Part shown: piece after piece, positions 1-64,000 of the stretch | Layout of the letters: each line of letters begins with the position of its first letter | Numbering within the stretch: the first letter of the stretch is position 1 | Origin: Halobacteriales archaeon YIM A00013 | GTDB taxonomy: Archaea > Halobacteriota > Halobacteria > Halobacteriales > Haloarculaceae | NCBI GenBank assembly: GCA_025041195.1 | Contig: JAKCFM010000002.1 | Location: forward strand, 310,001-374,000 | Length of the DNA stretch: 64,000 nt | Direction: 5' to 3' | Translations under genes and position numbers: made by a program | Notes under the pieces: model-generated | What the model was told of the DNA's origin: nothing | The model's database searches: none | The model's input: only the letters and a program-made list of their open reading frames with translations

Positions 1-322
1 CCACGGGATGGAGGCGTTTTTCGAGCACGTGGAGACGCAACTTCAGCGCAATCATGACCGGTTCATGCCTGCGGGTGATCCGGGGCCGACGGAGGTTACC
101 GAACCGCTGTTCGAGGAGTTCGAGTTGATCAAGACGTACTGGCTCGATGTGCAACTCTCCAGCGGAACGGAGTGGAAAGTCCTCGTCTCGAAGTGGCGCT
201 TTCCCTATCGCGTGCGCGACGATCACCATCGCCGGCACCTCAACCTCGCACTAGACGTCGGCATTGGCCGCCGGACGCCGCTCGGCTTCGGCTTTCTCAA
301 CAAACAACTCGACGAAGAATGA
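1..322 (+). CDS. cas6: Cas6 crRNA endoribonuclease, C-terminal part (cut by window start)
   Basis: Cas6 cuts the CRISPR precursor RNA within each repeat to give crRNAs. The reading frame is open from base 2, so only about the last 107 residues are present. They match the C-terminal half of the complete Cas6 of the second locus. Shared features are SKWRF-YRVR, HHRRHLNLAL and the glycine-rich loop GIGRRTPLGFGFL typical of the RAMP fold. The stop codon overlaps the cas8b start in an ATGA junction, so this is the first gene of the locus 1 effector operon. The N-terminal half lies outside the window, so its integrity cannot be judged. Confidence 0.9.
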   Translation, partial: HGMEAFFEHVETQLQRNHDRFMPAGDPGPTEVTEPLFEEFELIKTYWLDVQLSSGTEWKVLVSKWRFPYRVRDDHHRRHLNLALDVGIGRRTPLGFGFLNKQLDEE

Positions 323-2433
323 GTGAAGAACTTCCCGATGACGACGCCCTGATCGAGCAACGGTTGCTCGACAGGCCGGTGACGTCTCTGCGGGACATCC
401 AGTACACGTACGGTGTGCTGGGCGATCTGGCAGCACCTGTCGATCACGAGTACGCCACGTTCCTCACTCCGGCACAGTTCGAGGGGACGCTCGACGTGGA
501 CGACGAAGAGGCCAAGCAGGGCCGCGTCATCGTCGCATACGTCGATCTGTCAAATCCTGACGACCCGTCCGTAGACCGTGTGGAGCCGGTCAAGTATCGC
601 CAGTCGCTTCGGCCGAAGCTCGCCCACGCACGGAAGAGTTCGTACTGGAAGCGCGATTTCAGCATTACCTTCCAGACTGGAGATGGGGCGGAACCCGACC
701 GGTTGGCAGACTACATGGAGTATCGGTTTACCGAATGGCCGGTACAGGTGGAGCCTAAGATTGTAGAGGCGTTGACGGACGAGAGCGGACAAACAATCGT
801 TGAGGCTCTCGAAAAACTCGGCGAAGATGCCGATGCGATGAAAGCTCTCCGAGAGAGGGTTTTTGAAATCGACCCAGACCCTGCGGTTCTGATGACCGTC
901 CGCGCGCGCGTTGACGAGAACGGAGGCTATCTCTGGCCGGGAGAAATCGACGTGTTCAACGACCTCCTCAAGCATCGAAAGACCGCGGACTACCGTGAGT
1001 CGAAACAGCACAAGGGAATGAGTGCTGGAAGCGGCTCCGCCACGGCGAGCGGCTCCGGCATCGACATGGTCACCGGCGAGGATAGCGAGTTGGTCGGTAT
1101 GGCGGAGGATCCGCTCAACTACTACCGGGTCAAGCAGGTCGAATGCTTCCCGGGAATGCACATCGAAAATTCATGGCTCTCGCATCCCGTGTCGGCAGAG
1201 ACCGCCCTCCTGATCGAGAACTCTGAGGATCTCGTCGACGCCTGTGGCTCGTCGAGTGGCCGATTCACGGTCTTTCATCTCCCGTACCTCACCGACAAGA
1301 TGACCGCGGACGACGCCCGGCTCCTGAACGCTATCCTGACTGACATCGGGAACGGCGTCACCGACGGAAGCGTCCTCCGCCACTTCTACGGCAAGACTCT
1401 CAAAGAGGACGGTGGCGAAGGGTACCGGCGGAGGCTCCGATTCCACACGATCGTTCTCGACCAGTACCAGAACAAGCGGTACCGCGTGTACGCCGAAGAG
1501 CCGGCTGCGATGGCACAACCTCTGTTCGATCTCGCCGAGGCACACAACGCCGAACTCCGACATGGCGTCTTCGGCGGGGCTGGACTGCCGACGACAGAGT
1601 CGACTGACTCCACGTCGGACGAGGACAACGCTGCGTTCCGGCTGATCAATACGGGAATGTCGGAACCGGATCGCGTCGACGGCATCGCGACGGGACAGTA
1701 CCTCGCGGAAACCCTCCCCCCCTTCGAGGACGCGAGCAGCCGCGACCCGTTGCCGGCCCTGATGACGTCGATCCACTCCGACGAGCAACTTTCGGAAGAA
1801 GAGGTGTTGCAGCTGTACGCCAAGCGGTTGGCAGCGGAAGAGCTCGACGGCGAACGCGAGGCGTACTTCGAGGAGGTCGCCGCAGAACAGTACGCACAGC
1901 TCCGCGCCCTCTCACGAGCCGAACTCCTCAACGGAACGACTTACCACAACACCATGACAGAAGACACGACAGACACATCACGGACGATACTGGCAGACGT
2001 GGACAGAGACGAAATCAGTCGTGTGGAGAAGCTTGACGCCTTCATCGAAGCGTCACCACATCTCGACGGATCGGACGACCGCCGCGCGGCGTTTCTGCTC
2101 GGTGCCCTGATCGGCCGACTCAGTCGGTATCAGTCGAACAGCCGCGGCGTCTCCCACACCATCCGCCAGAAGTACCCGGTCTCCCGAATCACCGTTGACC
2201 GTGCACGAGAGGCGTTCACCGAGGTCATCGACCTCAACAATACCTACTCGGACGCAGAAGACATTGGCGGCCTCATGTTCGAGGCGTACGTCACGCGCCT
2301 GACGGACGCACTCGGCCGGCAGAGCATCGATGAGTGGTCGATGGAGGAGGCGACGCTCAAGGTTGACTACGGCCACGGACTCGCGTACGGAGTGACAGAC
2401 AACACGAAGAAGAACCCCGAGAACGATGACTGA
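319..2433 (+). CDS. cas8b: Cas8b, type I-B Cascade large subunit
   Basis: This is a 704-residue haloarchaeal Cas8b, the large subunit that recognises the PAM and holds the Cascade complex on DNA. I assigned it by position between cas6 and cas7 and by similarity along its length to the locus 2 protein. Shared blocks include GIDMVTGE, VGMAEDPL, FHLPYLT/YQLPYFT, SRYQSN/SNYQGG and the C-terminal YGHGLAYG/QYASGLVFG. The start ATG at 319 overlaps the cas6 stop. A longer frame upstream merely overlaps cas6. The last ~160 residues form a region that could also be made separately as Cas11b from an internal ATG (see the entry at 1954). The gene ends in an 8-nt overlap with cas7. Confidence 0.9.
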   Translation: MSEELPDDDALIEQRLLDRPVTSLRDIQYTYGVLGDLAAPVDHEYATFLTPAQFEGTLDVDDEEAKQGRVIVAYVDLSNPDDPSVDRVEPVKYRQSLRPKLAHARKSSYWKRDFSITFQTGDGAEPDRLADYMEYRFTEWPVQVEPKIVEALTDESGQTIVEALEKLGEDADAMKALRERVFEIDPDPAVLMTVRARVDENGGYLWPGEIDVFNDLLKHRKTADYRESKQHKGMSAGSGSATASGSGIDMVTGEDSELVGMAEDPLNYYRVKQVECFPGMHIENSWLSHPVSAETALLIENSEDLVDACGSSSGRFTVFHLPYLTDKMTADDARLLNAILTDIGNGVTDGSVLRHFYGKTLKEDGGEGYRRRLRFHTIVLDQYQNKRYRVYAEEPAAMAQPLFDLAEAHNAELRHGVFGGAGLPTTESTDSTSDEDNAAFRLINTGMSEPDRVDGIATGQYLAETLPPFEDASSRDPLPALMTSIHSDEQLSEEEVLQLYAKRLAAEELDGEREAYFEEVAAEQYAQLRALSRAELLNGTTYHNTMTEDTTDTSRTILADVDRDEISRVEKLDAFIEASPHLDGSDDRRAAFLLGALIGRLSRYQSNSRGVSHTIRQKYPVSRITVDRAREAFTEVIDLNNTYSDAEDIGGLMFEAYVTRLTDALGRQSIDEWSMEEATLKVDYGHGLAYGVTDNTKKNPENDD
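1954..2433 (+). CDS. Predicted internally initiated Cas11b small subunit
   Basis: Within cas8b, codon 546 is an in-frame ATG (MTEDTTDTS) that would give a 159-residue protein covering the helical C-terminal part. In other type I-B, I-C and I-D systems the small subunit is translated from such an internal start. The locus 2 cas8b has an ATG at almost the same codon (549), also preceded by Asn-Thr/Thr-Asn and followed by Thr, although the surrounding sequence has diverged. I see no convincing Shine-Dalgarno sequence, which is not unusual in haloarchaea. This is inference from position and conservation. Confidence 0.5.
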   Translation: MTEDTTDTSRTILADVDRDEISRVEKLDAFIEASPHLDGSDDRRAAFLLGALIGRLSRYQSNSRGVSHTIRQKYPVSRITVDRAREAFTEVIDLNNTYSDAEDIGGLMFEAYVTRLTDALGRQSIDEWSMEEATLKVDYGHGLAYGVTDNTKKNPENDD

Positions 2434-3535
2434 CGACACACCCACATACGACCCGCTCGAGAATCGCAATGAAATCGTCCTGCTGTACGACGCCGTTAAC
2501 GCGAACTACAACGGCAATCCGCTGAGCCCTGCCAACAAACCCCGTGTCGACGAGTCGACCGGGGCCGGGGTGGTGACCGACGTCCGGTTCAAGCGGTACC
2601 TCCGCGACCAGCTCGAGGAGGACGGACATCCCGTCTACGTCCGCGCGGCCCAGACGGACGACGGGTACGTAAGCCGTCGCGTCGACTTGCTCGAAGACAG
2701 GCTGACCGACGACGTGCGGGAGCGGTTGGAAGAGTACGTCGGTGGCGAGGACGAGCCCAATGAGGACATCGGTGCGGACCTCCTCGATGAGGCGGTCGAC
2801 ATCCGGATGTTCGGCGCGACCCTGAGCATCGAAAGCAGCAATAGCGACGAGTACGAGCGCATCGGAGAAGTGGCGGGCGACGCCCTTCCGAATCACTACG
2901 AGGGGCCGATCCAGTTCTCGCCGGCGAAGTCGCTCAACCGCCCGGTGCAGCTCAACGACTCTTACAACAGCCTCACGTCAGTCATCGCCAGCAGTGAAGA
3001 GGCCGAGCAGGGCGGATTCAGCCTCGACGACCACCGCGCGAAGTACGCGCTGTTCCCCTTCTACGGCGTGGCAAACGAGAACGCGGCGACCGACACGCGC
3101 CTTCGGGCGGCGGACGTGGAGCGGCTCGACCAGTTGTGCTGGCGGGCGCTCAAGAACCAGACCATCACGCGCTCGAAGGTCGGACAGGAGCCGCGGCTCT
3201 ACCTCCGCGTCGAGTACGAGAAGGACTCGTACCACATCGGCGATCTCCACCACCTCATCCAGCTCAACGAGGACGAGTCCGCGTTGCCGGATCAGATGGA
3301 GAACATCACCAACGTCACCCTCGACATCGGGCCGCTGCTCGATGTCCTGAACAGCGAGAGCGACGTGATCGAGGCCGTTCACACGAACGTCGACCACCTG
3401 GTCACGTTCACCACGGGAGACGACACGGTGTACCGTAGCACAGAACTCTATGACCACCTCGAGGCCGCTGTCGGCGAAGAGTCCGTCGACGTGATCGACC
3501 CCCGTACCCTCATCGGACAGGACAGCACCGAGTGA
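2426..3535 (+). CDS. cas7: Cas7 (Csh2-type), Cascade backbone subunit
   Basis: This 369-residue protein is the repeated backbone subunit that coats the crRNA. The N-terminus NRNEIVLLYDA with NGNPLSP, the block VTDVRFKRYLRDQLE, the GPIQFSPAKS segment and the R-x-L-x-R-V-E-Y-E strand near residue 265 are typical of haloarchaeal Cas7. The same blocks recur in the locus 2 copy. The ATG lies inside the end of cas8b, giving an ATGACTGA overlap that suggests translational coupling. cas5 begins 4 nt after its stop. Confidence 0.92.
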   Translation: MTDDTPTYDPLENRNEIVLLYDAVNANYNGNPLSPANKPRVDESTGAGVVTDVRFKRYLRDQLEEDGHPVYVRAAQTDDGYVSRRVDLLEDRLTDDVRERLEEYVGGEDEPNEDIGADLLDEAVDIRMFGATLSIESSNSDEYERIGEVAGDALPNHYEGPIQFSPAKSLNRPVQLNDSYNSLTSVIASSEEAEQGGFSLDDHRAKYALFPFYGVANENAATDTRLRAADVERLDQLCWRALKNQTITRSKVGQEPRLYLRVEYEKDSYHIGDLHHLIQLNEDESALPDQMENITNVTLDIGPLLDVLNSESDVIEAVHTNVDHLVTFTTGDDTVYRSTELYDHLEAAVGEESVDVIDPRTLIGQDSTE

Positions 3536-3539
3536 TACG

Positions 3540-4337
3540 ATGGCCGGAAACGCAGACGGAACGTCGGTTCGCGTCCCACCGCGGTGCCTCTCGCTCCGTG
3601 TCAGCGGTGACTGGGCTCACTTCCGCCGCCCGGAGGGCAACGTCGTCAAGCGGACGTACCGGATCCCGCCTCGGACGACGGTCGCCGGTATGCTCGCGGC
3701 GATGGCCGGACTTCCCCGCGACAGTTACTACGGCCTGTTCGCCAAGGACAGTTCCGCTATCGCCATCCAGCCCCGGTTCGATCCCGTCAGTATGAACGTT
3801 CCAATGAACACACTGGACACGATGAACGATATGCGGAAGGCGGGAAGCGGTGACGCACCGACGGTCTACTATCCGGACACTAGCGGAGACCGGAAGCAAC
3901 ACAACTATGAGTATCTCGTCAATCCCGAGTACCGCATCGACGTGTGGGTTGACGACGACGAGACGTACGAGACACTGAAGAACCACCTTGAGGACGGGAC
4001 ATCCGTCTACACCCCGTCTCTCGGGCTCTCGGAACTGCTCGCCTCGGTTGAGTACTGTGGTGAATACCATCCTGAACCGGAGGAGACGAACGCATCGACG
4101 GCGGTCGATTCGGTCGTTTGGGGCGAGGGGAACGCCGTCCCGATGCCGGGCACCACGTGTAAGACGGAACGTTCGCAGTCGTTCATGGCTCGTACGGACG
4201 ACTCCGCGACGCTCGGCGGTGCCCGCACGGTCGAGGGGTACACGACGGTCGTCTATCCGGTCGACGAATCGACAATCGAGGCCACTCCCGACACCAGACT
4301 CGCGGAGTTCGACGGTAGAACCGTGATGTTCGGCTAA
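3540..4337 (+). CDS. cas5: Cas5 (Cas5b), Cascade subunit
   Basis: This 265-residue RAMP protein is expected to cap the 5' handle of the crRNA. The N-terminal block CLSLRVSGDWAHFRR is the Cas5 signature, followed by TYRIPPRTTVAGMLAAM. A second conserved block, YTPSLGLSELLA, lies near residue 160. The locus 2 homolog matches throughout. It lies between cas7 and cas3 with gaps of 4 and 9 nt, so it is part of one transcript. Confidence 0.9.
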   Translation: MAGNADGTSVRVPPRCLSLRVSGDWAHFRRPEGNVVKRTYRIPPRTTVAGMLAAMAGLPRDSYYGLFAKDSSAIAIQPRFDPVSMNVPMNTLDTMNDMRKAGSGDAPTVYYPDTSGDRKQHNYEYLVNPEYRIDVWVDDDETYETLKNHLEDGTSVYTPSLGLSELLASVEYCGEYHPEPEETNASTAVDSVVWGEGNAVPMPGTTCKTERSQSFMARTDDSATLGGARTVEGYTTVVYPVDESTIEATPDTRLAEFDGRTVMFG

Positions 4338-4346
4338 CACTCTTCT

Positions 4347-6953
4347 ATGCAATCTGTCTATGCTCACGACCCCGCAGACGGTGGTAATTTCCTCCTCGTT
4401 CACGGAGGTGCCGTCTCTCAGCGGGCGACGATATTCGCAGACGAAACCGGAGCCGAGACGCCAGATGGGACACCAATCAGTTGCATCACCGAGCCCGCCG
4501 GCCTCCTTCACGATATTGGAAAGGCGACCGACCCGTTCCAAGCGTATGTGACGGACGATGAAGACGCCGTGTCACCGCACGACCACTCACCAATCGGTGC
4601 TGTGGCGACGTTCGCGGCGTTGAGTACCCGGGGATCGTCCGAACGAGACGCGGTACTCGGCTTCCTCGCAGTCGCACTTCACCACAGCGACTTCCCGAAC
4701 CGAGAGTCACCACTACATTACATCGACAAGACCTACATCGAGAACGAGAACAAGCGAGAGTCGATCAGGAGCGTCGCCGAGAAGATGGACAAACACGACG
4801 AGACACGGCGAGTAGCGGATGAACTCTGCCGGCGAGCGAGCGATGGTGGACTCCGTTGGCAGCAACTCTCTTCCGAGATCCAGTCCGGAGAAGTCTTCGA
4901 CGACATCAAAGGGGCGATCAGAAAATCTCTCGTCCCCGGCGTGGAAGCTGGTATTGATGACGAACAACTGAGCGAAGATCACTACGCGGCGTTCCTGCAC
5001 GCGTGGACGTCGCTGGTCTTGGCAGACAAGACGGTGACGGCGACGCTCGACCGAGAGACGGTCACGACCGCCAGACGACTCCGCCGAAAGACGGTCAAAG
5101 AGACCATCGAAGATAAGGACGAGACGTCGTCGCTTGACGCCCGGCGGAACGAGGCTCACGAAACTGCGATTCCGAACGCAGAGCGGTTCGCCACCAACAA
5201 ATTGAGTTCGGTCGCCACACTGAGGCTTCCGACTGGACTGGGAAAGACTCTCACCGGACTGGACGCCGCGTTCGTCATCCGCGAGGAACGAGATACGACC
5301 GGGCCGGTCGTCTACGCGCTGCCGTACACTTCCATCGTCGAGCAGACCACCGACACGGTAGGCGACATCTTTACCGACCGCGATCCGACTGATCCGGCGT
5401 TCACCGTTCACCAGTATCTCTCCGAGACCATCACCGAACGGGAGAGCGACGCCATCACGGTCGAAGAGGCGAGTGCGGCGTCCCTCGCCGCCGAGACGTG
5501 GGGTGCGGACATCATCGTGACCACGTTCGTCCAACTGTTCGAGAGCCTCATCGGTCCGACCAACAGTCGCGGGCTGAAGCTGCCGAACCTGACGGGGGCG
5601 ACCGTCATCCTCGACGAACCACAGGCACTCCCCGAGACCGACTGGCCCCTCATCCAAGACGCCACAGCCCTCCTCATCGACGACTGGGACGCATCGGTCA
5701 TCTCGATGACGGCCACCCAACCCCAGCTCTTCGAGTCTGACGACCGGTTCAAGACGACGGCGCTCGTTCCGGACGCCGAGCGATACTTCAGCGCGCCCTC
5801 CGTCCAGCGGGTGCACTACATGTTCCACGAGTCGGTTCCCGAGTCCGGCAGTCGGAGCAAGACTCCCCTCTCGTACGAACGGGCGGCAACCACTCTCATC
5901 GAAGAGACGACGTCCAACCGGAGTGCGATGGCGATCTGCAACACGAAGGCGAGTTCTCGGCAGCTGATCGACTCGGTTCACGAGGAGGCAGAGGGTCGGA
6001 ACATCTCGTGTCGCTCCCTGAACGCATTGTACGACTGTCTCTCGGATGACGGGGAGGCAAATCCGACTCCCACCCAGCTGCTGACGTGGGTACAACAGAG
6101 CGATGTGGTGCAGGACGACGGCGGTCTCTTGACACTTCACCTGACATCTCGACACCGTCCCATCGACAGGCGGCGACTGCTCGAGGTCGTCGGATCGCTG
6201 GCAGACACCGGGCTTCGCGTGGTCTTCGTCGCGACACAGATCGTCGAGGCCGGCACGGACATCAGCTTCCAGCGCGTGTACCGTGATTACGCTCCCATAC
6301 CCAACATCGTTCAGGCCGCCGGTCGATGCAATCGTGAGTCGGAAGGTGTCCGAGGAACGGTGACTGTCTGGCAGCTTCGCACCGCCGCTGACCCGACAGA
6401 ACCCACCGAAGAAGACGACGATGGGGCCACCCTACTTCCAAGCGAGCAAGTCTATTCCGACCTTGACCAACTCGAAGCGACGACGAGGGCACTGACAGAA
6501 GCCGTTGACGCCGAATCGGTGGTCGGCCTCGGCAATGTTTCCTCAAACCACATCAATCTCGATGCAGTCGACGGGTACTACGACACACTCATCGACCGCG
6601 GCGTCGGTGAGTCCGATATGTCTCCGATTTCGGACTGTGACTTAGCCGAACTGAAAGAGTACTCGCTCATCGACGACGAGAGCGTCGACGTACTCGTCCT
6701 CAAGACCAAAAATGAGCGTGAAGCAGTCTCGGGGATCCGTCAGGATTTCGACGACGGGGAGTACGACGAAGCCCGCTCACGCCTGGGTAAACTAACCGAC
6801 CGACGGGTTTCGGTGCGGGTACAGCCAGATCAGGACGAGCATCCAATAGAAGCCTCTCTTGCCACTCTCGGCCCCACCCAAGTGTTCGTTCTGGATCTGT
6901 CCGACCCGGATGACGCCCGCTGGTATAGTGAGATTGCAAGCGTTATGGGGTGA
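4347..6953 (+). CDS. cas3: Cas3 helicase-nuclease
   Basis: This 868-residue effector nuclease is recruited by Cascade to unwind and degrade target DNA. The N-terminal HD nuclease domain shows H19, the H55-D56 pair in GLLHDIGKA, H78/H80 and H112-H113. The superfamily 2 helicase follows: Walker A PTGLGKT near residue 295, the DEAD-box equivalent DEPQ near 422, motif III MTAT near 454, and QAAGRCNR near 656. All catalytic motifs look intact. It is the last gene of the locus 1 operon and is followed by array A. It is about 200 residues shorter than the locus 2 Cas3, mainly because it lacks that protein's acidic insertion. Confidence 0.93.
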   Translation: MQSVYAHDPADGGNFLLVHGGAVSQRATIFADETGAETPDGTPISCITEPAGLLHDIGKATDPFQAYVTDDEDAVSPHDHSPIGAVATFAALSTRGSSERDAVLGFLAVALHHSDFPNRESPLHYIDKTYIENENKRESIRSVAEKMDKHDETRRVADELCRRASDGGLRWQQLSSEIQSGEVFDDIKGAIRKSLVPGVEAGIDDEQLSEDHYAAFLHAWTSLVLADKTVTATLDRETVTTARRLRRKTVKETIEDKDETSSLDARRNEAHETAIPNAERFATNKLSSVATLRLPTGLGKTLTGLDAAFVIREERDTTGPVVYALPYTSIVEQTTDTVGDIFTDRDPTDPAFTVHQYLSETITERESDAITVEEASAASLAAETWGADIIVTTFVQLFESLIGPTNSRGLKLPNLTGATVILDEPQALPETDWPLIQDATALLIDDWDASVISMTATQPQLFESDDRFKTTALVPDAERYFSAPSVQRVHYMFHESVPESGSRSKTPLSYERAATTLIEETTSNRSAMAICNTKASSRQLIDSVHEEAEGRNISCRSLNALYDCLSDDGEANPTPTQLLTWVQQSDVVQDDGGLLTLHLTSRHRPIDRRRLLEVVGSLADTGLRVVFVATQIVEAGTDISFQRVYRDYAPIPNIVQAAGRCNRESEGVRGTVTVWQLRTAADPTEPTEEDDDGATLLPSEQVYSDLDQLEATTRALTEAVDAESVVGLGNVSSNHINLDAVDGYYDTLIDRGVGESDMSPISDCDLAELKEYSLIDDESVDVLVLKTKNEREAVSGIRQDFDDGEYDEARSRLGKLTDRRVSVRVQPDQDEHPIEASLATLGPTQVFVLDLSDPDDARWYSEIASVMG

Positions 6954-6983
6954 CAGACGTATTAGTTCTGTTCCGATGCACGG

Positions 6984-7100
6984 ATCTGTTTCCACCAGTA
7001 GCGGCATATGATCGCTCGCATCAATCCAGTCGTCGTATCTGCCAACCGTGACCTCCGCTTCTGATTCAATCTGCCGTTTGGTACGGGGCTTTGCAGAGAG
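6984..7100 (-). pseudogene. C-terminal fragment resembling an endonuclease/exonuclease/phosphatase-family protein
   Basis: Between cas3 and the array A leader, the minus strand is open for ~39 codons. It reads ESEAEVTVGRYDDWIDASDHMPLLVE, interrupted upstream by a stop. The ASDHMPL motif is characteristic of the C-terminal end of the EEP metallo-hydrolase fold. No upstream part of such a gene is present, so this is a remnant if it is real. The identification rests on one motif. Confidence 0.33.
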
Positions 7101-7140
7101 TCAGGCCACCTACCCCTTCCGCGAGCATGGCCAGCCAGAT

Positions 7141-7237
7141 CCATCGACCCCCTGGGGTAATGAGACTACTGAGGGTCGATGGAAATCCTGATGTGAATTC
7201 GAATACATCGACCTCTATAGCCTACGAATCGGCTATG
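7141..7237 (+). promoter_or_regulatory. Leader of array A
   Basis: The leader contains a 10-bp perfect inverted repeat, CCATCGACCC (7141-7150) and GGGTCGATGG (7173-7182). The proximal arm ends 55 nt before the first repeat, and the leader finishes in CTATG directly before the repeat. The same layout is found before arrays B, C, D and E, which marks this as the leader and array A as transcribed on the plus strand. Confidence 0.75.
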
Positions 7238-7466
7238 GTTTCAGACGAACCCTTGTGGGGTTGAAGCGTAACCATATGTCCACTCGACGGTGATCGACTG
7301 TTGGTTTCAGACGAACCCTTGTGGGGTTGAAGCAACCTGGGGCACAAAGACGAGTTCCGGAGAGGGAACCGTTTCAGACGAACCCTTGTGGGGTTGAAGC
7401 TTGGTGAGTTTGGTGTTGCGACCCACTTCAATCCGCGTTTCAGACGAACCCTTGTAGGATTGAAGC
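7238..7466 (+). CRISPR. CRISPR array A, 4 repeats and 3 spacers
   Basis: There are four 30-nt repeats starting GTTTCAGACGAACCC and ending GGTTGAAGC, at 7238, 7304, 7371 and 7437. Spacers are 36, 37 and 36 nt. The last repeat has two changes (TAGGATT in place of TGGGGTT), as expected at the trailer end. It lies directly behind the locus 1 cas3 and is served by the 7141-7237 leader. The small number of spacers fits a locus that has lost its own adaptation genes. Confidence 0.95.
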
Positions 7467-7536
7467 ATCAGGTACTCGGCGCTGTCGAGCCGATTGGCTG
7501 AATGAGACGGAGGACAGAACAAACATCCCATCGCTA

Positions 7537-7995
7537 GTGATTCACGGTAGCGAAGGCGGAGATGCACTTCCCCTGCTACAGGAGACTGGCCGCGTACTGC
7601 GTCGCCACGCCAGGGATGACGGCAGCATTGATGAGTCGACAATGGTCTCGGACACCATTGCAGATTTCTACGACTCGCTGTTCAAGGGGCTGCTGGAACC
7701 CGGTGCTAGGCAACTCGCCACGGCTGTCAGATCGGCCTCAATGTCGGAGTTGAAGGGTGTACATATGATCGACGAGATTGAGTCCTACGAGGATGTGATC
7801 ACATGTCTCACCGACGAGGAACGGGACGAGCTACTCACTGATGAGCTGGGTGCCAACGACATATCACAGCATTCCGGAGCACAGGTCACCACCGACCCCG
7901 ACGCGTGGACAGACGAAGTCACAATCGGTAACTCGAGATATCTGCTATTGGACACCCGTAACGCCCCTTATCATCCAGTCTTCGGGGTCCAGTGA
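7537..7995 (+). CDS. Unrecognised ORF between two facing CRISPR arrays
   Basis: This 152-codon frame fills most of the 583-nt gap between arrays A and B. The upstream frame stays open into the last repeat of array A, so the start is uncertain: GTG at 7537, or ATG at 7642 (MVSDTIADFYDSLFKG). The product is acidic and mostly helical at first, then has a C-terminal stretch rich in beta-type residues. I recognise no domain. It may be a captured gene piece or the core of a former gene. Its acidic composition argues that it is, or was, coding. Confidence 0.4.
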   Translation: MIHGSEGGDALPLLQETGRVLRRHARDDGSIDESTMVSDTIADFYDSLFKGLLEPGARQLATAVRSASMSELKGVHMIDEIESYEDVITCLTDEERDELLTDELGANDISQHSGAQVTTDPDAWTDEVTIGNSRYLLLDTRNAPYHPVFGVQ

Positions 7996-8049
7996 GCGTC
8001 TATCGATACTGCGTCGCTCGGTAGTCCTGCTGGCAGTGACTTGGAGTCG

Positions 8050-8405
8050 GCTTTGACACTACTAGAGTTCGTCTGAAACAGTCGCCCAATTTGCCGATAG
8101 CGCGCTGCTAGGAATCGCTTCAGCCGAGGGTTCTACTGAAACAAGGGGCGCTCGAAACACCTACCTCACGATGATGGACCTTCGACCCGATGAGGGTTCG
8201 TCTGTAACATGGCCGTCCTCGAACGCTTCAGGGTCGAACGAGTGGCTTCAACCCCACAAGAGTTCGTCTGTAACTCGCTGTCTCCTTCGATATCGCCGTC
8301 TGGATCCCGGCTTCAACCCCACAAGGGTTCGTCTGTAACGTGCTTTCCGGTCGCCTTTCTCAGGTGTTTCCCGTCGCTTCAACCCCACAAGGGTTCGTCT
8401 GTAAC
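8050..8405 (-). CRISPR. CRISPR array B, 6 repeats and 5 spacers, facing array A
   Basis: On the minus strand, three clean 30-nt repeats (8376-8405, 8310-8339, 8245-8274) are followed by progressively degenerate ones at 8179-8208, 8117-8142 and 8050-8079. The repeat starts GTTACAGACGAACCC, differing from array A at position 4 (A for T). Spacers are 35-37 nt. Repeat decay increases away from the leader at 8406-8502, which fixes the orientation. The array is convergent with array A. Confidence 0.92.
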
Positions 8406-8502
8406 CATAGCCGATTCGCAGGCTATAGGGTTCTATGTATCCAAATCCACATCAGAATTTCCATCGACCCTCAGTAGCCTCCCTACCCAGGGGGGTCGAT
8501 GG
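8406..8502 (-). promoter_or_regulatory. Leader of array B
   Basis: This is the reverse complement of a leader closely similar to that of array A. The inverted repeat arms CCATCGACCC (8461-8470) and GGGTCGATGG (8493-8502) are 10 bp and perfect. The proximal arm lies 55 nt from the first repeat, and the ACTGAGGGTCGATGG and GAATCGGCTATG segments are shared with leader A. The distal edge abuts the remnant of cas2, so the ancestral order on the minus strand was cas1-cas2-leader-array. Confidence 0.75.
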
Positions 8503-8514
8503 ACCTGGCTCCAA

Positions 8515-8713
8515 GCCTGCTGATCGTCCATCAGATCCTCACCGAATACGAACTGACCAACGTACTTCTCCGAGGCCATTCGGTACACCATCACGGATTC
8601 GTCAGAGATGAGCATTGCTTCGAGTGTAGTCTTCACTCCTCAAGCATGCTTTCGGTTAGTTCCCCTACGAACACGGGTTTTGAACGTGAGCCGGATACCT
8701 GCGGAGATACTTG
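8515..8713 (-). pseudogene. cas2: Decayed cas2
   Basis: Reading the minus strand in three successive frames gives KYLRRYPAHVQN, then PVFVGELTESMLEE, then VKTTLEAMLISDES-VMVYRMASEKYVGQ followed by VFGEDLMDDQQ. This is the order of a haloarchaeal Cas2 (LRRYL-HVQ-SVF-GE, then E-S-V-Y-R, KYV, FGEDP-D-Q). Frameshifts occur near 8673-8681 and near 8633-8640. The N-terminal ~20 residues carrying the VVVYDV strand are missing. The C-terminus differs from the intact Cas2 at 23239, so this remnant belongs to a different lineage. The 3' end runs into leader B. Confidence 0.7.
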
Positions 8714-8830
8714 AGTTTGAACAAGTCTGCGATATCGAGTGCAAGCGAGTTTCGTCGCTCTCAGGGCTCGTGGAGGAAGCTCACACCCGGAGTAAGTCCG
8801 ATTGCACAAATCGCTGGAAAGTCTATAGCG
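8711..8830 (-). pseudogene. cas1: Decayed cas1 fragment fused to the cas2 remnant
   Basis: The minus strand reads AIGLTPGVSFLHEP, a TGA stop (8761-8763), then ERRNSLALDIADLFK. This matches the active-site region of Cas1. The intact locus 2 Cas1 has HPAVSYLHAPGNRR followed by TSLALDVADIFKP, which contain the metal-binding His and Asp. The frame passes straight into the Cas2-like KYLRRY segment, so a deletion removed the end of cas1 and the start of cas2. The rest of cas1 is absent. The adaptation module of locus 1 is therefore dead. Confidence 0.7.
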
Positions 8831-8922
8831 AGATGTGTACTGTGCTTCACTCTGCCCCCTACGACGACTTAGTATCGTCCAGGGTGAAACCGCGGCTGAG
8901 ATCTCCCATTCTTGCAGTTGTT

Positions 8923-9021
8923 CCATCAACCCCCCCGGGGGTTCGGGGAGATTGAGGGTCGATGGGAATCTTGATGCCGATACAGGTATATCACCCGTAT
9001 GAGGACGCCGATGCGCCAATG
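8923..9021 (+). promoter_or_regulatory. Leader of array C
   Basis: Arms CCATCAACCC (8923-8932) and GGGTCGATGG (8956-8965) form the same palindrome as leaders A and B with a single mismatch. The proximal arm is 56 nt from the first repeat. GAATCTTGATG after the arm matches AAATCCTGATG in leader A, and CAATG precedes the repeat. Confidence 0.7.
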
Positions 9022-9835
9022 GTTTCAGTTGAACCCTAGTCGGGTCGAAGCCTGAATCACTCGTTGTTCTCCGCGATTACGAAAGTTTCAGTTGAACCCT
9101 AGTCGGGTCGAAGCAACTGAGTCCGAGAGACGAACCCGTGCAGACGCCTCGTTTCAGTTGAACCCTAGTCGGGTCGAAGCGAGCATTGGAGCCGGACGAA
9201 CGCCTGCGAATGGAACGTTTCAGTTGAACCCTAGTCGGGTCGAAGCCAACCGCCATCCCGCTGCGACGTGTATCGACACGCGTTTCAGTTGAACCCTAGT
9301 CGGGTCGAAGCACATCGGACAGAGACCTCAAACGTTGTCTCATATCCGTTTCAGTTGAACCCTAGTCGGGTCGAAGCGAGGACTGTCGCCCCCTCAAAAT
9401 CACGACTTTCGCCTGTTTCAGTTGAACCCTAGTCGGGTCGAAGCAAGAACGAGCGTGGGGAATACCATGCCAGCGCTGGTTTCAGTTGAACCCTAGTCGG
9501 GTCGAAGCTGCTCAACTGAGTGTTGGGCGCGCTATCAGCGCGAGTTTCAGTTGAACCCTAGTCGGGTCGAAGCGATCCATTCCTCGCTGGAGATACTCTC
9601 CACGCGCACGGTTTCAGTTGAACCCTAGTCGGGTCGAAGCGTCGAGCGTAACGAGGACGCATTCGTCCAGGAGCTGGTTTCAGTTGAACCCTAGTCGGGT
9701 CGAAGCAAAGTTGTCGAAGAGCAGTGGCTCAACGGAGAACCGGGGTTCAGTAGAACCCTTTAGGGTTGAAGCGTTCCGATGCGAATCACCGCAAATCGAA
9801 CCGATGAGTTCAGACGAACCTTGTGGGATCGGAGC
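9022..9835 (+). CRISPR. CRISPR array C, 11 identical repeats plus 2 degenerate
   Basis: The 30-nt repeat starts GTTTCAGTTGAACCC and ends TAGTCGGGTCGAAGC. Copies lie at 9022, 9085, 9151, 9217, 9282, 9348, 9415, 9479, 9544, 9611 and 9677, with spacers of 33-37 nt. Two degenerate copies follow: 9744-9772 (AGTAGAACCCTTTAG type) and 9808-9835 (CAGACGAACCTTGTGGG). The last is closer to the array A/B repeat than to array C, so the tail derives from a different repeat family. No cas gene with this exact repeat adjoins it. Short ORFs reading through the array are artefacts of its periodicity. Confidence 0.95.
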
Positions 9836-9920
9836 CTCTACGAACAGGTCCAGGAAGCCGCCACGGTGCCGTTCAATGAGGACCTTCCTGGCGTAAGAAG
9901 ACGATATACCATATCTCGCT

Positions 9921-10049
9921 ATACTAATTCGATTGCTTGCCGCGATTTGTGGCGCCACATAGATTACTGACTAAATTGATCAAATAAGAACTAGAATAGC
10001 CCTGTCAGCAGGGAGATGACTGCTGACAGACTGTCAGTAACCACTGTTT
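9921..10049 (+). repeat. Direct repeat, copy 1, on the left of Cas locus 2
   Basis: Two conserved blocks recur at 25214-25340. Block 1 (9921-9956) matches 29 of 36 positions and includes CCGCGATTTGT. Block 2 (10002-10049) matches 41 of 48 positions. Block starts are 81 nt apart here and 79 nt apart in copy 2. Block 2 holds the perfect palindrome CTGACAG-A-CTGTCAG (10023-10037) and a further CTGTCAG at 10002-10008, which looks like an operator or recombinase site. Copy 1 sits just upstream of a serine recombinase fragment. Confidence 0.65.
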
Positions 10050-10099
10050 GTTATATAGTTCGTCCCCCGTCAGTAAGTCGTACTCAGGTAGCTCGCTGT

Positions 10100-10231
10100 G
10101 CTACCTACATTCGCGCCTCGACCGACACCCAAGAGACCACCCACCAACGCACCGCGATCGAGACTGGCTCGACTCCTCGACGAAACTGCACCGGAAGACA
10201 ACTAGCCAGAATGCTCCTGTCCAGCTGGTGA
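10100..10231 (+). pseudogene. Serine recombinase (resolvase) N-terminal fragment
   Basis: The frame reads ATYIRASTDTQETTHQRTAIE. This is the beginning of the resolvase catalytic domain, with the Y-x-R-x-S-T-x-x-Q motif carrying the nucleophilic Ser. After ~20 residues the sequence loses all similarity (TGSTPRRNCTGRQ) and stops at 10231. Only a broken 5' part remains. It directly follows the palindromic direct repeat, consistent with a relic of a mobile element. Confidence 0.5.
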
Positions 10232-10288
10232 GCACAGCCTCTCTCAGCCACAAGACTCATTCTGATCTGCGCCATCGTGCGGGATGAC

Positions 10289-10468
10289 ATGAAACGATGG
10301 GAGTACAAGATTGTCGATCTTTCCGGGGACGGACTGTTGAATACTCCGGGCTCACCAACAGAGAGCGATCTTAATGCCCTTGGAGAGCAAGACTGGGCGC
10401 TCGCGACAGCCGTGGCAGATAAAACACAGAAAACCGACGCCCTCGTGTTCAAGCGTCCGAAAGCATGA
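10289..10468 (+). CDS. Small DUF4177-like protein
   Basis: This 59-residue protein starts MKRWEYKIVDL and contains LNALGEQDWALATAVAD and ALVFKRP. That is the pattern of the DUF4177 family of small proteins of unknown function (WEYK, then L-N-x-x-G-x-x-G-W-E-L, then a final F-K-R strand). A GTG four codons upstream is an alternative start. It stands alone on the plus strand between the recombinase fragment and an orphan CRISPR repeat. Confidence 0.6.
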   Translation: MKRWEYKIVDLSGDGLLNTPGSPTESDLNALGEQDWALATAVADKTQKTDALVFKRPKA

Positions 10469-10534
10469 GCTACTCCAAGCGACGCTCTTGAAATCACTCA
10501 TACTCCATCTCATTCCTTGTCCGCTCAATGAATG

Positions 10535-10564
10535 GTTATAGACGGACCCTAGTGGAGTCGAAGC
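10535..10564 (+). repeat. Orphan degenerate CRISPR repeat
   Basis: A 30-nt sequence GTTATAGACGGACCC...GTGGAGTCGAAGC matches the array A and C repeats at about three quarters of positions. It is preceded by AATG, as the first repeats of true arrays are. About 35-45 nt downstream, GAATCCTAATGG may be a second, more decayed half repeat (around 10600-10625). No leader palindrome lies 55 nt upstream. Confidence 0.6.
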
Positions 10565-10649
10565 ACCAACTTCTCAGCGAGTCTGTTTCGGAGAAGACGC
10601 AGAGTGAATCCTAATGGACATCCGGGGATGACGGCGGTCGAGAGAGCCA

Positions 10650-11284
10650 TCACCAGAGCGCCGCAAGGAGGGCTGGAATCCACGTCGAGAGATAGAGTGT
10701 CGACTGATCCATACCATTAGCCGTATCCATCGAGATCTGAGTGACAAGCACCACACTCACCACTCCCATCGTCCCGTACAACACCGCGAACCCACGCGGA
10801 TCAAACAGAATACCAATCCCAAGAAGAACGAGATAGCCAGCACCACCGAACCAGTGCAGCGAGCCGACCGGCTCAGTGAGGAGAAATATGATCCCGATAA
10901 TGTGTATCAAAAAGAATAGGAGAGTGCCGACAACCAGGGGGATAATCCACGGCTCGCCACGACTCAAGCCGTGCTCATCTCGTCCGTCAGTGATGTCGTG
11001 GTCATGGCGGGCGTTGTGACAATCCACACAGAGCAGTTCGAGATTGCGTAGTCGATTCGAGCCCCCTCCGAGAGGGGCGTCGTGTGATGGACGTCCAGCA
11101 CCTTCCCCTCACCCGCTGCCACTCCACACTCCTGGCAGGTGTAGTGATCGCGCTGTTTGACAGCCTCTTTGCGGGCGTCCCAATCCGGCGGATAGCGACC
11201 GTCGTAGGTCCCCTGTTCGTTGTATCCGACGTGAATCCCGTCAGTATCGGCCGCTATCGACGTGACTGTATTACCTATTTCGTT
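10650..11284 (-). pseudogene. HNH endonuclease fused to membrane segments, frameshifted
   Basis: On the minus strand the upstream frame reads GYNEQGTYDGRYPPDWDARK, QRDHYTCQECG and VLDVHHTTPLSEG, an HNH nuclease with its first CxxC and the His-His motif. After a G-rich run (plus strand ~11061-11068) the frame shifts and continues GGSNRLRNLELLCVDCHNARHDHD, with the second CxxC, followed by three or four hydrophobic segments ending at 10650. The combination of HNH and transmembrane tail looks like one original gene. The upstream frame begins after a stop codon at 11285-11287 and has no clear start. It is probably inactive unless the frameshift is a sequencing error. Confidence 0.6.
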
Positions 11285-11289
11285 TCATA

Positions 11290-11314
11290 GTTACAGCAGT
11301 ACCCGGGGTTGAAC
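11290..11314 (+). repeat. Orphan CRISPR repeat related to array D
   Basis: GTTACAGCAGTACCC is identical to the first 15 nt of the array D repeat and is followed by GGGGTTGAAC, a shortened version of its 3' half. A second, weaker repeat-like stretch (AGTAGGGATTCAGAAGC) ends at 11366, one spacer length away. The pair could be a minimal crRNA-like unit just upstream of the cas6 operon of locus 2. Confidence 0.6.
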
Positions 11315-12167
11315 CGCTGAGTGTATATTCCATGACCTCATGGTCGCCAGTAGGGATTCAGAAGCTTCCCAATTGAGGATTTGAAATAGGAACGTGTGCG
11401 CGTATCCCTACCTAATACAGAAGTACCCATCTTAGGGTTTCTATGATTGAACTCCCCACCGTTTATGGGTGATATCAGCGTAGACTCCTGTTCTATGCCA
11501 CGGAGACAAGTGATTCATACTCACCATTGACGTTCATCAATGGTAAAGCACACGTCCAAAGGTGCGCCACCGCCAGAAGTCGAGGCTTCTGGCTGCCCGC
11601 GAGATGCTATCCGGCGACCCCGTATTTAATACTCAAAGTACTCACCGTCGCAGTTGCCCTCATGAGTACAGAAAAACGTCGAACAGCGTTGAGATGTGTG
11701 GTTCGAAGGGACTTGCACGGCTTCAATATCGGGCGACGCTGTAAGTACGGCATACGGAACTCATAATCATCATCGAGTGTGAATGGGACAGTACACCGAA
11801 CTCCCATACATAATATATAAAGCATACAAATATTACATATCAAGAGGAATCGGCCTGCCATTGTACATAGTTTGGTCTCCAGCTATCAGTTTCATATCAC
11901 AGCTATAGCTATGGATTTTCGTCTCATACATTCTATAAGCTACTATTATTTCTTAGAATGATTCCGACCTCAGGAGGAGATTTCTGGGGCTCATTCATGT
12001 ATTATGCAGACTATCCATACTGCCAATTCCAATTGATTAATTCTCTGTCGAATAGATAGTATACACACATTCCTAAAAATAGTAACTTATTTGTATCCAC
12101 TTACTCATATATTGATTGAACATGGACGAAGATACAACATGATGATAAGACGGAATGGTGATTGTTG
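11315..12167. other. AT-rich region upstream of Cas locus 2, no convincing gene
   Basis: No protein that I recognise is encoded here. One very small frame at 11662-11766 (34 codons, MSTEKRRTALRC..., 8 arginines) has a TATTTAATA box at 11623-11631 placed to drive it, but nothing else supports it. From 11770 onward the sequence is AT-rich and low in open frames. It probably contains the promoter of the locus 2 cas6 operon. Confidence 0.5.
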
Positions 12168-13043
12168 ATGCGATTAACCATTGATCTCGAAGCACGGCGT
12201 CAAACAGCATATATGAATGCCGCGCACAACAAATTGCGCGGTCTGCTCTGGCAGGCGCTCGGTGACGGATATGACGAGATACGGAATAGTCCCCGACCAA
12301 TGCCACTGTCATTCTCGTGCGTGTGGCCGTGGGACGATCCACTCACACCGAATCGAACATACCATGTAACCGTCGCTTCACCGGACGAGGCGATTCTGCA
12401 CGATCTTGCCGATAGCCTTCGTTCGTATCAGGAGTTCAACGTGGGTGAAATGCCCCTACGTATTGTCGATCTTCATCTCGATAACCCGGATGTAGGTCCA
12501 GCTGAGACCGAGGGTGTCCTCGAGACTGTCACTGGTCTCCTCTGTTCGTTCTCACACGACGTGGCTGACGAGTACGGTCTCGATACCAGTCCGATTGAGG
12601 GACAAGGACCCGATGCTGAGTTATACTGGCGACAATCCCATGGCGTCGGTCCACTTCGAGAAGCGATTCGGCGATCTCTCCAACGACGCCACGAGTACGT
12701 GTATCCTGACTTACCAGGGCCGATGGATGTGGACGAACCACTCTTTACGTGGCTTGATCCGATCAAAGACAAGGTGACATACCCGCTCCCGTTTACTCCT
12801 ACGACAGGAACTACATATACGGTAATCCTCTCGAAGTGGAGATTTGGCTATCGCGTTCGAAATAGTGGAGGTTCGCGTAACACAAATCATCATCGACGCC
12901 ATCTCAATCTTGCACTAAATACCGGTGTTGGACGCAAGACGGCCCATGGATTCGGTTTCCTTTCAATTGACTATGAAAGTCGGACCAACCCACGGGCCGA
13001 CTACGGCATCACCACGGAGACAGAAAGTGAATCTATTTCATGA
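12168..13043 (+). CDS. cas6: Cas6 crRNA endoribonuclease, locus 2
   Basis: This complete 291-residue Cas6 would process the array D transcript. H20, in an N-terminal helix (AYMNAAHNKLRG), is a candidate catalytic histidine. The C-terminal glycine-rich loop GVGRKTAHGFGFL near residue 252 contacts the repeat RNA in the family. I chose ATG at 12168 over a TTG two codons earlier. The stop overlaps the cas8b ATG by 4 nt. It is the first gene of the operon, behind an AT-rich promoter region. The GC content here is lower than in locus 1, suggesting a separate origin. Confidence 0.92.
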   Translation: MRLTIDLEARRQTAYMNAAHNKLRGLLWQALGDGYDEIRNSPRPMPLSFSCVWPWDDPLTPNRTYHVTVASPDEAILHDLADSLRSYQEFNVGEMPLRIVDLHLDNPDVGPAETEGVLETVTGLLCSFSHDVADEYGLDTSPIEGQGPDAELYWRQSHGVGPLREAIRRSLQRRHEYVYPDLPGPMDVDEPLFTWLDPIKDKVTYPLPFTPTTGTTYTVILSKWRFGYRVRNSGGSRNTNHHRRHLNLALNTGVGRKTAHGFGFLSIDYESRTNPRADYGITTETESESIS

Positions 13044-15235
13044 GTGATCTTCCGCAAACACTCAGTGGTGTTGCTGATGAAGCAATTCGTAATGCGCTCC
13101 CCGAGTTCCCAATTACATCGGTGAGAAGACTGCAGATGCTGTACGGAACGCTGTATAACCTTGGTCGTGGTCTGACTAATGTCTCGGGGTATGGGATCTA
13201 TTTGACGCCCGAGAAAGCGGATAAAAGCCATGCTGTCGTTGAGGTCATGGTTGACTTAACCAGTACCGAACCGACGTTCGAACGAGTTCGGACATCCGAG
13301 TACACGGCGGAGCTATCTAGCGAACTCGGGCACGCATACAATACTGCAACACGAGGGCACGATCACAGCCTGACCCACCGCAGTGCGAGTGGTGGCTCAA
13401 CGCTTGCGAAATGGACGGTTGGGGGATTTACCGGATGGCCTGATCCCGATGATCCTGCTGTTTCCACAGTGCTCAATGATGGTACTGGGCATCCCGACCA
13501 GTTTATCATAGAGCGACTGTTCGAACTTGGGGAGAAAGAAACAGTCATGTCGTCGATACGTGAGCAGGTAGAATCCCTTGACATATCATCTGAAGCCTAT
13601 TTAACAACAGTCCGGATGCAAGTCGATACAACTGCACTATCTGAGCCACCAGCGCACGACGCTGGCACTTCGAACGGGTATCTGCCAGGTGAGCTTCCGG
13701 TTTGTAACGAAGTAATGAAGCAACGGGTCCTGATGGACTACGCGTATATGAAAACGGACGAGATATTCTCTGAGGGACAGGGTGTCGACATGGCAACTGG
13801 CACAACTGGTCGAGTTGTGGGATTCGCTGACGATCCACTCAAGCATTTCACTACGAAACAGCGGGAGAAGTTCCGGAATCTCGATCGCTCACGCTCGTGG
13901 CAGTCCCACCCTACTGGAGAGGAGGCCGCAAAGCTGATTTCCGCATCAAGTGAGTTCCTTGATGCGTGTCATACTAGCCGGTATTTTGCCCGTATCTACC
14001 AACTTCCGTATTTCACCGGAACTCCGACGGTCGATCAGGCAAAGTTCCTGTATTCACTCCTTCGGGAGCGCCAGCAAACCGATCATCGAAAGAAATCGAC
14101 CGTGGAACTGGTTCAGGGCAGTGCTGCCACTGAAAACATCACTCTCGATACGTCAAAGCTCCGATTCTGGACCATCGCGCAGTACTACCAACAAGAGGGA
14201 CGGCGAGACGTGTTTCGTGAGACGCCAGCAGCACGCGTTCACCATCTTGAAGATCTCGCACAACAGCATGATGAGATCGTCTGTGGACCGCTCTACCGGC
14301 CTGGAGGATTCCCGACGTACGATGACAGCAACGATGACGATGATTGGTCAATAATCAACCCGGAGAATACACAGACTATCCATCAGTTTGTTGCATCTGG
14401 ACGCTATTTCGATCAAACATTCCCTAGGCGGCAGACGGACGACGATACAGATCCCAAAACGACCGATGTGCGACTAATCGCCTACTTCGAAGCAGCGTCA
14501 GGTGGGACACTCAACTTCGAGATGGTTCTGTCTGCCTATGTTGAACGGATCAAGCAGGAATTAGAAGATGGGGATCTTCCGTGGCGAACAATCTCAGCGC
14601 AAGTCGCACAGCTTGAGGCACTTCGACGGGCCGATCTCGTCGTCGACCCGACACTGAATAACACAGAATCGATCCACACTAACATGACTAATACCGATCA
14701 ATCGACCGAAGAATCGGTCACAGATACGAAGGAATCGAACAACGACGATCAATCCCTACTAGCCGGTGCAAGAACACAACAGAAGCCATCAGATGCGGAT
14801 AAGGCGGCATACCGACGATATCGTCTCGATCAGCAGTTGAATCGTGATGTATTATCACAGTCAGAGCGTAAATTCGTGTTTGGGGTCGGTGTGCTCACAG
14901 GCTACATCTCCAATTATCAAGGTGGAAGAGAAGGGATGAATCGAACCATCGCGACCCAGTATGGACCCGAGAAGATGACCATCGATCGACTCAAGCAACT
15001 CTGGGTCTCGTTGGTCGAAAAGGCGACACATTACGGTACCCATGGGATGCTCTACCGAGATTCCTTTGCTCGCGTCGAATCACTCCAAACAGAGATTGAT
15101 TTCGAACAATGGGAATTATCTGGTGCCGACACACGGTTCCAGTACGCCTCAGGGCTCGTATTCGGCGCAAATCACAGTCAGAGCGACGTTGAAGCTGATA
15201 TCGCAGATTCAACGTCTTCACGATCCGATGCCTGA
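13040..15235 (+). CDS. cas8b: Cas8b, type I-B Cascade large subunit, locus 2
   Basis: This 731-residue protein is homologous over its length to the locus 1 Cas8b but clearly diverged. Common blocks are SVRRLQMLYGTLYNL near the N-terminus, GVDMATG, VGFADDPL, SRSWQSHPTGEEAAKLI, QLPYFTG and the C-terminal ASGLVFGAN. It probably recognises the PAM and stabilises target-bound Cascade. It overlaps cas6 by 4 nt and cas7 by 8 nt, the same overlaps as in locus 1. An acidic, polar linker (SVTDTKESNNDDQS) follows the internal ATG at 14684 and separates the large- and small-subunit parts. Confidence 0.9.
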   Translation: MSDLPQTLSGVADEAIRNALPEFPITSVRRLQMLYGTLYNLGRGLTNVSGYGIYLTPEKADKSHAVVEVMVDLTSTEPTFERVRTSEYTAELSSELGHAYNTATRGHDHSLTHRSASGGSTLAKWTVGGFTGWPDPDDPAVSTVLNDGTGHPDQFIIERLFELGEKETVMSSIREQVESLDISSEAYLTTVRMQVDTTALSEPPAHDAGTSNGYLPGELPVCNEVMKQRVLMDYAYMKTDEIFSEGQGVDMATGTTGRVVGFADDPLKHFTTKQREKFRNLDRSRSWQSHPTGEEAAKLISASSEFLDACHTSRYFARIYQLPYFTGTPTVDQAKFLYSLLRERQQTDHRKKSTVELVQGSAATENITLDTSKLRFWTIAQYYQQEGRRDVFRETPAARVHHLEDLAQQHDEIVCGPLYRPGGFPTYDDSNDDDDWSIINPENTQTIHQFVASGRYFDQTFPRRQTDDDTDPKTTDVRLIAYFEAASGGTLNFEMVLSAYVERIKQELEDGDLPWRTISAQVAQLEALRRADLVVDPTLNNTESIHTNMTNTDQSTEESVTDTKESNNDDQSLLAGARTQQKPSDADKAAYRRYRLDQQLNRDVLSQSERKFVFGVGVLTGYISNYQGGREGMNRTIATQYGPEKMTIDRLKQLWVSLVEKATHYGTHGMLYRDSFARVESLQTEIDFEQWELSGADTRFQYASGLVFGANHSQSDVEADIADSTSSRSDA
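14684..15235 (+). CDS. Predicted internally initiated Cas11b small subunit, locus 2
   Basis: Codon 549 of cas8b is an in-frame ATG (MTNTDQSTEES) that would give a 183-residue product. It corresponds to the ATG at codon 546 of the locus 1 cas8b. In both, the methionine follows a short hydrophilic stretch and precedes a Thr/Asp/Glu-rich linker that leads into the helical bundle. Type I-B small subunits are known to be made this way. The internal start is inferred, not shown. Confidence 0.5.
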   Translation: MTNTDQSTEESVTDTKESNNDDQSLLAGARTQQKPSDADKAAYRRYRLDQQLNRDVLSQSERKFVFGVGVLTGYISNYQGGREGMNRTIATQYGPEKMTIDRLKQLWVSLVEKATHYGTHGMLYRDSFARVESLQTEIDFEQWELSGADTRFQYASGLVFGANHSQSDVEADIADSTSSRSDA

Positions 15236-16433
15236 TCAATCCAACAATCAACATACAACAATGACAGATACACCCATCACCGCACTTGCTGAAACACCCG
15301 ATATCACGCCTGTTTCGAACCGCTCGGAAATTGTGCTCCTCTTCGACGCCGAAGACTGTAATCCGAATGGGAATCCGCTAGATGATAATCGGCCGCGTAT
15401 CGATCCAGAAACGAATATCGGAACCGTCACCGACGTCCGGTTGAAACGATTTCTTCGTGACCAGCTCGAAGCGGACGGTCACACGATTTTCCTCCGGCGC
15501 TACGAATTGCCGGATGGATCGTTAGGAACGCGTGCGGATCTCGCTCTAGAGTTGTTCGATCGAGTCGTTGATATCGAAGATCTAGTGGAACTTGAAGAAC
15601 AGATCGATGGCAATCACATCATGGATCTGTTCCTCGACAACGCCATTGATTGTCGATATTTTGGCATAACCCTCTCGCTCGACGATATAGACAACGATGA
15701 ACCGTTCTACGAAAAGGAGGACATCGAACTCTATGAACGGGTCAAGGAGCATCTAAACGCTCACGTTCAAGGGCCTGTCCAGTTTACCCACGGTCGGTCC
15801 ATACATAAAGTATTCCTCAAAGACGAAGCGGAAACATTGGCTCCGTCCGTTCCCGGAAAGCGGGGTAAATCTGCTGGGACCTTTGGTGACGACTTCCGTG
15901 TCCGGTATGGAATGTACAGCACGAGTGGTATCGTCAATGAACATGCTGCTGCTAAGACGCGGTTGTCGGATCACGATATTGAGCGACTCGATTCGTTAGT
16001 CTGGCGAGCGCTCATAAACCAGACACTCACCCGAAGTAAATTCGGCATGGCCCCACGGCTGTACGCACGTATCGAGTACACTGAGAACGACTATCATATC
16101 GGAAACCTCCATCACGAGATCACGTTCGATAAGTCGAATTCGGACGACCCACGCGAATTCACAACAATCGATGATGTGACTGTCGATGTCGGTCCATTCC
16201 TCCAGACGCTCAAGAGTAACGCCGACCGCATTGAACAGGTCCACCTCTGTGTTAGCCGCCATCTCACAATTAGTACTGATATGGGTGGGGAGGAACATGA
16301 AGCCACAGATCTACCACGCCTGATTGAAAAGCAAGGTATTGATGTCAACGTTATTGATGTTCGCAAAGAGAAGCAGAGATACAGTGATGCAGACCGGCAG
16401 ACGTTTGCCGATTTCGAAATCGAGGCCGAATAA
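15228..16433 (+). CDS. cas7: Cas7 (Csh2-type), Cascade backbone subunit, locus 2
   Basis: Homologous to the locus 1 Cas7, with SEIVLLFDAEDCNPNGNPL, VTDVRLKRFLRDQLE, GPVQFTHGRSIHK and LYARIEYTENDYHIG in the same order. Two starts are possible. ATG 15228 gives 401 residues and reproduces the 8-nt ATGNCTGA overlap with cas8b seen in locus 1. ATG 15261 (MTDTPITAL, 390 residues) aligns better with the other N-terminus. I prefer 15228 because of the shared overlap, but the choice is open. It forms the crRNA-binding backbone of Cascade. Confidence 0.9.
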   Translation: MPDQSNNQHTTMTDTPITALAETPDITPVSNRSEIVLLFDAEDCNPNGNPLDDNRPRIDPETNIGTVTDVRLKRFLRDQLEADGHTIFLRRYELPDGSLGTRADLALELFDRVVDIEDLVELEEQIDGNHIMDLFLDNAIDCRYFGITLSLDDIDNDEPFYEKEDIELYERVKEHLNAHVQGPVQFTHGRSIHKVFLKDEAETLAPSVPGKRGKSAGTFGDDFRVRYGMYSTSGIVNEHAAAKTRLSDHDIERLDSLVWRALINQTLTRSKFGMAPRLYARIEYTENDYHIGNLHHEITFDKSNSDDPREFTTIDDVTVDVGPFLQTLKSNADRIEQVHLCVSRHLTISTDMGGEEHEATDLPRLIEKQGIDVNVIDVRKEKQRYSDADRQTFADFEIEAE

Positions 16434-16435
16434 CG

Positions 16436-17263
16436 ATGACTGATCGGCAGACGGCTTCCGACGAGCCTCTTTCGGAAGGAGATCCACTCCAAGCACCACC
16501 GCGCTGTCTCAGCTTCGATATCGCAGGAGATTGGGCACATTTTCGGCGTGTTGACGGTTCCGTCGTTAAGCAGACATATAAAATACCTCCCAGAACAACT
16601 GTCGCTGGGCTTCTCGCAGCGGTTATTGGGTGTGACCGGGACGAATACTACGAAGCATTCCGGCTCGCTCGTTCAGCAATAGCGATTCAGCCACACTTCG
16701 ATCTCCGAACAACAAACCTGCCGACCAATATCCTCTCTACGACCAAAGCGAAACTCCAACGGCCCGAGGGAGCAACCCGACGAAAGACGGTGCAGGTCAG
16801 ATACCCAAAACCAACTGTAAAGCGACAGCAGCACAATTTCGAAATGCTCGTTGAGCCTCGATACTCGATATATGCGTATACTGAAGACAAAGCGTTCTAC
16901 AACGAACTTCGAACGAAGCTACTGGAAGGCCGATCTCACTACACTCCCTCGCTCGGACTGAGTGAATGTCTAGCACGCATCACGTCTGCCCAAGAGCATA
17001 CCGGTGATTCGATCCAGTTGGCCGATCCAGAGGAAGCGGTTACTGAGGTCGATTCGGTCGTGCCATACGACATTGATTCGGTTGTACCCAACGGACGAAT
17101 CGAGTTCGAACGGACGCCTGCGGCGATGGAAAAAGTCTTTCCGGGGGGTCGCCGTCCAACTGCCTTCCGGGATGTCGCGTACACTCCGAATGGGCCTCTT
17201 GAAATCAGAACCCACGATACAACGCTGATGACGGTCGACGATCGAACTGTCGTTTTCGGATAG
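16436..17263 (+). CDS. cas5: Cas5 (Cas5b), Cascade subunit, locus 2
   Basis: This 275-residue RAMP protein shows the Cas5 signature CLSFDIAGDWAHFRR and TYKIPPRTTVAGLLAAV, then YTPSLGLSECLA. It carries ~10 more N-terminal residues than the locus 1 copy. It starts 2 nt after the cas7 stop. Unlike in locus 1, it is separated from cas3 by 300 nt, so cas3 may have its own promoter here. Confidence 0.9.
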   Translation: MTDRQTASDEPLSEGDPLQAPPRCLSFDIAGDWAHFRRVDGSVVKQTYKIPPRTTVAGLLAAVIGCDRDEYYEAFRLARSAIAIQPHFDLRTTNLPTNILSTTKAKLQRPEGATRRKTVQVRYPKPTVKRQQHNFEMLVEPRYSIYAYTEDKAFYNELRTKLLEGRSHYTPSLGLSECLARITSAQEHTGDSIQLADPEEAVTEVDSVVPYDIDSVVPNGRIEFERTPAAMEKVFPGGRRPTAFRDVAYTPNGPLEIRTHDTTLMTVDDRTVVFG

Positions 17264-17563
17264 CAGTTGTTCGGCAGCCAATGGAGTGATCTGTTCCTCT
17301 ATCTTTACGTCATCCAATATTCCGAGGTCGTGCACTGGAACGCCGACTGCGAATCCCGAACATTGTGGCCGCAGGCGTGGCACGGCTGATGTTCCCTTCC
17401 GGGAAGGCAGCGATACAGAAGTCAAACCGATAGCGCGGTCCGTGCGATTCAAGTGGGATGGCCAGGACTGGTTGGGGAAATCATACCCTTATGAAAGGCT
17501 CAGAGAATGTATAGCCATAACATCTTAGAGGTATCAGATTGATGCATAGAGAAGACGATACGT
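17264..17563 (+). other. 300-nt gap between cas5 and cas3
   Basis: No gene is supported. A minus-strand frame overlapping the end of cas5 enters this gap but is interpreted as a shadow. No repeat-like pair was found. The AT-rich end before 17564 could carry the cas3 promoter. In locus 1 the corresponding gap is only 9 nt, so something was inserted here or a gene was lost. Confidence 0.45.
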
Positions 17564-20500
17564 ATGTCTCAGAATCTCCCCCTAGGACTTGAGTCACTCA
17601 CTGGCAATCCCCTCGTGGAGCAACTCCTGTCTCATCCAGAAAATCGAAATAAAGATGGTGAAATCGTCGCCGAACGTAAGCAACTCATACAGCATCTTTC
17701 CGGAGTTGAACAGTGTGCAAACTTGCTTGCCGGTGAGATTGATATGAAGGATAGACGGCTGTTACAGGTGATTTGCCGACTCCACGATCTTGGAAAAACG
17801 CTAGATATTTTTCAGGAATATCTCCATGGAGAATCGCAAAATAGCGTGCCATCATCACTCACGAACCACGCACGAATCGGTGCTTACGTTGCGTATCACG
17901 TTCTTGACCAGTCGAATGTCTGTAAGCGCGATAAGCTTGCTGGCTTTCTCGCTGTTGCTCGTCACCATAGCCAACTACCCAATACAGCCGATTACATGTT
18001 CACTATCAGCAATCGAGAAGCAATAGCAGCACAAGATGAACATACTTCTGTCCTAGACCCAAAAACACGATCAGTACTGCAGCGGGCATGGGTTTGGGCA
18101 CAGATTCGACTTCTCGACAATTCAGATGAGGATCGACACGAGTATCTGAACGAACTCATCCGCTGGGCTAGCGATGGAGCAACGGATTGGGATGCGTTCG
18201 TCGCTGCGATGCCAGAACTGTACAACCGTGTTCGGGATGCTGTCGGGGATGGAACGAATGCAGATTCGGAATGCCTCCCCGAGCGACTCTACGACCGTTC
18301 GCTCTGGGCGTGGTCTCTTCTGACATTGGCCGATACGGTGGACGCTGCTCGTATCGATCCAGATCGACTTGCTGCAGGCTCGCTCAATGGGTCGTACACG
18401 GCGACAAGCACAGGTGGCAATAGCGAGTCCTCAACGGCACTTTCCCGAATCGAATCATATATCAAAAATGCCCAGCAGAAAGCACAGGAGCGTTCGAATC
18501 GGCCTGATGCCACTGAAGCAGACCAACTGGAAGTAGAATTGAATAAGAAACGATCCGATGCACGAGCGACCGTTCTAGAACGTCTCACAGCACTGCATGA
18601 CGCTGACCGGCAAGTTGGAATTATTCCACTCAGAACAGGATTGGGAAAGACTCTCACTGGACTGTCGGCTGCGCTGCGAATTCAATCTGATTGGCACAGT
18701 ACACCGACAGATCCCACCGAGACAGATTCACACTTTACTGCACCACGAGTGATCTACGCGCTTCCCTATACTTCGATCATTGAACAAACCCGAGACATCT
18801 TCGAGAATGACGACCTTCTCGGACTTGATCCACGATCGAATGCGTATACCGTTCATCATTATCAGGCGGACACCATAACGTGGCCCTCAGATGTGGCCGA
18901 CGATGACCCAGACGATGACGCCGACAAGAAATCATCTACCAGTGCAGATAGTACGTCTGAAGAGCGAGCGAAAACAGAAGATACGACAGATGGTCGATGG
19001 TCAAGCGATGATGTGCTGGTCGCTGAAGGCTGGCGAAGTGGGGCGACACTTACCACGTTCGTACAACTGTTTGAGAGTCTCACAGGTCCGAGCAAGCAGG
19101 CAGGCTTGAAACTTCCCGCACTGCACAACAGCGTCATCATTCTCGACGAGATTCAGGCACTACCACGTCGCTGGTGGCCAGCTGTGCCGCGGTTGATCCA
19201 ACTACTGACCGATACGTACGACGCGACCGTCCTCGTCATGACAGCTACGCCACCCAAATTATTCGATATGGTTGATTCGGACATACAACCGGTCCAACTC
19301 GTTGGAGATATGAAGCCACCAACTCGTGTTCAGTATCAGCTTGATCAAACTGTCATGGCGTTTGCTACGGATCGAACCGCAGAACCGCTCACTTATCGAG
19401 TCGCTGGACAGCGCATTTCTGAATCTTTCTGTGGATTGTCCAAGAACCCTCCCGACACGGAAGGCCACGAGCTGTCGGTTGCCGACCAAGGACAATCGAC
19501 ACTTGCGGTCTGTAACACGGTCGCGTCAATGCGTCAGCTTCGTCAAGCGACCGACGAGGCACTCAAAAACGCTGGGGTGAAGATTACGCAGATGGAAGAT
19601 GTGTATAATCGTGTTCTTGACGGCGATTCCCAAATGAGAGATCGTCTCAATTCACTCGTAGCGTACTATGGGGATGACAACGAAGATGAGAATAGCCGTG
19701 ATAATGTGGACGAATGCAATGGTTATGAGTCAACAGCCGTCCCAGAGATGGCCGAGGTTCTTGACCTTGATCCAGACGATGTGACGATTCCAACATGGAT
19801 GCAGGATGAGATGATAGATTCATTTGCTACCACACCACCCAAGCTGCTCGCCCTCTGCGTTGTTGATGTGATTGCTGAGCGGTGGCGCAAGGGATCGGTT
19901 GATATGGTAACGGGTCACCTCTCGGCACGCCTACGGCCTGATGATCGTCGTGCGTACACGACGGTGATTGATCATCTGGCCACTGGGCCCGTACCGTTTG
20001 GAGCCGTGACGACGCAGGTTGTTGAAGCTGGCGTCGACGTGAGCTTTACAACAGTCTTTCGTGACGTAGCACCGCTAGAAAGTATTGTTCAGGCTGCTGG
20101 CCGTTGTAATCGGTCATTCGAGTGGGGGGCTACTGGCGGAGAGGTCGTCGTTTGGCGGCTGGGTCCAGCAGAGGACGGCTCGCAATCGGCTGGTGACGCT
20201 TCTACTAATGATACTACTAACGGGAGTGCTCGTCGTCTCCCTAGTGCGTCCATTTATAATGATCTCCAAGATGTTGCAGATATTCTCAACAGCGTCTCAT
20301 CCGATACTGGTGTACTGTCGGAAAATACCGTCTTAGATGAGGCGATGGAGCGGTACTTCGATGCCATCGTTGAAGATACCGTTCCTGATCCGATTGGATC
20401 GATGATTGACGATGGACAGGCTGCAGAACTTGCTAAAGAATCACTCATTACAGAATATGATACAATCGATATTTTGGTCCCTCGAACGGATTACGAATGG

Positions 20501-20794
20501 AATGTAATCAAAACGATCACCAAAAAGTGGAAACGTGGCGATCGAAAATCAGCATTTAGCCGATTGAAGGAGCTCTCTGAGTGCCGACTTTCGCTTCCAG
20601 TTTCAGGAACGGCTGATGAAGAAGCCGTTCTTGGAGGATTTGTCCGACTCGATGGTAAGAAACCAACGCTCAATGGGCAATCAGGGCTGTCCGTCCATTG
20701 TCCTCGTCACCCTAACTACGACTGGTACACGCTTGAAGAGGGAGCATCGCTTGCAGAAGTCAAAACTGGAGTGAGCAGTCGATTCAGCGAGTAA
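17564..20794 (+). CDS. cas3: Cas3 helicase-nuclease, locus 2
   Basis: This 1,076-residue Cas3 has an N-terminal HD nuclease (H44, the H74-D75 pair in CRLHDLGKT, an NHARIGAYVAYH helix, and RHH near 133). The helicase core follows with RTGLGKT, DEIQALP, MTATPP, VVEAGVDVSF and QAAGRCNR. All motifs are intact. Between motifs Ia and II a highly acidic, Ser/Thr-rich insertion of ~40 residues (DDDPDDDADKKSS...) is absent from locus 1 Cas3. A second insertion (ENSRDNVDECNG region) precedes motif V. It degrades DNA marked by the locus 2 Cascade. The array D leader follows directly. Confidence 0.93.
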   Translation: MSQNLPLGLESLTGNPLVEQLLSHPENRNKDGEIVAERKQLIQHLSGVEQCANLLAGEIDMKDRRLLQVICRLHDLGKTLDIFQEYLHGESQNSVPSSLTNHARIGAYVAYHVLDQSNVCKRDKLAGFLAVARHHSQLPNTADYMFTISNREAIAAQDEHTSVLDPKTRSVLQRAWVWAQIRLLDNSDEDRHEYLNELIRWASDGATDWDAFVAAMPELYNRVRDAVGDGTNADSECLPERLYDRSLWAWSLLTLADTVDAARIDPDRLAAGSLNGSYTATSTGGNSESSTALSRIESYIKNAQQKAQERSNRPDATEADQLEVELNKKRSDARATVLERLTALHDADRQVGIIPLRTGLGKTLTGLSAALRIQSDWHSTPTDPTETDSHFTAPRVIYALPYTSIIEQTRDIFENDDLLGLDPRSNAYTVHHYQADTITWPSDVADDDPDDDADKKSSTSADSTSEERAKTEDTTDGRWSSDDVLVAEGWRSGATLTTFVQLFESLTGPSKQAGLKLPALHNSVIILDEIQALPRRWWPAVPRLIQLLTDTYDATVLVMTATPPKLFDMVDSDIQPVQLVGDMKPPTRVQYQLDQTVMAFATDRTAEPLTYRVAGQRISESFCGLSKNPPDTEGHELSVADQGQSTLAVCNTVASMRQLRQATDEALKNAGVKITQMEDVYNRVLDGDSQMRDRLNSLVAYYGDDNEDENSRDNVDECNGYESTAVPEMAEVLDLDPDDVTIPTWMQDEMIDSFATTPPKLLALCVVDVIAERWRKGSVDMVTGHLSARLRPDDRRAYTTVIDHLATGPVPFGAVTTQVVEAGVDVSFTTVFRDVAPLESIVQAAGRCNRSFEWGATGGEVVVWRLGPAEDGSQSAGDASTNDTTNGSARRLPSASIYNDLQDVADILNSVSSDTGVLSENTVLDEAMERYFDAIVEDTVPDPIGSMIDDGQAAELAKESLITEYDTIDILVPRTDYEWNVIKTITKKWKRGDRKSAFSRLKELSECRLSLPVSGTADEEAVLGGFVRLDGKKPTLNGQSGLSVHCPRHPNYDWYTLEEGASLAEVKTGVSSRFSE

Positions 20795-20818
20795 CTATAC
20801 AATTATGACTTCCTATTT

Positions 20819-20915
20819 CGTCGACCTCCTAGGGGTGTTTGCATGATTGGGGGTCGACGGAACAGCGAGCGAAAAATCACCAGCATTAAGCCCTATAGCG
20901 TACCATATGGCAATG
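20819..20915 (+). promoter_or_regulatory. Leader of array D
   Basis: The palindrome is CGTCGACC (20819-20826) with GGTCGACG (20852-20859). Compared with leaders A and B (CATCGACC/GGTCGATG) both arms have changed in step, so pairing is kept. The 10-nt proximal arm ends 55 nt before the first repeat, and CAATG precedes it. The middle (CCCTATAGCGTACC) recalls the CCTATAGCC of leaders A and B. Confidence 0.75.
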
Positions 20916-23200
20916 GTTACAGCAGTACCCCTAGAAGGCTTGAAACATGCCAAAAACGTCTACGCGGCTCTCAGATGTGTTACAGCAGTACCCCTAGAAG
21001 GCTTGAAACGCCATACCGAGAGCGCAAGACACGATTACCGTTGTTACAGCAGTACCCCTAGAAGGCTTGAAACCCACGTGATCAGGGAACTGCTCTGCGG
21101 TGTTTGGTTACAGCAGTACCCCTAGAAGGCTTGAAACGAGCAGTCGCGATCGACGTGTACAACGCGATCATGTTACAGCAGTACCCCTAGAAGGCTTGAA
21201 ACGTGGGAGGTCGCTGGATGGCTCGCGATACTACGGTTACAGCAGTACCCCTAGAAGGCTTGAAACGGGTTTAACGTTCACGACGAGCCGCTATCTGAGT
21301 TACAGCAGTACCCCTAGAAGGCTTGAAACACTATGCAATAAAGAAGTGGAAAGAATTTACCAGTTACAGCAGTACCCCTAGAAGGCTTGAAACGTCGGAC
21401 GGTGATGGGTGGCAGTATCGCCCGCCGGTTACAGCAGTACCCCTAGAAGGCTTGAAACGACTTCTCCGGGAGTGCAATCGTCCCATAACGCGTTACAGCA
21501 GTACCCCTAGAAGGCTTGAAACGAAGATTTGGCCGCAGATATCGAGGATGCAGTGAAGTTACAGCAGTACCCCTAGAAGGCTTGAAACTCGACCGCGTGC
21601 ATGGGAGACAAATGGGACTCCGGTTACAGCAGTACCCCTAGAAGGCTTGAAACTCGACCGCGTGCATGGGAGACAAATGGGACTCCGGTTACAGCAGTAC
21701 CCCTAGAAGGCTTGAAACTCGTCGATGGTTGACGCAGACGAGCCTGACGATCGTTACAGCAGTACCCCTAGAAGGCTTGAAACCCGAATCATACGCTTCC
21801 GGACCGTGATCCGTGTTACAGCAGTACCCCTAGAAGGCTTGAAACTTTGAAAAGGTCGTCGAGACGTGTCAAGAAGTCAAGTTACAGCAGTACCCCTAGA
21901 AGGCTTGAAACGGTGTCGGAGCAGACAAGGCCACGGAGATGCAGAGTTACAGCAGTACCCCTAGAAGGCTTGAAACAAGGCGCTGAACTGCCGCATCCCA
22001 CGGATCAAAGGTTACAGCAGTACCCCTAGAAGGCTTGAAACGTCGTTCGAGGTGAGGATCTTGCGGTCCGAACTAGTTACAGCAGTACCCCTAGAAGGCT
22101 TGAAACTGCTTGCTGGACAGCCGTCTCAGAACTCTCCATGTTACAGCAGTACCCCTAGAAGGCTTGAAACGTGTTTGCCGCCACCAGGTGTCGCCAGTGG
22201 TCCGGTTACAGCAGTACCCCTAGAAGGCTTGAAACGATAATGGCAACGCATAGATGGACACATCGAACAGTTACAGCAGTACCCCTAGAAGGCTTGAAAC
22301 GGATGTCGATCACGTTGGGTCGGCAACAAGTTCAGTTACAGCAGTACCCCTAGAAGGCTTGAAACTCGACCGCGAACTGTGAGAATTGTCCATCCACTCG
22401 TTACAGCAGTACCCCTAGAAGGCTTGAAACACGACGAATACTGCGAGAATTACATTGACAATCGTTACAGCAGTACCCCTAGAAGGCTTGAAACGCAGAA
22501 AGGCATCCCCGCACGCACGAGATCTATGGTTACAGCAGTACCCCTAGAAGGCTTGAAACGAGTTTTGGTTTAACGTGACAAGTGCATCCGGTGTTACAGC
22601 AGTACCCCTAGAAGGCTTGAAACGTGGTTGCTCTCGTTGGCGAGCCGACCATCCATGTTACAGCAGTACCCCTAGAAGGCTTGAAACGATGATATGGTAA
22701 TTCGTAAGGGGGCAATCCAGGGTTACAGCAGTACCCCTAGAAGGCTTGAAACTGCATGGATGCAGGAGAATCAACCAGGCATTGTTACAGCAGTACCCCT
22801 AGAAGGCTTGAAACCGTGCGACACGCAGCGAGGCATTCGATAATATCGTTACAGCAGTACCCCTAGAAGGCTTGAAACGCAAACCCCCGAAGACACGCAT
22901 CGCAGAACTCGTGTTACAGCAGTACCCCTAGAAGGCTTGAAACAGATCGACACGCTCGCGATCGTCGCGCGGATGGGGTTACAGCAGTACCCCTAGAAGG
23001 CTTGAAACTTGATGCCGGCAACCAACGCGACAACAGCGGGGTTACAGCAGTACCCCTAGAAGGCTTGAAACTGGGAGCGCCGCACCGCTGGCCGTCAGGT
23101 CTGAGTTACAGCAGTACCCCTAGAAGGCTTGAAAGGATGTTGTAAAGAATGGAATCGCGAGGGGGAGTGGTTACAGCAGTATCTGTAGAGGTATTACCAG
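20916..23200 (+). CRISPR. CRISPR array D, 35 repeats, 34 spacers and a degenerate final repeat
   Basis: The 31-nt repeat starts GTTACAGCAGTACCC and ends GAAGGCTTGAAAC. Spacing is 62-66 nt from 20916 to 23105. Repeat 35 (23105-23135) has one change at its last base, and a strongly degenerate copy lies at 23170-23200. The spacers at 21589-21622 and 21654-21687 are identical, showing a duplication of one repeat-spacer unit. The leader is on the cas3 side, so the newest spacers are near 20947. The trailer faces the 3' end of cas2. Unlike arrays A and B, the array looks well maintained. Confidence 0.97.
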
Positions 23201-23238
23201 GAAGAAAAGAAAATAATTGTATACGCTATTAGCTAGTC

Positions 23239-23499
23239 TTAGTGAAATCGCGAGCCGAAAGATGCAGTTCCGTATTCGTGTTGGGTGACGTGGGATCTAC
23301 TCTCAAATTCGAGAGCTAGTATATTGTCCATCGGCTCAAGTTCCCGCTCAATTGCAGCGAGAACATCCCTACATTGTGCCTCCGTAACGTCGCCAAAGAA
23401 TACAGACTGCTGGACATGTCGAAGATACCGACGAAGTAGCTTTCGGAATACGATTGTTCGATCGCTAGGAACATCGTACACAACAACTAAATAGGACAT
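23239..23499 (-). CDS. cas2: Cas2, CRISPR adaptation protein
   Basis: This 86-residue protein has the ferredoxin-like Cas2 fold: MSYLVVVYDVPSDR with the conserved Asp, RKLLRRYLRHVQQSVFFGDVT, and a final beta-strand region. It forms the Cas1-Cas2 integrase that inserts new spacers. It is the last gene of the cas4-cas1-cas2 operon, one base beyond the cas1 stop, and is convergent with array D. Its C-terminus (LALEFESRSHVTQHEYG) is unlike the decayed Cas2 at 8515, so the two loci had distinct adaptation modules. Confidence 0.93.
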   Translation of the reverse strand: MSYLVVVYDVPSDRTIVFRKLLRRYLRHVQQSVFFGDVTEAQCRDVLAAIERELEPMDNILALEFESRSHVTQHEYGTASFGSRFH

Positions 23500-23500
23500 C

Positions 23501-24502
23501 TCACCACCACCGTTCGGTTGGGTGGTATGTTTCTCCTGTCAAGATATGCTTCTTCAAACTATAGACATCTGTCTGAATTAATGTTTTATAACTCACCTTT
23601 CTCTTCAGCTGAGGATGATCAACAGTCCGATCAAGTGTCTGCTCATATTCCTCAAGAACTATTTTCCGTGCCTCATCTGTAAGTCGAGGCGTTGATGTTG
23701 CCCCGGTAAATGAATTCATGTTCAACTGATTCCGGTTGCAGATACGAAACAGGATGCGATCTGCTATCAAGGGCTTGAAAATATCTGCCACATCCAGTGC
23801 CAACGACGTACGACGATTCCCTGGAGCATGGAGATAACTAACCGCTGGATGGAGGGCCGTTGTATGGATCGCCGAGGTCGTCGCAGTATACACTAATGCA
23901 TTTAGATACGAGATTAACGCGTTCACCTCGTTTTTCGGTGGATTATAGCTCCGAACCTTGAACGTGAACGGCTCTGCGAGAATCTCGTCGAACGTTGCGT
24001 AGTAGCAGCGGCGTGCCGTCGCCTCGTGGCCCATGAGTGACTCTACATCATCGAACGACTGCTCATCCAATGTTTCCCGAAGCTCGGCCAGACGCTCACA
24101 GGAAGCAGAGAGATCGCCCCGCCGTCCATTGTAGTAGCGAACATTCGTTCGCATGTTGTGGATGCTCGCCCCCACAATCTTTCGAGCGATATCGAGTCTA
24201 TCCTCTGGATCAATGAATCGTTCAACTTGTGCAATGATGGTATTTCCGGACGTATGCCCACTGGTCGGACAGTACGAGCCAACATATGTGCCACTCCAAT
24301 CGAAGATGTGGAGTGCAATTCCGTGATCGTCTAACAGCGCCAAGCACGCCGTATTGAGGTCAATCTGTTCGTGTGCATAGAGCGTATCAACACGTTCAAT
24401 TGGGAGATATTCGTGATCGTCTCCCTCCCGTTCTATTCGAAGGGAATCTTCGTATCGACAGAGACGCCCAGTTGAGAGGATGTGATGATTCGGTTTCGTC
24501 AT
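23501..24502 (-). CDS. cas1: Cas1, CRISPR adaptation integrase
   Basis: This 333-residue Cas1 starts at MTKPNHHILSTGRLCR, where the ATG overlaps the cas4 stop in an ATGA junction. Two further ATG codons upstream lie inside cas4 and are not preferred. The metal-binding residues are the Glu of LMGHEATARR, the His of SYLHAPG and the Asp of LALDVADIFKP. Cas1 joins the prespacer to the leader-repeat junction. This is the only intact Cas1 in the window and may also serve arrays A-C if it tolerates their repeats. Confidence 0.95.
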   Translation of the reverse strand: MTKPNHHILSTGRLCRYEDSLRIEREGDDHEYLPIERVDTLYAHEQIDLNTACLALLDDHGIALHIFDWSGTYVGSYCPTSGHTSGNTIIAQVERFIDPEDRLDIARKIVGASIHNMRTNVRYYNGRRGDLSASCERLAELRETLDEQSFDDVESLMGHEATARRCYYATFDEILAEPFTFKVRSYNPPKNEVNALISYLNALVYTATTSAIHTTALHPAVSYLHAPGNRRTSLALDVADIFKPLIADRILFRICNRNQLNMNSFTGATSTPRLTDEARKIVLEEYEQTLDRTVDHPQLKRKVSYKTLIQTDVYSLKKHILTGETYHPTERWW

Positions 24503-25044
24503 GTCCAACAGAGCCCCCGGTAAGCACATGAATCGCAATACGGTTTCTCTTCTAATTTCGGTGGAGAGGATGTCTCCGCGATCTCGTGAATACCTACAAT
24601 CGCTTCCTCGACCTCGCGGCTGCGATCGTCAGTTAATAAGACGGTTTCACGGCGGCGTTCGGTAGGAAATGCAAGAACCCCTTCACGCTCATCATCAAGG
24701 ATGTTAGCAAAATACCAGAGGTAGTAGGACAGTTGCAACTCTGCCCCACGAGTGAGACGTGACGATGGTTTCACCTCAACAATACGACCATCATCAAGGA
24801 GATCGGGAGCAATCGATCCATTGATAACGCCTGTAGACTGCTTTCGAGGATAACTGTCTGTATCTACGCGGTCACCACGCCGAATTGATGCATTTTGCCG
24901 ATCAATCTCAATGCCTCGCAGATAAAACCACAGCTCTCGTTTACAAATCGCGTAATACTGCATGGCAATACCGGTAATCCGAATAGAGGGGGACTGGACT
25001 GTATCCCGCTCCGCTTCGAGAAATTCACGTGCCACTGAATCCAT
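24499..25044 (-). CDS. cas4: Cas4 exonuclease, prespacer processing
   Basis: This 181-residue RecB-like nuclease carries an iron-sulfur cluster. C34 (AICKRELWF) and C170, C173 and C179 (YCDSCAYRGLC) supply the cluster ligands. D81 (SIAPDLLDDG), E90 and K92 (VEVK) form the nuclease site. Cas4 trims prespacers and helps select the PAM and orientation. It is first in the cas4-cas1-cas2 operon, and the very AT-rich stretch at 25045-25160 probably holds its promoter. Confidence 0.93.
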   Translation of the reverse strand: MDSVAREFLEAERDTVQSPSIRITGIAMQYYAICKRELWFYLRGIEIDRQNASIRRGDRVDTDSYPRKQSTGVINGSIAPDLLDDGRIVEVKPSSRLTRGAELQLSYYLWYFANILDDEREGVLAFPTERRRETVLLTDDRSREVEEAIVGIHEIAETSSPPKLEEKPYCDSCAYRGLCWT

Positions 25045-25160
25045 AATAAAATAAATTCCATCTCCATATATAATATTTATTAAATAATTATATAGTGTTT
25101 TTAAATATACTTATGTATAATATGTGGCTCAATAATTATCTCTACTATTGTAACCTCTAG
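25045..25160 (-). promoter_or_regulatory. AT-rich promoter region of cas4-cas1-cas2
   Basis: The stretch upstream of cas4 is almost entirely A and T, with several TATA-box-like sequences on the minus strand (for example TTATTAAATA around 25070-25090). This would allow independent expression of the adaptation operon from the effector operon on the other strand. The exact box is not fixed. Confidence 0.4.
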
Positions 25161-25213
25161 CTATGATCCAGAATAGTACAAGAATTTGGAGAGACAATAA
25201 ACGACAGTTCGGT

Positions 25214-25340
25214 ATACAGATTCAATTGATTACCGCGATTTGTAGCACCGTGAATAGTATATATAGCATATATCAGAATGAAAATCATTCTCCTGTCAGT
25301 AGAGAGATAACTGCTGACAGACTGTCAGTAATCATCGTTC
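25214..25340 (+). repeat. Direct repeat, copy 2, on the right of Cas locus 2
   Basis: Block 1 (25214-25249) and block 2 (25293-25340) correspond to those at 9921-10049. The palindrome CTGACAG-A-CTGTCAG is at 25314-25328, with an additional CTGTCAG at 25293-25299. The sequence between the blocks has diverged completely while its length is kept. Both copies are in the same orientation and lie about 15.3 kb apart, with the whole of Cas locus 2 between them. Confidence 0.65.
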
Positions 25341-25595
25341 AGAACGAGGGAGTCCGAAGTACCAGCATCGAATCCGAACGGTGGCCGATTGTGCCGCTTG
25401 TCCTGGTCGCGAACTCGCGGAATTATATATCGTATGTCGCTATATGATTTCGCGGAGTTATCGCAGAATCTAGATGATATAGATAGTGCCGGTTAGGCCT
25501 CGTCGTTATAATAATCGGAAACTCAATCACCTTCCACACCCCAAAACACCCGAATTACACACGAAATCCCCTCTAATTCCTGTCCAATCGCAAAT

Positions 25596-25618
25596 ACTAT
25601 ACTGCAACTTGTTATAGT
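25596..25618. promoter_or_regulatory. Inverted repeat before the integrase gene
   Basis: ACTATA (25596-25601) and TATAGT (25613-25618) flank CTGCAACTTGT just 7 nt before the integrase ATG. The position overlaps where the transcript should begin, so it is a plausible binding site for the integrase or a repressor. Confidence 0.35.
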
Positions 25619-25625
25619 AGTCTAC

Positions 25626-26231
25626 ATGCGGCTGGAATTGACCGCGAAATCGGACGAATACAATGTGTGGATGACCGACAACGAATTGGAACAGCTCCAG
25701 CGAGCTGCTGCCAGTCATCGCGACGATCTCATTCTCCAGCTCGGTGGGTACGTTGGGTTACGGGCGTTCGAGATTCCCCAGGTGTGTCCGAAACACGTGA
25801 AACGGACAACCGACGGGAATCACTATCGGCTGCGTGTCCCTCGAGGGAAGGATACCACTGGCTCAGGTGGGAAGCCTCGCGATGCCTATCTCCCACCCGA
25901 CGTCGAGAGTGATATCCATCGGTATACTACTGCCGAGACAACTGCTCCTGACGAACCGCTTGTCGATCTTTCCACGCGTGGCGTACGCGCGGTCGTAAAG
26001 CGAACGGCTGAGCGAGCAGCTGAGGAAACTGGCGATCCTGACTATCAGCATGTGTCCTCGCACGATCTCCGGCGACGATTTGCTCAACGGCTCCTCGTTG
26101 ATCGTCAAATGAATCCTCGGGTCGTCATGCAGGCCGGGGGCTGGGACTCATTCCAGGCCATCGAACCCTATCTGAACGCTCCAACACCAGAAGTCGTTAA
26201 CCAAGCCTTCGAGGAAGCTGGAATGATGTGA
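25626..26231 (+). CDS. Tyrosine recombinase / phage-type integrase (short haloarchaeal form)
   Basis: This 201-residue protein is essentially a catalytic domain. It has Arg in GYVGLRAFEI near residue 46, Lys in RGKDT, HDLRRRF with the second Arg, W in GGWDS, and the nucleophilic Tyr in IEPYLNAP. It lacks most of the N-terminal SAM-like DNA-binding domain of ordinary integrases, as many haloarchaeal members do. Such enzymes move viruses, plasmids and islands. It lies at the right edge of the Cas-bearing region, about 290 nt after direct repeat copy 2, and may have mobilised this region. Confidence 0.8.
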   Translation: MRLELTAKSDEYNVWMTDNELEQLQRAAASHRDDLILQLGGYVGLRAFEIPQVCPKHVKRTTDGNHYRLRVPRGKDTTGSGGKPRDAYLPPDVESDIHRYTTAETTAPDEPLVDLSTRGVRAVVKRTAERAAEETGDPDYQHVSSHDLRRRFAQRLLVDRQMNPRVVMQAGGWDSFQAIEPYLNAPTPEVVNQAFEEAGMM

Positions 26232-26799
26232 TTACGGCTACTCAATTTGACTCTGTGACGCCTTCCCAACAGTCTGTGATCAAACACTCCAGCACCGCAG
26301 TCTACGCTTTGATCTGAGACCATAGAGCGCCTCACTGAGCGCAAAGAGTCGGAGGAATCGTTTGATGCACTCGTAAGGCGGCTTCTTGACGAGACGACCA
26401 ACTAGGTGGATCAAGCTTCTAACTTCAACTGTGGATGGTTGATAAGTTGACAACCTCAGTAGTACTATCTTCTCGAAATCGTCAAACTTTGTCGTAGGAG
26501 CTCTCGCCAAAGGTGTTCCGAAGTTTCCGCTTTGCTTTCTCAATATTCCGAGATACCTCCTTGGCAGAGTATTCGCGAGTCTCTGCCCATTTAGAAGGTG
26601 ATCCTCGCCCTCATCGGTAGCGTGACTGCGCGTACCGTCAGAACGAGCAATATTCCGGTCCTAACGGTCTGATGGCACTATATGGAGGCTATCTCTTCCC
26701 AGGAGTCGGCGACTGTCTCGACAATGGACGGTCCATCGAGTAAATCACACTGGTTCACTGCCCCATGCATTATTACATCCCCCAACAAATACACGACTG
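26232..26799. other. Region with decayed fragments, no intact gene
   Basis: Besides the antitoxin-like tail at 26313-26405, a minus-strand frame around 26484-26595 reads SPSKWAETREYSAKEVSRNIEKAKRKLRN and then stops. It resembles the helical end of a regulatory protein but has no start. The rest contains no frame of note. It probably holds the promoter for the gene at 26800. Confidence 0.4.
26313..26405 (+). pseudogene. VapB-like antitoxin C-terminal remnant
   Basis: After an in-frame stop, 30 codons read SETIERLTERKESEESFDALVRRLLDETTN. This is the pattern of the C-terminal half of haloarchaeal VapB-type antitoxins (D-E-T-x-x-R-L-x-x-x-K-x-x-x-E-S-F-x-x-x-L-x-R-L-L). The DNA-binding N-terminus and any adjacent toxin are missing. 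Confidence 0.4.
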
Positions 26800-28902
26800 A
26801 TGGGTGATCTCTCGGAGCTGTTCGCGCCCTCGACTGTGGCCGTCGTCGGTGCAACCGAGCGTGAAGGCTCAGTCGGGCGGGCGGTCACCGCTAATTTACT
26901 CGAGTTCGACGGGGAAGTGGTGCCCGTCAATCCGAGCAAGGAAACGGTGTTCGACCGCGAGTGCTATCCCGATCTCGGCTCGGTTCCCGATCCAGTGGAC
27001 ATCGCAGTAGTGGTCGTACCAGCTGCTGTCGCTGTCGAAGTCGTCCACGATGCGGGGGCAGCTGACATCGAGAACGTCGTCGTGCTCACTGCTGGCTTCG
27101 GTGAGGCGGGCAGCAAGGGAGCCACTCGCGAGCGTAAACTCCGCGAGACGGCCAGCGAGTACGGCCTGAATCTCGTTGGACCGAACAGCGTCGGCGTTAT
27201 GAGCACCTCGGTAAACATGAACGCGACATTCGGCCCCGAAGGTGCTCAAGACGGCTCGATCTCTTTCATGAGCCAGTCGGGTGCGTTCATCACCGCAGTG
27301 CTGGACTGGGCAAACGACCGCGATATCGGCTTTCGTGACGTGGTGTCGCTCGGCAACAAGGCCGTCCTCGACGAACGCGATTTCGTCGAGGCCTGGGGCG
27401 AGAGCGACGACACCGACGTCATCATCGGATATCTAGAAGATATTTCCGACGGCGGTGCATTCATCGAGACAGCACAGGAGATTACTCAGGAAACGCCAAT
27501 CGTGGTAGTGAAATCTGGTAGGACGGAGGCGGGCGCACAAGCAGCCTCCTCGCACACGGGGGCGATCGCTGGTAGCGAGCGCGCGTACGAGGCAGGTCTC
27601 GAACAGGCGGGCGTCATCCGCGCGGAGACAGTCGAAGAACTGTTCGACGCCGCGAGTATGCTCGACGGTCAGCCCCTCCCGGAGAACGAGGCGGTCGCTG
27701 TCATCACAAACGCGGGGGGACCGGGGGTGCTGGCCACCGATGCGGTCGGTGACTCTCGGCTGGAGTTGGCCGCATTCGCTGACGACACGCTCAGGTCGTT
27801 CCAGGAGGTCCTCCCAGAAGAAGCGAACATCTACAATCCAGTGGATGTCCTTGGTGACGCAGCAGCTGACCGCTTCAGCGACGCGCTCGATATGGCGCTC
27901 TCCGATGCAAACGTCGGCGCAGCACTCGTGCTCGCTTGTCCGACGGCGGTACTCTCCTTCGAAGAGCTCGCTGAAATCACGAGCACGACACAGGCCGAGC
28001 ATGACCTTCCGGTGGCTGCCTGTCTGATGGGCGGGGAGTCAACGCACGAAGCACGCGACATCCTCGACGACGCTGGCATTCCGACCTATTTCGACCCGTC
28101 GCGGGCAGTTACGGGTCTCGCTTCACTTGCGCGCTACCAAGAAATTTCGACCCGCGAGTACGAAGCTCCAGCGTCGTTCGACGTTGATCGCGAGCGCGCC
28201 CGAGATATCATCCAGAAGGCGGCTGAACGTCCCTCGAAATCTCTCGGCGTCGAAGCGATGGATCTGCTCGATGCCTATGGTATTCCGACGCCACAAGGGG
28301 CAGTCGTGGATACTCCGACCGAGGCTGAGCGTCTCGCGACCGACATCGATGGCGACGTTGTCATGAAGATCGCTAGCCCGGATATTCAACACAAATCCGA
28401 TATCGGCGGCGTCCGTATCGGTGTCTCTGACAGTGAGGTGGCTGACGCCTATGAAGATCTCGTTGCTCGCGCGAAGAACTACCAGCCGAGCGCTACCGTG
28501 CTCGGTGTCCAACTCCAGGAACAGATCGACCTTGACACCGGAATCGAAACCATCGTGGGAATAAACCGCGACCCGCAGTTCGGTCCCTTGCTGTTGTTCG
28601 GCCTCGGGGGAATCTTTGTCGAGATACTCGAAGACGTCGCCGTCAGGATCGCACCGGTAAGCGAATCGATAGCTACAGAAATGGTCGATGAAGTCGATGC
28701 CGCACCGTTGCTCCGCGGGGCTCGGGGGCGCAATCCGGTCGATGAGACAGCACTCATTGAAACGCTCCAGCGCATCTCGCAGTTGGTCACTGATTTCTCT
28801 GCTCTCCTCGAACTCGACATCAACCCGCTCGTTGCCACGCCTGAGGGAGTCGTGGCGGTGGATCTCGCGGCAACCATCGACCCGGAGGAACTCGACCAAT
28901 GA
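26800..28902 (+). CDS. Acetate/acyl-CoA synthetase (ADP-forming), fused alpha-beta
   Basis: This 700-residue protein has the archaeal ADP-forming acyl-CoA synthetase layout. The CoA-binding Rossmann domain comes first (VAVVGATEREGSVG), then the ligase CoA domains with the phospho-accepting His at residue 252 (SSHTGAIAGS), then an ATP-grasp domain with KIASPDIQHKSDIGGV. It converts acyl-CoA, ADP and phosphate to the acid and ATP, or the reverse. Its stop overlaps the following gene by 4 nt, so the two are co-expressed. Substrate range cannot be told from sequence. Confidence 0.9.
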   Translation: MGDLSELFAPSTVAVVGATEREGSVGRAVTANLLEFDGEVVPVNPSKETVFDRECYPDLGSVPDPVDIAVVVVPAAVAVEVVHDAGAADIENVVVLTAGFGEAGSKGATRERKLRETASEYGLNLVGPNSVGVMSTSVNMNATFGPEGAQDGSISFMSQSGAFITAVLDWANDRDIGFRDVVSLGNKAVLDERDFVEAWGESDDTDVIIGYLEDISDGGAFIETAQEITQETPIVVVKSGRTEAGAQAASSHTGAIAGSERAYEAGLEQAGVIRAETVEELFDAASMLDGQPLPENEAVAVITNAGGPGVLATDAVGDSRLELAAFADDTLRSFQEVLPEEANIYNPVDVLGDAAADRFSDALDMALSDANVGAALVLACPTAVLSFEELAEITSTTQAEHDLPVAACLMGGESTHEARDILDDAGIPTYFDPSRAVTGLASLARYQEISTREYEAPASFDVDRERARDIIQKAAERPSKSLGVEAMDLLDAYGIPTPQGAVVDTPTEAERLATDIDGDVVMKIASPDIQHKSDIGGVRIGVSDSEVADAYEDLVARAKNYQPSATVLGVQLQEQIDLDTGIETIVGINRDPQFGPLLLFGLGGIFVEILEDVAVRIAPVSESIATEMVDEVDAAPLLRGARGRNPVDETALIETLQRISQLVTDFSALLELDINPLVATPEGVVAVDLAATIDPEELDQ

Positions 28903-29960
28903 ACCCGATACTGTTCACCTCGACCGACGAAGGCACTGGTAAGACGGCCATCGCACTCGCGCTCGCGCGCATCGCCGACGAGCGCGGAGTGAAGACTGGC
29001 TACATGAAACCGAAAGGCACGCGCCTGCAAAGCAACGTCGGGAAGACCCTCGACGAGGACCCGCTGCTCGCACGCGAACTACTTGACCTCAACGCCGAGG
29101 TTCACGAATTGGAACCGGTGGTGTACTCACAGACGCTCATCGAGAGCGCACTCCGGGGCCAAGCCGATCCCGAAGAACTGCGTGAGCGCGTCACGGAGAG
29201 CTACCATGGTCTCGCCGACAATCGCGATTTGATAGTGGTGGAGGGGGGCAACCGACTCTCGACGGGAGAAATTATCGACCTCACCGACCGAGCAGTCGCA
29301 GATCTATTTGACGCGCGGGTGGTACTCATCACACACTTCGACGAGCCCGGCGATGTGGACGATCTCCTCGCGGCGATCCAGCAGCTCGGTGAGGTTGATG
29401 GCGTACTGTTCAACGGTGTGTCGGACGATAACTATGATGACGTGATGACTGACGTCATCCCCTTCCTCGAAGACCGGGGGATACCGATCCTCGGCGTGGT
29501 GCCTCACCAGCGTGCGCTCGCGGGCATCACGGTTGCAGACCTCGCCGACGAACTCGGAGCACGAATCCTTACTAACGAGGCTCCCCTGGATGGACTCCTC
29601 GAACGGATCACCGTCGGTGCGATGGGTCCCGAAGCTGCGCTCGGGCAGTTCCGTCGCACGCGCTCGACCGCAATGATCACCGGCGGCGACCGGCCCGAGA
29701 TTCAGACCGCAGCATTACAAGCGTCTGGCGTCACCTGCTTGCTCCTCACCGGTGGACATAGCCCTCCACAGGCCGTTCTCGGACGAGCCGAGGAGGCCGG
29801 CGTGCCGGTACTACTCGTCCCCTCCGATACGATCACGGCTGTCGACCGTGCCGAAGACGCCATCGACTCTGGTCCAGCACGGAGTGCTGACACCGTCGAA
29901 CGGATGCAATCGCTGCTCACGGAGCATCTCGATGTCGACGCATTGCTTGATTCCAAGTAG
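28899..29960 (+). CDS. Phosphotransacetylase-family protein (BioD-like domain plus DRTGG domain)
   Basis: This 353-residue protein begins with a dethiobiotin-synthetase-like P-loop domain (TSTDEGTGKTAIALALARI, then VVEGGNRL). It continues with a DRTGG-type domain (GAMGPEAALGQFRR, AMITGGDRPEIQTAAL). This is the architecture of the N-terminal regulatory part of bacterial phosphotransacetylases, without the catalytic PTA domain. Overlap with the ADP-forming synthetase gene suggests a regulatory or sensing role in acyl-CoA metabolism. Its biochemical activity is not established. Confidence 0.8.
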   Translation: MNPILFTSTDEGTGKTAIALALARIADERGVKTGYMKPKGTRLQSNVGKTLDEDPLLARELLDLNAEVHELEPVVYSQTLIESALRGQADPEELRERVTESYHGLADNRDLIVVEGGNRLSTGEIIDLTDRAVADLFDARVVLITHFDEPGDVDDLLAAIQQLGEVDGVLFNGVSDDNYDDVMTDVIPFLEDRGIPILGVVPHQRALAGITVADLADELGARILTNEAPLDGLLERITVGAMGPEAALGQFRRTRSTAMITGGDRPEIQTAALQASGVTCLLLTGGHSPPQAVLGRAEEAGVPVLLVPSDTITAVDRAEDAIDSGPARSADTVERMQSLLTEHLDVDALLDSK

Positions 29961-29962
29961 AC

Positions 29963-30061
29963 TCAGGCGTCTTCGCCTGTCGGTGCGAAGACCAGAACAG
30001 CGCTGCTTTCTTCGATCGCGTACGGGGAGATCTCACGTTCGCCAGCATCGTCGATCCGGAC
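29963..30061 (-). pseudogene. Unidentified C-terminal coding remnant
   Basis: The minus strand reads RIDDAGEREISPYAIEESS and then AVLVFAPTGEDA before a stop, and is preceded closely by another stop. Composition and residue pattern look like the end of a real haloarchaeal protein, but I cannot name it and no upstream part is present. Confidence 0.25.
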
Positions 30062-30103
30062 TCAAGACTGCACCAACCCTGTCCGAAAATGTGTTCTGAG
30101 AAG

Positions 30104-30220
30104 ATGGTCACCGTTTCAACCCGGGAGTGGAGTCGCGAGCAGCTCCGAGAGCTGACTGCGGAGCTCTCGGCAGGAGTAGCCGAAGAAGAACGGCGACTGC
30201 TCAGCAAACAGGTCGTCTGA
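30104..30220 (+). CDS. Very small ORF, possibly a remnant
   Basis: ATG at 30104 opens a 38-codon frame (MVTVSTREWSREQLREL..., ending RRLLSKQVV) that is rich in charged residues and predicted to be helical. It may be a small protein or the tail of a lost gene. It precedes the mini-array at 30258, on the other strand. No function is proposed. Confidence 0.25.
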   Translation: MVTVSTREWSREQLRELTAELSAGVAEEERRLLSKQVV

Positions 30221-30257
30221 TCCTGTCTGCGTCCGTTCCCTTGTCGAGTATCGCCCC

Positions 30258-30352
30258 GCTTCAACCTTACAAGAGTTCGTCTGAAACGCCGTCGCACAGT
30301 ACGGTCTTGAGGCGATCTATCCGCTTCAACCCTACAAGGGTTCTGCCGTAAC
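30258..30352 (-). CRISPR. Mini CRISPR array E, 2 repeats and 1 spacer
   Basis: On the minus strand two 30-nt repeats (30323-30352 and 30258-30287) enclose a 35-nt spacer. The leader-proximal repeat starts GTTACGGCAGAACCC, mixing features of array D (GTTACAGCAG) and arrays A/B (CCCTTGTAGGGTTGAAGC). The distal one is of the A/B type. A recognisable leader lies at 30353-30449. No cas gene lies within 5 kb. Confidence 0.75.
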
Positions 30353-30449
30353 CATGCCCAACTGGTGGAAGCTGGGCTTTGTGTATACTGATTTTGTCGC
30401 CCCCTCTCCATCGACCTTCAGTAGGGCAGTCTCCCCCCAGGGTTGAAGG
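30353..30449 (-). promoter_or_regulatory. Leader of mini-array E
   Basis: The proximal arm CCATCGACC (plus strand 30408-30416) and the distal arm GGTTGAAGG (30441-30449) form a weakened version of the leader palindrome. The proximal arm is 55 nt from the first repeat, the same distance as in the large arrays. CATG precedes the repeat. Confidence 0.65.
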
Positions 30450-30818
30450 ATAGGGCGACGAATATGGTGATCATACGGTAATACTTCTGGCATACTGGTT
30501 CTCTGGCATTAGAGGCTGAGGAGAGTAACTGTCCATCATCACGGGCGGTATACGGAGTGTAGCGTGCCTTACAGTGCGCGAGGAGAAAGCCCCTACAGGC
30601 AGTGTATCCATCCGGTGCTGTCCGAACATACGACGATTAGTCGCACTGTCATAGTGCTATTATGAGACTGTCCACGCTGAGGATCACTCTGGTGAAGGTG
30701 ATGACGAACTCGCATAGTCCATCGATCGGGCCTGTGGCGAGGAGCGACGGCAGTCACTCGTAGGAAAGATTATCCAGAGAAGCATCTACAACAGGAGAGC
30801 AACTGTGAGGGACGACGA
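30450..30818. other. No gene seen
   Basis: This stretch between the mini-array leader and the orphan repeat has stops in all frames at short intervals. I see no recognisable protein segment and no repeat. Confidence 0.4.
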
Positions 30819-30848
30819 GTTTCAGACGAACCCTTGTAGGGTTGAAGC
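30819..30848 (+). repeat. Orphan CRISPR repeat of the array A type
   Basis: This 30-nt sequence is identical to the array A repeat except for TAGGG in place of TGGGG. It has no second repeat and no leader. It directly abuts the truncated 5' end of the coding remnant at 30849, as if a recombination event joined them. Confidence 0.8.
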
Positions 30849-31193
30849 GACCGTGGGATCGTCGGGACGAACGACGGCCACTACGAGTTCAACGCCGACT
30901 TCGACCACCTCCATGCGGTCGCACGTGAACTCGCACACCATCTGCATCGCCACCGCCTCGAAGCCGTCGCCCCGAAGGGCACGATTCTCTGGGAGTACTA
31001 CGACGAATTCCTCGCCCAGGCCGAGACGGAGACCGACGCAGAGGCGTTCCACGAAACCGGCCTCGCTCGGTTCGCGGCCTTCGACTCCCAGTTCCTGCTT
31101 ACCGGCGACCGCTACTAGGTCTACTCCGAGGGACTCGATGTAGTCTCGTCGGCGGAGCTCTGCTGTCACACGCTGCTCATCGACGACGGCAGC
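30849..31193 (+). pseudogene. Truncated, nonsense-interrupted haloarchaeal gene
   Basis: The frame reads GTNDGHYEFNADFDHLHAVA, a His-rich helix, then GTILWEYYDEFLAQAETET and LARFAAFDSQFLLTGDRY. A TAG stop follows (31116-31118), after which the same frame continues VYSEGLDVVSSAELCCHTLL and IDDGS. The codons and acidic composition are those of a normal haloarchaeal gene. The 5' end is cut by the orphan repeat. I do not recognise the family with certainty. Confidence 0.5.
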
Positions 31194-31353
31194 GCTGGCC
31201 AGCGCACTCACCACACTCGATGGACAACCCATGTCCCCCCGAAACAGATCTCAGAGAGCGATCGGAGCTGGCAACGATGTCGATCCCGCCCCACGTATCG
31301 TCGGAACCAATCACGCACAGCCCAAGCGAGAATGCGAACTGGAGTACCGCCGG

Positions 31354-31468
31354 TGTGATTCATGTTGAACGGTCCATTCTCCAGCTGATGCAATATCTCT
31401 TGAACACGCATCCATCGACTGAACGCCGAATTGCAGCGCTCCAGGATCTCGAAGCGGAGCAACCATAG
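31354..31468 (+). pseudogene. C-terminal fragment resembling an HtpX-type M48 metalloprotease
   Basis: The last ~37 codons of this frame read ILQLMQYLLNTHPSTERRIAALQDLEAEQP. The THPSTERRI-x-x-L pattern is the usual end of HtpX-like zinc proteases. No zinc-binding HExxH or membrane segments are present upstream, so this is a remnant. Confidence 0.4.
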
Positions 31469-31512
31469 CGCAGAAATTTCGAAGCGGGATCTCAGAGCGC
31501 TCGTTACGAGGT

Positions 31513-31573
31513 GAACAACGCCGCAGAACGCCGTCTATATCTCCACCGATCGCCAGAACGACTGAACGGAAAA
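31513..31573 (+). repeat. Repeated ~60-nt element, copy 1
   Basis: The core GAACGCCGTCTATATCTC followed by a CAGAAC segment is shared with copies at 33343-33403 and 35091-35153. The three copies are in the same orientation in non-coding DNA. Read as protein, all have an open stretch like ERRLYLYR, so the unit may be the common tail of a lost gene family or a structural element. Confidence 0.55.
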
Positions 31574-31754
31574 ACGCACAGTTCGATGGCACTAGCGAAT
31601 TGACACAGGCACGCATCCCAACAGGGCTTCATTCAGTGGACTGGCTTCAGCCGACATTTCAGTGAGCAACGAGTCGTTCTCAATGGATCAGTCACTGCGA
31701 GCGTTTCCAGAGCCCTGTGTCAACCGGTGTATACCCAAAGTCACCGACCCAGCA

Positions 31755-32195
31755 TCACTTCACGCACTCGAAATACGGGGCGCTATCCTCGTCGTCGGGC
31801 AGCGCTACATCATCCCGGTGTGGTTGGAAGCGGGCGAACTCACCTGAGAGTCGAGTAACTAATTCATTCCACTGGCCGTCAGTGGTTCGATAGAATTTGC
31901 TGTTGCCTTCGACGTGATCAACTGTGAGCAACCCCCACTCCTCCAGTATCGCGGCCTGCTCGTAGAAGGTATCTGGATGAATTTCGGTCTGATCGATAAT
32001 CCACTGCGCAGACTCGGAGCCGTACCGACCCGCCATTGTAGCAAGGATCTTCAGTCTGCTCGGTGGCGTCAAGATCTGGACCATCGGGTGGTTGTCGATC
32101 GTAGCTTCAATGGGGTCCATTTCTGCGACAGACCGATCCGACCCAATTACCTGGGAGGAAGCGTCGTCCGAATCAATCGCGTCGTGGGTGGCCAT
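31755..32195 (-). CDS. Winged-helix transcriptional regulator (ArsR-like)
   Basis: This 146-residue protein has an acidic N-terminal tail and a winged-helix domain at about residues 37-110: ILTPPSRLKILATMAG, a recognition helix in HPDTFYEQAAILEEWGLL, and the wing VEGNSKFYRTTDGQ. It probably binds DNA at promoters. The target is unknown. It is divergent from the hypothetical gene at 32297 with ~100 nt between them, which may be its operator region. Confidence 0.75.
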   Translation of the reverse strand: MATHDAIDSDDASSQVIGSDRSVAEMDPIEATIDNHPMVQILTPPSRLKILATMAGRYGSESAQWIIDQTEIHPDTFYEQAAILEEWGLLTVDHVEGNSKFYRTTDGQWNELVTRLSGEFARFQPHRDDVALPDDEDSAPYFECVK

Positions 32196-32296
32196 ATGCG
32201 AAGTATATCCCCATTGGTCATAAGTCCGGTGGTGATTCGGGAGAAAGGCCGAATCAATTCGGTAAACTTACGGGATATTGCGTGCCCATCTGAGTA

Positions 32297-32602
32297 ATGA
32301 GTCCGAGACGACGGTATTACATTGAGATGAAAAATCTTATCCAAGAGTTACACAACCGACGGATCACGCCGCCGAAGATGATGGCAGCTGATTCGGCACT
32401 CAAAGTCGCTGGACTCCCAGCAGCTCACGCTGATCCGTTTCTCAGATCCATGCTCCCCTTCGTGCGACATGAACAAAGTCCACTCTGTATGATTCTCGGT
32501 GTCGAAAACGAAGGCGTCTGGCTCGAACCGTCTGGTGAGGACCTCAAAGCGGAAGTCATGTGGCTAATCGCCGTGATCGAATCGAAGGAGTACGAGTCCT
32601 AA
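32297..32602 (+). CDS. Hypothetical protein, 101 residues
   Basis: Starts MSPRRRYYIEMKNLIQELHN; an in-frame ATG at residue 11 is an alternative. The protein has no membrane segment and ends in a helix (AEVMWLIAVIESKEYES). I recognise no domain. Codon use fits a real gene, and it is divergently arranged with the regulator at 31755. Confidence 0.5.
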   Translation: MSPRRRYYIEMKNLIQELHNRRITPPKMMAADSALKVAGLPAAHADPFLRSMLPFVRHEQSPLCMILGVENEGVWLEPSGEDLKAEVMWLIAVIESKEYES

Positions 32603-32709
32603 CATCGGCCAGTCGTTGATTGTCGTAACCGAGCACTCTGAACACAGCAGAATCACATGTGCTGTGGATGGTGGCTGGCGATGAAGCCAAGAGTATTGCA
32701 GCGGTGCAG

Positions 32710-32892
32710 TTACGAAGTGATTCGGGTGCGGCCAACAGCAACAAAATACAGAACAGGGGTACTACCACCAGTTGCGACAACTTCAAAAGCAATTGAATTC
32801 ACAAGCGACGTCAATAGTCCTGGTAGTGCGAGGAAATCCCATTTAGTAGCGATGACATCGATTAGAATAGCTGCAACGAACCACGATCCCAC
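32710..32892 (-). CDS. Possible small membrane protein
   Basis: A 60-codon frame with GTG start encodes two hydrophobic segments (SWFVAAILIDVIA and SIAFEVVATGG...VLYFVAV). The frame extends upstream past the GTG, and an ATG with a plausible N-terminus (MTTDGDTPHS) lies in another frame just upstream. The gene may therefore be frameshifted and originally ~90 residues long. Confidence 0.35.
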   Translation of the reverse strand: MGSWFVAAILIDVIATKWDFLALPGLLTSLVNSIAFEVVATGGSTPVLYFVAVGRTRITS

Positions 32893-33028
32893 GGCAGAGA
32901 GAAGTATACCATTATCAGTCAGGAGTGTGGAGTATCACCGTCTGTAGTCATGGTTTTTGTGTTGAATTATTTTTTTAAGATACTATCGTTACCACTATTA
33001 CTTCCGACTGCGAAGATACTATGTTCGA

Positions 33029-33274
33029 ATGGTCCAATCACAGCCACCAGTATCAATGGGAATCAAACCAACCTATAACCGAATAGATGCCTGGATGCAG
33101 ACGCTCTCATCGATTGAGTATGCACTTTTGACCTGGCTCTTTGCATTCAGTATTGGAATACTCCTCGGGGTTGTGGTCTTCGGAGACACGTTGTTCAACG
33201 CAGTACCGACCGCTGTGGGGAGTGCAACGGGGCTGGCTGTTGTCTTTTATCTCACCGGTATGCCGGAGGAGTAA
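33029..33274 (+). CDS. Small membrane protein, unknown function
   Basis: This 81-residue protein (or 72 from the ATG at 33056) has two transmembrane segments: LLTWLFAFSIGILLGVVVFG and VGSATGLAVVFYLTG. A short cytoplasmic N-terminus starts MGIKPTYNRIDAWMQTL. It is preceded by an AT-rich promoter-like stretch at 32955-32990. No known family is recognised. Confidence 0.5.
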   Translation: MVQSQPPVSMGIKPTYNRIDAWMQTLSSIEYALLTWLFAFSIGILLGVVVFGDTLFNAVPTAVGSATGLAVVFYLTGMPEE

Positions 33275-33342
33275 GTAGATCTCCTCCGTCGCTCAATGTG
33301 CAACGATCCCTTGGCTCGATACGCCAACGGCTATTGACGAGC

Positions 33343-33403
33343 CGAATAACTGCTGTAGAACGCCGTCTCTATCTCTACCGTATCGCCAGAACAGCGTAAT
33401 GGA
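33343..33403 (+). repeat. Repeated ~60-nt element, copy 2
   Basis: This copy reads GTAGAACGCCGTCTCTATCT followed by CTACCGTATCGCCAGAAC, close to copies 1 and 3. It lies between the small membrane protein gene and the decayed frame at 33644. Confidence 0.55.
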
Positions 33404-33643
33404 AGGTATGGATCGCGAAGCCAATCAGAGTTCATTCCGGTTTTCACCGCACAGTGACCCGACGCTGTCCCCGTGGTATCGTCTGTTCAGTTACCATCCA
33501 TTATACATAGCAGTATACCATATATACTAGCATTAGTTTATGGCTCGGATACACTGTCTACCCAACCGACGACACATCACTCGACGCGGTATCGGAATCC
33601 CTCGAAACGTGATTGCCCGAGGCAACTGTAACTGCACCTCGCT
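33404..33643. other. Non-coding stretch before a decayed frame
   Basis: An AT-rich segment near 33500-33540 (CATATATACTAG) resembles a promoter. Translated pieces such as TVYPTDDTSLDAVSESLE, around 33560-33610 and ended by a stop, suggest the 5' part of the gene whose tail is at 33644-34027. Confidence 0.3.
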
Positions 33644-34027
33644 GTGAAGACGAGGAGGGAATCACATCAATTACGCAGTCGAAGTGGGAGCAATCGACGA
33701 CGATGCAGTACCACCACGAATGCCCGCGGATTCAAACCCACTGTCGTAGAGTGGATAGCACAATGTAGTGATCGCATCGAGGTCGTGTACATTGCACAGA
33801 TGAGCGACACTTCAGATGCCGATGTAATCACCGTCTACACACCATTTGAACACGGCCTCTTCCCAGCCGAGACACGCAAAGGAAATTATGACCGTGACCG
33901 TGAAATAGCAGCCCAATCTGACGAATACTTCCCTGAAGAAGCTGCACAGTTGCTCGCCTTTGGAGATGATCACATCACCGAACCCACAGAAAAATACGAC
34001 CACCGCCCACTGCTCTACTACGGCTAA
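33644..34027 (+). pseudogene. Decayed gene, open C-terminal part
   Basis: From about 33740 the frame looks coding: VVEWIAQCSDRIEVVYIAQ, then VITVYTPFEHGLFPAETR, EYFPEEAAQLLAFGDDHI and a final YDHRPLLYYG. Upstream the same frame turns Arg/Ser-rich and unnatural, while another frame carries plausible sequence, so frameshifts have occurred. I do not recognise the family. Confidence 0.35.
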
Positions 34028-34236
34028 TCTGTCCACAGAAAACGAAAATATCTGAATGGATGCTACACGTTGCTCGCTATCTTAAACGGCCAGTATGACT
34101 GCATCACCATGAGTGAGATTCCTCCAGAGGTCTATATATTCCACAATATAGATTCTGCATGGATTTTTTCCATTATAATGCATTATATATTCTATATTTG
34201 AATAGTTTAATATCCAAGTATTATAAATATTAATTT

Positions 34237-34815
34237 GTGAGTCGGAATAGAAATGAGTCTGATGCGTCAGTTGATTCGACTAGTGAACAGAACTTACTCC
34301 GGAGTCGTCGTGGTTTCCTTCAGAAGGTAGGCGCGACTGTCCTTATCAGTGGTCTTGGAAGTACGATCGCCACTGGCACAGCGAGCGCTGAAAGCGACTG
34401 GCCAGTCTTTAGACAGGGACATAATGATGAGGAACTGGGCAGACGTGAGGTCCACGCAATTCAGTATTTTCTACAGGCCCATGGATATTCACTCGGAGTT
34501 GACGGAGTATTCGGACCAAACACAAAAAAGCAGGTCAGCAATTTCCAACGCGCTAATGGGTTGTCAGTCGACGGTATTGTCGGATCTGGAACCTGGTCTA
34601 ATTTGATCATCACGACCAGCCGAGGGAGCCAAGGAATTCCCGTCAAGGCTGTACAGGATCAACTCCGCTACGACTATGGATATGACACAGCGGTCGACGG
34701 GATCTACGGTCCGAACACAGAGGCTGGCGTTGAGCGATACCAACGAGGCCAGGGATTATCAGCTGACGGGATTGCCGGTCCAAATACATGGTTCTCACTT
34801 GCGTGGACAGTTTGA
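34237..34815 (+). CDS. Tat-exported protein with two peptidoglycan-binding-like domains
   Basis: This 192-residue protein starts at a GTG; no in-frame ATG precedes the signal peptide. A Tat signal (SRRGFLQKVGATVLISGLGS, cleavage after TASA) is followed by two PG_binding_1-type repeats at about residues 60-118 and 128-190. Each repeat has the pattern V-D-G-I/V-x-G-x-x-T...F/Y-Q-R-x-x-G-L-x-x-D-G-I-x-G-x-x-T-W. No hydrolase domain is attached. Archaea have no peptidoglycan, so the domain may bind the cell's own surface glycans or bacterial walls. It stands alone, behind an AT-rich promoter region. Confidence 0.8.
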   Translation: MSRNRNESDASVDSTSEQNLLRSRRGFLQKVGATVLISGLGSTIATGTASAESDWPVFRQGHNDEELGRREVHAIQYFLQAHGYSLGVDGVFGPNTKKQVSNFQRANGLSVDGIVGSGTWSNLIITTSRGSQGIPVKAVQDQLRYDYGYDTAVDGIYGPNTEAGVERYQRGQGLSADGIAGPNTWFSLAWTV

Positions 34816-35423
34816 ATACCTAATATAATTCTTCTATAACAACTACTTCTGCTGTGTTTGCTCGGATAATGATCGCCAAAGCGGATACGCTCGGCAAAGC
34901 CTGGTGTATCGAAGATAATAGCTCTCTCCAACCTACGGAGTGGGAATCGCCAAACTGTCCTTGACCATTACGGGGAACCTTCGGCAACAATTTAACACAT
35001 CACATTGCGTGTGAGTGTAGTTGTATAAAAACGTGGTATCTTATTATTAAAGATCCACCTACGCGACACTCCGATAGCCACTGACTAGCCGAACAACCGC
35101 TGTAGAACTCCGTCTATATCTCTACCTTATCGCAAGAACCACTTAAAGAAAAATCATGGCCAAACTCACAGGCACTCCGTGGCTCTATCACAATTGTCAC
35201 AATGAGAGCCGTTCACCCGCGAATGGTACTGTTCCGCATCCCAGTCCAGAGTTTTGAGCGAAGTAGCGACATTTCTATCCCGGTAAAACCGTGGAATGAT
35301 AGTACCGCAGATGAACACCGTGACCCACCCAGTCATACGAGCGGGGACGGATCCAGCGGTGTTACAATCGGGATGAGCCGACTGTCACCCAGATGGACCA
35401 CAGAACGGGAACCAAACTCGTAG
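34816..35423. other. Intergenic region with one repeated element, no clear gene
   Basis: It contains the third copy of the ~60-nt element. A 73-codon plus-strand frame at 35202-35423 is polar, lacks recognisable features and ends at the neighbouring gene. I do not consider it supported. A TATA-like, AT-rich stretch lies near 35025-35050. Confidence 0.4.
35091..35153 (+). repeat. Repeated ~60-nt element, copy 3
   Basis: This copy reads GAACAACCGCTGTAGAACTC and then CGTCTATATCTCTACC, with a shared CTGACTAGCC lead-in resembling the TTGACGAGCC of copy 2. It ends in an A-rich run. Confidence 0.55.
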
Positions 35424-36254
35424 CTACCTGTCCCCCTTCCACGTAACCGTCCGTCCCCATGTCGTCGCCTTCCCCCAGAGTCCCGATCGCATGCATTCCA
35501 GTTCGACGATCTGGGAGTTATCGACGAAGAGATTGACTTCGGGCCCGAAGTTTTTGATATACCACTCGAACATCTCCGGACCGGGTGCTTCGAACACGAG
35601 ATTCTCGATTCCGAGTGCGTTGGCAATCTGATACGCCACATCCGTCCGCCACTCGGTTACCTCCTCGGTGATGCCCTCTGCTTCAACCATCAACAGCTCT
35701 GCGCCGGCTTCCAGATGGCGCTGGCCTTCTTCAATCGCCTGTTCGGGATCCTGCTGGCCCTGTTCTTCCAAGATCGATGGATCGGTGGCACCTCCGGCAC
35801 CGAACTGGACGTTGATTTCTGGCTTCGGCGCGATATCGTACTCCTCTGCAACGAGCTCGGTCATGCGAACCATATCATCGGTGCTAATCGCGAGAAAGCC
35901 ACTCGAAAGCTCGACGATGTCGAAGCCGAGCCGGGCGGCCTCCTCGAAATAGCGCTCAACGTCGTCGTTGTTCCGAATGAGAACGTTCTCGACGTAGCCA
36001 CCAGTGGAAACTTTCACGTCGAACTCGTGGCAAATTTCAATCAGTTCGGTGACCGCATCCTCAGGCATGAGCGCGAACGATCCACCACTAAACTTATAAA
36101 TATCGACGTACCGACCCATTGTCTCCAGAATATCCCGGAGCTCTCGTGGCCCCATTGGATCGTAATACGGCCCTCTCATCTCCGTGATTCCCCTGTCCCG
36201 CGGCTTTTCTGCCCGTTCGTTATGATGCAGAAACTCGAACGCTCGCTCGACCAT
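35424..36254 (-). CDS. Phosphosulfolactate synthase-like protein (ComA family)
   Basis: This 276-residue TIM-barrel protein has ComA-family features: RDRGITEMRGPYYDPMGPRE, DIYKFSGGSFAL, VSTGGYVENVLIR, GFDIVELSSGFLAI and LMVEAEGITE. ComA joins sulfite to phosphoenolpyruvate in the first step of coenzyme M synthesis in methanogens. Haloarchaea do not make methane, so the role here is probably a related sulfonate pathway or a different reaction. I chose ATG 36254 over a GTG at 36284. It follows the MmgE/PrpD gene on the same strand. Confidence 0.75.
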   Translation of the reverse strand: MVERAFEFLHHNERAEKPRDRGITEMRGPYYDPMGPRELRDILETMGRYVDIYKFSGGSFALMPEDAVTELIEICHEFDVKVSTGGYVENVLIRNNDDVERYFEEAARLGFDIVELSSGFLAISTDDMVRMTELVAEEYDIAPKPEINVQFGAGGATDPSILEEQGQQDPEQAIEEGQRHLEAGAELLMVEAEGITEEVTEWRTDVAYQIANALGIENLVFEAPGPEMFEWYIKNFGPEVNLFVDNSQIVELECMRSGLWGKATTWGRTVTWKGDR

Positions 36255-36338
36255 GATACGGACCACGATGGGATCGCGAGGCACTTAGTAAACGACCGAC
36301 AATCGGCGCAGTTAGGCTCCGTAGCTGTGCAGAAATCG

Positions 36339-37691
36339 TTACGCCAACAGGGAAACGAGATCGTCAACGTCGTGGGATTTCATTTCCCGGACGACTGCAA
36401 CGATCTCGTCGCATCGGTCTGCTTCGAACTGTAGTTGGGCGGTGTCGTGGAACTTTCGTTCAACCCGCTCCCAGTCCATCGGAGCTGTCGGATGGCCCTC
36501 GAAGGCATCTTTTTCGATCTGGTGTGTGGTGCCATCGTCGAGTTCGACCGTCAGACGGGCTGGCATCTCCCCAGCGTCGAATCGATCGGTGAACGCCGAA
36601 TTTTCCTCGACGGTGATCCTCCCGAGCAACTGCTGAACATCATCACGAGTGATGCGACGGGGAGCGTACTGATCGATTCCCAATTCGCGATCGAGCAGGG
36701 CCACAGCCAGCATGTACGGGAGCGAATGATCTGCTTGTGCCTTCGTTTCGACAGCGTGGCGATCGCCCTCTCCGCCACCGATGATGAGCTTTGCGCCGGC
36801 GAACGTTTCCAACGTAATGGCCTCGACGTCACTCCCCGTTAGATCTTCGCGCTCTGTGAGTTCGATGATTCCTTCGACGGCGGATTGGGCGTACGTCTCT
36901 GCGACGTAGCGCTTAGTCATCACGTCGTGCACTCGACCACAGCCAGGATCGAGATCGAGATCGAAATCACCACTGATCACCTGCTTCCAGCCTTTCTGTC
37001 CCACAAAGAGATTCGTAGGTCCCTCCATGCCATTGCGCGCAAGCAGGGCAGCGTACATGGCATTGCGAGCGGCGTTCGCAGAGGCAATTCCTTTCCATTC
37101 GTTGATGCCGCCCGTTCTGGTCACGCGGAGGGCGTTGTGGGCAGTCCCGGCGATACCGATCGCATTGCGAGTCGTCTCAACATCGAGATCGAGCAGTTTT
37201 GCAATGCCACAGGTCGCCGAAATGACCGTGTGCGTCACGTGATCCCAGCCGGAATCGCGAACTGGCGCATTCCAGGCGAGTTCGCCCTGCACCTCGTAAG
37301 CGACGCCAACTCCCGCAAGCAGGCTCTCCCCAGACGCACCGACATACTCGCCAGCAGCGATCACTGCACCGAGGTTATCACTGGGGTGTGGTGTCTCCCC
37401 GGGTGCAAGAAAGGAGTCCATGTAATCGAGATACCGTGTCAGAGCTGTGTTGAACAGTGTGGCACCAACTGGCGAGGCGGTCTCACCCCGGCCCCAGAGT
37501 GTACACTGCTCGCCAGCATTCGCCTGCTGGACGGTCGCTTCGACGACGGCTACCGGCTCTGCATCGAGCGCTGCGATGGCGATCCCAATCGAATCGAGTA
37601 GCCGTTTTTGTAGCTCTTCACGGGTGGCTGTGGAGAACTCATCCACCGAGACCGACTGTACGAACCGTGCCAGCGCTTCGGTCGTCGTCAT
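36339..37691 (-). CDS. MmgE/PrpD family protein
   Basis: This 450-residue protein has the all-helical MmgE/PrpD fold: LLDSIGIAIAALDAEPV, TLWGRGETASPVGATLFNTA, YLDYMDSFLAPGETPHPSDN, and GRVHDVMTKRYVAETYAQSA near the lid. Members include 2-methylcitrate dehydratase and cis-aconitate decarboxylase. Which reaction it catalyses cannot be said. The start at MTTTEALARFV is the most likely of three in-frame ATGs. It lies between a P450 and a ComA homolog, all on one strand, with gaps of ~180 and ~85 nt. Confidence 0.85.
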   Translation of the reverse strand: MTTTEALARFVQSVSVDEFSTATREELQKRLLDSIGIAIAALDAEPVAVVEATVQQANAGEQCTLWGRGETASPVGATLFNTALTRYLDYMDSFLAPGETPHPSDNLGAVIAAGEYVGASGESLLAGVGVAYEVQGELAWNAPVRDSGWDHVTHTVISATCGIAKLLDLDVETTRNAIGIAGTAHNALRVTRTGGINEWKGIASANAARNAMYAALLARNGMEGPTNLFVGQKGWKQVISGDFDLDLDPGCGRVHDVMTKRYVAETYAQSAVEGIIELTEREDLTGSDVEAITLETFAGAKLIIGGGEGDRHAVETKAQADHSLPYMLAVALLDRELGIDQYAPRRITRDDVQQLLGRITVEENSAFTDRFDAGEMPARLTVELDDGTTHQIEKDAFEGHPTAPMDWERVERKFHDTAQLQFEADRCDEIVAVVREMKSHDVDDLVSLLA

Positions 37692-37869
37692 GTGGTGAAA
37701 TAGCATAGCCGTGAGGAAACCTCCTGTGTCCGGGCCAGATCGAAACGGTTGTGATATACACACCAGTTGGGATCGCGGTTGCCATCACATCGCGAGATGT
37801 GTGTGCACAAAGGGTACGGAAGACACGCTCCCGATTGATGGTGGGCAGGCTGCTGACTGAGGGAGTCAG

Positions 37870-39087
37870 TCACAGCGCAAGATAACAGGGAAACTCTTGA
37901 ACACCGTATACGAGCGATTGGGGCCGAAGCGATGAGCAATCAGGTTCAATCACCGAGAATCGATCAAGCAGGCGTTCGATCGCGATAGCAGTCTCAAGAC
38001 GCGCAAGCTGTGCCCCCAGACAGAAATGGACGCCGCCACCAAACGTCAGATGCGGATTCGGTGTGCGCTCGGGCTTGAACGCTTCTGGATCTTCAAACCG
38101 GGCCGGATCACGGTTTGCAGCACCAATGTACGCGACGAGCAGTTCATTCGCGTCGATCTGAGTCCCACCAAGCGTCACCGGTTCGGTCGTGACACGACGA
38201 ACTGACTGGGCTGGTGAGCGGTATCGCAACACCTCTTCAATGACTGTCTCTCGATCGATTGCACCCGAGCGAACGGCCTCGAACAGATCGAACTCCGCGA
38301 AACACCACAGCGCGCTGGTGATCAGATTCACCGTCGTAACGTTTCCTGCGACGAGAATCGTCGTACAGAACGTGATGGTCTCTTCATGAGAAAGCGCATC
38401 GTTCGACGCTGCAAGACTGATGAGATCGTCACCGTCGCCATCCGCACGCTCTCGAACGAGTTTCGAAAAGTATGCTCGCATCTCCTCTCTGGCGCTCCGT
38501 GCTGCAGCGGCATCCGTCGGTGAGAGTGACGTCGTCGCGAGAGACCACTCCCGGAATTGGTCGTGCTTGACGGGGGGAAGGCCGAGTAACGACGCAATAA
38601 CGGTGACTGGGAACGGATGCGTGAACGCATCAATCAACTCTACGGTGGAGTTTGGTTCGATCGAATCGAGCAGATCTGTTGCGATCGCATCGAACTCCGC
38701 TCGGTGTTCTGCGATCGCTCCCGGCTGAAATCGGGGAGCTGCAAACGTTCGCCGGCGGCTGTGATCTGGTGGGGCCGTCCTGAGCATCGACGAGGTGGTT
38801 CCGGGCGTCTCGAATGGATCGCCATCAACCAGATCAATATCCGTACTCGAAATATCTGCGGTGAACCGTTCGTGGTCCCGGAGAACAGTGGCCACGTCCT
38901 CGTATCGAAACAGATGCCATCGATTGAGCTGGTCGTCATACTGGACTGGCGCCGTGCGACGCATTCGTTCATACCAGTCGAACGGTTCGAGTTGCGATTG
39001 TTCGTCGGACAACGCCGCTGGTGGCGCACTAAACACAGTCCGTTCGTCTGCATGTGCCATAGTTTCGTCCACAAGAGACACTACCAT
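37870..39087 (-). CDS. Cytochrome P450
   Basis: This 405-residue soluble P450 resembles bacterial and haloarchaeal class I forms. The heme-binding loop is LTFGGGVHFCLGAQLARLE with Cys 356. The ExxR motif is in EEVLRYRSP, and the oxygen-activating I-helix is LVAGNVTTVN. All key residues are present. A TTAAAT box lies about 24 nt upstream of ATG 39087, so the longer start (MVVSLVDET) would give a leaderless transcript; MAHADERTV at 39060 is the alternative. It oxidises an unknown substrate and needs a ferredoxin partner that is not encoded nearby. Confidence 0.92.
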   Translation of the reverse strand: MVVSLVDETMAHADERTVFSAPPAALSDEQSQLEPFDWYERMRRTAPVQYDDQLNRWHLFRYEDVATVLRDHERFTADISSTDIDLVDGDPFETPGTTSSMLRTAPPDHSRRRTFAAPRFQPGAIAEHRAEFDAIATDLLDSIEPNSTVELIDAFTHPFPVTVIASLLGLPPVKHDQFREWSLATTSLSPTDAAAARSAREEMRAYFSKLVRERADGDGDDLISLAASNDALSHEETITFCTTILVAGNVTTVNLITSALWCFAEFDLFEAVRSGAIDRETVIEEVLRYRSPAQSVRRVTTEPVTLGGTQIDANELLVAYIGAANRDPARFEDPEAFKPERTPNPHLTFGGGVHFCLGAQLARLETAIAIERLLDRFSVIEPDCSSLRPQSLVYGVQEFPCYLAL

Positions 39088-39358
39088 TATAATATCGAAA
39101 TGGTGAATTATTTAATCTATGCGGCTGTTATTTGGGTCTCGATCTGTGACGTGATATCCGTGCTGGCTTGAATGAATCGTTGTCCACTGGTTGAACCCCG
39201 CTGAGTCTGGTGGATGATCGGGATCGATGCGGACGTGAGCACTTTTGGGAGTCTCTCGGTGGCCGTATCTGAAACTGGGGAGGTGTCTGTTGGATGGGTT
39301 CTGTTGTGGTTAGTGGCGCCATCACCTCCTCGGGGTGATCGATTTCGATTGCACCAAG

Positions 39359-40240
39359 TTAATTCTCCCGTCGGGTTGTAATCAATTTAATTGTATAAAC
39401 ACATTTTTCAAAAACTAGCGATCGAAGCTCCCTGGTGTCGAGTTCGACATCCTCCTCAAGCACAATCGAGCCGCCTTCCTCGATGATCATATCACGAATC
39501 ACCGCCTGTGGAAGGATTTCCATCATCGGCAGCTCGATTGTCTCCCAGGCACCATCGTCAATGAGTTGGTGTGCAACGGTCTCGATACGCGCGCGGGTGA
39601 CGTACTGTTCGACGATTCGCTCCGTATCGGTGAGCTCTGTCCCCTTCGGGCCTTGTTTGAGCGCTTCTGTGAACTCTGCACGAACGAGTTTGTAGTAGCG
39701 TTCTGCCTGGTGGTTTTTCAACACGACCCCCTCGGCCAGTCCATCGTAGAAGACGCTATCGGGGATCGATGGATCCCACTCCTCGACAGCCTCTGCCGCA
39801 ATCGTATCTACAACGGGAACAAACGGCATCCCAATCGTTTCGACGATCTCTTTGGCCTGTTCGGTGTGGTAGAATTTCTGGGTCTCGACGTTCCACACGT
39901 CGAATCCGACGTACGCCGGCGTGCAATCGTCGTCGTAGGTAATCGTGTGTGGAACCATCGCCTCACCAAAGAACACGAGCTGGCCATGATCTTCTTGGAG
40001 TGACGACAGCACATCCGTATCACAGTTCGATTCGATGAATGAGATCGGCTCACTGAACTGCTCGTGGTGCAACTGCTCACCGGCCGTGTTCCGAGACCCA
40101 AATGTGAAGCCCTCGACTTCATCGAACGTAAACCGGAAGTTCGATCCGTCCAACTTTTCAGTGACGACGATTGTCCCTGTGGAGCGAAGATCGACCTGGG
40201 CCGCCGAATCATATGGTGGGAGTTTTGGATACCGCTTCAT
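39359..40240 (-). CDS. RNA ligase family protein (Rnl2-like)
   Basis: This 293-residue nucleotidyltransferase has motif I K29-L-D-G (TEKLDGSNFRF), motif III-like AYVGFDVW, motif IV EGVVLKN and motif V YYKLVRAEF. These place it among the T4 Rnl2-like RNA ligases. It would adenylate itself on K29 and seal RNA nicks. The first ATG is at 40240, and a TTG five codons upstream is possible. It stands alone. No tRNA or toxin gene that it might repair is seen here. Confidence 0.82.
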   Translation of the reverse strand: MKRYPKLPPYDSAAQVDLRSTGTIVVTEKLDGSNFRFTFDEVEGFTFGSRNTAGEQLHHEQFSEPISFIESNCDTDVLSSLQEDHGQLVFFGEAMVPHTITYDDDCTPAYVGFDVWNVETQKFYHTEQAKEIVETIGMPFVPVVDTIAAEAVEEWDPSIPDSVFYDGLAEGVVLKNHQAERYYKLVRAEFTEALKQGPKGTELTDTERIVEQYVTRARIETVAHQLIDDGAWETIELPMMEILPQAVIRDMIIEEGGSIVLEEDVELDTRELRSLVFEKCVYTIKLITTRREN

Positions 40241-40255
40241 TGAAATCTGTGACAA

Positions 40256-40574
40256 CCATGATGGATAATGGTTTGAAAATTATTTCGGTTATTTTCAGAG
40301 TAGATTGCTCGCACAACATCTTCCTGAGAAAGCCTTCATCTCAAAGTTTCTCCCCCTCGAAGACACCGAACGGAGCCAGTTCCGGGAGAACGAACCAGAC
40401 ACTGACGACGACGGGCCACCACTCAACTGAGTACGTAGATACGCGGATTCGAACGTCTTGACCAACAATAATTGCTGATGTGAAATTCAGAACGACCAGA
40501 ACCCATACCCACCGCTATCAACAGTGGGGAAGTAACTCACCACAACTCGCACACAGCAAAAAAATTGTACCCGC
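40256..40574. other. Intergenic region holding a coding remnant
   Basis: Apart from the frame at 40269-40430 nothing is recognised. The AT-rich part near 40270-40300 should include the promoter of the RNA ligase on the minus strand. Confidence 0.4.
40269..40430 (+). pseudogene. C-terminal remnant of an unidentified gene
   Basis: A 53-codon open stretch reads YFQSRLLAQHLPEKAFISKF, then LPLEDTERSQFRENEPDTDD and ends DGPPLN. The highly acidic tail is typical of haloarchaeal proteins. There is no ATG, only a TTG inside, so the 5' part has been lost. Confidence 0.3.
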
Positions 40575-41105
40575 TCACACCGTGGCCGGTGTTTCGTGGA
40601 CCGTGATGTCGAGTTCGCGCTGTTCGCCTTCGAGGTCAGCGACCATCCGCGTTGCGACAATCCGTCCGAACGTCGCTGCTTTGGGCTTGACCTTATCGAT
40701 CACCTTATCAATCGGGATGATCCCTGGCAGGTTCAGCGCCTTCGCATCGGCCGATTCGAGATCAAACTCGACGAAACAGTGCACCCGGCAGGCGTCCTCT
40801 GCATCGTCTGGCGCCTCTTCAGGGACGTGTTCGATCTCCCAGTGACCGTGCGCATCAACATCTCTACTCACTTCCCAGTCGATTCGACTTGGAGCGTCGA
40901 CGTCGGTGACAGTTGCTTCGGCAGTGTAGTCGATCTTCCACCACGAACACGTGATGTCATACACTGCTCCGGCATCGTCCGCACCATCGCGATCGATGTT
41001 CGTCACGTACTTCGAGTAATCCTCGTACTGTTGGAAATCCACGAGGAAGTCGTAGATTTCCTCTGGCGACTGGTACACCAACGTACTAGCTTCTACGGTT
41101 TCCAC
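40575..41105 (-). CDS. SRPBCC (START/polyketide cyclase-like) family protein
   Basis: This 176-residue protein has the helix-grip fold. The first strand and helix are VETVEASTLVYQSPEEIYDF and LVDFQQYEDYSKY. Typical strands follow (YDITCSWWKIDYTAEATV, RIDWEVSRDV, HGHWEIEHV), as does the long C-terminal helix (FGRIVATRMVADLEGEQREL). I chose GTG 41105, where homology should begin; a TTG 14 codons upstream gives a longer form. Such proteins bind lipids or small hydrophobic ligands. The ligand is unknown. Confidence 0.75.
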   Translation of the reverse strand: METVEASTLVYQSPEEIYDFLVDFQQYEDYSKYVTNIDRDGADDAGAVYDITCSWWKIDYTAEATVTDVDAPSRIDWEVSRDVDAHGHWEIEHVPEEAPDDAEDACRVHCFVEFDLESADAKALNLPGIIPIDKVIDKVKPKAATFGRIVATRMVADLEGEQRELDITVHETPATV

Positions 41106-41147
41106 AAGGGGGGTTGCCTGCCACCACGTTAATGTATTCTGATTCAA

Positions 41148-41571
41148 TTTTTACGTCCAGTTACCATCCGTTAACAGAACAGTACCCAAAGCAGAGAGTA
41201 TCACAAACGTTTTCAAAATTTGTTGTGGTTTGGGCGCATATCAAATCGTCGGATATCGGTATCGTCAGTACGAAACGGTCGTGGATTCGGATTCTACCAG
41301 CCCAAAGTAACAGTTTGCAAACTTGTATTGCGTGGATCGTGGTGCTCTGTGTAGTATTGGAAAACGTGTGTGCGTTCCATCGCTGGTCAGCATCCACGCA
41401 ATACACCATGACTTTCCGTTGTCAGGAAAGGCTGTATATATCCGACAATACCGTTCTGGAGCCAACCACCAACCGATATACACCACATTTCAACATTTCA
41501 ATATCTCTAACCTTCGGACGGAGGTGATTTACAGGGTTTTATATATTGTGGCTGTTAACCAGTTGGCTATA
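41148..41571. other. Intergenic region before the actin-like gene
   Basis: No gene is supported. It contains the 14-bp inverted repeat and, at 41537-41546, a TTTTATATAT box ~26-35 nt before ATG 41572, as expected for a leaderless or near-leaderless haloarchaeal transcript. Confidence 0.5.
41324..41405. repeat. 14-bp inverted repeat upstream of the actin-like gene
   Basis: TGTATTGCGTGGAT (41324-41337) and ATCCACGCAATACA (41392-41405) are perfectly complementary, separated by 54 nt. The flanking 41148-41571 region has no gene. The structure lies ~165 nt before the volactin-like start and could form a stem in RNA or be a pair of regulator sites. Confidence 0.55.
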
Positions 41572-42642
41572 ATGCTTGAGGAAGGCCAAGAGTCCGAAGC
41601 AGCAGAAGAAACGGCATCCGTGCATGCGGTTGGGGTGAAGCTGGGGAGTACGCGCACTGTGGTGGCAAAACCCGACGACGGTATGGTGCGAACGCACGAG
41701 GCACTGACCTGCCTGGCGACGTATCAGGACGTTCTGACCGGTGAGCACCGGGTTATCTACGGCGAAGAGGCAGCCAACGAGTATCCAGAGCGAGTACAGT
41801 TCATGCTCCGGTCTGGCCTCCCAGAGGACGACGAGCGAGCGGAGACGGCTTCAACGTTTTTCAATAAGTTCTCCAGCGCGATCGGCGTTCCAGAAGAGAG
41901 CGTGGTCGTTTACGCGAGTCCCGGCATCGACAACGAGAAGGGTCTCGAAAATCTCGCCAACGTGATTGAATCCAGCGGGATCGGCAATCAGCTCGTCCGC
42001 AGCTATCCAGAATCGCTCTGTAGTGCGATTCCAGCGCTGGGTGGTGGCCCGGACGCGATCAACCGCATCTTCATCGGCATTAATATGGGCTCGACGAACC
42101 TCGAAGCCTGTGCATACCGCCGTGGTGAGCAGTTGGCGAGCTTTTCGACCGGCTCCGTCACCGGAAACTCCGTCGATCGATGGATCGCTGACAACGTCGA
42201 AGAAGAAACCCAGAGTCGGGTGCACATTGACCAGACGACGGCCCGAGAGTACAAGGAAGAGCACGGTGATTTCGTCGACTTTGAGCCGTTCACTGACGTA
42301 ATCCAGCAGCCTGGCGGTGGCACACACGAGTTCACGATTGAGCGGAGCGTCCCCGACGCACTCGATCGATACGTTGACAATGCAGTTAATGAGATCGCTA
42401 ACGAGTTCCTCCCGGAGCTTGCCAGCCAGTACATCAAGATCTACAAGCGAACGCTCACCGAGCCAATCGTGCTCACCGGAGGAATGGCGTGCATTCCTGG
42501 ACTCGTCGAAGAGTTCGAACAGCGACTCAGCAAAGAGCTACAGCAGGAAGTCGAGGTCACCACCCCCGATGAGCCAAAAACGGCCGCAGCGCGTGGTGCA
42601 CAACAGCTCGCCGCCCACCTCGTCGAAAACGGGCTGTACTAA
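41572..42642 (+). CDS. Volactin-like actin homolog
   Basis: This 356-residue member of the actin/Hsp70/MreB superfamily resembles volactin, the haloarchaeal actin required for disk-shaped cells. Phosphate 1 is GVKLGSTRTVVA near residue 22, phosphate 2 is IFIGINMGSTNLEACA, and the adenosine motif is PIVLTGGMACIPGL near 305. The acidic N-terminus (LEEGQESEAAEETAS) precedes the fold. I chose ATG 41572 because it lies right behind a TATA box, although a longer frame exists upstream. Its stop overlaps the convergent livM stop by 4 nt. Confidence 0.75.
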   Translation: MLEEGQESEAAEETASVHAVGVKLGSTRTVVAKPDDGMVRTHEALTCLATYQDVLTGEHRVIYGEEAANEYPERVQFMLRSGLPEDDERAETASTFFNKFSSAIGVPEESVVVYASPGIDNEKGLENLANVIESSGIGNQLVRSYPESLCSAIPALGGGPDAINRIFIGINMGSTNLEACAYRRGEQLASFSTGSVTGNSVDRWIADNVEEETQSRVHIDQTTAREYKEEHGDFVDFEPFTDVIQQPGGGTHEFTIERSVPDALDRYVDNAVNEIANEFLPELASQYIKIYKRTLTEPIVLTGGMACIPGLVEEFEQRLSKELQQEVEVTTPDEPKTAAARGAQQLAAHLVENGLY

Positions 42643-43994
42643 CGTCTGTGTCGGACAGCAGAGACTCGCTCTCTGATCGCCGCCACTATCGCAGTGAGAC
42701 GATCCGACAGCCACGCCGGCAGTTGTTTGGCACAGCTCCCACCAAGCCGGTTACGAACAGTTCCAACCATTCCGTTTGGAACGTATAGAACAAATAGGAC
42801 GAAAACGATTCCCACGTATAGCGGCGCGTGTCCATTCAGGAACGTCTCTACGAGTTCGCCGACGGTCATGCCACCGATGAGAGCGGTTTCCATCGCGGGT
42901 TGACCGAGCGAATCCCTGAGAAACACCAACAATCCACCACCGCTGCCTGATTTCGAGAGAAACTCGCGGAGCCCTTCGTCGAACAACCGCCCGTAGAGCG
43001 GCCCAGCGAGCGTCCCAAAGCCGCCAATGATGCTTGCGAGCAGCGCATCACCAGTGACAAGAAAGTAGTATCCGTTCTCTGGAGTTACCGATCGACGGAA
43101 TCCGGCGAACAGTCCGCCCGCGACACCAGCGAAAAAGGCAGAGATCGAGAACGTCCCGAGCTTGTAGTAGAAGGTGTTGTAACCGATCGCTCGCGCACGG
43201 GCTTCGTTCTCACGGATGGCGATCATCACGCGACCGAACGGCGAGTGTATGATTCGTTGCATGGCAAGATAACAGATCACTACGACCATTCCGACCGCGT
43301 AGTAGGAGACGGTGGACGCACCGAGCGTGGAGCCAAAGAGATCGATCGGTTCGCCGGCGAGCTGTCCGATCGCTACCGAGAGCGAATCAACGCCAGGCAC
43401 ACCGATCCGAAACCCATCTGCGAGTCCAGTCACAGCAATCCCATCGCGTGGATTTGCGCCAAGATACTCCCAGTCGCGCATGAAGACGTACAACACCTGG
43501 GCGAATCCGAGCGTGATCATCGCAAAATACACACCCGTCAGTCGGAACGAGAAGGCCCCGATACCCAGTGCCAACACTGCAGCGAGCACGCCCGCGAGCA
43601 CGAGCAAGCAGACGAACGGCGTCTCAGGAGCCAGCAGTGGCACCTTTCCGTTGGCGACGAGCACGACGAAGTATGCCCCCGTGCCGTAGAAGGCGGCGTG
43701 GCCAAAGGAGAGATAGCCGGTATAGCCAGAGATGAAATCGAATGACATGGCGAACAGCCCGAAATACAGCACGGCCACCATCGTCTCAACACGCGGCAAC
43801 AGCGCCACCATCCCGGTGGCGTCACCCCCGTTCGTCAACACGTGGTACACCGCAGGATAGATGGCGAGTGCACCGAGAACGAGCAGATGAACCAGGTGAT
43901 CACGGGCGTACGCACGGGAACGCGTGGCAATGGCCGCTCGTGTCTCCGAATCGAACTCGATTCGAGATCCTGAACCGGCGTTGCTAATGACCAC
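42639..43994 (-). CDS. livM: Branched-chain amino acid-type ABC transporter permease, LivM-like
   Basis: This 451-residue membrane protein has about ten hydrophobic segments and the LivM-type block GFRRSVTPENGYYFLVTGDA, with the conserved region ASIIGGFGTLAGPLYGRL. I chose GTG 43994, just inside the end of livH, because homology begins soon after; the ATG at 44036 lies further inside livH. It pairs with LivH to form the import channel. It is the last gene of the five-gene minus-strand operon (receptor, two ATPases, two permeases). Confidence 0.88.
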   Translation of the reverse strand: MVISNAGSGSRIEFDSETRAAIATRSRAYARDHLVHLLVLGALAIYPAVYHVLTNGGDATGMVALLPRVETMVAVLYFGLFAMSFDFISGYTGYLSFGHAAFYGTGAYFVVLVANGKVPLLAPETPFVCLLVLAGVLAAVLALGIGAFSFRLTGVYFAMITLGFAQVLYVFMRDWEYLGANPRDGIAVTGLADGFRIGVPGVDSLSVAIGQLAGEPIDLFGSTLGASTVSYYAVGMVVVICYLAMQRIIHSPFGRVMIAIRENEARARAIGYNTFYYKLGTFSISAFFAGVAGGLFAGFRRSVTPENGYYFLVTGDALLASIIGGFGTLAGPLYGRLFDEGLREFLSKSGSGGGLLVFLRDSLGQPAMETALIGGMTVGELVETFLNGHAPLYVGIVFVLFVLYVPNGMVGTVRNRLGGSCAKQLPAWLSDRLTAIVAAIRERVSAVRHRR

Positions 43995-44994
43995 CCACCT
44001 CCGAAACACCGTACAATCCCTGTGGTTTGAGTGCAAGAACGATCACAAGAATGAGAAAGAGAAACATTTCTGGAAGCCCTGTAAACGTGATCGCTTCGTT
44101 GAACCACCACGTCGTAATCGCATCGACCATCCCAACGAGGACGCTCGCCACGACCGTGCCACGAACGGTCCCGAGACCACCGATGATAACCACCACAAAC
44201 GCTGGTAACAGCGTCTCTGCTGCGAGCGGGACGCTTGCTCCCCAGGCCTGATCCCATGCGAGTAACAAACCTGCCAGCCCGGCAAGCCCAGTACCGAGTG
44301 CAAAGATTACCGTGAACACTCGTCGAACGTTGATGCCCAGCGCACGGGCCATCTCAGCGTCCTGACTGCCAGCGCGAACGTAGAGTCCGTATCGAGTTTG
44401 CGTGAGAAATGCCCAGATAAAACCGACGGTGAGCAGTCCAAATCCGATCTGGAACAGTTCCAGACCGGGAAGCGAAGTGGGGCCGAGATCGTACGTCCGG
44501 CCAAGGATGGCCGGTTTCGTCGACAGTGCGGCTTGCCAGGAAGCAATCGGTTGAATGCCGTAGAACGACACCACAATTCGCGCCAGTTCATCGAGGATCA
44601 GCGCCAGTCCGAACGTGAGCAGGATCTGATAGAGCGGTGGCCGATCGTAGATTGGACGAATGAGCCCCCATTCGAGGACACCGCCTAGCAGTCCGAGGGC
44701 CCCGAATACGACGACCACGGCGAGGAAAAACCCGCCGAGCGCCACCGGATCGGTCGGCGATCCACCAACGATCAACACGAGCACCAGACCACCAAGATAC
44801 GCGCCGAACATCGTGAGCGATCCGTGTGCGAAATTTAACACACCCATGAGCCCGAAGACGAGCGTCAACCCGCTCGCAATCATCACATACAGGCTGGCTT
44901 TGGCCAGCCCGTCGAATAGCACGCTGACCAACGCTTCGGGTGTGAAAAACGAGGCCAGTGCGTCGGTATAGAGGAGCACACCCTGTTCGATCAT
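43984..44994 (-). CDS. livH: Branched-chain amino acid-type ABC transporter permease, LivH-like
   Basis: This 336-residue permease shows the LivH signature SLYVMIASGLTLVFGLMGVL NFAHGSL, and GLAGLLLAWDQAWGASVPLA followed by AFVVVIIGGLGTVRGT. About eight transmembrane segments are visible. It overlaps the livF stop by 4 nt upstream and livM downstream. Confidence 0.9.
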   Translation of the reverse strand: MIEQGVLLYTDALASFFTPEALVSVLFDGLAKASLYVMIASGLTLVFGLMGVLNFAHGSLTMFGAYLGGLVLVLIVGGSPTDPVALGGFFLAVVVVFGALGLLGGVLEWGLIRPIYDRPPLYQILLTFGLALILDELARIVVSFYGIQPIASWQAALSTKPAILGRTYDLGPTSLPGLELFQIGFGLLTVGFIWAFLTQTRYGLYVRAGSQDAEMARALGINVRRVFTVIFALGTGLAGLAGLLLAWDQAWGASVPLAAETLLPAFVVVIIGGLGTVRGTVVASVLVGMVDAITTWWFNEAITFTGLPEMFLFLILVIVLALKPQGLYGVSEVGGH

Positions 44995-45689
44995 GCCGAA
45001 ACGTACCTCCGAAATCGATCACTATCAGCGCTAAGCCCCGCCGTTGAGCCCGAATCAACAATTTTCCCGGTGTCTAGCACGTAGAATCGATCGGCCAGAT
45101 CGAGTGCGAGCCCCAGATTCTGTTCAACGAGCAGTATGGTCGACGACTCTGCCGCCCGAGCCAGCGCCCTCCCAACTCGCTCGACGATGAGCGGCGCAAG
45201 CCCTTCGGATGGCTCATCGATCAACAGCAGCTCGTTATCACCGATGAGTCCCCTGGCTACCGCGAGCATCTGCTGTTGGCCACCAGAAAGGTCGCCACCA
45301 TCGCGATCCTGGTGCTCCTGGAGGGCAGGAAACGTTTCGTAGGCGACCGAAAGCCCATCCGCCGTCTCAGTCGATGGGGGGAGCGCAACCCGGAGATTCT
45401 CCGCAACGGTGAGCTGATCGAAAATCCGTCGATCCTCGGGAATCCATCCGATTCCCGCCTGTGCAACTGCGTGAGTGTCGAGCCCAGTCAGCTCGCTCCC
45501 GTCGAAGGTGACACGACCTGATCGAGGCGGCGAGAGCTGGAGGATTGACCGGAGCGTCGTCGTTTTCCCAACGCCGTTTCGACCGACCAACGCAACGACC
45601 TCGCCCCGGTCGACGGAGAGAGAGACGCCCTCAAGGATGTGACTCTCCCCGTAGTAGGTGTGAATATCCCGAACCGTTAATAAACTCAT
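44991..45689 (-). CDS. livF: ABC transporter ATP-binding protein, LivF-like
   Basis: This 232-residue ATPase has Walker A GRNGVGKTTTL near residue 36, signature LSGGQQQMLAVARGL, Walker B LLLIDEPSEGLAP and the LivF-typical IHTYYGESHILEGVS start. It powers the LivHM channel together with LivG. It starts inside the livG stop (4-nt overlap) and ends inside the livH start. Confidence 0.92.
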   Translation of the reverse strand: MSLLTVRDIHTYYGESHILEGVSLSVDRGEVVALVGRNGVGKTTTLRSILQLSPPRSGRVTFDGSELTGLDTHAVAQAGIGWIPEDRRIFDQLTVAENLRVALPPSTETADGLSVAYETFPALQEHQDRDGGDLSGGQQQMLAVARGLIGDNELLLIDEPSEGLAPLIVERVGRALARAAESSTILLVEQNLGLALDLADRFYVLDTGKIVDSGSTAGLSADSDRFRRYVSA

Positions 45690-46471
45690 GCCGGCTCACC
45701 ACCGATGTCGAGATCGCCGCGCTCGTAGCCACCGAGATACGCCTGCTGTACCGTCTCATCACCACGGACGGCAGCCGGCTCGTCGTTTGCGATCACCTGG
45801 CCCTGATTGAGAACCACGACGCGATCGGAGACCGACATAACGATCTCCATGTTGTGTTCGATGAGCACCACGGCGTGATCGCTTGCGACGTCCTCGATTA
45901 ATCCGATGATATCATCGATTGACTCGGAGGAGACGCCGGCATTTGGCTCATCGAGCAACAAGACGTCGGGATTGCCGGCAAGCGCGATTGCGATTTCGAG
46001 CGCTCGTTTTTCACCGTGGCTGAGTGTTGCTGCTGGTTCCGTGGCCTGTCCAGCAAGGCCGACCCGCTCAAGGATCGTGTGGGCGGCCTCGACGTGCTCC
46101 TCGAACGCACCAACGTTGCGCCAGCAGTTGTGTGCATTCGCTCCCGCAGCCTGTTCTGCAATTCTGACGTTCTCAAGAACGGTGCTTGCCGCAAACACAG
46201 ACGTGAGCTGAAACGATCGGTGAACCCCGAACGAGGCAACCTGTTCGGGAGACGCTCCAGTGATATCGGTCCACGCTCCGTCACGCATGAGCGATATCGA
46301 TCCGCTGGTCGGCTGAAGCGTCCCCGTGAGCAGATTGAACAGGGTGGTTTTCCCCGCTCCGTTTGGCCCGATCACCGCACAACACTCCGATGAATCGAGC
46401 GCAAAGTCCACATCGTCGACGGCTGTGAGTCCGCCGAACCGTTTCGTGAGCCCCTCCGTTCTGAGAATCAT
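45686..46471 (-). CDS. livG: ABC transporter ATP-binding protein, LivG-like
   Basis: This 261-residue ATPase has Walker A GPNGAGKTTLFNLLTG, signature LSHGEKRALEIAIALA (SHGEK is the usual LivG form) and Walker B LLLDEPNAGVS. The N-terminus LTKRFGGLTAVDDVDF is typical of the family. It is coupled to the receptor gene by a 4-nt overlap. Confidence 0.92.
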   Translation of the reverse strand: MILRTEGLTKRFGGLTAVDDVDFALDSSECCAVIGPNGAGKTTLFNLLTGTLQPTSGSISLMRDGAWTDITGASPEQVASFGVHRSFQLTSVFAASTVLENVRIAEQAAGANAHNCWRNVGAFEEHVEAAHTILERVGLAGQATEPAATLSHGEKRALEIAIALAGNPDVLLLDEPNAGVSSESIDDIIGLIEDVASDHAVVLIEHNMEIVMSVSDRVVVLNQGQVIANDEPAAVRGDETVQQAYLGGYERGDLDIGGEPA

Positions 46472-47844
46472 CTGAGCGTACAGTCCATGGCGTCGGCGTC
46501 AGCCGGAATCGTCACGTTCGCAGCATCGATTCTTGCGACCGGCTCGCTCGGCTGGACGGACGCATCCCAGCTGTCGGCGACTGCGTCCCTCGTTGGCACC
46601 GGATCGGCGACCGTCATTTCCGAGCGGGCCTGGTTGTTGTACTCCTGGAACGTGTACCCATCTGGCCCTTTTGGCGTGTCAGCGACGGTCATTCCGCTGA
46701 GTGCATCGACGAGCGCATCGGGAGCCGTCCCAGACCGTTCCTCGACGGCCTGAACGATCGCCGACGCTGCGGTGAACGTTCCAGCGGTGAACAGATCGGG
46801 CACCACGCCGTACGTGTTGGTGTAGGTCTCCACGAACGAACTATTGATTTCGTTGTCGTACTGATTCCAGTGATACCGGGTAGTAAACGGCCCAAGTCGA
46901 GTTTCCTTCACGCTTGATTCTGTGAGCGACCCGAGCGACTTTTCGAGGGTGTTTCCAACGACCTGATTCGTAATCTGTGTCGCGAACCCACCGAACACGC
47001 GGTAGTCATAGCCGCCGTTGAGATACGCCGTGAACAGCTTTGGAAGCGTCGAAACGGTAAAACCGCCGACGATTCCCCCTGCCCCGGCCTGGGCGGCGTT
47101 GTCGAGCAGACCCTTCCACTCGGCGTACCCCTGAGGAACGAACTTCTCACCGACGATTTCGACACCCTCTGCCGCAAGCACCGTTCGATAGTTCTCCACG
47201 ACAGCGTGGCCAAACGAGTAATCGGCGCCGAACAGATACACCGCATTGACGTCCGTGTTGTTGGCGACGTACTGCCCGCCGCTGCGAGCGTCCATGGCCG
47301 TGTTCTCACTAGCACGAAACACGTTGGGGAGACAGGTCTCGGTGCTCGTCGTGACCGACGCAGACGCCGCCGGACCAATGAGCACCGGGATCGAAACTTG
47401 TTTGGCCACCGTTTTTATCACCTGGGTTGCCGAACTTGAGGAGGTACAGCCAAACAACACGTCGACATCCTCGTTCTGGACCAGCTGGGTGGCCACGGAC
47501 TGGGCCGTATCGGACTCGAACTTCGTATCTCGGACATGGAGATTGTACGTCGTCGATCCAACGTCGATCGAATGGGTGCCCGTGGTGGCTGATTCAATGG
47601 GATCCGTGTTTCCTTTATACGCCAGCCCAGCGTAAAATCCCCACAGCGCTTGCTCGCCGTAATACTTGAGATCGCCAGACACTGGCTGTAACACGCCAAT
47701 ATCCACCGATTCTGGACCACCACCGTCAGTTGTAGTGTCGGTATCACCCGATGAGTTTCCGCCAAGACAGCCAGCCAGACTCGCGACACCAACAGAGCCG
47801 ATCGTACCGAGCGTCTGTCTTCGTGTCATGTGATCGAATACCAT
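46468..47844 (-). CDS. livK: ABC transporter substrate-binding lipoprotein (Leu/Ile/Val-binding type)
   Basis: This 458-residue receptor is exported by the Tat route (MTRRQTLGTIGSVGVASLAG, twin Arg) and lipid-anchored at the lipobox Cys (LAGC), followed by an Asp/Thr-rich linker. The periplasmic-binding-protein type 1 fold is indicated by SVDIGVLQPVSGDLKYYGEQ, VDVLFGCTSSSSATQVI and YLFGADYSFGHAVVENYRTV. The ligand could be amino acids, amides or urea and is not determined. ATG 47829 is an alternative start. A TATA-like GATATATTAA lies ~40 nt upstream. It is the first gene of the operon. Confidence 0.88.
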   Translation of the reverse strand: MVFDHMTRRQTLGTIGSVGVASLAGCLGGNSSGDTDTTTDGGGPESVDIGVLQPVSGDLKYYGEQALWGFYAGLAYKGNTDPIESATTGTHSIDVGSTTYNLHVRDTKFESDTAQSVATQLVQNEDVDVLFGCTSSSSATQVIKTVAKQVSIPVLIGPAASASVTTSTETCLPNVFRASENTAMDARSGGQYVANNTDVNAVYLFGADYSFGHAVVENYRTVLAAEGVEIVGEKFVPQGYAEWKGLLDNAAQAGAGGIVGGFTVSTLPKLFTAYLNGGYDYRVFGGFATQITNQVVGNTLEKSLGSLTESSVKETRLGPFTTRYHWNQYDNEINSSFVETYTNTYGVVPDLFTAGTFTAASAIVQAVEERSGTAPDALVDALSGMTVADTPKGPDGYTFQEYNNQARSEMTVADPVPTRDAVADSWDASVQPSEPVARIDAANVTIPADADAMDCTLR

Positions 47845-47908
47845 TTCATTGTACTATGGGGAACGACCACAAAGTACAATGAGGTTAATATATCAACCCT
47901 GAATTCAA

Positions 47909-49393
47909 TCAGTCGTCTGTGGTGGGTTCGTCGATATGGTCACCGTCAGGACGCTCGGTGACGACGGCGTCCGTCCACCGACCACGACGGAACCAGAGCC
48001 CTGCGACGACAAGAATGAGGACGTTTGACAGCGCAATGGCGTACCAGACTCCCGTTGCACCAAGATCTAGCCACGTGACGAACAGATACGCAGGCGGCAC
48101 CCGAAAGCCAACCAGCGAGAGAATCGAGAGTCCCATTGCGGTTCGTGTCGAACCACTGCCGCGAAAACCACCTTGAATTACTCTAAAGCCCCCAAGAAAC
48201 ACGAATGTGAGCCCGACGATGCGAAGATACGCGGCACCTGAGCTGACGACCGCAGTTGATTCGGACCCCGAGATGAACACCGCCGTGATCGGTTCAGCAA
48301 ACCAGACTGAAACGATCGTCACGATCGAGAGCAGGCCAACGATCACCCCGAGCGCCATCGTAACGGCCGTCCGTGCCCGATCCGACTGACCAGCACCAAG
48401 GTTCTGTCCCACGACGGTTTCTGTCCCACGTGCCAATCCGAGGGCCGGAAGAAACACCAGCGACGTGAGCCGGTTGCCGATGCCATACGCGGCAACGGCT
48501 TCCTGGCTCGTGAGTGCAACGAGTGCGGTCAGTATCGTCACACCAAGCGCCCGCGTCGACTGCTCGATGCTTGCTGGCGCGCCGATACGAATGATCTTTG
48601 CGACCGTTGCCCGTTCGAGCAAGAAGTCGGATGGGGCGGGCGAGAGACCCACCCAGCCAACGAGCAATAGCCCAATCGCAACGACAGCGCCGAGACCCCG
48701 CGCCGTAATGGTGGCTATGGCGGCGCCCTGAACGCCGAAGCCGGCGAAGCCAGTCCACCCATAGAGCGTGGTCTGGAGCCCGGAAAGGCCGAGTGCCTCA
48801 AACAGCAGGTTGTCCTGAAATCCAAGGATCAACAGCGGATCGAGAACGACGTTCAAGGCGACGCCACCGGCCATGAGATACATCGGGGTTCGCGTATCAC
48901 CCCACCCCTGCAACAGCCCCTGGAAAATGTAGAAACTGAATACGAACGGAATGCCCAGGAAAATTGTCTGTGTGTACTCAACCGAAAGGAGATACTCCTC
49001 GGTCCCTTCAACCGCGCCGATCAGGCCGAGCAGTTCAGGGGTGAACAGATAGCCCACCGCAGAAAAAATGACCGACAGCCCCACGACAAAGGCGATCGTT
49101 TGTCCAGCCACATGATCGACCGTGTCGGTTTTTCCGGCGCCCTTGTTCTGTGCAACCAGCACGGTCCCCGCCACAGTGAATCCTGCCGCCATGCTGATCA
49201 CCAGAAACACGATTGCCCAGGAGAATGACAGCGCACTGACCGCTGCCTGGCCAAGCCGGCCGACCCAGAACGTATCGGCCAGATTGTACCCCACCTGCAT
49301 CAGATTCGTGAGGACGATCGGCAACGAAAGCGTGAGCAGGGGCTTCAACAGCGGGCCGTCCACTACGTCAACGGCACGATTCGATTTTGCCAT
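47909..49393 (-). CDS. MATE family efflux transporter
   Basis: This 494-residue membrane protein has 12 hydrophobic segments in two homologous halves: the first starts PLLKPLLTLSLPIVLTNLMQ VGYNLADTFWVG, the second FLLERATVAKIIRIGAPASI. It belongs to the NorM/DinF type of Na+- or H+-coupled drug and metabolite exporters. ATG 49393 is the start, just after a TTG. It is a single gene, separate from the liv operon by ~65 nt on the same strand. Confidence 0.9.
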   Translation of the reverse strand: MAKSNRAVDVVDGPLLKPLLTLSLPIVLTNLMQVGYNLADTFWVGRLGQAAVSALSFSWAIVFLVISMAAGFTVAGTVLVAQNKGAGKTDTVDHVAGQTIAFVVGLSVIFSAVGYLFTPELLGLIGAVEGTEEYLLSVEYTQTIFLGIPFVFSFYIFQGLLQGWGDTRTPMYLMAGGVALNVVLDPLLILGFQDNLLFEALGLSGLQTTLYGWTGFAGFGVQGAAIATITARGLGAVVAIGLLLVGWVGLSPAPSDFLLERATVAKIIRIGAPASIEQSTRALGVTILTALVALTSQEAVAAYGIGNRLTSLVFLPALGLARGTETVVGQNLGAGQSDRARTAVTMALGVIVGLLSIVTIVSVWFAEPITAVFISGSESTAVVSSGAAYLRIVGLTFVFLGGFRVIQGGFRGSGSTRTAMGLSILSLVGFRVPPAYLFVTWLDLGATGVWYAIALSNVLILVVAGLWFRRGRWTDAVVTERPDGDHIDEPTTDD

Positions 49394-49396
49394 CAA

Positions 49397-49789
49397 TCAA
49401 CAACCTCGGAGCGCAACGAACGGTCGGTGAGTCGCGATGGTCCACCAGTGCACAGAGATATCCACGTCAGTCATGATCCTACACTCTCACTGATCATGCA
49501 GGTCATGAAAATCCTTTCACATTTTATCGAGAGATGAGTGGCGTCACCCACCTGCACCGCCCCGGAATCGATCAGTACTACTGCGTGGAGAAGCCTCCAG
49601 ATTGATCGGACCATCCAGGAGCCGTTCGAAAGTTGTGATGCGGCGACCCACATAATTTTTTACTTATTATAATTAGTATATTATAACTTTTAGGTTACCC
49701 GAAAGTATATTGCTACCGATTACCAATCGTACAGTGGGTACTGGTAGTCGAATGCCAACTCCGAAATCGATCTCCGGGAGGAATAGCTG
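49397..49789. other. Intergenic region, promoters only
   Basis: No gene is supported. A run of A and T at 49655-49690 (TTACTTATTATAATTAGTAT) looks like a promoter for the plus-strand gene at 49790, with a leader of about 90 nt, or a bidirectional element. Confidence 0.4.
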
Positions 49790-50398
49790 ATGCATCGACG
49801 TGGACACATCGGTCTGACACTCCTCGGAATTTCCCCGGTTCTGTACGTACTGTTACCTGAAAAACCACTACTGGCGGTGCTTGCACTCGGCGTGTTCGTG
49901 ATCGAGCCGTTACCCGATTACGACAACCGGTTACGGTGGTTAGAGCACCGAAAAACGAGTCATTCACTGGTAATGGCAGCATTCGTCGGTGGAATCTGTA
50001 GTGGTCTGGGATGGGTACTTGGCCAACACATCACGCTACCGCTGGCGTCGTTGCTCTCGGCCGCGGCCGCACACGATCAGGCAATAATTGCCCAGTTAGC
50101 CGACCAGCTCGCACTGCTCGATCCAGCCACGATGTCGTTGATCGGTGGGACAATCGGTGCCGGAGGCGTCTTGTTGCATCTGTTGGCCGATGCCATGACG
50201 GTGAACGGAATCCAGCCGTTTCTTCCGTTTTCGCGGATTCGGGTCTCCTTTTCTTCGCTGTACTCGGACAATCCAATCGTTAACGTTGGACTATTGGTGC
50301 TTGGATGGCTGGCGGTACTTGTCGTGTCCATCCTTGCGACGCCGCTCAGTGATCTGGCGGCCCAGATCGGTGGATTCCTGTACAGCACCATCGGCTGA
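49790..50398 (+). CDS. Metal-dependent hydrolase-like membrane protein (YdjM family)
   Basis: This 202-residue membrane protein has the YdjM/LexA-regulated family pattern: H2 and H6 at the N-terminus, EPLPDYDNRLRWLEHRKTSH between the first segments, and LLHLLADAMTVNGIQPFLPF in the second half, where the conserved His and Asp probably bind metal. About five hydrophobic segments are visible. In bacteria the family is SOS-linked; in archaea its role is not known. Confidence 0.8.
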   Translation: MHRRGHIGLTLLGISPVLYVLLPEKPLLAVLALGVFVIEPLPDYDNRLRWLEHRKTSHSLVMAAFVGGICSGLGWVLGQHITLPLASLLSAAAAHDQAIIAQLADQLALLDPATMSLIGGTIGAGGVLLHLLADAMTVNGIQPFLPFSRIRVSFSSLYSDNPIVNVGLLVLGWLAVLVVSILATPLSDLAAQIGGFLYSTIG

Positions 50399-50399
50399 T

Positions 50400-51191
50400 T
50401 CACGTGATCCGTTCAGCGGTTTGTCGTACAGCAACGAATCTGAGACGCCGATAGTTCGCCGTCCATGTGCCATCGGAGTACTGTTCCGACCGGAGTCGGG
50501 TTTCGACGCCATCGACAACCGATGGCCGTTCTGTTGGTGGAACTGCGCCGAGCAGTTCATCGCCAAACATGTCCAGCCAGCGGGCAACGCCATTGTCTCC
50601 GCCCTCAAGAACGGTCGGTCGATCGAACAGCCACGCACCAGTGAGTTCAAACCCAGCAGTGCTCACGAGCGTCGCAAACTCCTCGATAGTCGGGAACGTC
50701 CACGGCAGTTCCATCGCATACCCCCTGCTTGCCAGTTCGGCCTGGGTTGCGCCACAGATTCCATGAACGTTCCCTGCGCCACCGAGCTCACCGACGAATC
50801 GTCCGCCACGTTCGAGGGCGGTCCAGACCGCACGGCAGACACGCTCGATGTCGTCCATCCAGTGGAGCGCGGCGTTTGAAAAGACGGCATCGAACTTCAT
50901 CGAAAACGGGAGGTGGTGGGCATCTGCGTGAGCGAACGAACACGCCGGCGCATTCGAGCGGGCCGTCCGAACCATCGAACGCGAGGCGTCGACGCCGATT
51001 GCCGCCGCAGCCCGTTCATCAATCGTGCGAGTGAGTTCGCCAGTTCCACATCCAAGATCGAGAATCCGCTCAGTCGGCTGTGGGTCAAGGAGATCGACGA
51101 CCGCCGTGCCGTGGCGAGCGACGAAATCGAACGCCTCGTCGTACTGCTGGGGATTCCAATCGTTCTCTCTGTCTGTGGTCGGTCCACTCAT
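50400..51191 (-). CDS. Class I SAM-dependent methyltransferase
   Basis: This 263-residue protein has a Rossmann methyltransferase domain: motif I ILDLGCGTGELT, motif II AIGVDASRSM, then ADAHHLPF and FDAVFSNAALHWM. It resembles trans-aconitate or malonyl-ACP methyltransferase-like proteins. The start is MSGPTTDRENDWN at 51191; an open frame continues upstream but is not similar to the family. It ends one base after the convergent YdjM-like gene. Confidence 0.87.
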   Translation of the reverse strand: MSGPTTDRENDWNPQQYDEAFDFVARHGTAVVDLLDPQPTERILDLGCGTGELTRTIDERAAAAIGVDASRSMVRTARSNAPACSFAHADAHHLPFSMKFDAVFSNAALHWMDDIERVCRAVWTALERGGRFVGELGGAGNVHGICGATQAELASRGYAMELPWTFPTIEEFATLVSTAGFELTGAWLFDRPTVLEGGDNGVARWLDMFGDELLGAVPPTERPSVVDGVETRLRSEQYSDGTWTANYRRLRFVAVRQTAERIT

Positions 51192-51282
51192 TCGCAACGC
51201 TTCAAGCGGATGATTGCTTATGGTTTGGATTGCGGAAACAGTTCGGCATCTCAGGCAACATCGCACACAGTATAAACAGTGC

Positions 51283-51777
51283 TTACAGTTCACGCGTGAG
51301 AAGGAGTTCAACTGCAGTTCCGGCCGGAAGCTCTGTGGCCTGTCGTTTCTGTTCTTTGAACTCGTGCGCCTCGTAGAACGCACGACCAACCGCGTTGTCT
51401 GCAAGCACTGCGAGCCAGACGTCATCATAGTCGGCACCCTGAAACCGCTCGAACAACCGTTCAAGCAGTGCTGAGCCGATCCCTTCGTTCCAGCGGTTGG
51501 GATGAACGTAGAGTGCGCTGACGACGGCCGCACACGGGCCATCCGAACTGGGACCACCGTCCACGAACCCGACAATCTCCCCAGCGTCGACCGCAACGAG
51601 AAACACTCTGTTGGCCGACTCGATGCGCGATTGAAGCGACGTTTCACTATACCAGGTCTTGACGGTCGTTTCGACGGCTGACTGGCCGAGTATTGCGTCA
51701 TAGGCGGCGTGCCAGCCCGCACGAGCGACAGTTTGTATCGATTCGAGATCAGCAGCCACGGCCGGACGGTACTCCAT
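51283..51777 (-). CDS. GNAT family N-acetyltransferase
   Basis: This 164-residue acetyltransferase has EYRPAVAADLESIQTVARAG as the first strand and helix, AAVVSALYVHPNRWNEGIGSAL LERLF as the acetyl-CoA-binding loop (R/Q-x-x-G-x-G/A), and the final motif AFYEAHEFKEQKRQ. The substrate is unknown. It stands alone between the methyltransferase and a secreted protein gene. Confidence 0.88.
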   Translation of the reverse strand: MEYRPAVAADLESIQTVARAGWHAAYDAILGQSAVETTVKTWYSETSLQSRIESANRVFLVAVDAGEIVGFVDGGPSSDGPCAAVVSALYVHPNRWNEGIGSALLERLFERFQGADYDDVWLAVLADNAVGRAFYEAHEFKEQKRQATELPAGTAVELLLTREL

Positions 51778-51843
51778 GGGCGGAACTCGAAGCAGCTGTC
51801 AAAAACCCTTGCGGGGACGGTGACAATTTCATCAACTAGCAGA

Positions 51844-52860
51844 TCAGCGGGTGTTCATCGTAAGCGCACCGCCTATCAGGATCGTGAAGACGGCAATCAG
51901 AACGCCAGCATTCGAGAGCGGAGCGGAGCCGCCTCGGTTTGAATGATCAGCGTGGGCTGGCGGTGGTACCAGCGTGTGAACGGTCGCCGTGATCGGCGTG
52001 TTCAGCCGTGGGAGTGCCGTGGCCGAGACGATTGCTGTTGGCGTTGCCGTCAGTGTTCCGGCCGGTTCTACGGACGCCATCTGGGTCGGTGGACAGCGCA
52101 GTGCGTCAGCTGAGCTGTCTTCCGTCGTGTTAGGTGGGTTATCCGACGGTGCCGGCGGTGGATTCTCAGTCACGTTGATGCGAACGGGTTCATCCATCGC
52201 TAGTTCAGTGGTTTCACCGCTCCCAGAGCGGACAATCCATGACTCAATTTCGTTCTCTTCGGGCTCGCCAGACCACTCGTCGAACGGATAGTTGTCGGTC
52301 TGATCGTTGAATCGCATCGTGACAGTGATCGTTCGCTCACTGCCGCCATCGAGTCCACGGAAAACGGCGCCATCGGTTCGACCACCGTTCATGAACCACT
52401 CGATGTTGCTCGACCGGTCATCATGCGCAAACGAATCGTCACGGTGTGCGTACGTGTCATCCTCAACGATCCACGCTCCGTCCTCTGGAAGCCCCTCAAT
52501 GGCAGCCGTAATGACAGCCCCACCATCTCCACCGCGCTGGTCGTGAAGAAACACGAGACTCAGCCCCGACTCACCCCGGTAGAGAAACAGCTGGCTCACT
52601 TGATCGCGCTGTAACTCGTCCGTTCCGTAGGAACTGTACTGCCCGGATGGGTCGGACGATGGTGCTCGATAGTCGTAAAACGATTCCGCCGACTGGTTGC
52701 CATCACCCAGCGGCGTCACCGGAATAGTCTGGTCTCCCTGGGTGACGGTGATGGAGTGGGCCTGCGCACGGACGGGCACACTGAATGGCTGGGTGAGGAG
52801 CGCTCCCACGACGAGCACGGTAACGATCGTGGACAGACCACGTCGATACGAACTGGTCAT
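51844..52860 (-). CDS. Secreted, C-terminally anchored protein of unknown function
   Basis: This 338-residue protein has a Sec-type signal peptide (RRGLSTIVTVLVVGALLTQP, probable cleavage after VRA or AQA) and a C-terminal transmembrane segment (AGVLIAVFTILIGGALTM). In between is a beta-rich domain (residues ~35-215) followed by a Pro/Thr-rich stalk (PPPAPSDNPPNTTEDSS) with a single Cys. It is likely displayed on the cell surface. I see no clear PGF-type sorting motif and no known domain. Confidence 0.65.
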   Translation of the reverse strand: MTSSYRRGLSTIVTVLVVGALLTQPFSVPVRAQAHSITVTQGDQTIPVTPLGDGNQSAESFYDYRAPSSDPSGQYSSYGTDELQRDQVSQLFLYRGESGLSLVFLHDQRGGDGGAVITAAIEGLPEDGAWIVEDDTYAHRDDSFAHDDRSSNIEWFMNGGRTDGAVFRGLDGGSERTITVTMRFNDQTDNYPFDEWSGEPEENEIESWIVRSGSGETTELAMDEPVRINVTENPPPAPSDNPPNTTEDSSADALRCPPTQMASVEPAGTLTATPTAIVSATALPRLNTPITATVHTLVPPPAHADHSNRGGSAPLSNAGVLIAVFTILIGGALTMNTR

Positions 52861-52997
52861 CCGTCGTGGTCCCCTCCGTCAGAGTGACACCAACCAGGGG
52901 GTGTCAGTACCCAGCCAATCATCCATAGAAAGTATAGTGTGTTATTCAATAACAGGTGTGCTTGCTAATCAATCTCATTGAGTGAAACGATGGCTGC

Positions 52998-54077
52998 TCA
53001 CGCATCTTCGAACCAGAAATCGCCGTCTTCGATGATGGGATCGCCATCGATGGTGAGCAGGGAGTCCGAGCGCAGGTCGATGAGCATGTCCGTATGAATC
53101 TCGCTCTGGTTTGGGTGTTGATCCTCTGGCACACACTCAGCAAATCCGAATCCGAGCGCGAGATGGACAGTTCCGGCCATCTTCTCGTCGAAGAGCGTGT
53201 TCGTCGTGGCGCGGTCGATCCCACGGTTCATTCCAATGCCGAGTTCGCCAACCCGACGTGCCCCCGCATCGTGCCCGAGGAGCCGATCCATGGCGTCCTG
53301 TTCGTTGCCGGCCGCACAGTCGACGACAACCCCGTTCTCGAAGGTGAGCGTTACATCCTCGATGCGGTCGCCACGATACACGATCGGCAGATCGAACCGC
53401 GCCGTTCCTTCGACGCTCTCGACGACTGGGCTGGTGGCTACCTCACCACCCGGCATATTCCGGGTGGCCCCGTCGTTGAGCGCGGTCCGATCTGCGATTG
53501 ACATGGTGAGATCGGTCTTCCCACACTGAATTCTGACCGTTTCACCGGCGTCGATTCGATCGGCGACGCGTTGCTGGCGACGACGCTGGCGTTCCCAGTC
53601 GACATCCACAGCGTCGTAGACGAATGACCGATACGCGTCGGTTCCCATTCTGGCACGGGAGGCGCCACCAGCGGTCGGATGGACGGTGATCACCCACCGG
53701 TTATCGAGACGTTCGTCGAGAATCGGGCTGTACGCCGCATCGATTGCGTCTGTTACGGCATCCGAAACGGCCGTCGTTTCGTACGGATTCGTCGTGGAGC
53801 TGATCAACACCACGGCATCGGCCGCCTCCATCGCGGCGAGTCGTGGCGCACTCGTCGAAACGTCATCAGGATCGATTGCAGTCTGGTACGCCCGACGCGC
53901 TCGTTCGTCGTGCAATTGGGCCATCGGCGTTGCGCCTCGCTCGCCGAGCACACCGTACAGGGCCGTAATCAACGAAACTGCGTTCTGGCTGCCAATCACT
54001 ACAACGTCGTCATCGGCCGTGACTTCGAGACAGTGATCAACAAGAAGTTCAGCGTGTCGGCGGACTCTGTCGTCCAT
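52998..54077 (-). CDS. Aminopeptidase of the M29 family
   Basis: This 359-residue protein matches the thermophilic M29 metallo-aminopeptidases. The metal-binding region comprises MPGGEVATSPV, GELGIGMNRGI, DEKMAGTVHLALGFGF and SEIHTDMLIDL. The residue counterparts of the dinuclear metal site (Glu in GGE and GEL, His in TVHLALG, His/Asp in IHTDM) are present. It removes N-terminal residues from peptides. A single gene, divergent from the rhomboid gene. Confidence 0.85.
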   Translation of the reverse strand: MDDRVRRHAELLVDHCLEVTADDDVVVIGSQNAVSLITALYGVLGERGATPMAQLHDERARRAYQTAIDPDDVSTSAPRLAAMEAADAVVLISSTTNPYETTAVSDAVTDAIDAAYSPILDERLDNRWVITVHPTAGGASRARMGTDAYRSFVYDAVDVDWERQRRRQQRVADRIDAGETVRIQCGKTDLTMSIADRTALNDGATRNMPGGEVATSPVVESVEGTARFDLPIVYRGDRIEDVTLTFENGVVVDCAAGNEQDAMDRLLGHDAGARRVGELGIGMNRGIDRATTNTLFDEKMAGTVHLALGFGFAECVPEDQHPNQSEIHTDMLIDLRSDSLLTIDGDPIIEDGDFWFEDA

Positions 54078-54238
54078 ACCAGGGCTGTGGGATACACGCG
54101 GTTAAATACGATTCAAGCAACATGAAAGTGAAAGTGAAACCGTGAACATACACCCAGCAGCCGAGCCCAGGATTGGTCACTCGAAGCACGCCTTCGATCT
54201 TCGGAAATCCTAACTTGTTTGCCATCATTAGCTCCACC

Positions 54239-54859
54239 GTGTCCCGAAGTCCGACGCTGACGACCCTGAAGATCATCCTCGTCGTGTTCGTCCTCCAGTT
54301 GGTGTCTGTGACGATTGGGCTCGGAACCGAGCCGTTCGTATTACACCTGCCACTGACCGACGAGCCCTGGACGATCGTTACGAGCGTCTACGCTCACGGT
54401 GGGATCATGCATCTCATCGGAAACTGTTTCGCATTACTCCTGTTTGGATTGGCCGTCGAGTATTTCACCACACCACTCCGTTATCACGCCTTTTTCGTTC
54501 TCTCAGGGGCGCTTGCCGGAATTGCACAGGTGGTGTTTACCTCCGGGTTGGGGATGCTTCCACCGGGAATGATCCGCGTGCTGGGAGCAAGCGGTGCGAT
54601 ATTCGCGCTGATGGGCTACGCAATCAGCGGGAACGCCCTTTCGGCGGGACTGCTCTCCCGACTCGGCCGGCGGGCGCAGATACTGCTAATTTTCATCATT
54701 GCCGCTGTTTTCACCGCACAGAATGCGGGCCCAGGCGTCGCGAACATGGCGCATTTCGCCGGCATTGCCATTGGTCTGGTGGCAGGCCGGTTTCAGCTGC
54801 TCCACACCACATCGGAATCGAACACGGAGGACCATCCCGATCCCCTCCAAACATATTAG
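54239..54859 (+). CDS. Rhomboid intramembrane serine protease
   Basis: This protein of about 206 residues has six transmembrane segments. The catalytic Ser is in GASGAIFALMGY and the catalytic His in NMAHFAGIAIGLVAG. The HLIGNCFALLLFG segment supplies the oxyanion Asn. A GTG at 54239 (SRSPTLTTLKIILVVFV) is the likely start; a TTG at 54173 would add 22 residues. It cleaves single-span membrane proteins; substrates are unknown. Confidence 0.85.
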   Translation: MSRSPTLTTLKIILVVFVLQLVSVTIGLGTEPFVLHLPLTDEPWTIVTSVYAHGGIMHLIGNCFALLLFGLAVEYFTTPLRYHAFFVLSGALAGIAQVVFTSGLGMLPPGMIRVLGASGAIFALMGYAISGNALSAGLLSRLGRRAQILLIFIIAAVFTAQNAGPGVANMAHFAGIAIGLVAGRFQLLHTTSESNTEDHPDPLQTY

Positions 54860-54886
54860 TAACTGAATAGACATTGTCAGGGCACA

Positions 54887-55772
54887 ATGGGCGTGCTTCA
54901 TACCCCCGAAAACTGTTTTGCGGCAGTTTCAGGCTATCCGTACGAACCACAGTCGATCGACGTTGACGGGCTGTCGATGGCGTATGTCGAAGCTGGGAGC
55001 GGCCAGGAAACGTTTCTCTGTCTTCACGGCGAGCCAACCTGGGGCTATCTATACCGATCGCTCATTCCCACGCTTTCATCCGTTGGACGCGTCATCGTCC
55101 CGGACTTTCTCGGCTTTGGGCGATCCGACAAACTCGACGATCCCGAGGCGTACTCGTTCGAGTTTCACTACGATGCACTGCAGCGGCTGGTCGAGACGCT
55201 CAATCTGCAGAATATCACGTTGGTCTGTCAGGACTGGGGTGGGATCCTGGGTCTCTCGCTTGCGGCTAGCGAGCCAGAGCGATTCGCCCGGCTCGTTCCG
55301 ATGAACACCGGCATCCCACGCGGAACGCAGGAGATGCCAGAGGACTGGGAACAGTTCAGATCGTTCGTCGAAACCGCAGAGCAGCTCCCGATCGGGACGT
55401 TGATCCAGAACGCAACGGCAACCGATCTGGACGAACAAACCCTCGCCGCTTACAATGCGCCGTTTCCCACGGAGTCACACAAGGCCGGTGCGCGTGCGTG
55501 GCCGGATATGGTCGCGAAAGGGTGGTGGCGATGGCCACGAAATCACCCGCACCGCGAGCGAGCGACTCGGCGAGTGGGAGAAACCAGCGTTCGTCCTGTT
55601 TTCCGACAGCGATCCAATCACAAGGGGCAATCGTGATCCACTCCGGAGGCACATTCCCACAGCAACAAATCAACCCGACAGATGGATCGAGGGCGCCGGT
55701 CACTTCCTGCAGGAGGACGAGGGCGAAAAGATCGCCGAAGAGATTATAGCCTTCGTCCGGCGGACGAAATAA
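54887..55772 (+). pseudogene. Haloalkane dehalogenase-like alpha/beta hydrolase, frameshifted
   Basis: The first ~210 codons encode a haloalkane dehalogenase-like enzyme: HGEPTWGYLYRSLIP with the oxyanion region, nucleophile Asp in VCQDWGG, and DFLGFGRSDK. Near 55520-55535, a GGGTGGTGG run, the frame breaks. The missing part continues in the +1 frame as ERLGEWEKPAFVLFSDSDPI, then IEGAGHFLQEDEG with the catalytic His, and ends at 55772. The total length fits the ~295-residue family if one base is removed. It is either a recent pseudogene or a sequencing error. Confidence 0.75.
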
Positions 55773-55776
55773 GCAT

Positions 55777-57132
55777 TCACTCAAGCAGTGGCGTCCCATC
55801 GGCACGAGGACCAAGCTGTGGTCCGAACGGTGGGTCGTCGGGATCGATCACGCGGCGCTCGGTGTAATCGGTCGACCGCTCGACCGGCGTGCGCCCGATT
55901 GCCGTGATCATCTCGACATACTCGGCGAACGATCTGGCCTGTCCATACCGACCACCAGCGCGTCGGGTGATCTCCTCTGAGAGAATCGTTCCCATGAAAT
56001 CATCCGCTCCACAGGAGAGCATTTTCAGGCCGCCCTCGTCGCCATACTTCACCCACGACGACTGAATGTGATCGATGTTGTCGAGATAGAGCCTGGAGAC
56101 GGCGATCATTAGCTCGTCTTCGTGCATTGAGGCACCATTGTCGACGTAGCCTTCTTCGTACAACGGCGTCTGCTGGTGGATGAATGAGAGCGGGACGAAC
56201 TCCGTGATCGCACCGATATCGTCCTGTAGATTGCGGACTCGATCGAGATGCATGATCCGGTGGCGCTCGTTTTCGACGTGCCCGTACATGATCGTCGCCG
56301 TTGTGGAGAGTCCGACCGACGCGGCCGCTCGCATCGCCGCAAGCCAGGCATCCGTGTTCATCTTCCCCGGACAGATCACATCACGAACTTCATCGACAAG
56401 AATTTCGGCGGCCGTTCCCGGCACGCTGTCGAGTCCAGCATCCCGAAGTCGGCCGTAGACCGTCTCGTATCCCCAGTCAGCCCCTCGTTTTGCGTGGTAG
56501 GCTTCCTCCGGTGTCATCGAATGGAGATGGACGCCACCGACGGCCATCGCCCGAATTTGTTCGACGTACGTTCCCGGATCGACGGTGTAGCGCTCGGGTG
56601 ATTTGTAGTTCAGATCACCGCGCTCGCTGGCTTCAAGCAGTTCGCGATGGTCGTCGTCAAGACCAAAGGCGGGATGGAGTCCGGAAACGGAGGTCACCTC
56701 ATAGATACCAGTGTCGAGTGCGTCCTGAACGATGCGACGTGATTTCGCTGGGGGTTTCGTAAAGCCATCGTGTGATTCTGGACTCTCGCGAAGAAACTGC
56801 TTCGACCGATCTTTGAAATTGCAAAAGAGACAGCCAGTGTTACAGGCGGTGGTCACGTTGTTGTTGAGATTCGCCACGAACGTGACCTCCTCACCCACTC
56901 GTTCCTGTCGGCGACGGTCGGCGAGCTCAAGCACCTGCTCTTTGCGTTCAAGATCGATGCCGGGCGTGTCCGTCCCGGTTGTCAACAGTGCGACGCCGTC
57001 CTCAACTGACAGTCGATCACCGCTTCGTGCGGCCTCCAGTGCGTTCTCGAACGATTGGTCGGTCGTTGCTCGGTGCGTAAAGTCGAACCGATCACGTGGA
57101 ACGTTGGACCGAGACGGACTGGATTGCGCCAT
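55777..57132 (-). CDS. cofH: 7,8-didemethyl-8-hydroxy-5-deazariboflavin synthase subunit 2 (CofH)
   Basis: This 451-residue radical SAM enzyme has the CxxxCxxC cluster motif at C97, C101 and C104 (TACNTGCLFCNF). It also has VSGLHPAFGLDD, AVGGVHLHSMTPEEAYHAKR and FVPLSFIHQQTPLY, all typical of CofH. With CofG it builds the F0 chromophore of coenzyme F420. CofG is not in the window. It ends 4 nt from the dehalogenase stop (convergent). Confidence 0.93.
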   Translation of the reverse strand: MAQSSPSRSNVPRDRFDFTHRATTDQSFENALEAARSGDRLSVEDGVALLTTGTDTPGIDLERKEQVLELADRRRQERVGEEVTFVANLNNNVTTACNTGCLFCNFKDRSKQFLRESPESHDGFTKPPAKSRRIVQDALDTGIYEVTSVSGLHPAFGLDDDHRELLEASERGDLNYKSPERYTVDPGTYVEQIRAMAVGGVHLHSMTPEEAYHAKRGADWGYETVYGRLRDAGLDSVPGTAAEILVDEVRDVICPGKMNTDAWLAAMRAAASVGLSTTATIMYGHVENERHRIMHLDRVRNLQDDIGAITEFVPLSFIHQQTPLYEEGYVDNGASMHEDELMIAVSRLYLDNIDHIQSSWVKYGDEGGLKMLSCGADDFMGTILSEEITRRAGGRYGQARSFAEYVEMITAIGRTPVERSTDYTERRVIDPDDPPFGPQLGPRADGTPLLE

Positions 57133-57177
57133 ATCTGGGCAAGCAATGGGGATACAAAGTGTCTTTCGCTACCACAA

Positions 57178-58140
57178 CTACTCGCTTTGTGCCCCAAGTG
57201 GGACGTCTGTGTCATCTGTGGGTCCATCCGGGATGGCTGCTTCGAGCTGGGTCGGCGTCCCAAGCTGCACTGCAGCTTCGTCGACATCCTCGCGGAGATG
57301 GGTCGTGCCGTTGTGAACGTAGATGCTATCAGAGAGATGGAGATGGACGGCTTCGAGAAGTGCTTCGGCTTCAAGGGGCTGTCCGCGCCGCCGTAGCGTT
57401 TCGGGCGTTGCATCGTCGGGCACATCGAAGACGCGTTGCGTGATGATCGGTCCCTGATCGAGATCAGTCGTTGCGTAGTGCGCTGTCACCCCAGCCACCC
57501 GAACGCCCGCGTCAATGGCCTGCCGGTATGGTTCGGCACCAGCAAACGACGGCAGCATCGACGGGTGGATGTTGATGATACGGCGTTCGTACCGGAACAC
57601 CACTTCCGGGCTCAGAATTCGCATGTATCTCGCCAGGACGATTAGCTCCACGTTGTACGCATCGAGCCGTTCGAGCAGCTCGGTCTCGTCTGGCGTTCCG
57701 TTCTCGTCGCCAATGTCGTAGAACGGAATGTCAGCCTGCTCTGCGATCGGTTCCAGATCGGCGTGATTCCCAACCACACACGCGATGGTTCCCTCCAGCG
57801 CACCCGACTCGACCGCCTCGATGAGCGCTTCGAGACAGTGCGACTCCTTGGTGACAAGCACGCCGATGTTTCGTGAATCATCCTCGTCCGGAAAGCGGAT
57901 CTGGACGCTCACGCCGAGCTCCTCGCCCAGCTCCTGGAGGTCCTCACGCAGCGTCGTTTCGCGACAGACCATTTCGGTCGCATCCACGTGCATCGTCATC
58001 CGGAACAGCCCGTCCTGGACGGCCTGGTCCAGATCCTCGATGTTGATGTTGCGTTCGAACAGGAGATTCGTGAAGTTCGCTATCAGACCCGTGTCATCTT
58101 CGCCGACGATCGTGATTTCGGTGTATCGTTGTTTCGTCAT
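57178..58140 (-). CDS. purU: Formyltetrahydrofolate deformylase
   Basis: This 320-residue protein has an N-terminal ACT domain (EITIVGEDDTGLIANFTNLL) at residues ~5-85 and a formyltransferase-like domain: VLVTKESHCLEALI, then IVLARYMRILSPEVV. The catalytic set is the Asn/His of INIHPSMLPSFAGA and the Asp of ATTDLDQGPII. It releases formate from 10-formyl-tetrahydrofolate for purine synthesis or folate balance. It is a single gene, ~45 nt upstream of cofH on the same strand. Confidence 0.9.
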   Translation of the reverse strand: MTKQRYTEITIVGEDDTGLIANFTNLLFERNINIEDLDQAVQDGLFRMTMHVDATEMVCRETTLREDLQELGEELGVSVQIRFPDEDDSRNIGVLVTKESHCLEALIEAVESGALEGTIACVVGNHADLEPIAEQADIPFYDIGDENGTPDETELLERLDAYNVELIVLARYMRILSPEVVFRYERRIINIHPSMLPSFAGAEPYRQAIDAGVRVAGVTAHYATTDLDQGPIITQRVFDVPDDATPETLRRRGQPLEAEALLEAVHLHLSDSIYVHNGTTHLREDVDEAAVQLGTPTQLEAAIPDGPTDDTDVPLGAQSE

Positions 58141-58235
58141 TGTAACGCTAACTCAATCCACTGTGTTCTACTGTAGCTGGGGTACTGTGGCGACCAAAAA
58201 CCCATCGGATCGTGACAAGCAGTTATGTGTAATTA

Positions 58236-58314
58236 GGCGCTAATACCCCTCCCTCAAGGAGCAACGGAGGGAGCGAAGCGACCGAGTAGCGCAGTAGGGA
58301 GGGGATACAGCGCC
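58236..58314. repeat. Left-end palindrome of the tnpB element
   Basis: Arms GGCGCT-aat-ACCCCTCCCT (58236-58254) and AGGGAGGGGAT-ac-AGCGCC (58296-58314) pair over 15 or more bases. A smaller hairpin CTCCCTC/GAGGGAG (58249-58255, 58267-58273) competes within it. IS200/IS605 ends are recognised as such folded single strands. Confidence 0.65.
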
Positions 58315-58396
58315 GTCATCGTCTTGCTTGCACCGAAGACTGCTCTCCCACAACCCCACGGAATCGGTACACTTTAGTTACTACGATGTCTACACA

Positions 58397-58555
58397 ATGT
58401 ATATGGAACGGTTCGAAATCAATGGCCATGAAGTCGTGGACGGCGATGTGCGCCCGACCGGTAACGGTGCTCACGTCTACGTCCCACGGCGATGGCTCGG
58501 TGCGGACGTGAAAATCGTTCGTGTTTCCGAACCAGATTCCGATTCCGACGAGTAG
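58397..58555 (+). CDS. DUF2080 family transposon-associated protein
   Basis: This 52-residue protein starts MYMERFEINGHEVVDGDVRP and has TGNGAHVYVPRRWLGADVKI and VRVSEPD. That is the standard form of the small DUF2080 protein encoded just before tnpB in haloarchaeal elements. It looks like a swapped-hairpin DNA-binding fold and may be an autoregulator. It ends 4 nt before the tnpB start. Confidence 0.85.
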   Translation: MYMERFEINGHEVVDGDVRPTGNGAHVYVPRRWLGADVKIVRVSEPDSDSDE

Positions 58556-58559
58556 ACCC

Positions 58560-59780
58560 ATGCGATACAACTACCGATACAGACTCAATCCGTCCGACAC
58601 TCACCGAGAGACGTTGGACTACCATCGCGACCTGTATCGGCAAGTGTACAACCACTTCCTCCACCGACTCAACCGAGAAGACGGGACGACGAAATACGGC
58701 GAGATCAATCAACTCCCGTCGATTAAGAAGTGGTGGGATGACCTCACTGACTTGTATTCTCGCACACTTCAGAACGTTGTTGAGAGATTGTACACCAATC
58801 TCTCACGGCTGAAGGACGCGAAAGATGCAGGGCGAAAGGTCGGTCTACTCAAGTGGAAAGGGCTGGCTGAGTACCGATCATTCACGTATAGACAGTCTGG
58901 CTTCGAACTCAAGAACACGAGTGGTCAGACCGTTCTACGGCTTTCAAAGATCGGAGAAATACCTGTTCATTTCCACCGAGATATTCCCGAGAACGCGACT
59001 ATCAAACAAGTCACAGTCAAGAAGGAACCAACGGGGGAATGGTTCGCCACGTTTGGCGTCGAAATGGACCATGAACCGCCCGAACCGCCTGAGAATCCCG
59101 AGCGGTGCGTCGGCATCGACGTGGGGATTCTCAAGTATGTTCACGACACGGACGGCACGGCGGTCGGGTCGCTCGATCTATCCCACGAGCGCGAACGCTT
59201 GCAGCGTGAGCAACGGAAACTCGCGCGGAAGCAACACGGGTCGAGCAACTATGAGAAGCAACGACGATGCGTGGCGGAGTGTCACGCCGATCTTCGTCGG
59301 AAGCGCCGCGACTTCTTACACAAACTCTCGGACTACTACGCTCAGGAGTACGACCTTGTCGCTGTCGAAGACTTGAACGTCGCCGGGATGATGCAGTTCG
59401 ACTCGAACTCACGAAACCGAGCATCCGCCGCGTGGGGGACTTTTCTTCGGATGCTCGAATACAAGTGCGAGCGAGATGGAACACACTTCATTCCTGTTCC
59501 CCCCCGGAACACTACGAAAGAGTGTGCGGCGTGTGGTGTCAAGACCAACAAACAGTTGTGGGTCCGCGAACACTCCTGTCCGTCGTGCGGATTCACCGCC
59601 GATAGGGATTGGAACGCGGCGTGGAACATCCTGCGGCGTGGAATCAAGAAGTTAGGAGCGGGACGCTCCAAATCAACGTCTGTGGAGACTGCGCTCCCTA
59701 CGGGAACCACTTCGGTTCCTGCAAAGCGCGTTCGCCAGACTACGTCTGGCGGGCAACCAGAACGCAAAGCGTTCTGGTGA
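58560..59780 (+). CDS. tnpB: TnpB, RNA-guided DNA endonuclease of an IS200/IS605-type element
   Basis: This 406-residue protein has the TnpB RuvC-like nuclease with D187 (CVGIDVGI), E270 (VAVEDLNVAGM) and D350 (ADRDWNAAWNI). The zinc finger is C322-x2-C325 and C340-x2-C343. The N-terminus has the helix-turn-helix and wedge region YNYRYRLNPSDTHRETLDYH. All catalytic residues are present, so it could be an active nuclease guided by an RNA from its own 3' end. The MFPNQIP frame upstream is inside DUF2080 and is not used. Confidence 0.9.
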   Translation: MRYNYRYRLNPSDTHRETLDYHRDLYRQVYNHFLHRLNREDGTTKYGEINQLPSIKKWWDDLTDLYSRTLQNVVERLYTNLSRLKDAKDAGRKVGLLKWKGLAEYRSFTYRQSGFELKNTSGQTVLRLSKIGEIPVHFHRDIPENATIKQVTVKKEPTGEWFATFGVEMDHEPPEPPENPERCVGIDVGILKYVHDTDGTAVGSLDLSHERERLQREQRKLARKQHGSSNYEKQRRCVAECHADLRRKRRDFLHKLSDYYAQEYDLVAVEDLNVAGMMQFDSNSRNRASAAWGTFLRMLEYKCERDGTHFIPVPPRNTTKECAACGVKTNKQLWVREHSCPSCGFTADRDWNAAWNILRRGIKKLGAGRSKSTSVETALPTGTTSVPAKRVRQTTSGGQPERKAFW

Positions 59781-59798
59781 CGTCATTGAAACAGGAAG

Positions 59799-59848
59799 CC
59801 CCGACCTCAAGGAACGAGCCGTGTCTGCGGCGAGTGAGTAGGTCGGGG
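59799..59848 (+). ncRNA. Right-end hairpin, candidate guide-RNA scaffold of TnpB
   Basis: CCCCGACCT (59799-59807) pairs with AGGTCGGGG (59840-59848) shortly after the tnpB stop. The guide (omega) RNA of TnpB usually overlaps the end of tnpB and the right end of the element. The guide would then be the sequence beyond the element, which here is the 3' end of the neighbouring gene. Boundaries are inferred. Confidence 0.4.
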
Positions 59849-59852
59849 TAGT

Positions 59853-60650
59853 TCACGTGTTCTCCGTCAGCGCATCTGTTTGTTCCCAGAGCAGTTCCAG
59901 CAGTCGCTCGTCGTGCGCTCCCACCAACAGCTCCCCAGCGGATCGAACGGTTGCTGTGCTTTCGGCGGCAAACAGCTCGATCGCGGCGCGCTCTTCTTCG
60001 TTTGGCTGGCACACGATGATCGCCTGGACAGTTCCGGTGGCGAACGCGCTCGTGTGAACGGTTGGGGCCCAGCTGTGTATCACTCGCTTGACGCGCGCGT
60101 CGATGGCGATTTCCATCTCGTCGAATGTGGCTTTCAGCGACGGCGTCTGCGGGACCGACCGCCCGATGATTGTGGCGACGGTGCTCGCTTCTGGCGACGG
60201 AACGGAGACATCGGCGACGGGAACACCGTTGCGCGTGATGGAGCCGTTTCGCCTGGCGACCAGCAGTACATCCGAAATCGGCTGGTAGATCGCCGCAACA
60301 ACCGGTGTTCCATCGTGTTCGACGGCGACCGCGCTGGCAACGCCAGGAATCCCAGCGGCGTAGTTGTTGGTGCCGTCCAGGGGATCGACAAACCACTGAT
60401 ACGGCTCGCTCCCGTCGTGGACCCCCGCCTCCTCGGAGTAGACCGCATGCTCTGGAAACGCGGTTCGAATCACCGGGAGCATTCGGCGTTCTGCAGCCAC
60501 GTCGGCCCGTGCAGAGACGTCGGTGCTCTCGTAGGTGAGCTCCCGGTCGGTCGTTTGATATCGATGGCGGAGCACTGTTCCCCCAGCTGTGACCGCTGCC
60601 GTGGCAATCGCCTCGAGTTCGTCGTCCGGTGTCATCTGCGTTGCTTTCAT
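59853..60650 (-). CDS. Inositol monophosphatase-like protein, atypical
   Basis: This 265-residue protein has the first two metal motifs of the family: E-E in YSEEAGVHDG and DPLDGTNNY in WFVDPLDGTNNYAAG. The usual third motif W-D-x-A-A-G is not recognisable; the region instead reads SWAPTVHTSAFATG and VCQPNEEERAAIELF. It may be an FBPase/IMPase-type phosphatase with altered activity or a regulatory relative. Its stop lies 3 nt from the right end of the tnpB element, which may have altered the C-terminus. Confidence 0.75.
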   Translation of the reverse strand: MKATQMTPDDELEAIATAAVTAGGTVLRHRYQTTDRELTYESTDVSARADVAAERRMLPVIRTAFPEHAVYSEEAGVHDGSEPYQWFVDPLDGTNNYAAGIPGVASAVAVEHDGTPVVAAIYQPISDVLLVARRNGSITRNGVPVADVSVPSPEASTVATIIGRSVPQTPSLKATFDEMEIAIDARVKRVIHSWAPTVHTSAFATGTVQAIIVCQPNEEERAAIELFAAESTATVRSAGELLVGAHDERLLELLWEQTDALTENT

Positions 60651-60722
60651 TCACACACTGGAAACCCCTTGGCACTGTTGAATCGAAACGGCTACCCCAC
60701 CGCAGTGATACTGCCCGATTCC

Positions 60723-61463
60723 ATGCCAGCTGACGATCTCCACTCTCCAGCACGGGCGTACGACGAGCTCGCAGCCACCTACACGGACGACATCGAGTCC
60801 AATGCCTACAACGCACAGATCGTGTTTCCAGCGGTCACCGACCTGCTCGGTGACGTGTCGGGAGCGCGACTGCTTGATGCTGGCTGTGGAACGGGAGCCT
60901 ACACGACGTGGCTCACAGACCAGGGCGCCGAGGTGGTTGGCGTCGATTGCAGTACTGAAATGCTCGCGCGGGCACGGAATCGCCTCGATGGTGACGGAGA
61001 TGTGCTGCAGGCAGATCTGAACGCCCCGCTGGGGTTCGCTGACAACTGCTTCGACGGGATCGTTAGTGTGCTAGCAGTCAGCTATATCAGAGACTGGAAC
61101 GCCTTATTTCGTGAATTCGCCCGCATCTGTCGGGCTGGGGGCACGCTCCTGATTGCGACAACACATCCCTTCGACGAGTTCGGCACAGAAAATGAGGACG
61201 CGCAGAACTACTTCGACATCGAGCGGTGTACGAAATCCTGGGACGTCGAAATCCCATACTTCCGGCGACCGCTCGAAGCAATGATCCAGCCCATACTCGA
61301 TGCGGGATTTGCGATCGAATCGGTCGTCGAACCACAGCCCACAGCGGCGTTTGCCGAACAACGACCCGATCGCTATCCGAAAGAATCCCGTCAGCCGGTG
61401 TTTTTCTGTCTCAACGCACGACGGCGAAAGCGATCATCCGAGACAAATTCAAATCAGAAGTAA
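60723..61463 (+). CDS. Class I SAM-dependent methyltransferase
   Basis: This 246-residue protein starts MPADDLHSPARAYDELAATY and has motif I RLLDAGCGTGAYTTWL, motif II EVVGVDCSTEML, LQADLNAPLGF and FDGIVSVLAVSYIRDW. It resembles UbiE/BioC-type small-molecule methyltransferases, with an extended C-terminus (EPQPTAAFAEQRPDRYPKES). The substrate is unknown. It is divergent from the IMPase-like gene, 72 nt apart. Confidence 0.87.
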   Translation: MPADDLHSPARAYDELAATYTDDIESNAYNAQIVFPAVTDLLGDVSGARLLDAGCGTGAYTTWLTDQGAEVVGVDCSTEMLARARNRLDGDGDVLQADLNAPLGFADNCFDGIVSVLAVSYIRDWNALFREFARICRAGGTLLIATTHPFDEFGTENEDAQNYFDIERCTKSWDVEIPYFRRPLEAMIQPILDAGFAIESVVEPQPTAAFAEQRPDRYPKESRQPVFFCLNARRRKRSSETNSNQK

Positions 61464-61636
61464 CGAGATACACTTACCTAGAGTATGGTTATGATTATGC
61501 ATATTTGTGCAGAATTATAGTCTCGCATCAGTTCTCAGTTACTCTGTATCGATCGGTTGGTCCCGTAATTCTCCATAATAACAGAATTTTCCAGAAAACG
61601 GCAGAATTTGCCATCCCAACCAGTTATATCATCCAA

Positions 61637-61834
61637 CTATTTCTCGGCGCCATTCTCAGCAGCGAGCTGTCGCGTCAGGTAGCCAGCAATTCGGTTCCTG
61701 ACACGGGTTGATTCCACGTCGGTAAGCCGTTCGACACGTCGTTTGTTCGCTTCGAAGTCGGCCGTGAACTCGTCTGGATACCGAGAGAGGAGCGTTTCAC
61801 CGATTGAGATGATTTCAGTTGCCTGTGATCCCAT
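61637..61834 (-). CDS. rps17e: Ribosomal protein S17e family
   Basis: This 65-residue protein has the archaeal/eukaryotic S17e pattern: [27 protein letters not shown], then [11 protein letters not shown]. The start is [12 protein letters not shown]; an upstream ATG in the same frame adds 15 unlikely residues. It is a component of the small ribosomal subunit. It stands alone, as in other haloarchaea. Confidence 0.85.
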
Positions 61835-62021
61835 GCTCCGTCCGTGTTGGTTATTGATGATAGTTCTTCGGGTAGGCACGGAATCGTTCCGGATTAGTCC
61901 GCCACATTCGGCCGTATCAATCGTGGGTGTGTCTCGTGTCAGTGGGCCAGTCTCCGCACGTCGATCTGCTGGCCAGTAGTTTCATTACTGCGTTGCCAGA
62001 ACTGGAGGGCGACACGATATC

Positions 62022-62237
62022 ATGACAGAGTCGATCACACTTGATCGTGGGCGACCGAACAGTGTCCAGGGTGCGGTCGGTCATTTCGACGAGCTGTCGG
62101 ACGCCGCCATGGACTGTCTGATACAGTTCTGTGCCAACGAGCGTGGCGCTGGCGTCACCGGCGAGACCGCAGCGGAGCTCTCAGCGTACGACTGCATCAA
62201 ATACGTCGAGTACGTCACGATTTCGTCGCCCGGCTGA
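62022..62237 (+). CDS. Hypothetical protein, 71 residues
   Basis: The protein starts MTESITLDRGRPNSVQGAVG and has a helical middle (DELSDAAMDCLIQFCANE) with two Cys and a third in YDCIKYVEY. I recognise no domain. Codon use fits the region. It precedes the amidohydrolase gene by ~100 nt. Confidence 0.5.
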   Translation: MTESITLDRGRPNSVQGAVGHFDELSDAAMDCLIQFCANERGAGVTGETAAELSAYDCIKYVEYVTISSPG

Positions 62238-62337
62238 ATCCGAATGACTCCCACCACCACACTGCGCCAACCCGTGTGTGGCTCGTGTGTGGGCTGTTGG
62301 CCGCCATCCTATTGACGGCGTTCAGTGTTGTTCCGCG

Positions 62338-63663
62338 ATGATGTTACTGACAGGAACGGTCATCGCGGATGCTGAAACGATCATCGCCGACGGTGGCGTA
62401 GTGGTAACCGGCTCCCGGATCGAGGCGGTGGGAGAGCGCTCGGCTATGGTAGCAGAATACCCTTCCCACGATGAGCGCCAGTTCGGGATCGTGATGCCAG
62501 GATTGGTTGGTGGGCACGTCCATTCGGTGCAGAGTCTCGGTCGAGGGATTGCTGACGACACTGAGCTGTTGGACTGGCTGTTCGATCACGTGTTGCCGAT
62601 GGAGGCGTCGCTGTCGGCCGAAGAGATGCGCGTGGCCGCCCAGCTTGGCTATCTCGAATGTCTCGAAAGCGGCACCACTACCGTGATCGACCATCTCTCC
62701 GTCTCACACGCTGAAGAAGCGTTTGAGGCGGCCGGCGAGCTCGGCATTCGCGGGCTGCTCGGAAAGGTGTTGATGGATCAGCGCTCGCCCGATGGCCTCC
62801 GTGAGGACACCGAAGACGGGCTTGCCGAATCTCGCCGGCTCATCGAGCGCTATCACCGATCGTTCGACGATCGCATTCGCTACGCCGTCACCCCACGCTT
62901 TGCCGTCTCTTGCTCTGAAGCCTGCCTCCGCGGCGCTCGCGAGCTCGCCGACGAGTACGAGAACGTTCGCATTCACACCCACGCCAGCGAAAACCAGGGC
63001 GAAATCGAAACCGTCCAGGACGACACCGGCCTGCGAAACGTCGAGTGGCTCCACGAGGTCGGCCTCACCGGCGAGGACGTCATCCTCGCACACTGTGTCT
63101 GGACCTCCGAAGACGAACGCCAACTCCTCGCTGAAACCAACACCAACGTCACGCACTGTCCCTCGTCAAATATGAAACTCGCCTCCGGCATTGCCCCCAT
63201 CGAAGACTATCTCGAACGCGACATCACCGTCGCCATCGGCAATGATGGCCCGCCGTGCAACAACACACTCGACGGACTCACCGAAATGAAACAGGCGAGC
63301 CTCCTCCAGAAAGTTAACGCGCTTGATCCGACCGCAACGCCAGCCCCGACGATCTTCGAAATGGCAACCATCAACGGCGCACAGGCTGCCGGCTTCGAAA
63401 AATTGGGCGCACTCATACCCGGCTGGAAGGCGGATATCATCGGCCTCGAAACTGAGCTCACCCGCGCAACCCCGCTTCATGATCCACTCTCACACGTCGT
63501 CTTCGCCGCACACGGCGATGACGTCGTATTCACTATGGTCGATGGCGAGATCTGCTATGAGGAAGGCCAGATACAGACGATCAACGGTGACCAGGTTCGT
63601 GCAGCAGCGAGCGCAATCGAGCTGCCATCGGCAGAGAGACACGAGCCACCAGCCAGCCACTGA
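62338..63663 (+). CDS. Amidohydrolase family protein (SAH/5'-deoxyadenosine deaminase or AtzB-like)
   Basis: This 441-residue metal-dependent hydrolase has a small beta domain at the ends and a TIM barrel. Metal ligands are suggested by PGLVGGHVHSVQSLGRG, RIHTHASENQGE, ILAHCVWTSEDE and GNDGPPCNN (Asp). The CPSSNMKLASGIAP block is typical of the TrzN/AtzB/MtaD deaminase branch, so a nucleoside or triazine-like base deaminase is likely. The start is ATG 62338 or 62341. Confidence 0.85.
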   Translation: MMLLTGTVIADAETIIADGGVVVTGSRIEAVGERSAMVAEYPSHDERQFGIVMPGLVGGHVHSVQSLGRGIADDTELLDWLFDHVLPMEASLSAEEMRVAAQLGYLECLESGTTTVIDHLSVSHAEEAFEAAGELGIRGLLGKVLMDQRSPDGLREDTEDGLAESRRLIERYHRSFDDRIRYAVTPRFAVSCSEACLRGARELADEYENVRIHTHASENQGEIETVQDDTGLRNVEWLHEVGLTGEDVILAHCVWTSEDERQLLAETNTNVTHCPSSNMKLASGIAPIEDYLERDITVAIGNDGPPCNNTLDGLTEMKQASLLQKVNALDPTATPAPTIFEMATINGAQAAGFEKLGALIPGWKADIIGLETELTRATPLHDPLSHVVFAAHGDDVVFTMVDGEICYEEGQIQTINGDQVRAAASAIELPSAERHEPPASH

Positions 63664-63664
63664 C

Positions 63665-64000
63665 TCATCCGAGTGACGCTCGAACGCGCGAGGCAAGCCA
63701 GTCGCTCAAGAGCACAAGACCGAACACCGCAATGATCGCGGTGGTTAATCGCTGATACTGGAGTCGCTGCACGGTGAGCAGGAGATGATACCCGATGCCG
63801 CCCGCACCGACGAATCCAAGCACGGCGGCCGACCGAATGGTACACTCCCACCGATACACCGTGTAGGAGGCGACCGTCGCGGTGATCTGTGGAACCATAC
63901 CGTGACAGACGGCCTGCAATCTGGAAGCGCCAACGGTGGCAACAGCTTCGGTGGTCAGTGGATCCGTCTCCTCCAAGAAATCGGCAAACAGCTTGCCGAG
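63665..64000 (-). CDS. phnE: Phosphonate-type ABC transporter permease, C-terminal part (cut by window end)
   Basis: About 111 residues of a binding-protein-dependent permease are present and the frame is open at the window end. TVGASRLQAVCHGMVPQITA is the EAA loop that contacts the ATPase. RSAAVLGFVGAGGIGYHLLL followed by RLTTAIIAVFGLVLLSDWLA is typical of PhnE. It would import phosphonate or phosphite. It is convergent with the amidohydrolase, with one base between stops. Confidence 0.85.
   Translation of the reverse strand, partial: LGKLFADFLEETDPLTTEAVATVGASRLQAVCHGMVPQITATVASYTVYRWECTIRSAAVLGFVGAGGIGYHLLLTVQRLQYQRLTTAIIAVFGLVLLSDWLASRVRASLG

What the first reader, a model, noticed from the sequence alone, without database searches (positions are those of the whole stretch)
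8515..8830. Decayed cas1-cas2 shows that CRISPR locus 1 once had its own adaptation module in the same layout as locus 2
The minus strand between arrays B and C carries LALDIADLFK and VSFLHEP of Cas1 joined by deletion to the LRRY...HVQN, FVGELTE and KYVGQFVFGED parts of Cas2, with a nonsense codon and two frameshifts. Locus 1 thus reads effector operon > array A, then < array B < cas2 < cas1. Locus 2 reads effector operon > array D, then < cas2 < cas1 < cas4. The Cas2 C-termini differ, so two distinct adaptation modules existed and one died. Arrays A and B are short and degenerate, as expected.
Basis: partly seen in the sequence, partly recalled or inferred. Interest (0 to 1): 0.72.

Follow-up and report, generated by a model that had tools for sequence, protein, structure and literature searches.

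The report
Dead CRISPR spacer-acquisition genes, cas1-cas2
Between two CRISPR arrays of a salt-loving archaeon lies the wreck of a cas1-cas2 gene pair, the genes that add new spacers; it probably served an earlier CRISPR operon whose interference genes were later replaced, and this genome has lost the same gene pair at three of its five type I-B CRISPR operons.

Summary
Minus strand 8819-8517 holds 33-35 codons of Cas1 fused by a 330-bp in-frame deletion (at 8716/8715) to Cas2 codons 19-85. It has one TGA, two frameshifts, a third indel and a lost stop codon. A Halocatena salina plasmid carries the same cas1-cas2-leader-array stretch at 81-89% DNA identity; 1000 shuffles come nowhere near. The module is distinct from locus 2's. 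(1) The layout is not that of locus 2: the relic ran into the leader of array B, whereas locus 2's cas2 abuts the trailer end of array D. In all 22 loci checked with intact close relatives, cas1-cas2 is colinear with the effector operon. (2) 'Its own' is doubtful. Locus 1 is a mosaic: its Cas6 (83%) and an unreported Cas3 tail at 7498-7992 (71.5%) match Halobacterium GSL-19, but cas8b-7-5-3 between them do not (27-40%). The relic probably served the displaced operon. (3) It is one of several: this genome has five I-B effector operons, three with dead cas1; no other of 195 genomes sampled has more than two. Decay and module shuffling are known; the number in one genome and the visible effector swap are unusual.

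The parts
8716..8819 (-). cas1 remnant: 33-35 codons around residues 206-240, TGA at 8763-8761
   Evidence: 79% aa identity to JP-L23 and H. salina Cas1; 89% DNA over 76 bp to H. salina; 80% DNA over 103 bp to G024
8715..8716 (-). deletion junction: 330 bp missing relative to H. salina (cas1 codon 241 to cas2 codon 18), frame-preserving
8517..8715 (-). cas2 remnant: codons 19-85 in three successive frames; third indel and lost stop at about 8522-8515
8405..8513 (-). leader B, directly after the former cas2 end, 83% to the post-cas2 leader of H. salina, 87% to leader A
8050..8405 (-). array B: 3 good repeats at the leader end (GTTACAGACGAACCCTTGTGGGGTTGAAGC, one with a further substitution) + 2 decayed repeats
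7498..7995 (+). C-terminal 165 codons of a foreign cas3 (ghost of the displaced operon), between arrays A and B
   Evidence: 71.5% aa to residues 699-862 of Halobacterium GSL-19 Cas3, 73% DNA over 475 bp; not from the locus 1 or locus 2 cas3
7238..7466 (+). array A: 4 repeats (GTTTCAGACGAACCCTTGTGGGGTTGAAGC)
7133..7237 (+). leader A, 87% to leader B (inverted)
6995..7055 (-). 61-bp remnant shared with the 3' flank of GSL-19 cas3 (80%); reads like the tail of an endonuclease/exonuclease/phosphatase-type protein (..DWIDASDHMP..), tentative
316..6953 (+). current locus 1 effector block cas8b-cas7-cas5-cas3, 27-40% to the GSL-19 homologues
1..322 (+). 3' end of locus 1 cas6 (whole gene C2:309564-310322), 83% aa / 81% DNA to GSL-19 cas6, homology ending at the cas6 stop
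8925..9706 (+). leader C and array C (11 identical repeats GTTTCAGTTGAACCCTAGTCGGGTCGAAGC); twin leader/array Z on the other side of the operon at C2:308512-309228
23239..25044 (-). intact cas2, cas1, cas4 of locus 2 (comparison), at the trailer end of array D

Best explanation
The stretch is a dead type I-B cas1-cas2 pair, formerly transcribed on the minus strand into leader B and array B. It lost its function through 5' truncation of cas1, a 330-bp in-frame deletion joining cas1 codon 240 to cas2 codon 19, one nonsense codon and three indels (shown). It most likely belonged to an earlier, GSL-19-like operon at this site, of which cas6, a cas3 tail and array B survive, and whose cas8b-7-5-3 were replaced by the present effector block (inferred). 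With no cis Cas1-Cas2, arrays A and B can still supply guides but can gain spacers only if Cas1-Cas2-Cas4 of locus 2 or of the chromosomal locus work in trans (inferred, untested).
For: Protein and DNA matches with the right order and frames, and a shuffle control. H. salina keeps the colinear cas1-cas2-leader-array with almost the same repeat. Mosaic structure: GSL-19 Cas6 83% and Cas3 tail 71.5%, against 27-40% for cas8b/7/5/3, with homology stopping at the cas6 stop codon. GSL-19 shows cas3 > < array < leader, matching cas3-tail > < array B < leader B. No closely related intact Cas1 is elsewhere in the genome.
Against: GSL-19 itself has no cas1-cas2 behind that leader, so the adaptation part of the ancestral GSL-19-type locus is inferred, not seen. 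All 22 intact loci of this Cas1 subfamily are colinear with their effectors. Relics of this array family are scattered in the genus, so the block could have arrived already dead.
Confidence: 0.6

Rival explanations
1. The relic came in as a ready-made or dying cassette with array B (and the A/B leader family) by recombination between plasmids, and never served any operon at locus 1.
For: Arrays with the same leaders and repeats plus fragments of cas3/cas1 occur at window 30.3-30.9 kb, C3:102 kb and in G001; array C beside it is bordered by an inverted 14-mer resembling a mobile-element end.
Against: The GSL-19-type cas3 tail and cas6 lie on either side in the order expected of one former locus.
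Confidence: 0.25
2. Locus 1's present effector block once had a standard colinear cas3-cas4-cas1-cas2-leader-array tail, and a later inversion turned cas1-cas2-leader B-array B round.
For: Every intact close relative of this Cas1 is colinear; arrays A and B with their leaders form an inverted pair that could mediate inversion.
Against: The present effectors have no close relative associated with this Cas1 (best Cas8b 36%); the foreign cas3 tail between A and B needs a further event.
Confidence: 0.1
3. One reading: locus 1 (present effectors) had its own convergent module laid out like locus 2's, which died.
For: Position and relative direction.
Against: Leader and array orientation differ from locus 2; the effector block is a newcomer relative to cas6 and the cas3 tail.
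Confidence: 0.04
4. Chance resemblance, or a coding sequence of another kind.
For: Plus-strand ORF 8608-8955 and minus-strand ORF 8633-9019 exist.
Against: Shuffle control and DNA-level orthology.
Confidence: 0.005

Closest known systems
Halocatena salina AD-1 plasmid NZ_CP096021 type I-B locus
   Same: cas1-cas2-leader-array in the same order, 81-89% DNA, near-identical repeat
   Different: cas2 reading frame is open (CTG start); cas1 lacks its first ~85 codons and cas4 is gone; colinear with cas3; effectors 25-42% to locus 1
Haloarcula sp. JP-L23 plasmid CP050018, Halarchaeum sp. CBA1220 NZ_CP054708 and ~20 other intact loci
   Same: JP-L23 Cas1 79% and Cas2 65% identical to the relic; leader starts just after cas2
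   Different: Intact cas6-8b-7-5-3-4-1-2, all on one strand
Halobacterium sp. GSL-19 plasmid pGSL19_54.9 type I-B locus
   Same: cas6 and cas3 tail; cas3 > < array < leader
   Different: No cas1-cas2-cas4; own cas8-7-5
Provirus-encoded type I-B systems without cas1/2/4 in Haloferax lucentense (PMC12596717)
   Same: Haloarchaeal I-B effectors without a cis adaptation module beside a complete system in the same cell
   Different: Genes are absent there; here the wreck is still in place
CRISPR remnant of Haloquadratum walsbyi HBSQ001 (PMC3119063)
   Same: Decay of a haloarchaeal CRISPR locus by deletion
   Different: All cas genes lost there

Membership tests
Type I-B Cas1 (TIGR03641) | Sequence match to the family | tested here: met
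   Own-genome HMM search finds C2:318716-318811 at 6.2e-9, positions 203-234
Type I-B Cas1 (TIGR03641) | Full-length open frame scoring over the family cut-off | tested here: not met
   36.2 bits against a cut-off of 304.1; one TGA; about 10% of the protein left
Cas2 (TIGR01573) | Single open frame of ~87 aa | tested here: not met
   First 18 codons deleted, three frames, stop codon lost
cas1-cas2-leader-array module of the JP-L23 / H. salina type | Gene order cas1 > cas2 > leader > repeat with leader ~105 bp | tested here: met
cas1-cas2-leader-array module of the JP-L23 / H. salina type | cas4 upstream of cas1 | tested here: not met
   No Cas4 match in 7000-10700; upstream of 8819 the sequence matches an unrelated G005 segment
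Same layout as locus 2 | Adaptation operon at the trailer end of the array, pointing at it | tested here: not met
   Relic abuts leader B; in locus 2 the leader motif lies at about 20818-20915, on the cas3 side
Trans-adaptation ('adaptive outsourcing', PMC12596717) | Spacers acquired after loss of cis cas1-cas2 by another locus's proteins | not testable with these tools
   Suggestive only: arrays C, Z and C3:109/118 have uniform repeats and unshared spacers without a cis cas1

The most novel reading that the evidence does not exclude
One haloarchaeon has collected five type I-B effector operons on three replicons, lost the adaptation genes of three of them in situ by independent lesions, and keeps their arrays fed in trans from the two remaining Cas1-Cas2-Cas4 sets; at locus 1 the effector genes were also exchanged between cas6 and the old cas3.
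Probability: 0.3. Interest if true: 0.55.

Novelty: new member of a known kind. Interest (0 to 1): 0.36.

Why it matters
Relics in place show that I-B systems that look 'effector-only' can be former complete systems, and they record module swaps. Here the old cas6, cas3 tail, array and cas1-cas2 wreck still bracket the new effector block. The genome offers a natural test of whether one Cas1-Cas2 set can serve arrays with other leaders and repeats.

Tried and rejected
Chance similarity was rejected by shuffles. Recent duplication of locus 2's module was rejected (54% / 39% identity; locus 2 Cas2 does not detect the relic). A shared spacer between the A/B/C/Z arrays and the related relic arrays would have shown copying; none was found. 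Spacers of arrays A, B and C gave no match in plasmids or phages. Close relatives of the locus 1 Cas8b were sought to test the layout; none was above 36%. GSL-19 was searched for cas1/cas2/cas4 remnants; none was found. The Cas3 tail has no Pfam match on its own; its identity rests on the GSL-19 alignment.

Full report
What is there. The window is C2:310001-374000 of a 3.73-Mb, three-contig haloarchaeal genome whose nearest relatives are Halocatena. Locus 1 is a type I-B operon: cas6 (mostly upstream of the window), cas8b, cas7, cas5, cas3. It is followed by leader A-array A (+), array B-leader B (-) and leader C-array C (+). A further array Z with the repeat and leader of C lies upstream of cas6. 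Between leader B and leader C, on the minus strand, lies the reported stretch.

Check of the observation. Intact Cas1 and Cas2 of Haloarcula JP-L23 and Halocatena salina align in the stated order: Cas1 208-240 at 8814-8716, then Cas2 19-31, 33-45 and 46-85 down to 8517, with one TGA and two frame changes. In 1000 dinucleotide shuffles the best scores were 26.2 (Cas1) and 21.9 bits (Cas2), against 49.3 and 64.3 in reality. DNA alignment to H. salina is colinear from cas1 through cas2, leader and first repeats, with a 330-bp gap exactly at 8716/8715. It also reveals a third 1-bp indel and a lost stop at the Cas2 end. 330 is a multiple of three and cas1 and cas2 share a frame in H. salina, so the deletion by itself made an in-frame fusion. 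The Cas1 end at about 8819 is a second breakpoint: 8814-8912 matches a segment in another Halocatena genome (G005) that lies beside an ORF which reads, by eye, as a tyrosine integrase.

Relation to locus 2. The intact relatives of the relic are 54% (Cas1) and 39% (Cas2) identical to locus 2's proteins, and locus 2's Cas2 does not recognise the relic above shuffles. Two modules therefore did exist. The layout is not the same: the relic abuts leader B with the usual spacing of about 105 bp, whereas locus 2's cas2 abuts the distal end of array D, whose leader motif lies beside cas3. In the 22 loci where an intact close Cas1 (at least 68%) lies on one contig with effector genes, cas3-cas4-cas1-cas2 run the same way, and in most an array follows about 105 bp after cas2. 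The convergent arrangement seen here is therefore derived, or belongs to another operon type.

Whose module was it? Between arrays A and B an open frame at 7498-7992 is the C-terminus of a Cas3, 71.5% identical to that of Halobacterium GSL-19. The GSL-19 Cas6 is 83% identical to locus 1's Cas6, with DNA homology ending at the cas6 stop codon. The genes between, cas8b-7-5-3, are only 27-40% identical to GSL-19's, no closer than to other I-B systems. A short homology (61 bp, 80%) to the GSL-19 cas3 3' flank follows the present cas3. The simplest reading is that a GSL-19-type operon had its effector genes replaced and left its cas3 tail behind. GSL-19 has cas3 > < array < leader, the order of cas3 tail > < array B < leader B here, so the dead cas1-cas2 would be the next piece of that older locus. 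This last step is inference, because GSL-19 has no cas1-cas2. The exact order of events, and how array A came to lie between the two cas3 ends, is unresolved.

Context in the genome. The genome has five Cas7/Csh2 genes over the family cut-off but only two full Cas1b genes; the other three operons carry Cas1 fragments. The lesions differ: locus 1 as above; C3:110 kb keeps Cas1 86-126 joined to the last codons before the leader; C3:18.8 kb keeps the Cas1 C-terminus and the Cas2 start, followed by what reads by eye as an IS200/605-type ORF. In 195 genomes of the order, 64 have this Cas7 over cut-off and none besides this one has more than two matches. Few other genomes show a short Cas1 fragment, G011 most clearly. 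The HMM search will miss very short remnants, so the fragment counts are lower bounds.

Function. The stretch cannot encode Cas1 or Cas2 (shown). Arrays A and B have 4 and 5 repeats, decayed distally; C and Z have 11 and 10 perfect repeats without a cis module. Whether any of them still gains spacers through locus 2 or the chromosomal set is open.

Known precedents. Haloarchaeal I-B systems without cas1/2/4 and the idea of outsourced adaptation are described (PMC12596717), as are module shuffling (PMC6452270; PMC12669027) and a decayed haloarchaeal CRISPR locus (PMC3119063). The finding is a new instance of known processes, in an unusually rich genome.

Noticed in passing
7498-7992 (+): Unreported tail of a foreign cas3 between arrays A and B, 71.5% identical to Halobacterium GSL-19 Cas3.
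   Followed up: yes
G000 C1, C2, C3 (whole genome): Five type I-B effector operons in one genome, three with fragmentary cas1; no other of 195 sampled genomes of the order has more than two Cas7/Csh2 matches.
   Followed up: partly
30258-30848: Relic of another I-B locus: single repeats at 30287 and 30352 (-) and 30819 (+) around a fused cas3'-cas1' fragment; 97% identical over 2.8 kb to a Halocatena relative (G001) and similar to C3:102 kb.
   Followed up: partly
8824-8837 (+) and 9910-9923 (-): Inverted 14-mer (one mismatch) bracketing leader C and array C, resembling a repeated element end in the genus; array C may lie in or between mobile-element footprints.
   Followed up: partly
L022:13611-14615 (Halocatena salina plasmid): The closest relative is decaying too: cas1 lacks its first ~85 codons, cas4 is gone, cas2 starts with CTG.
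   Followed up: partly
L042:15478-15956 (G011): Another I-B locus with only the last 71 codons of cas1 before an apparently intact cas2, and no cas4 match.
   Followed up: no
10535-10564 (+): Single stray repeat-like sequence (6 mismatches to the A/B repeat) outside any array.
   Followed up: no
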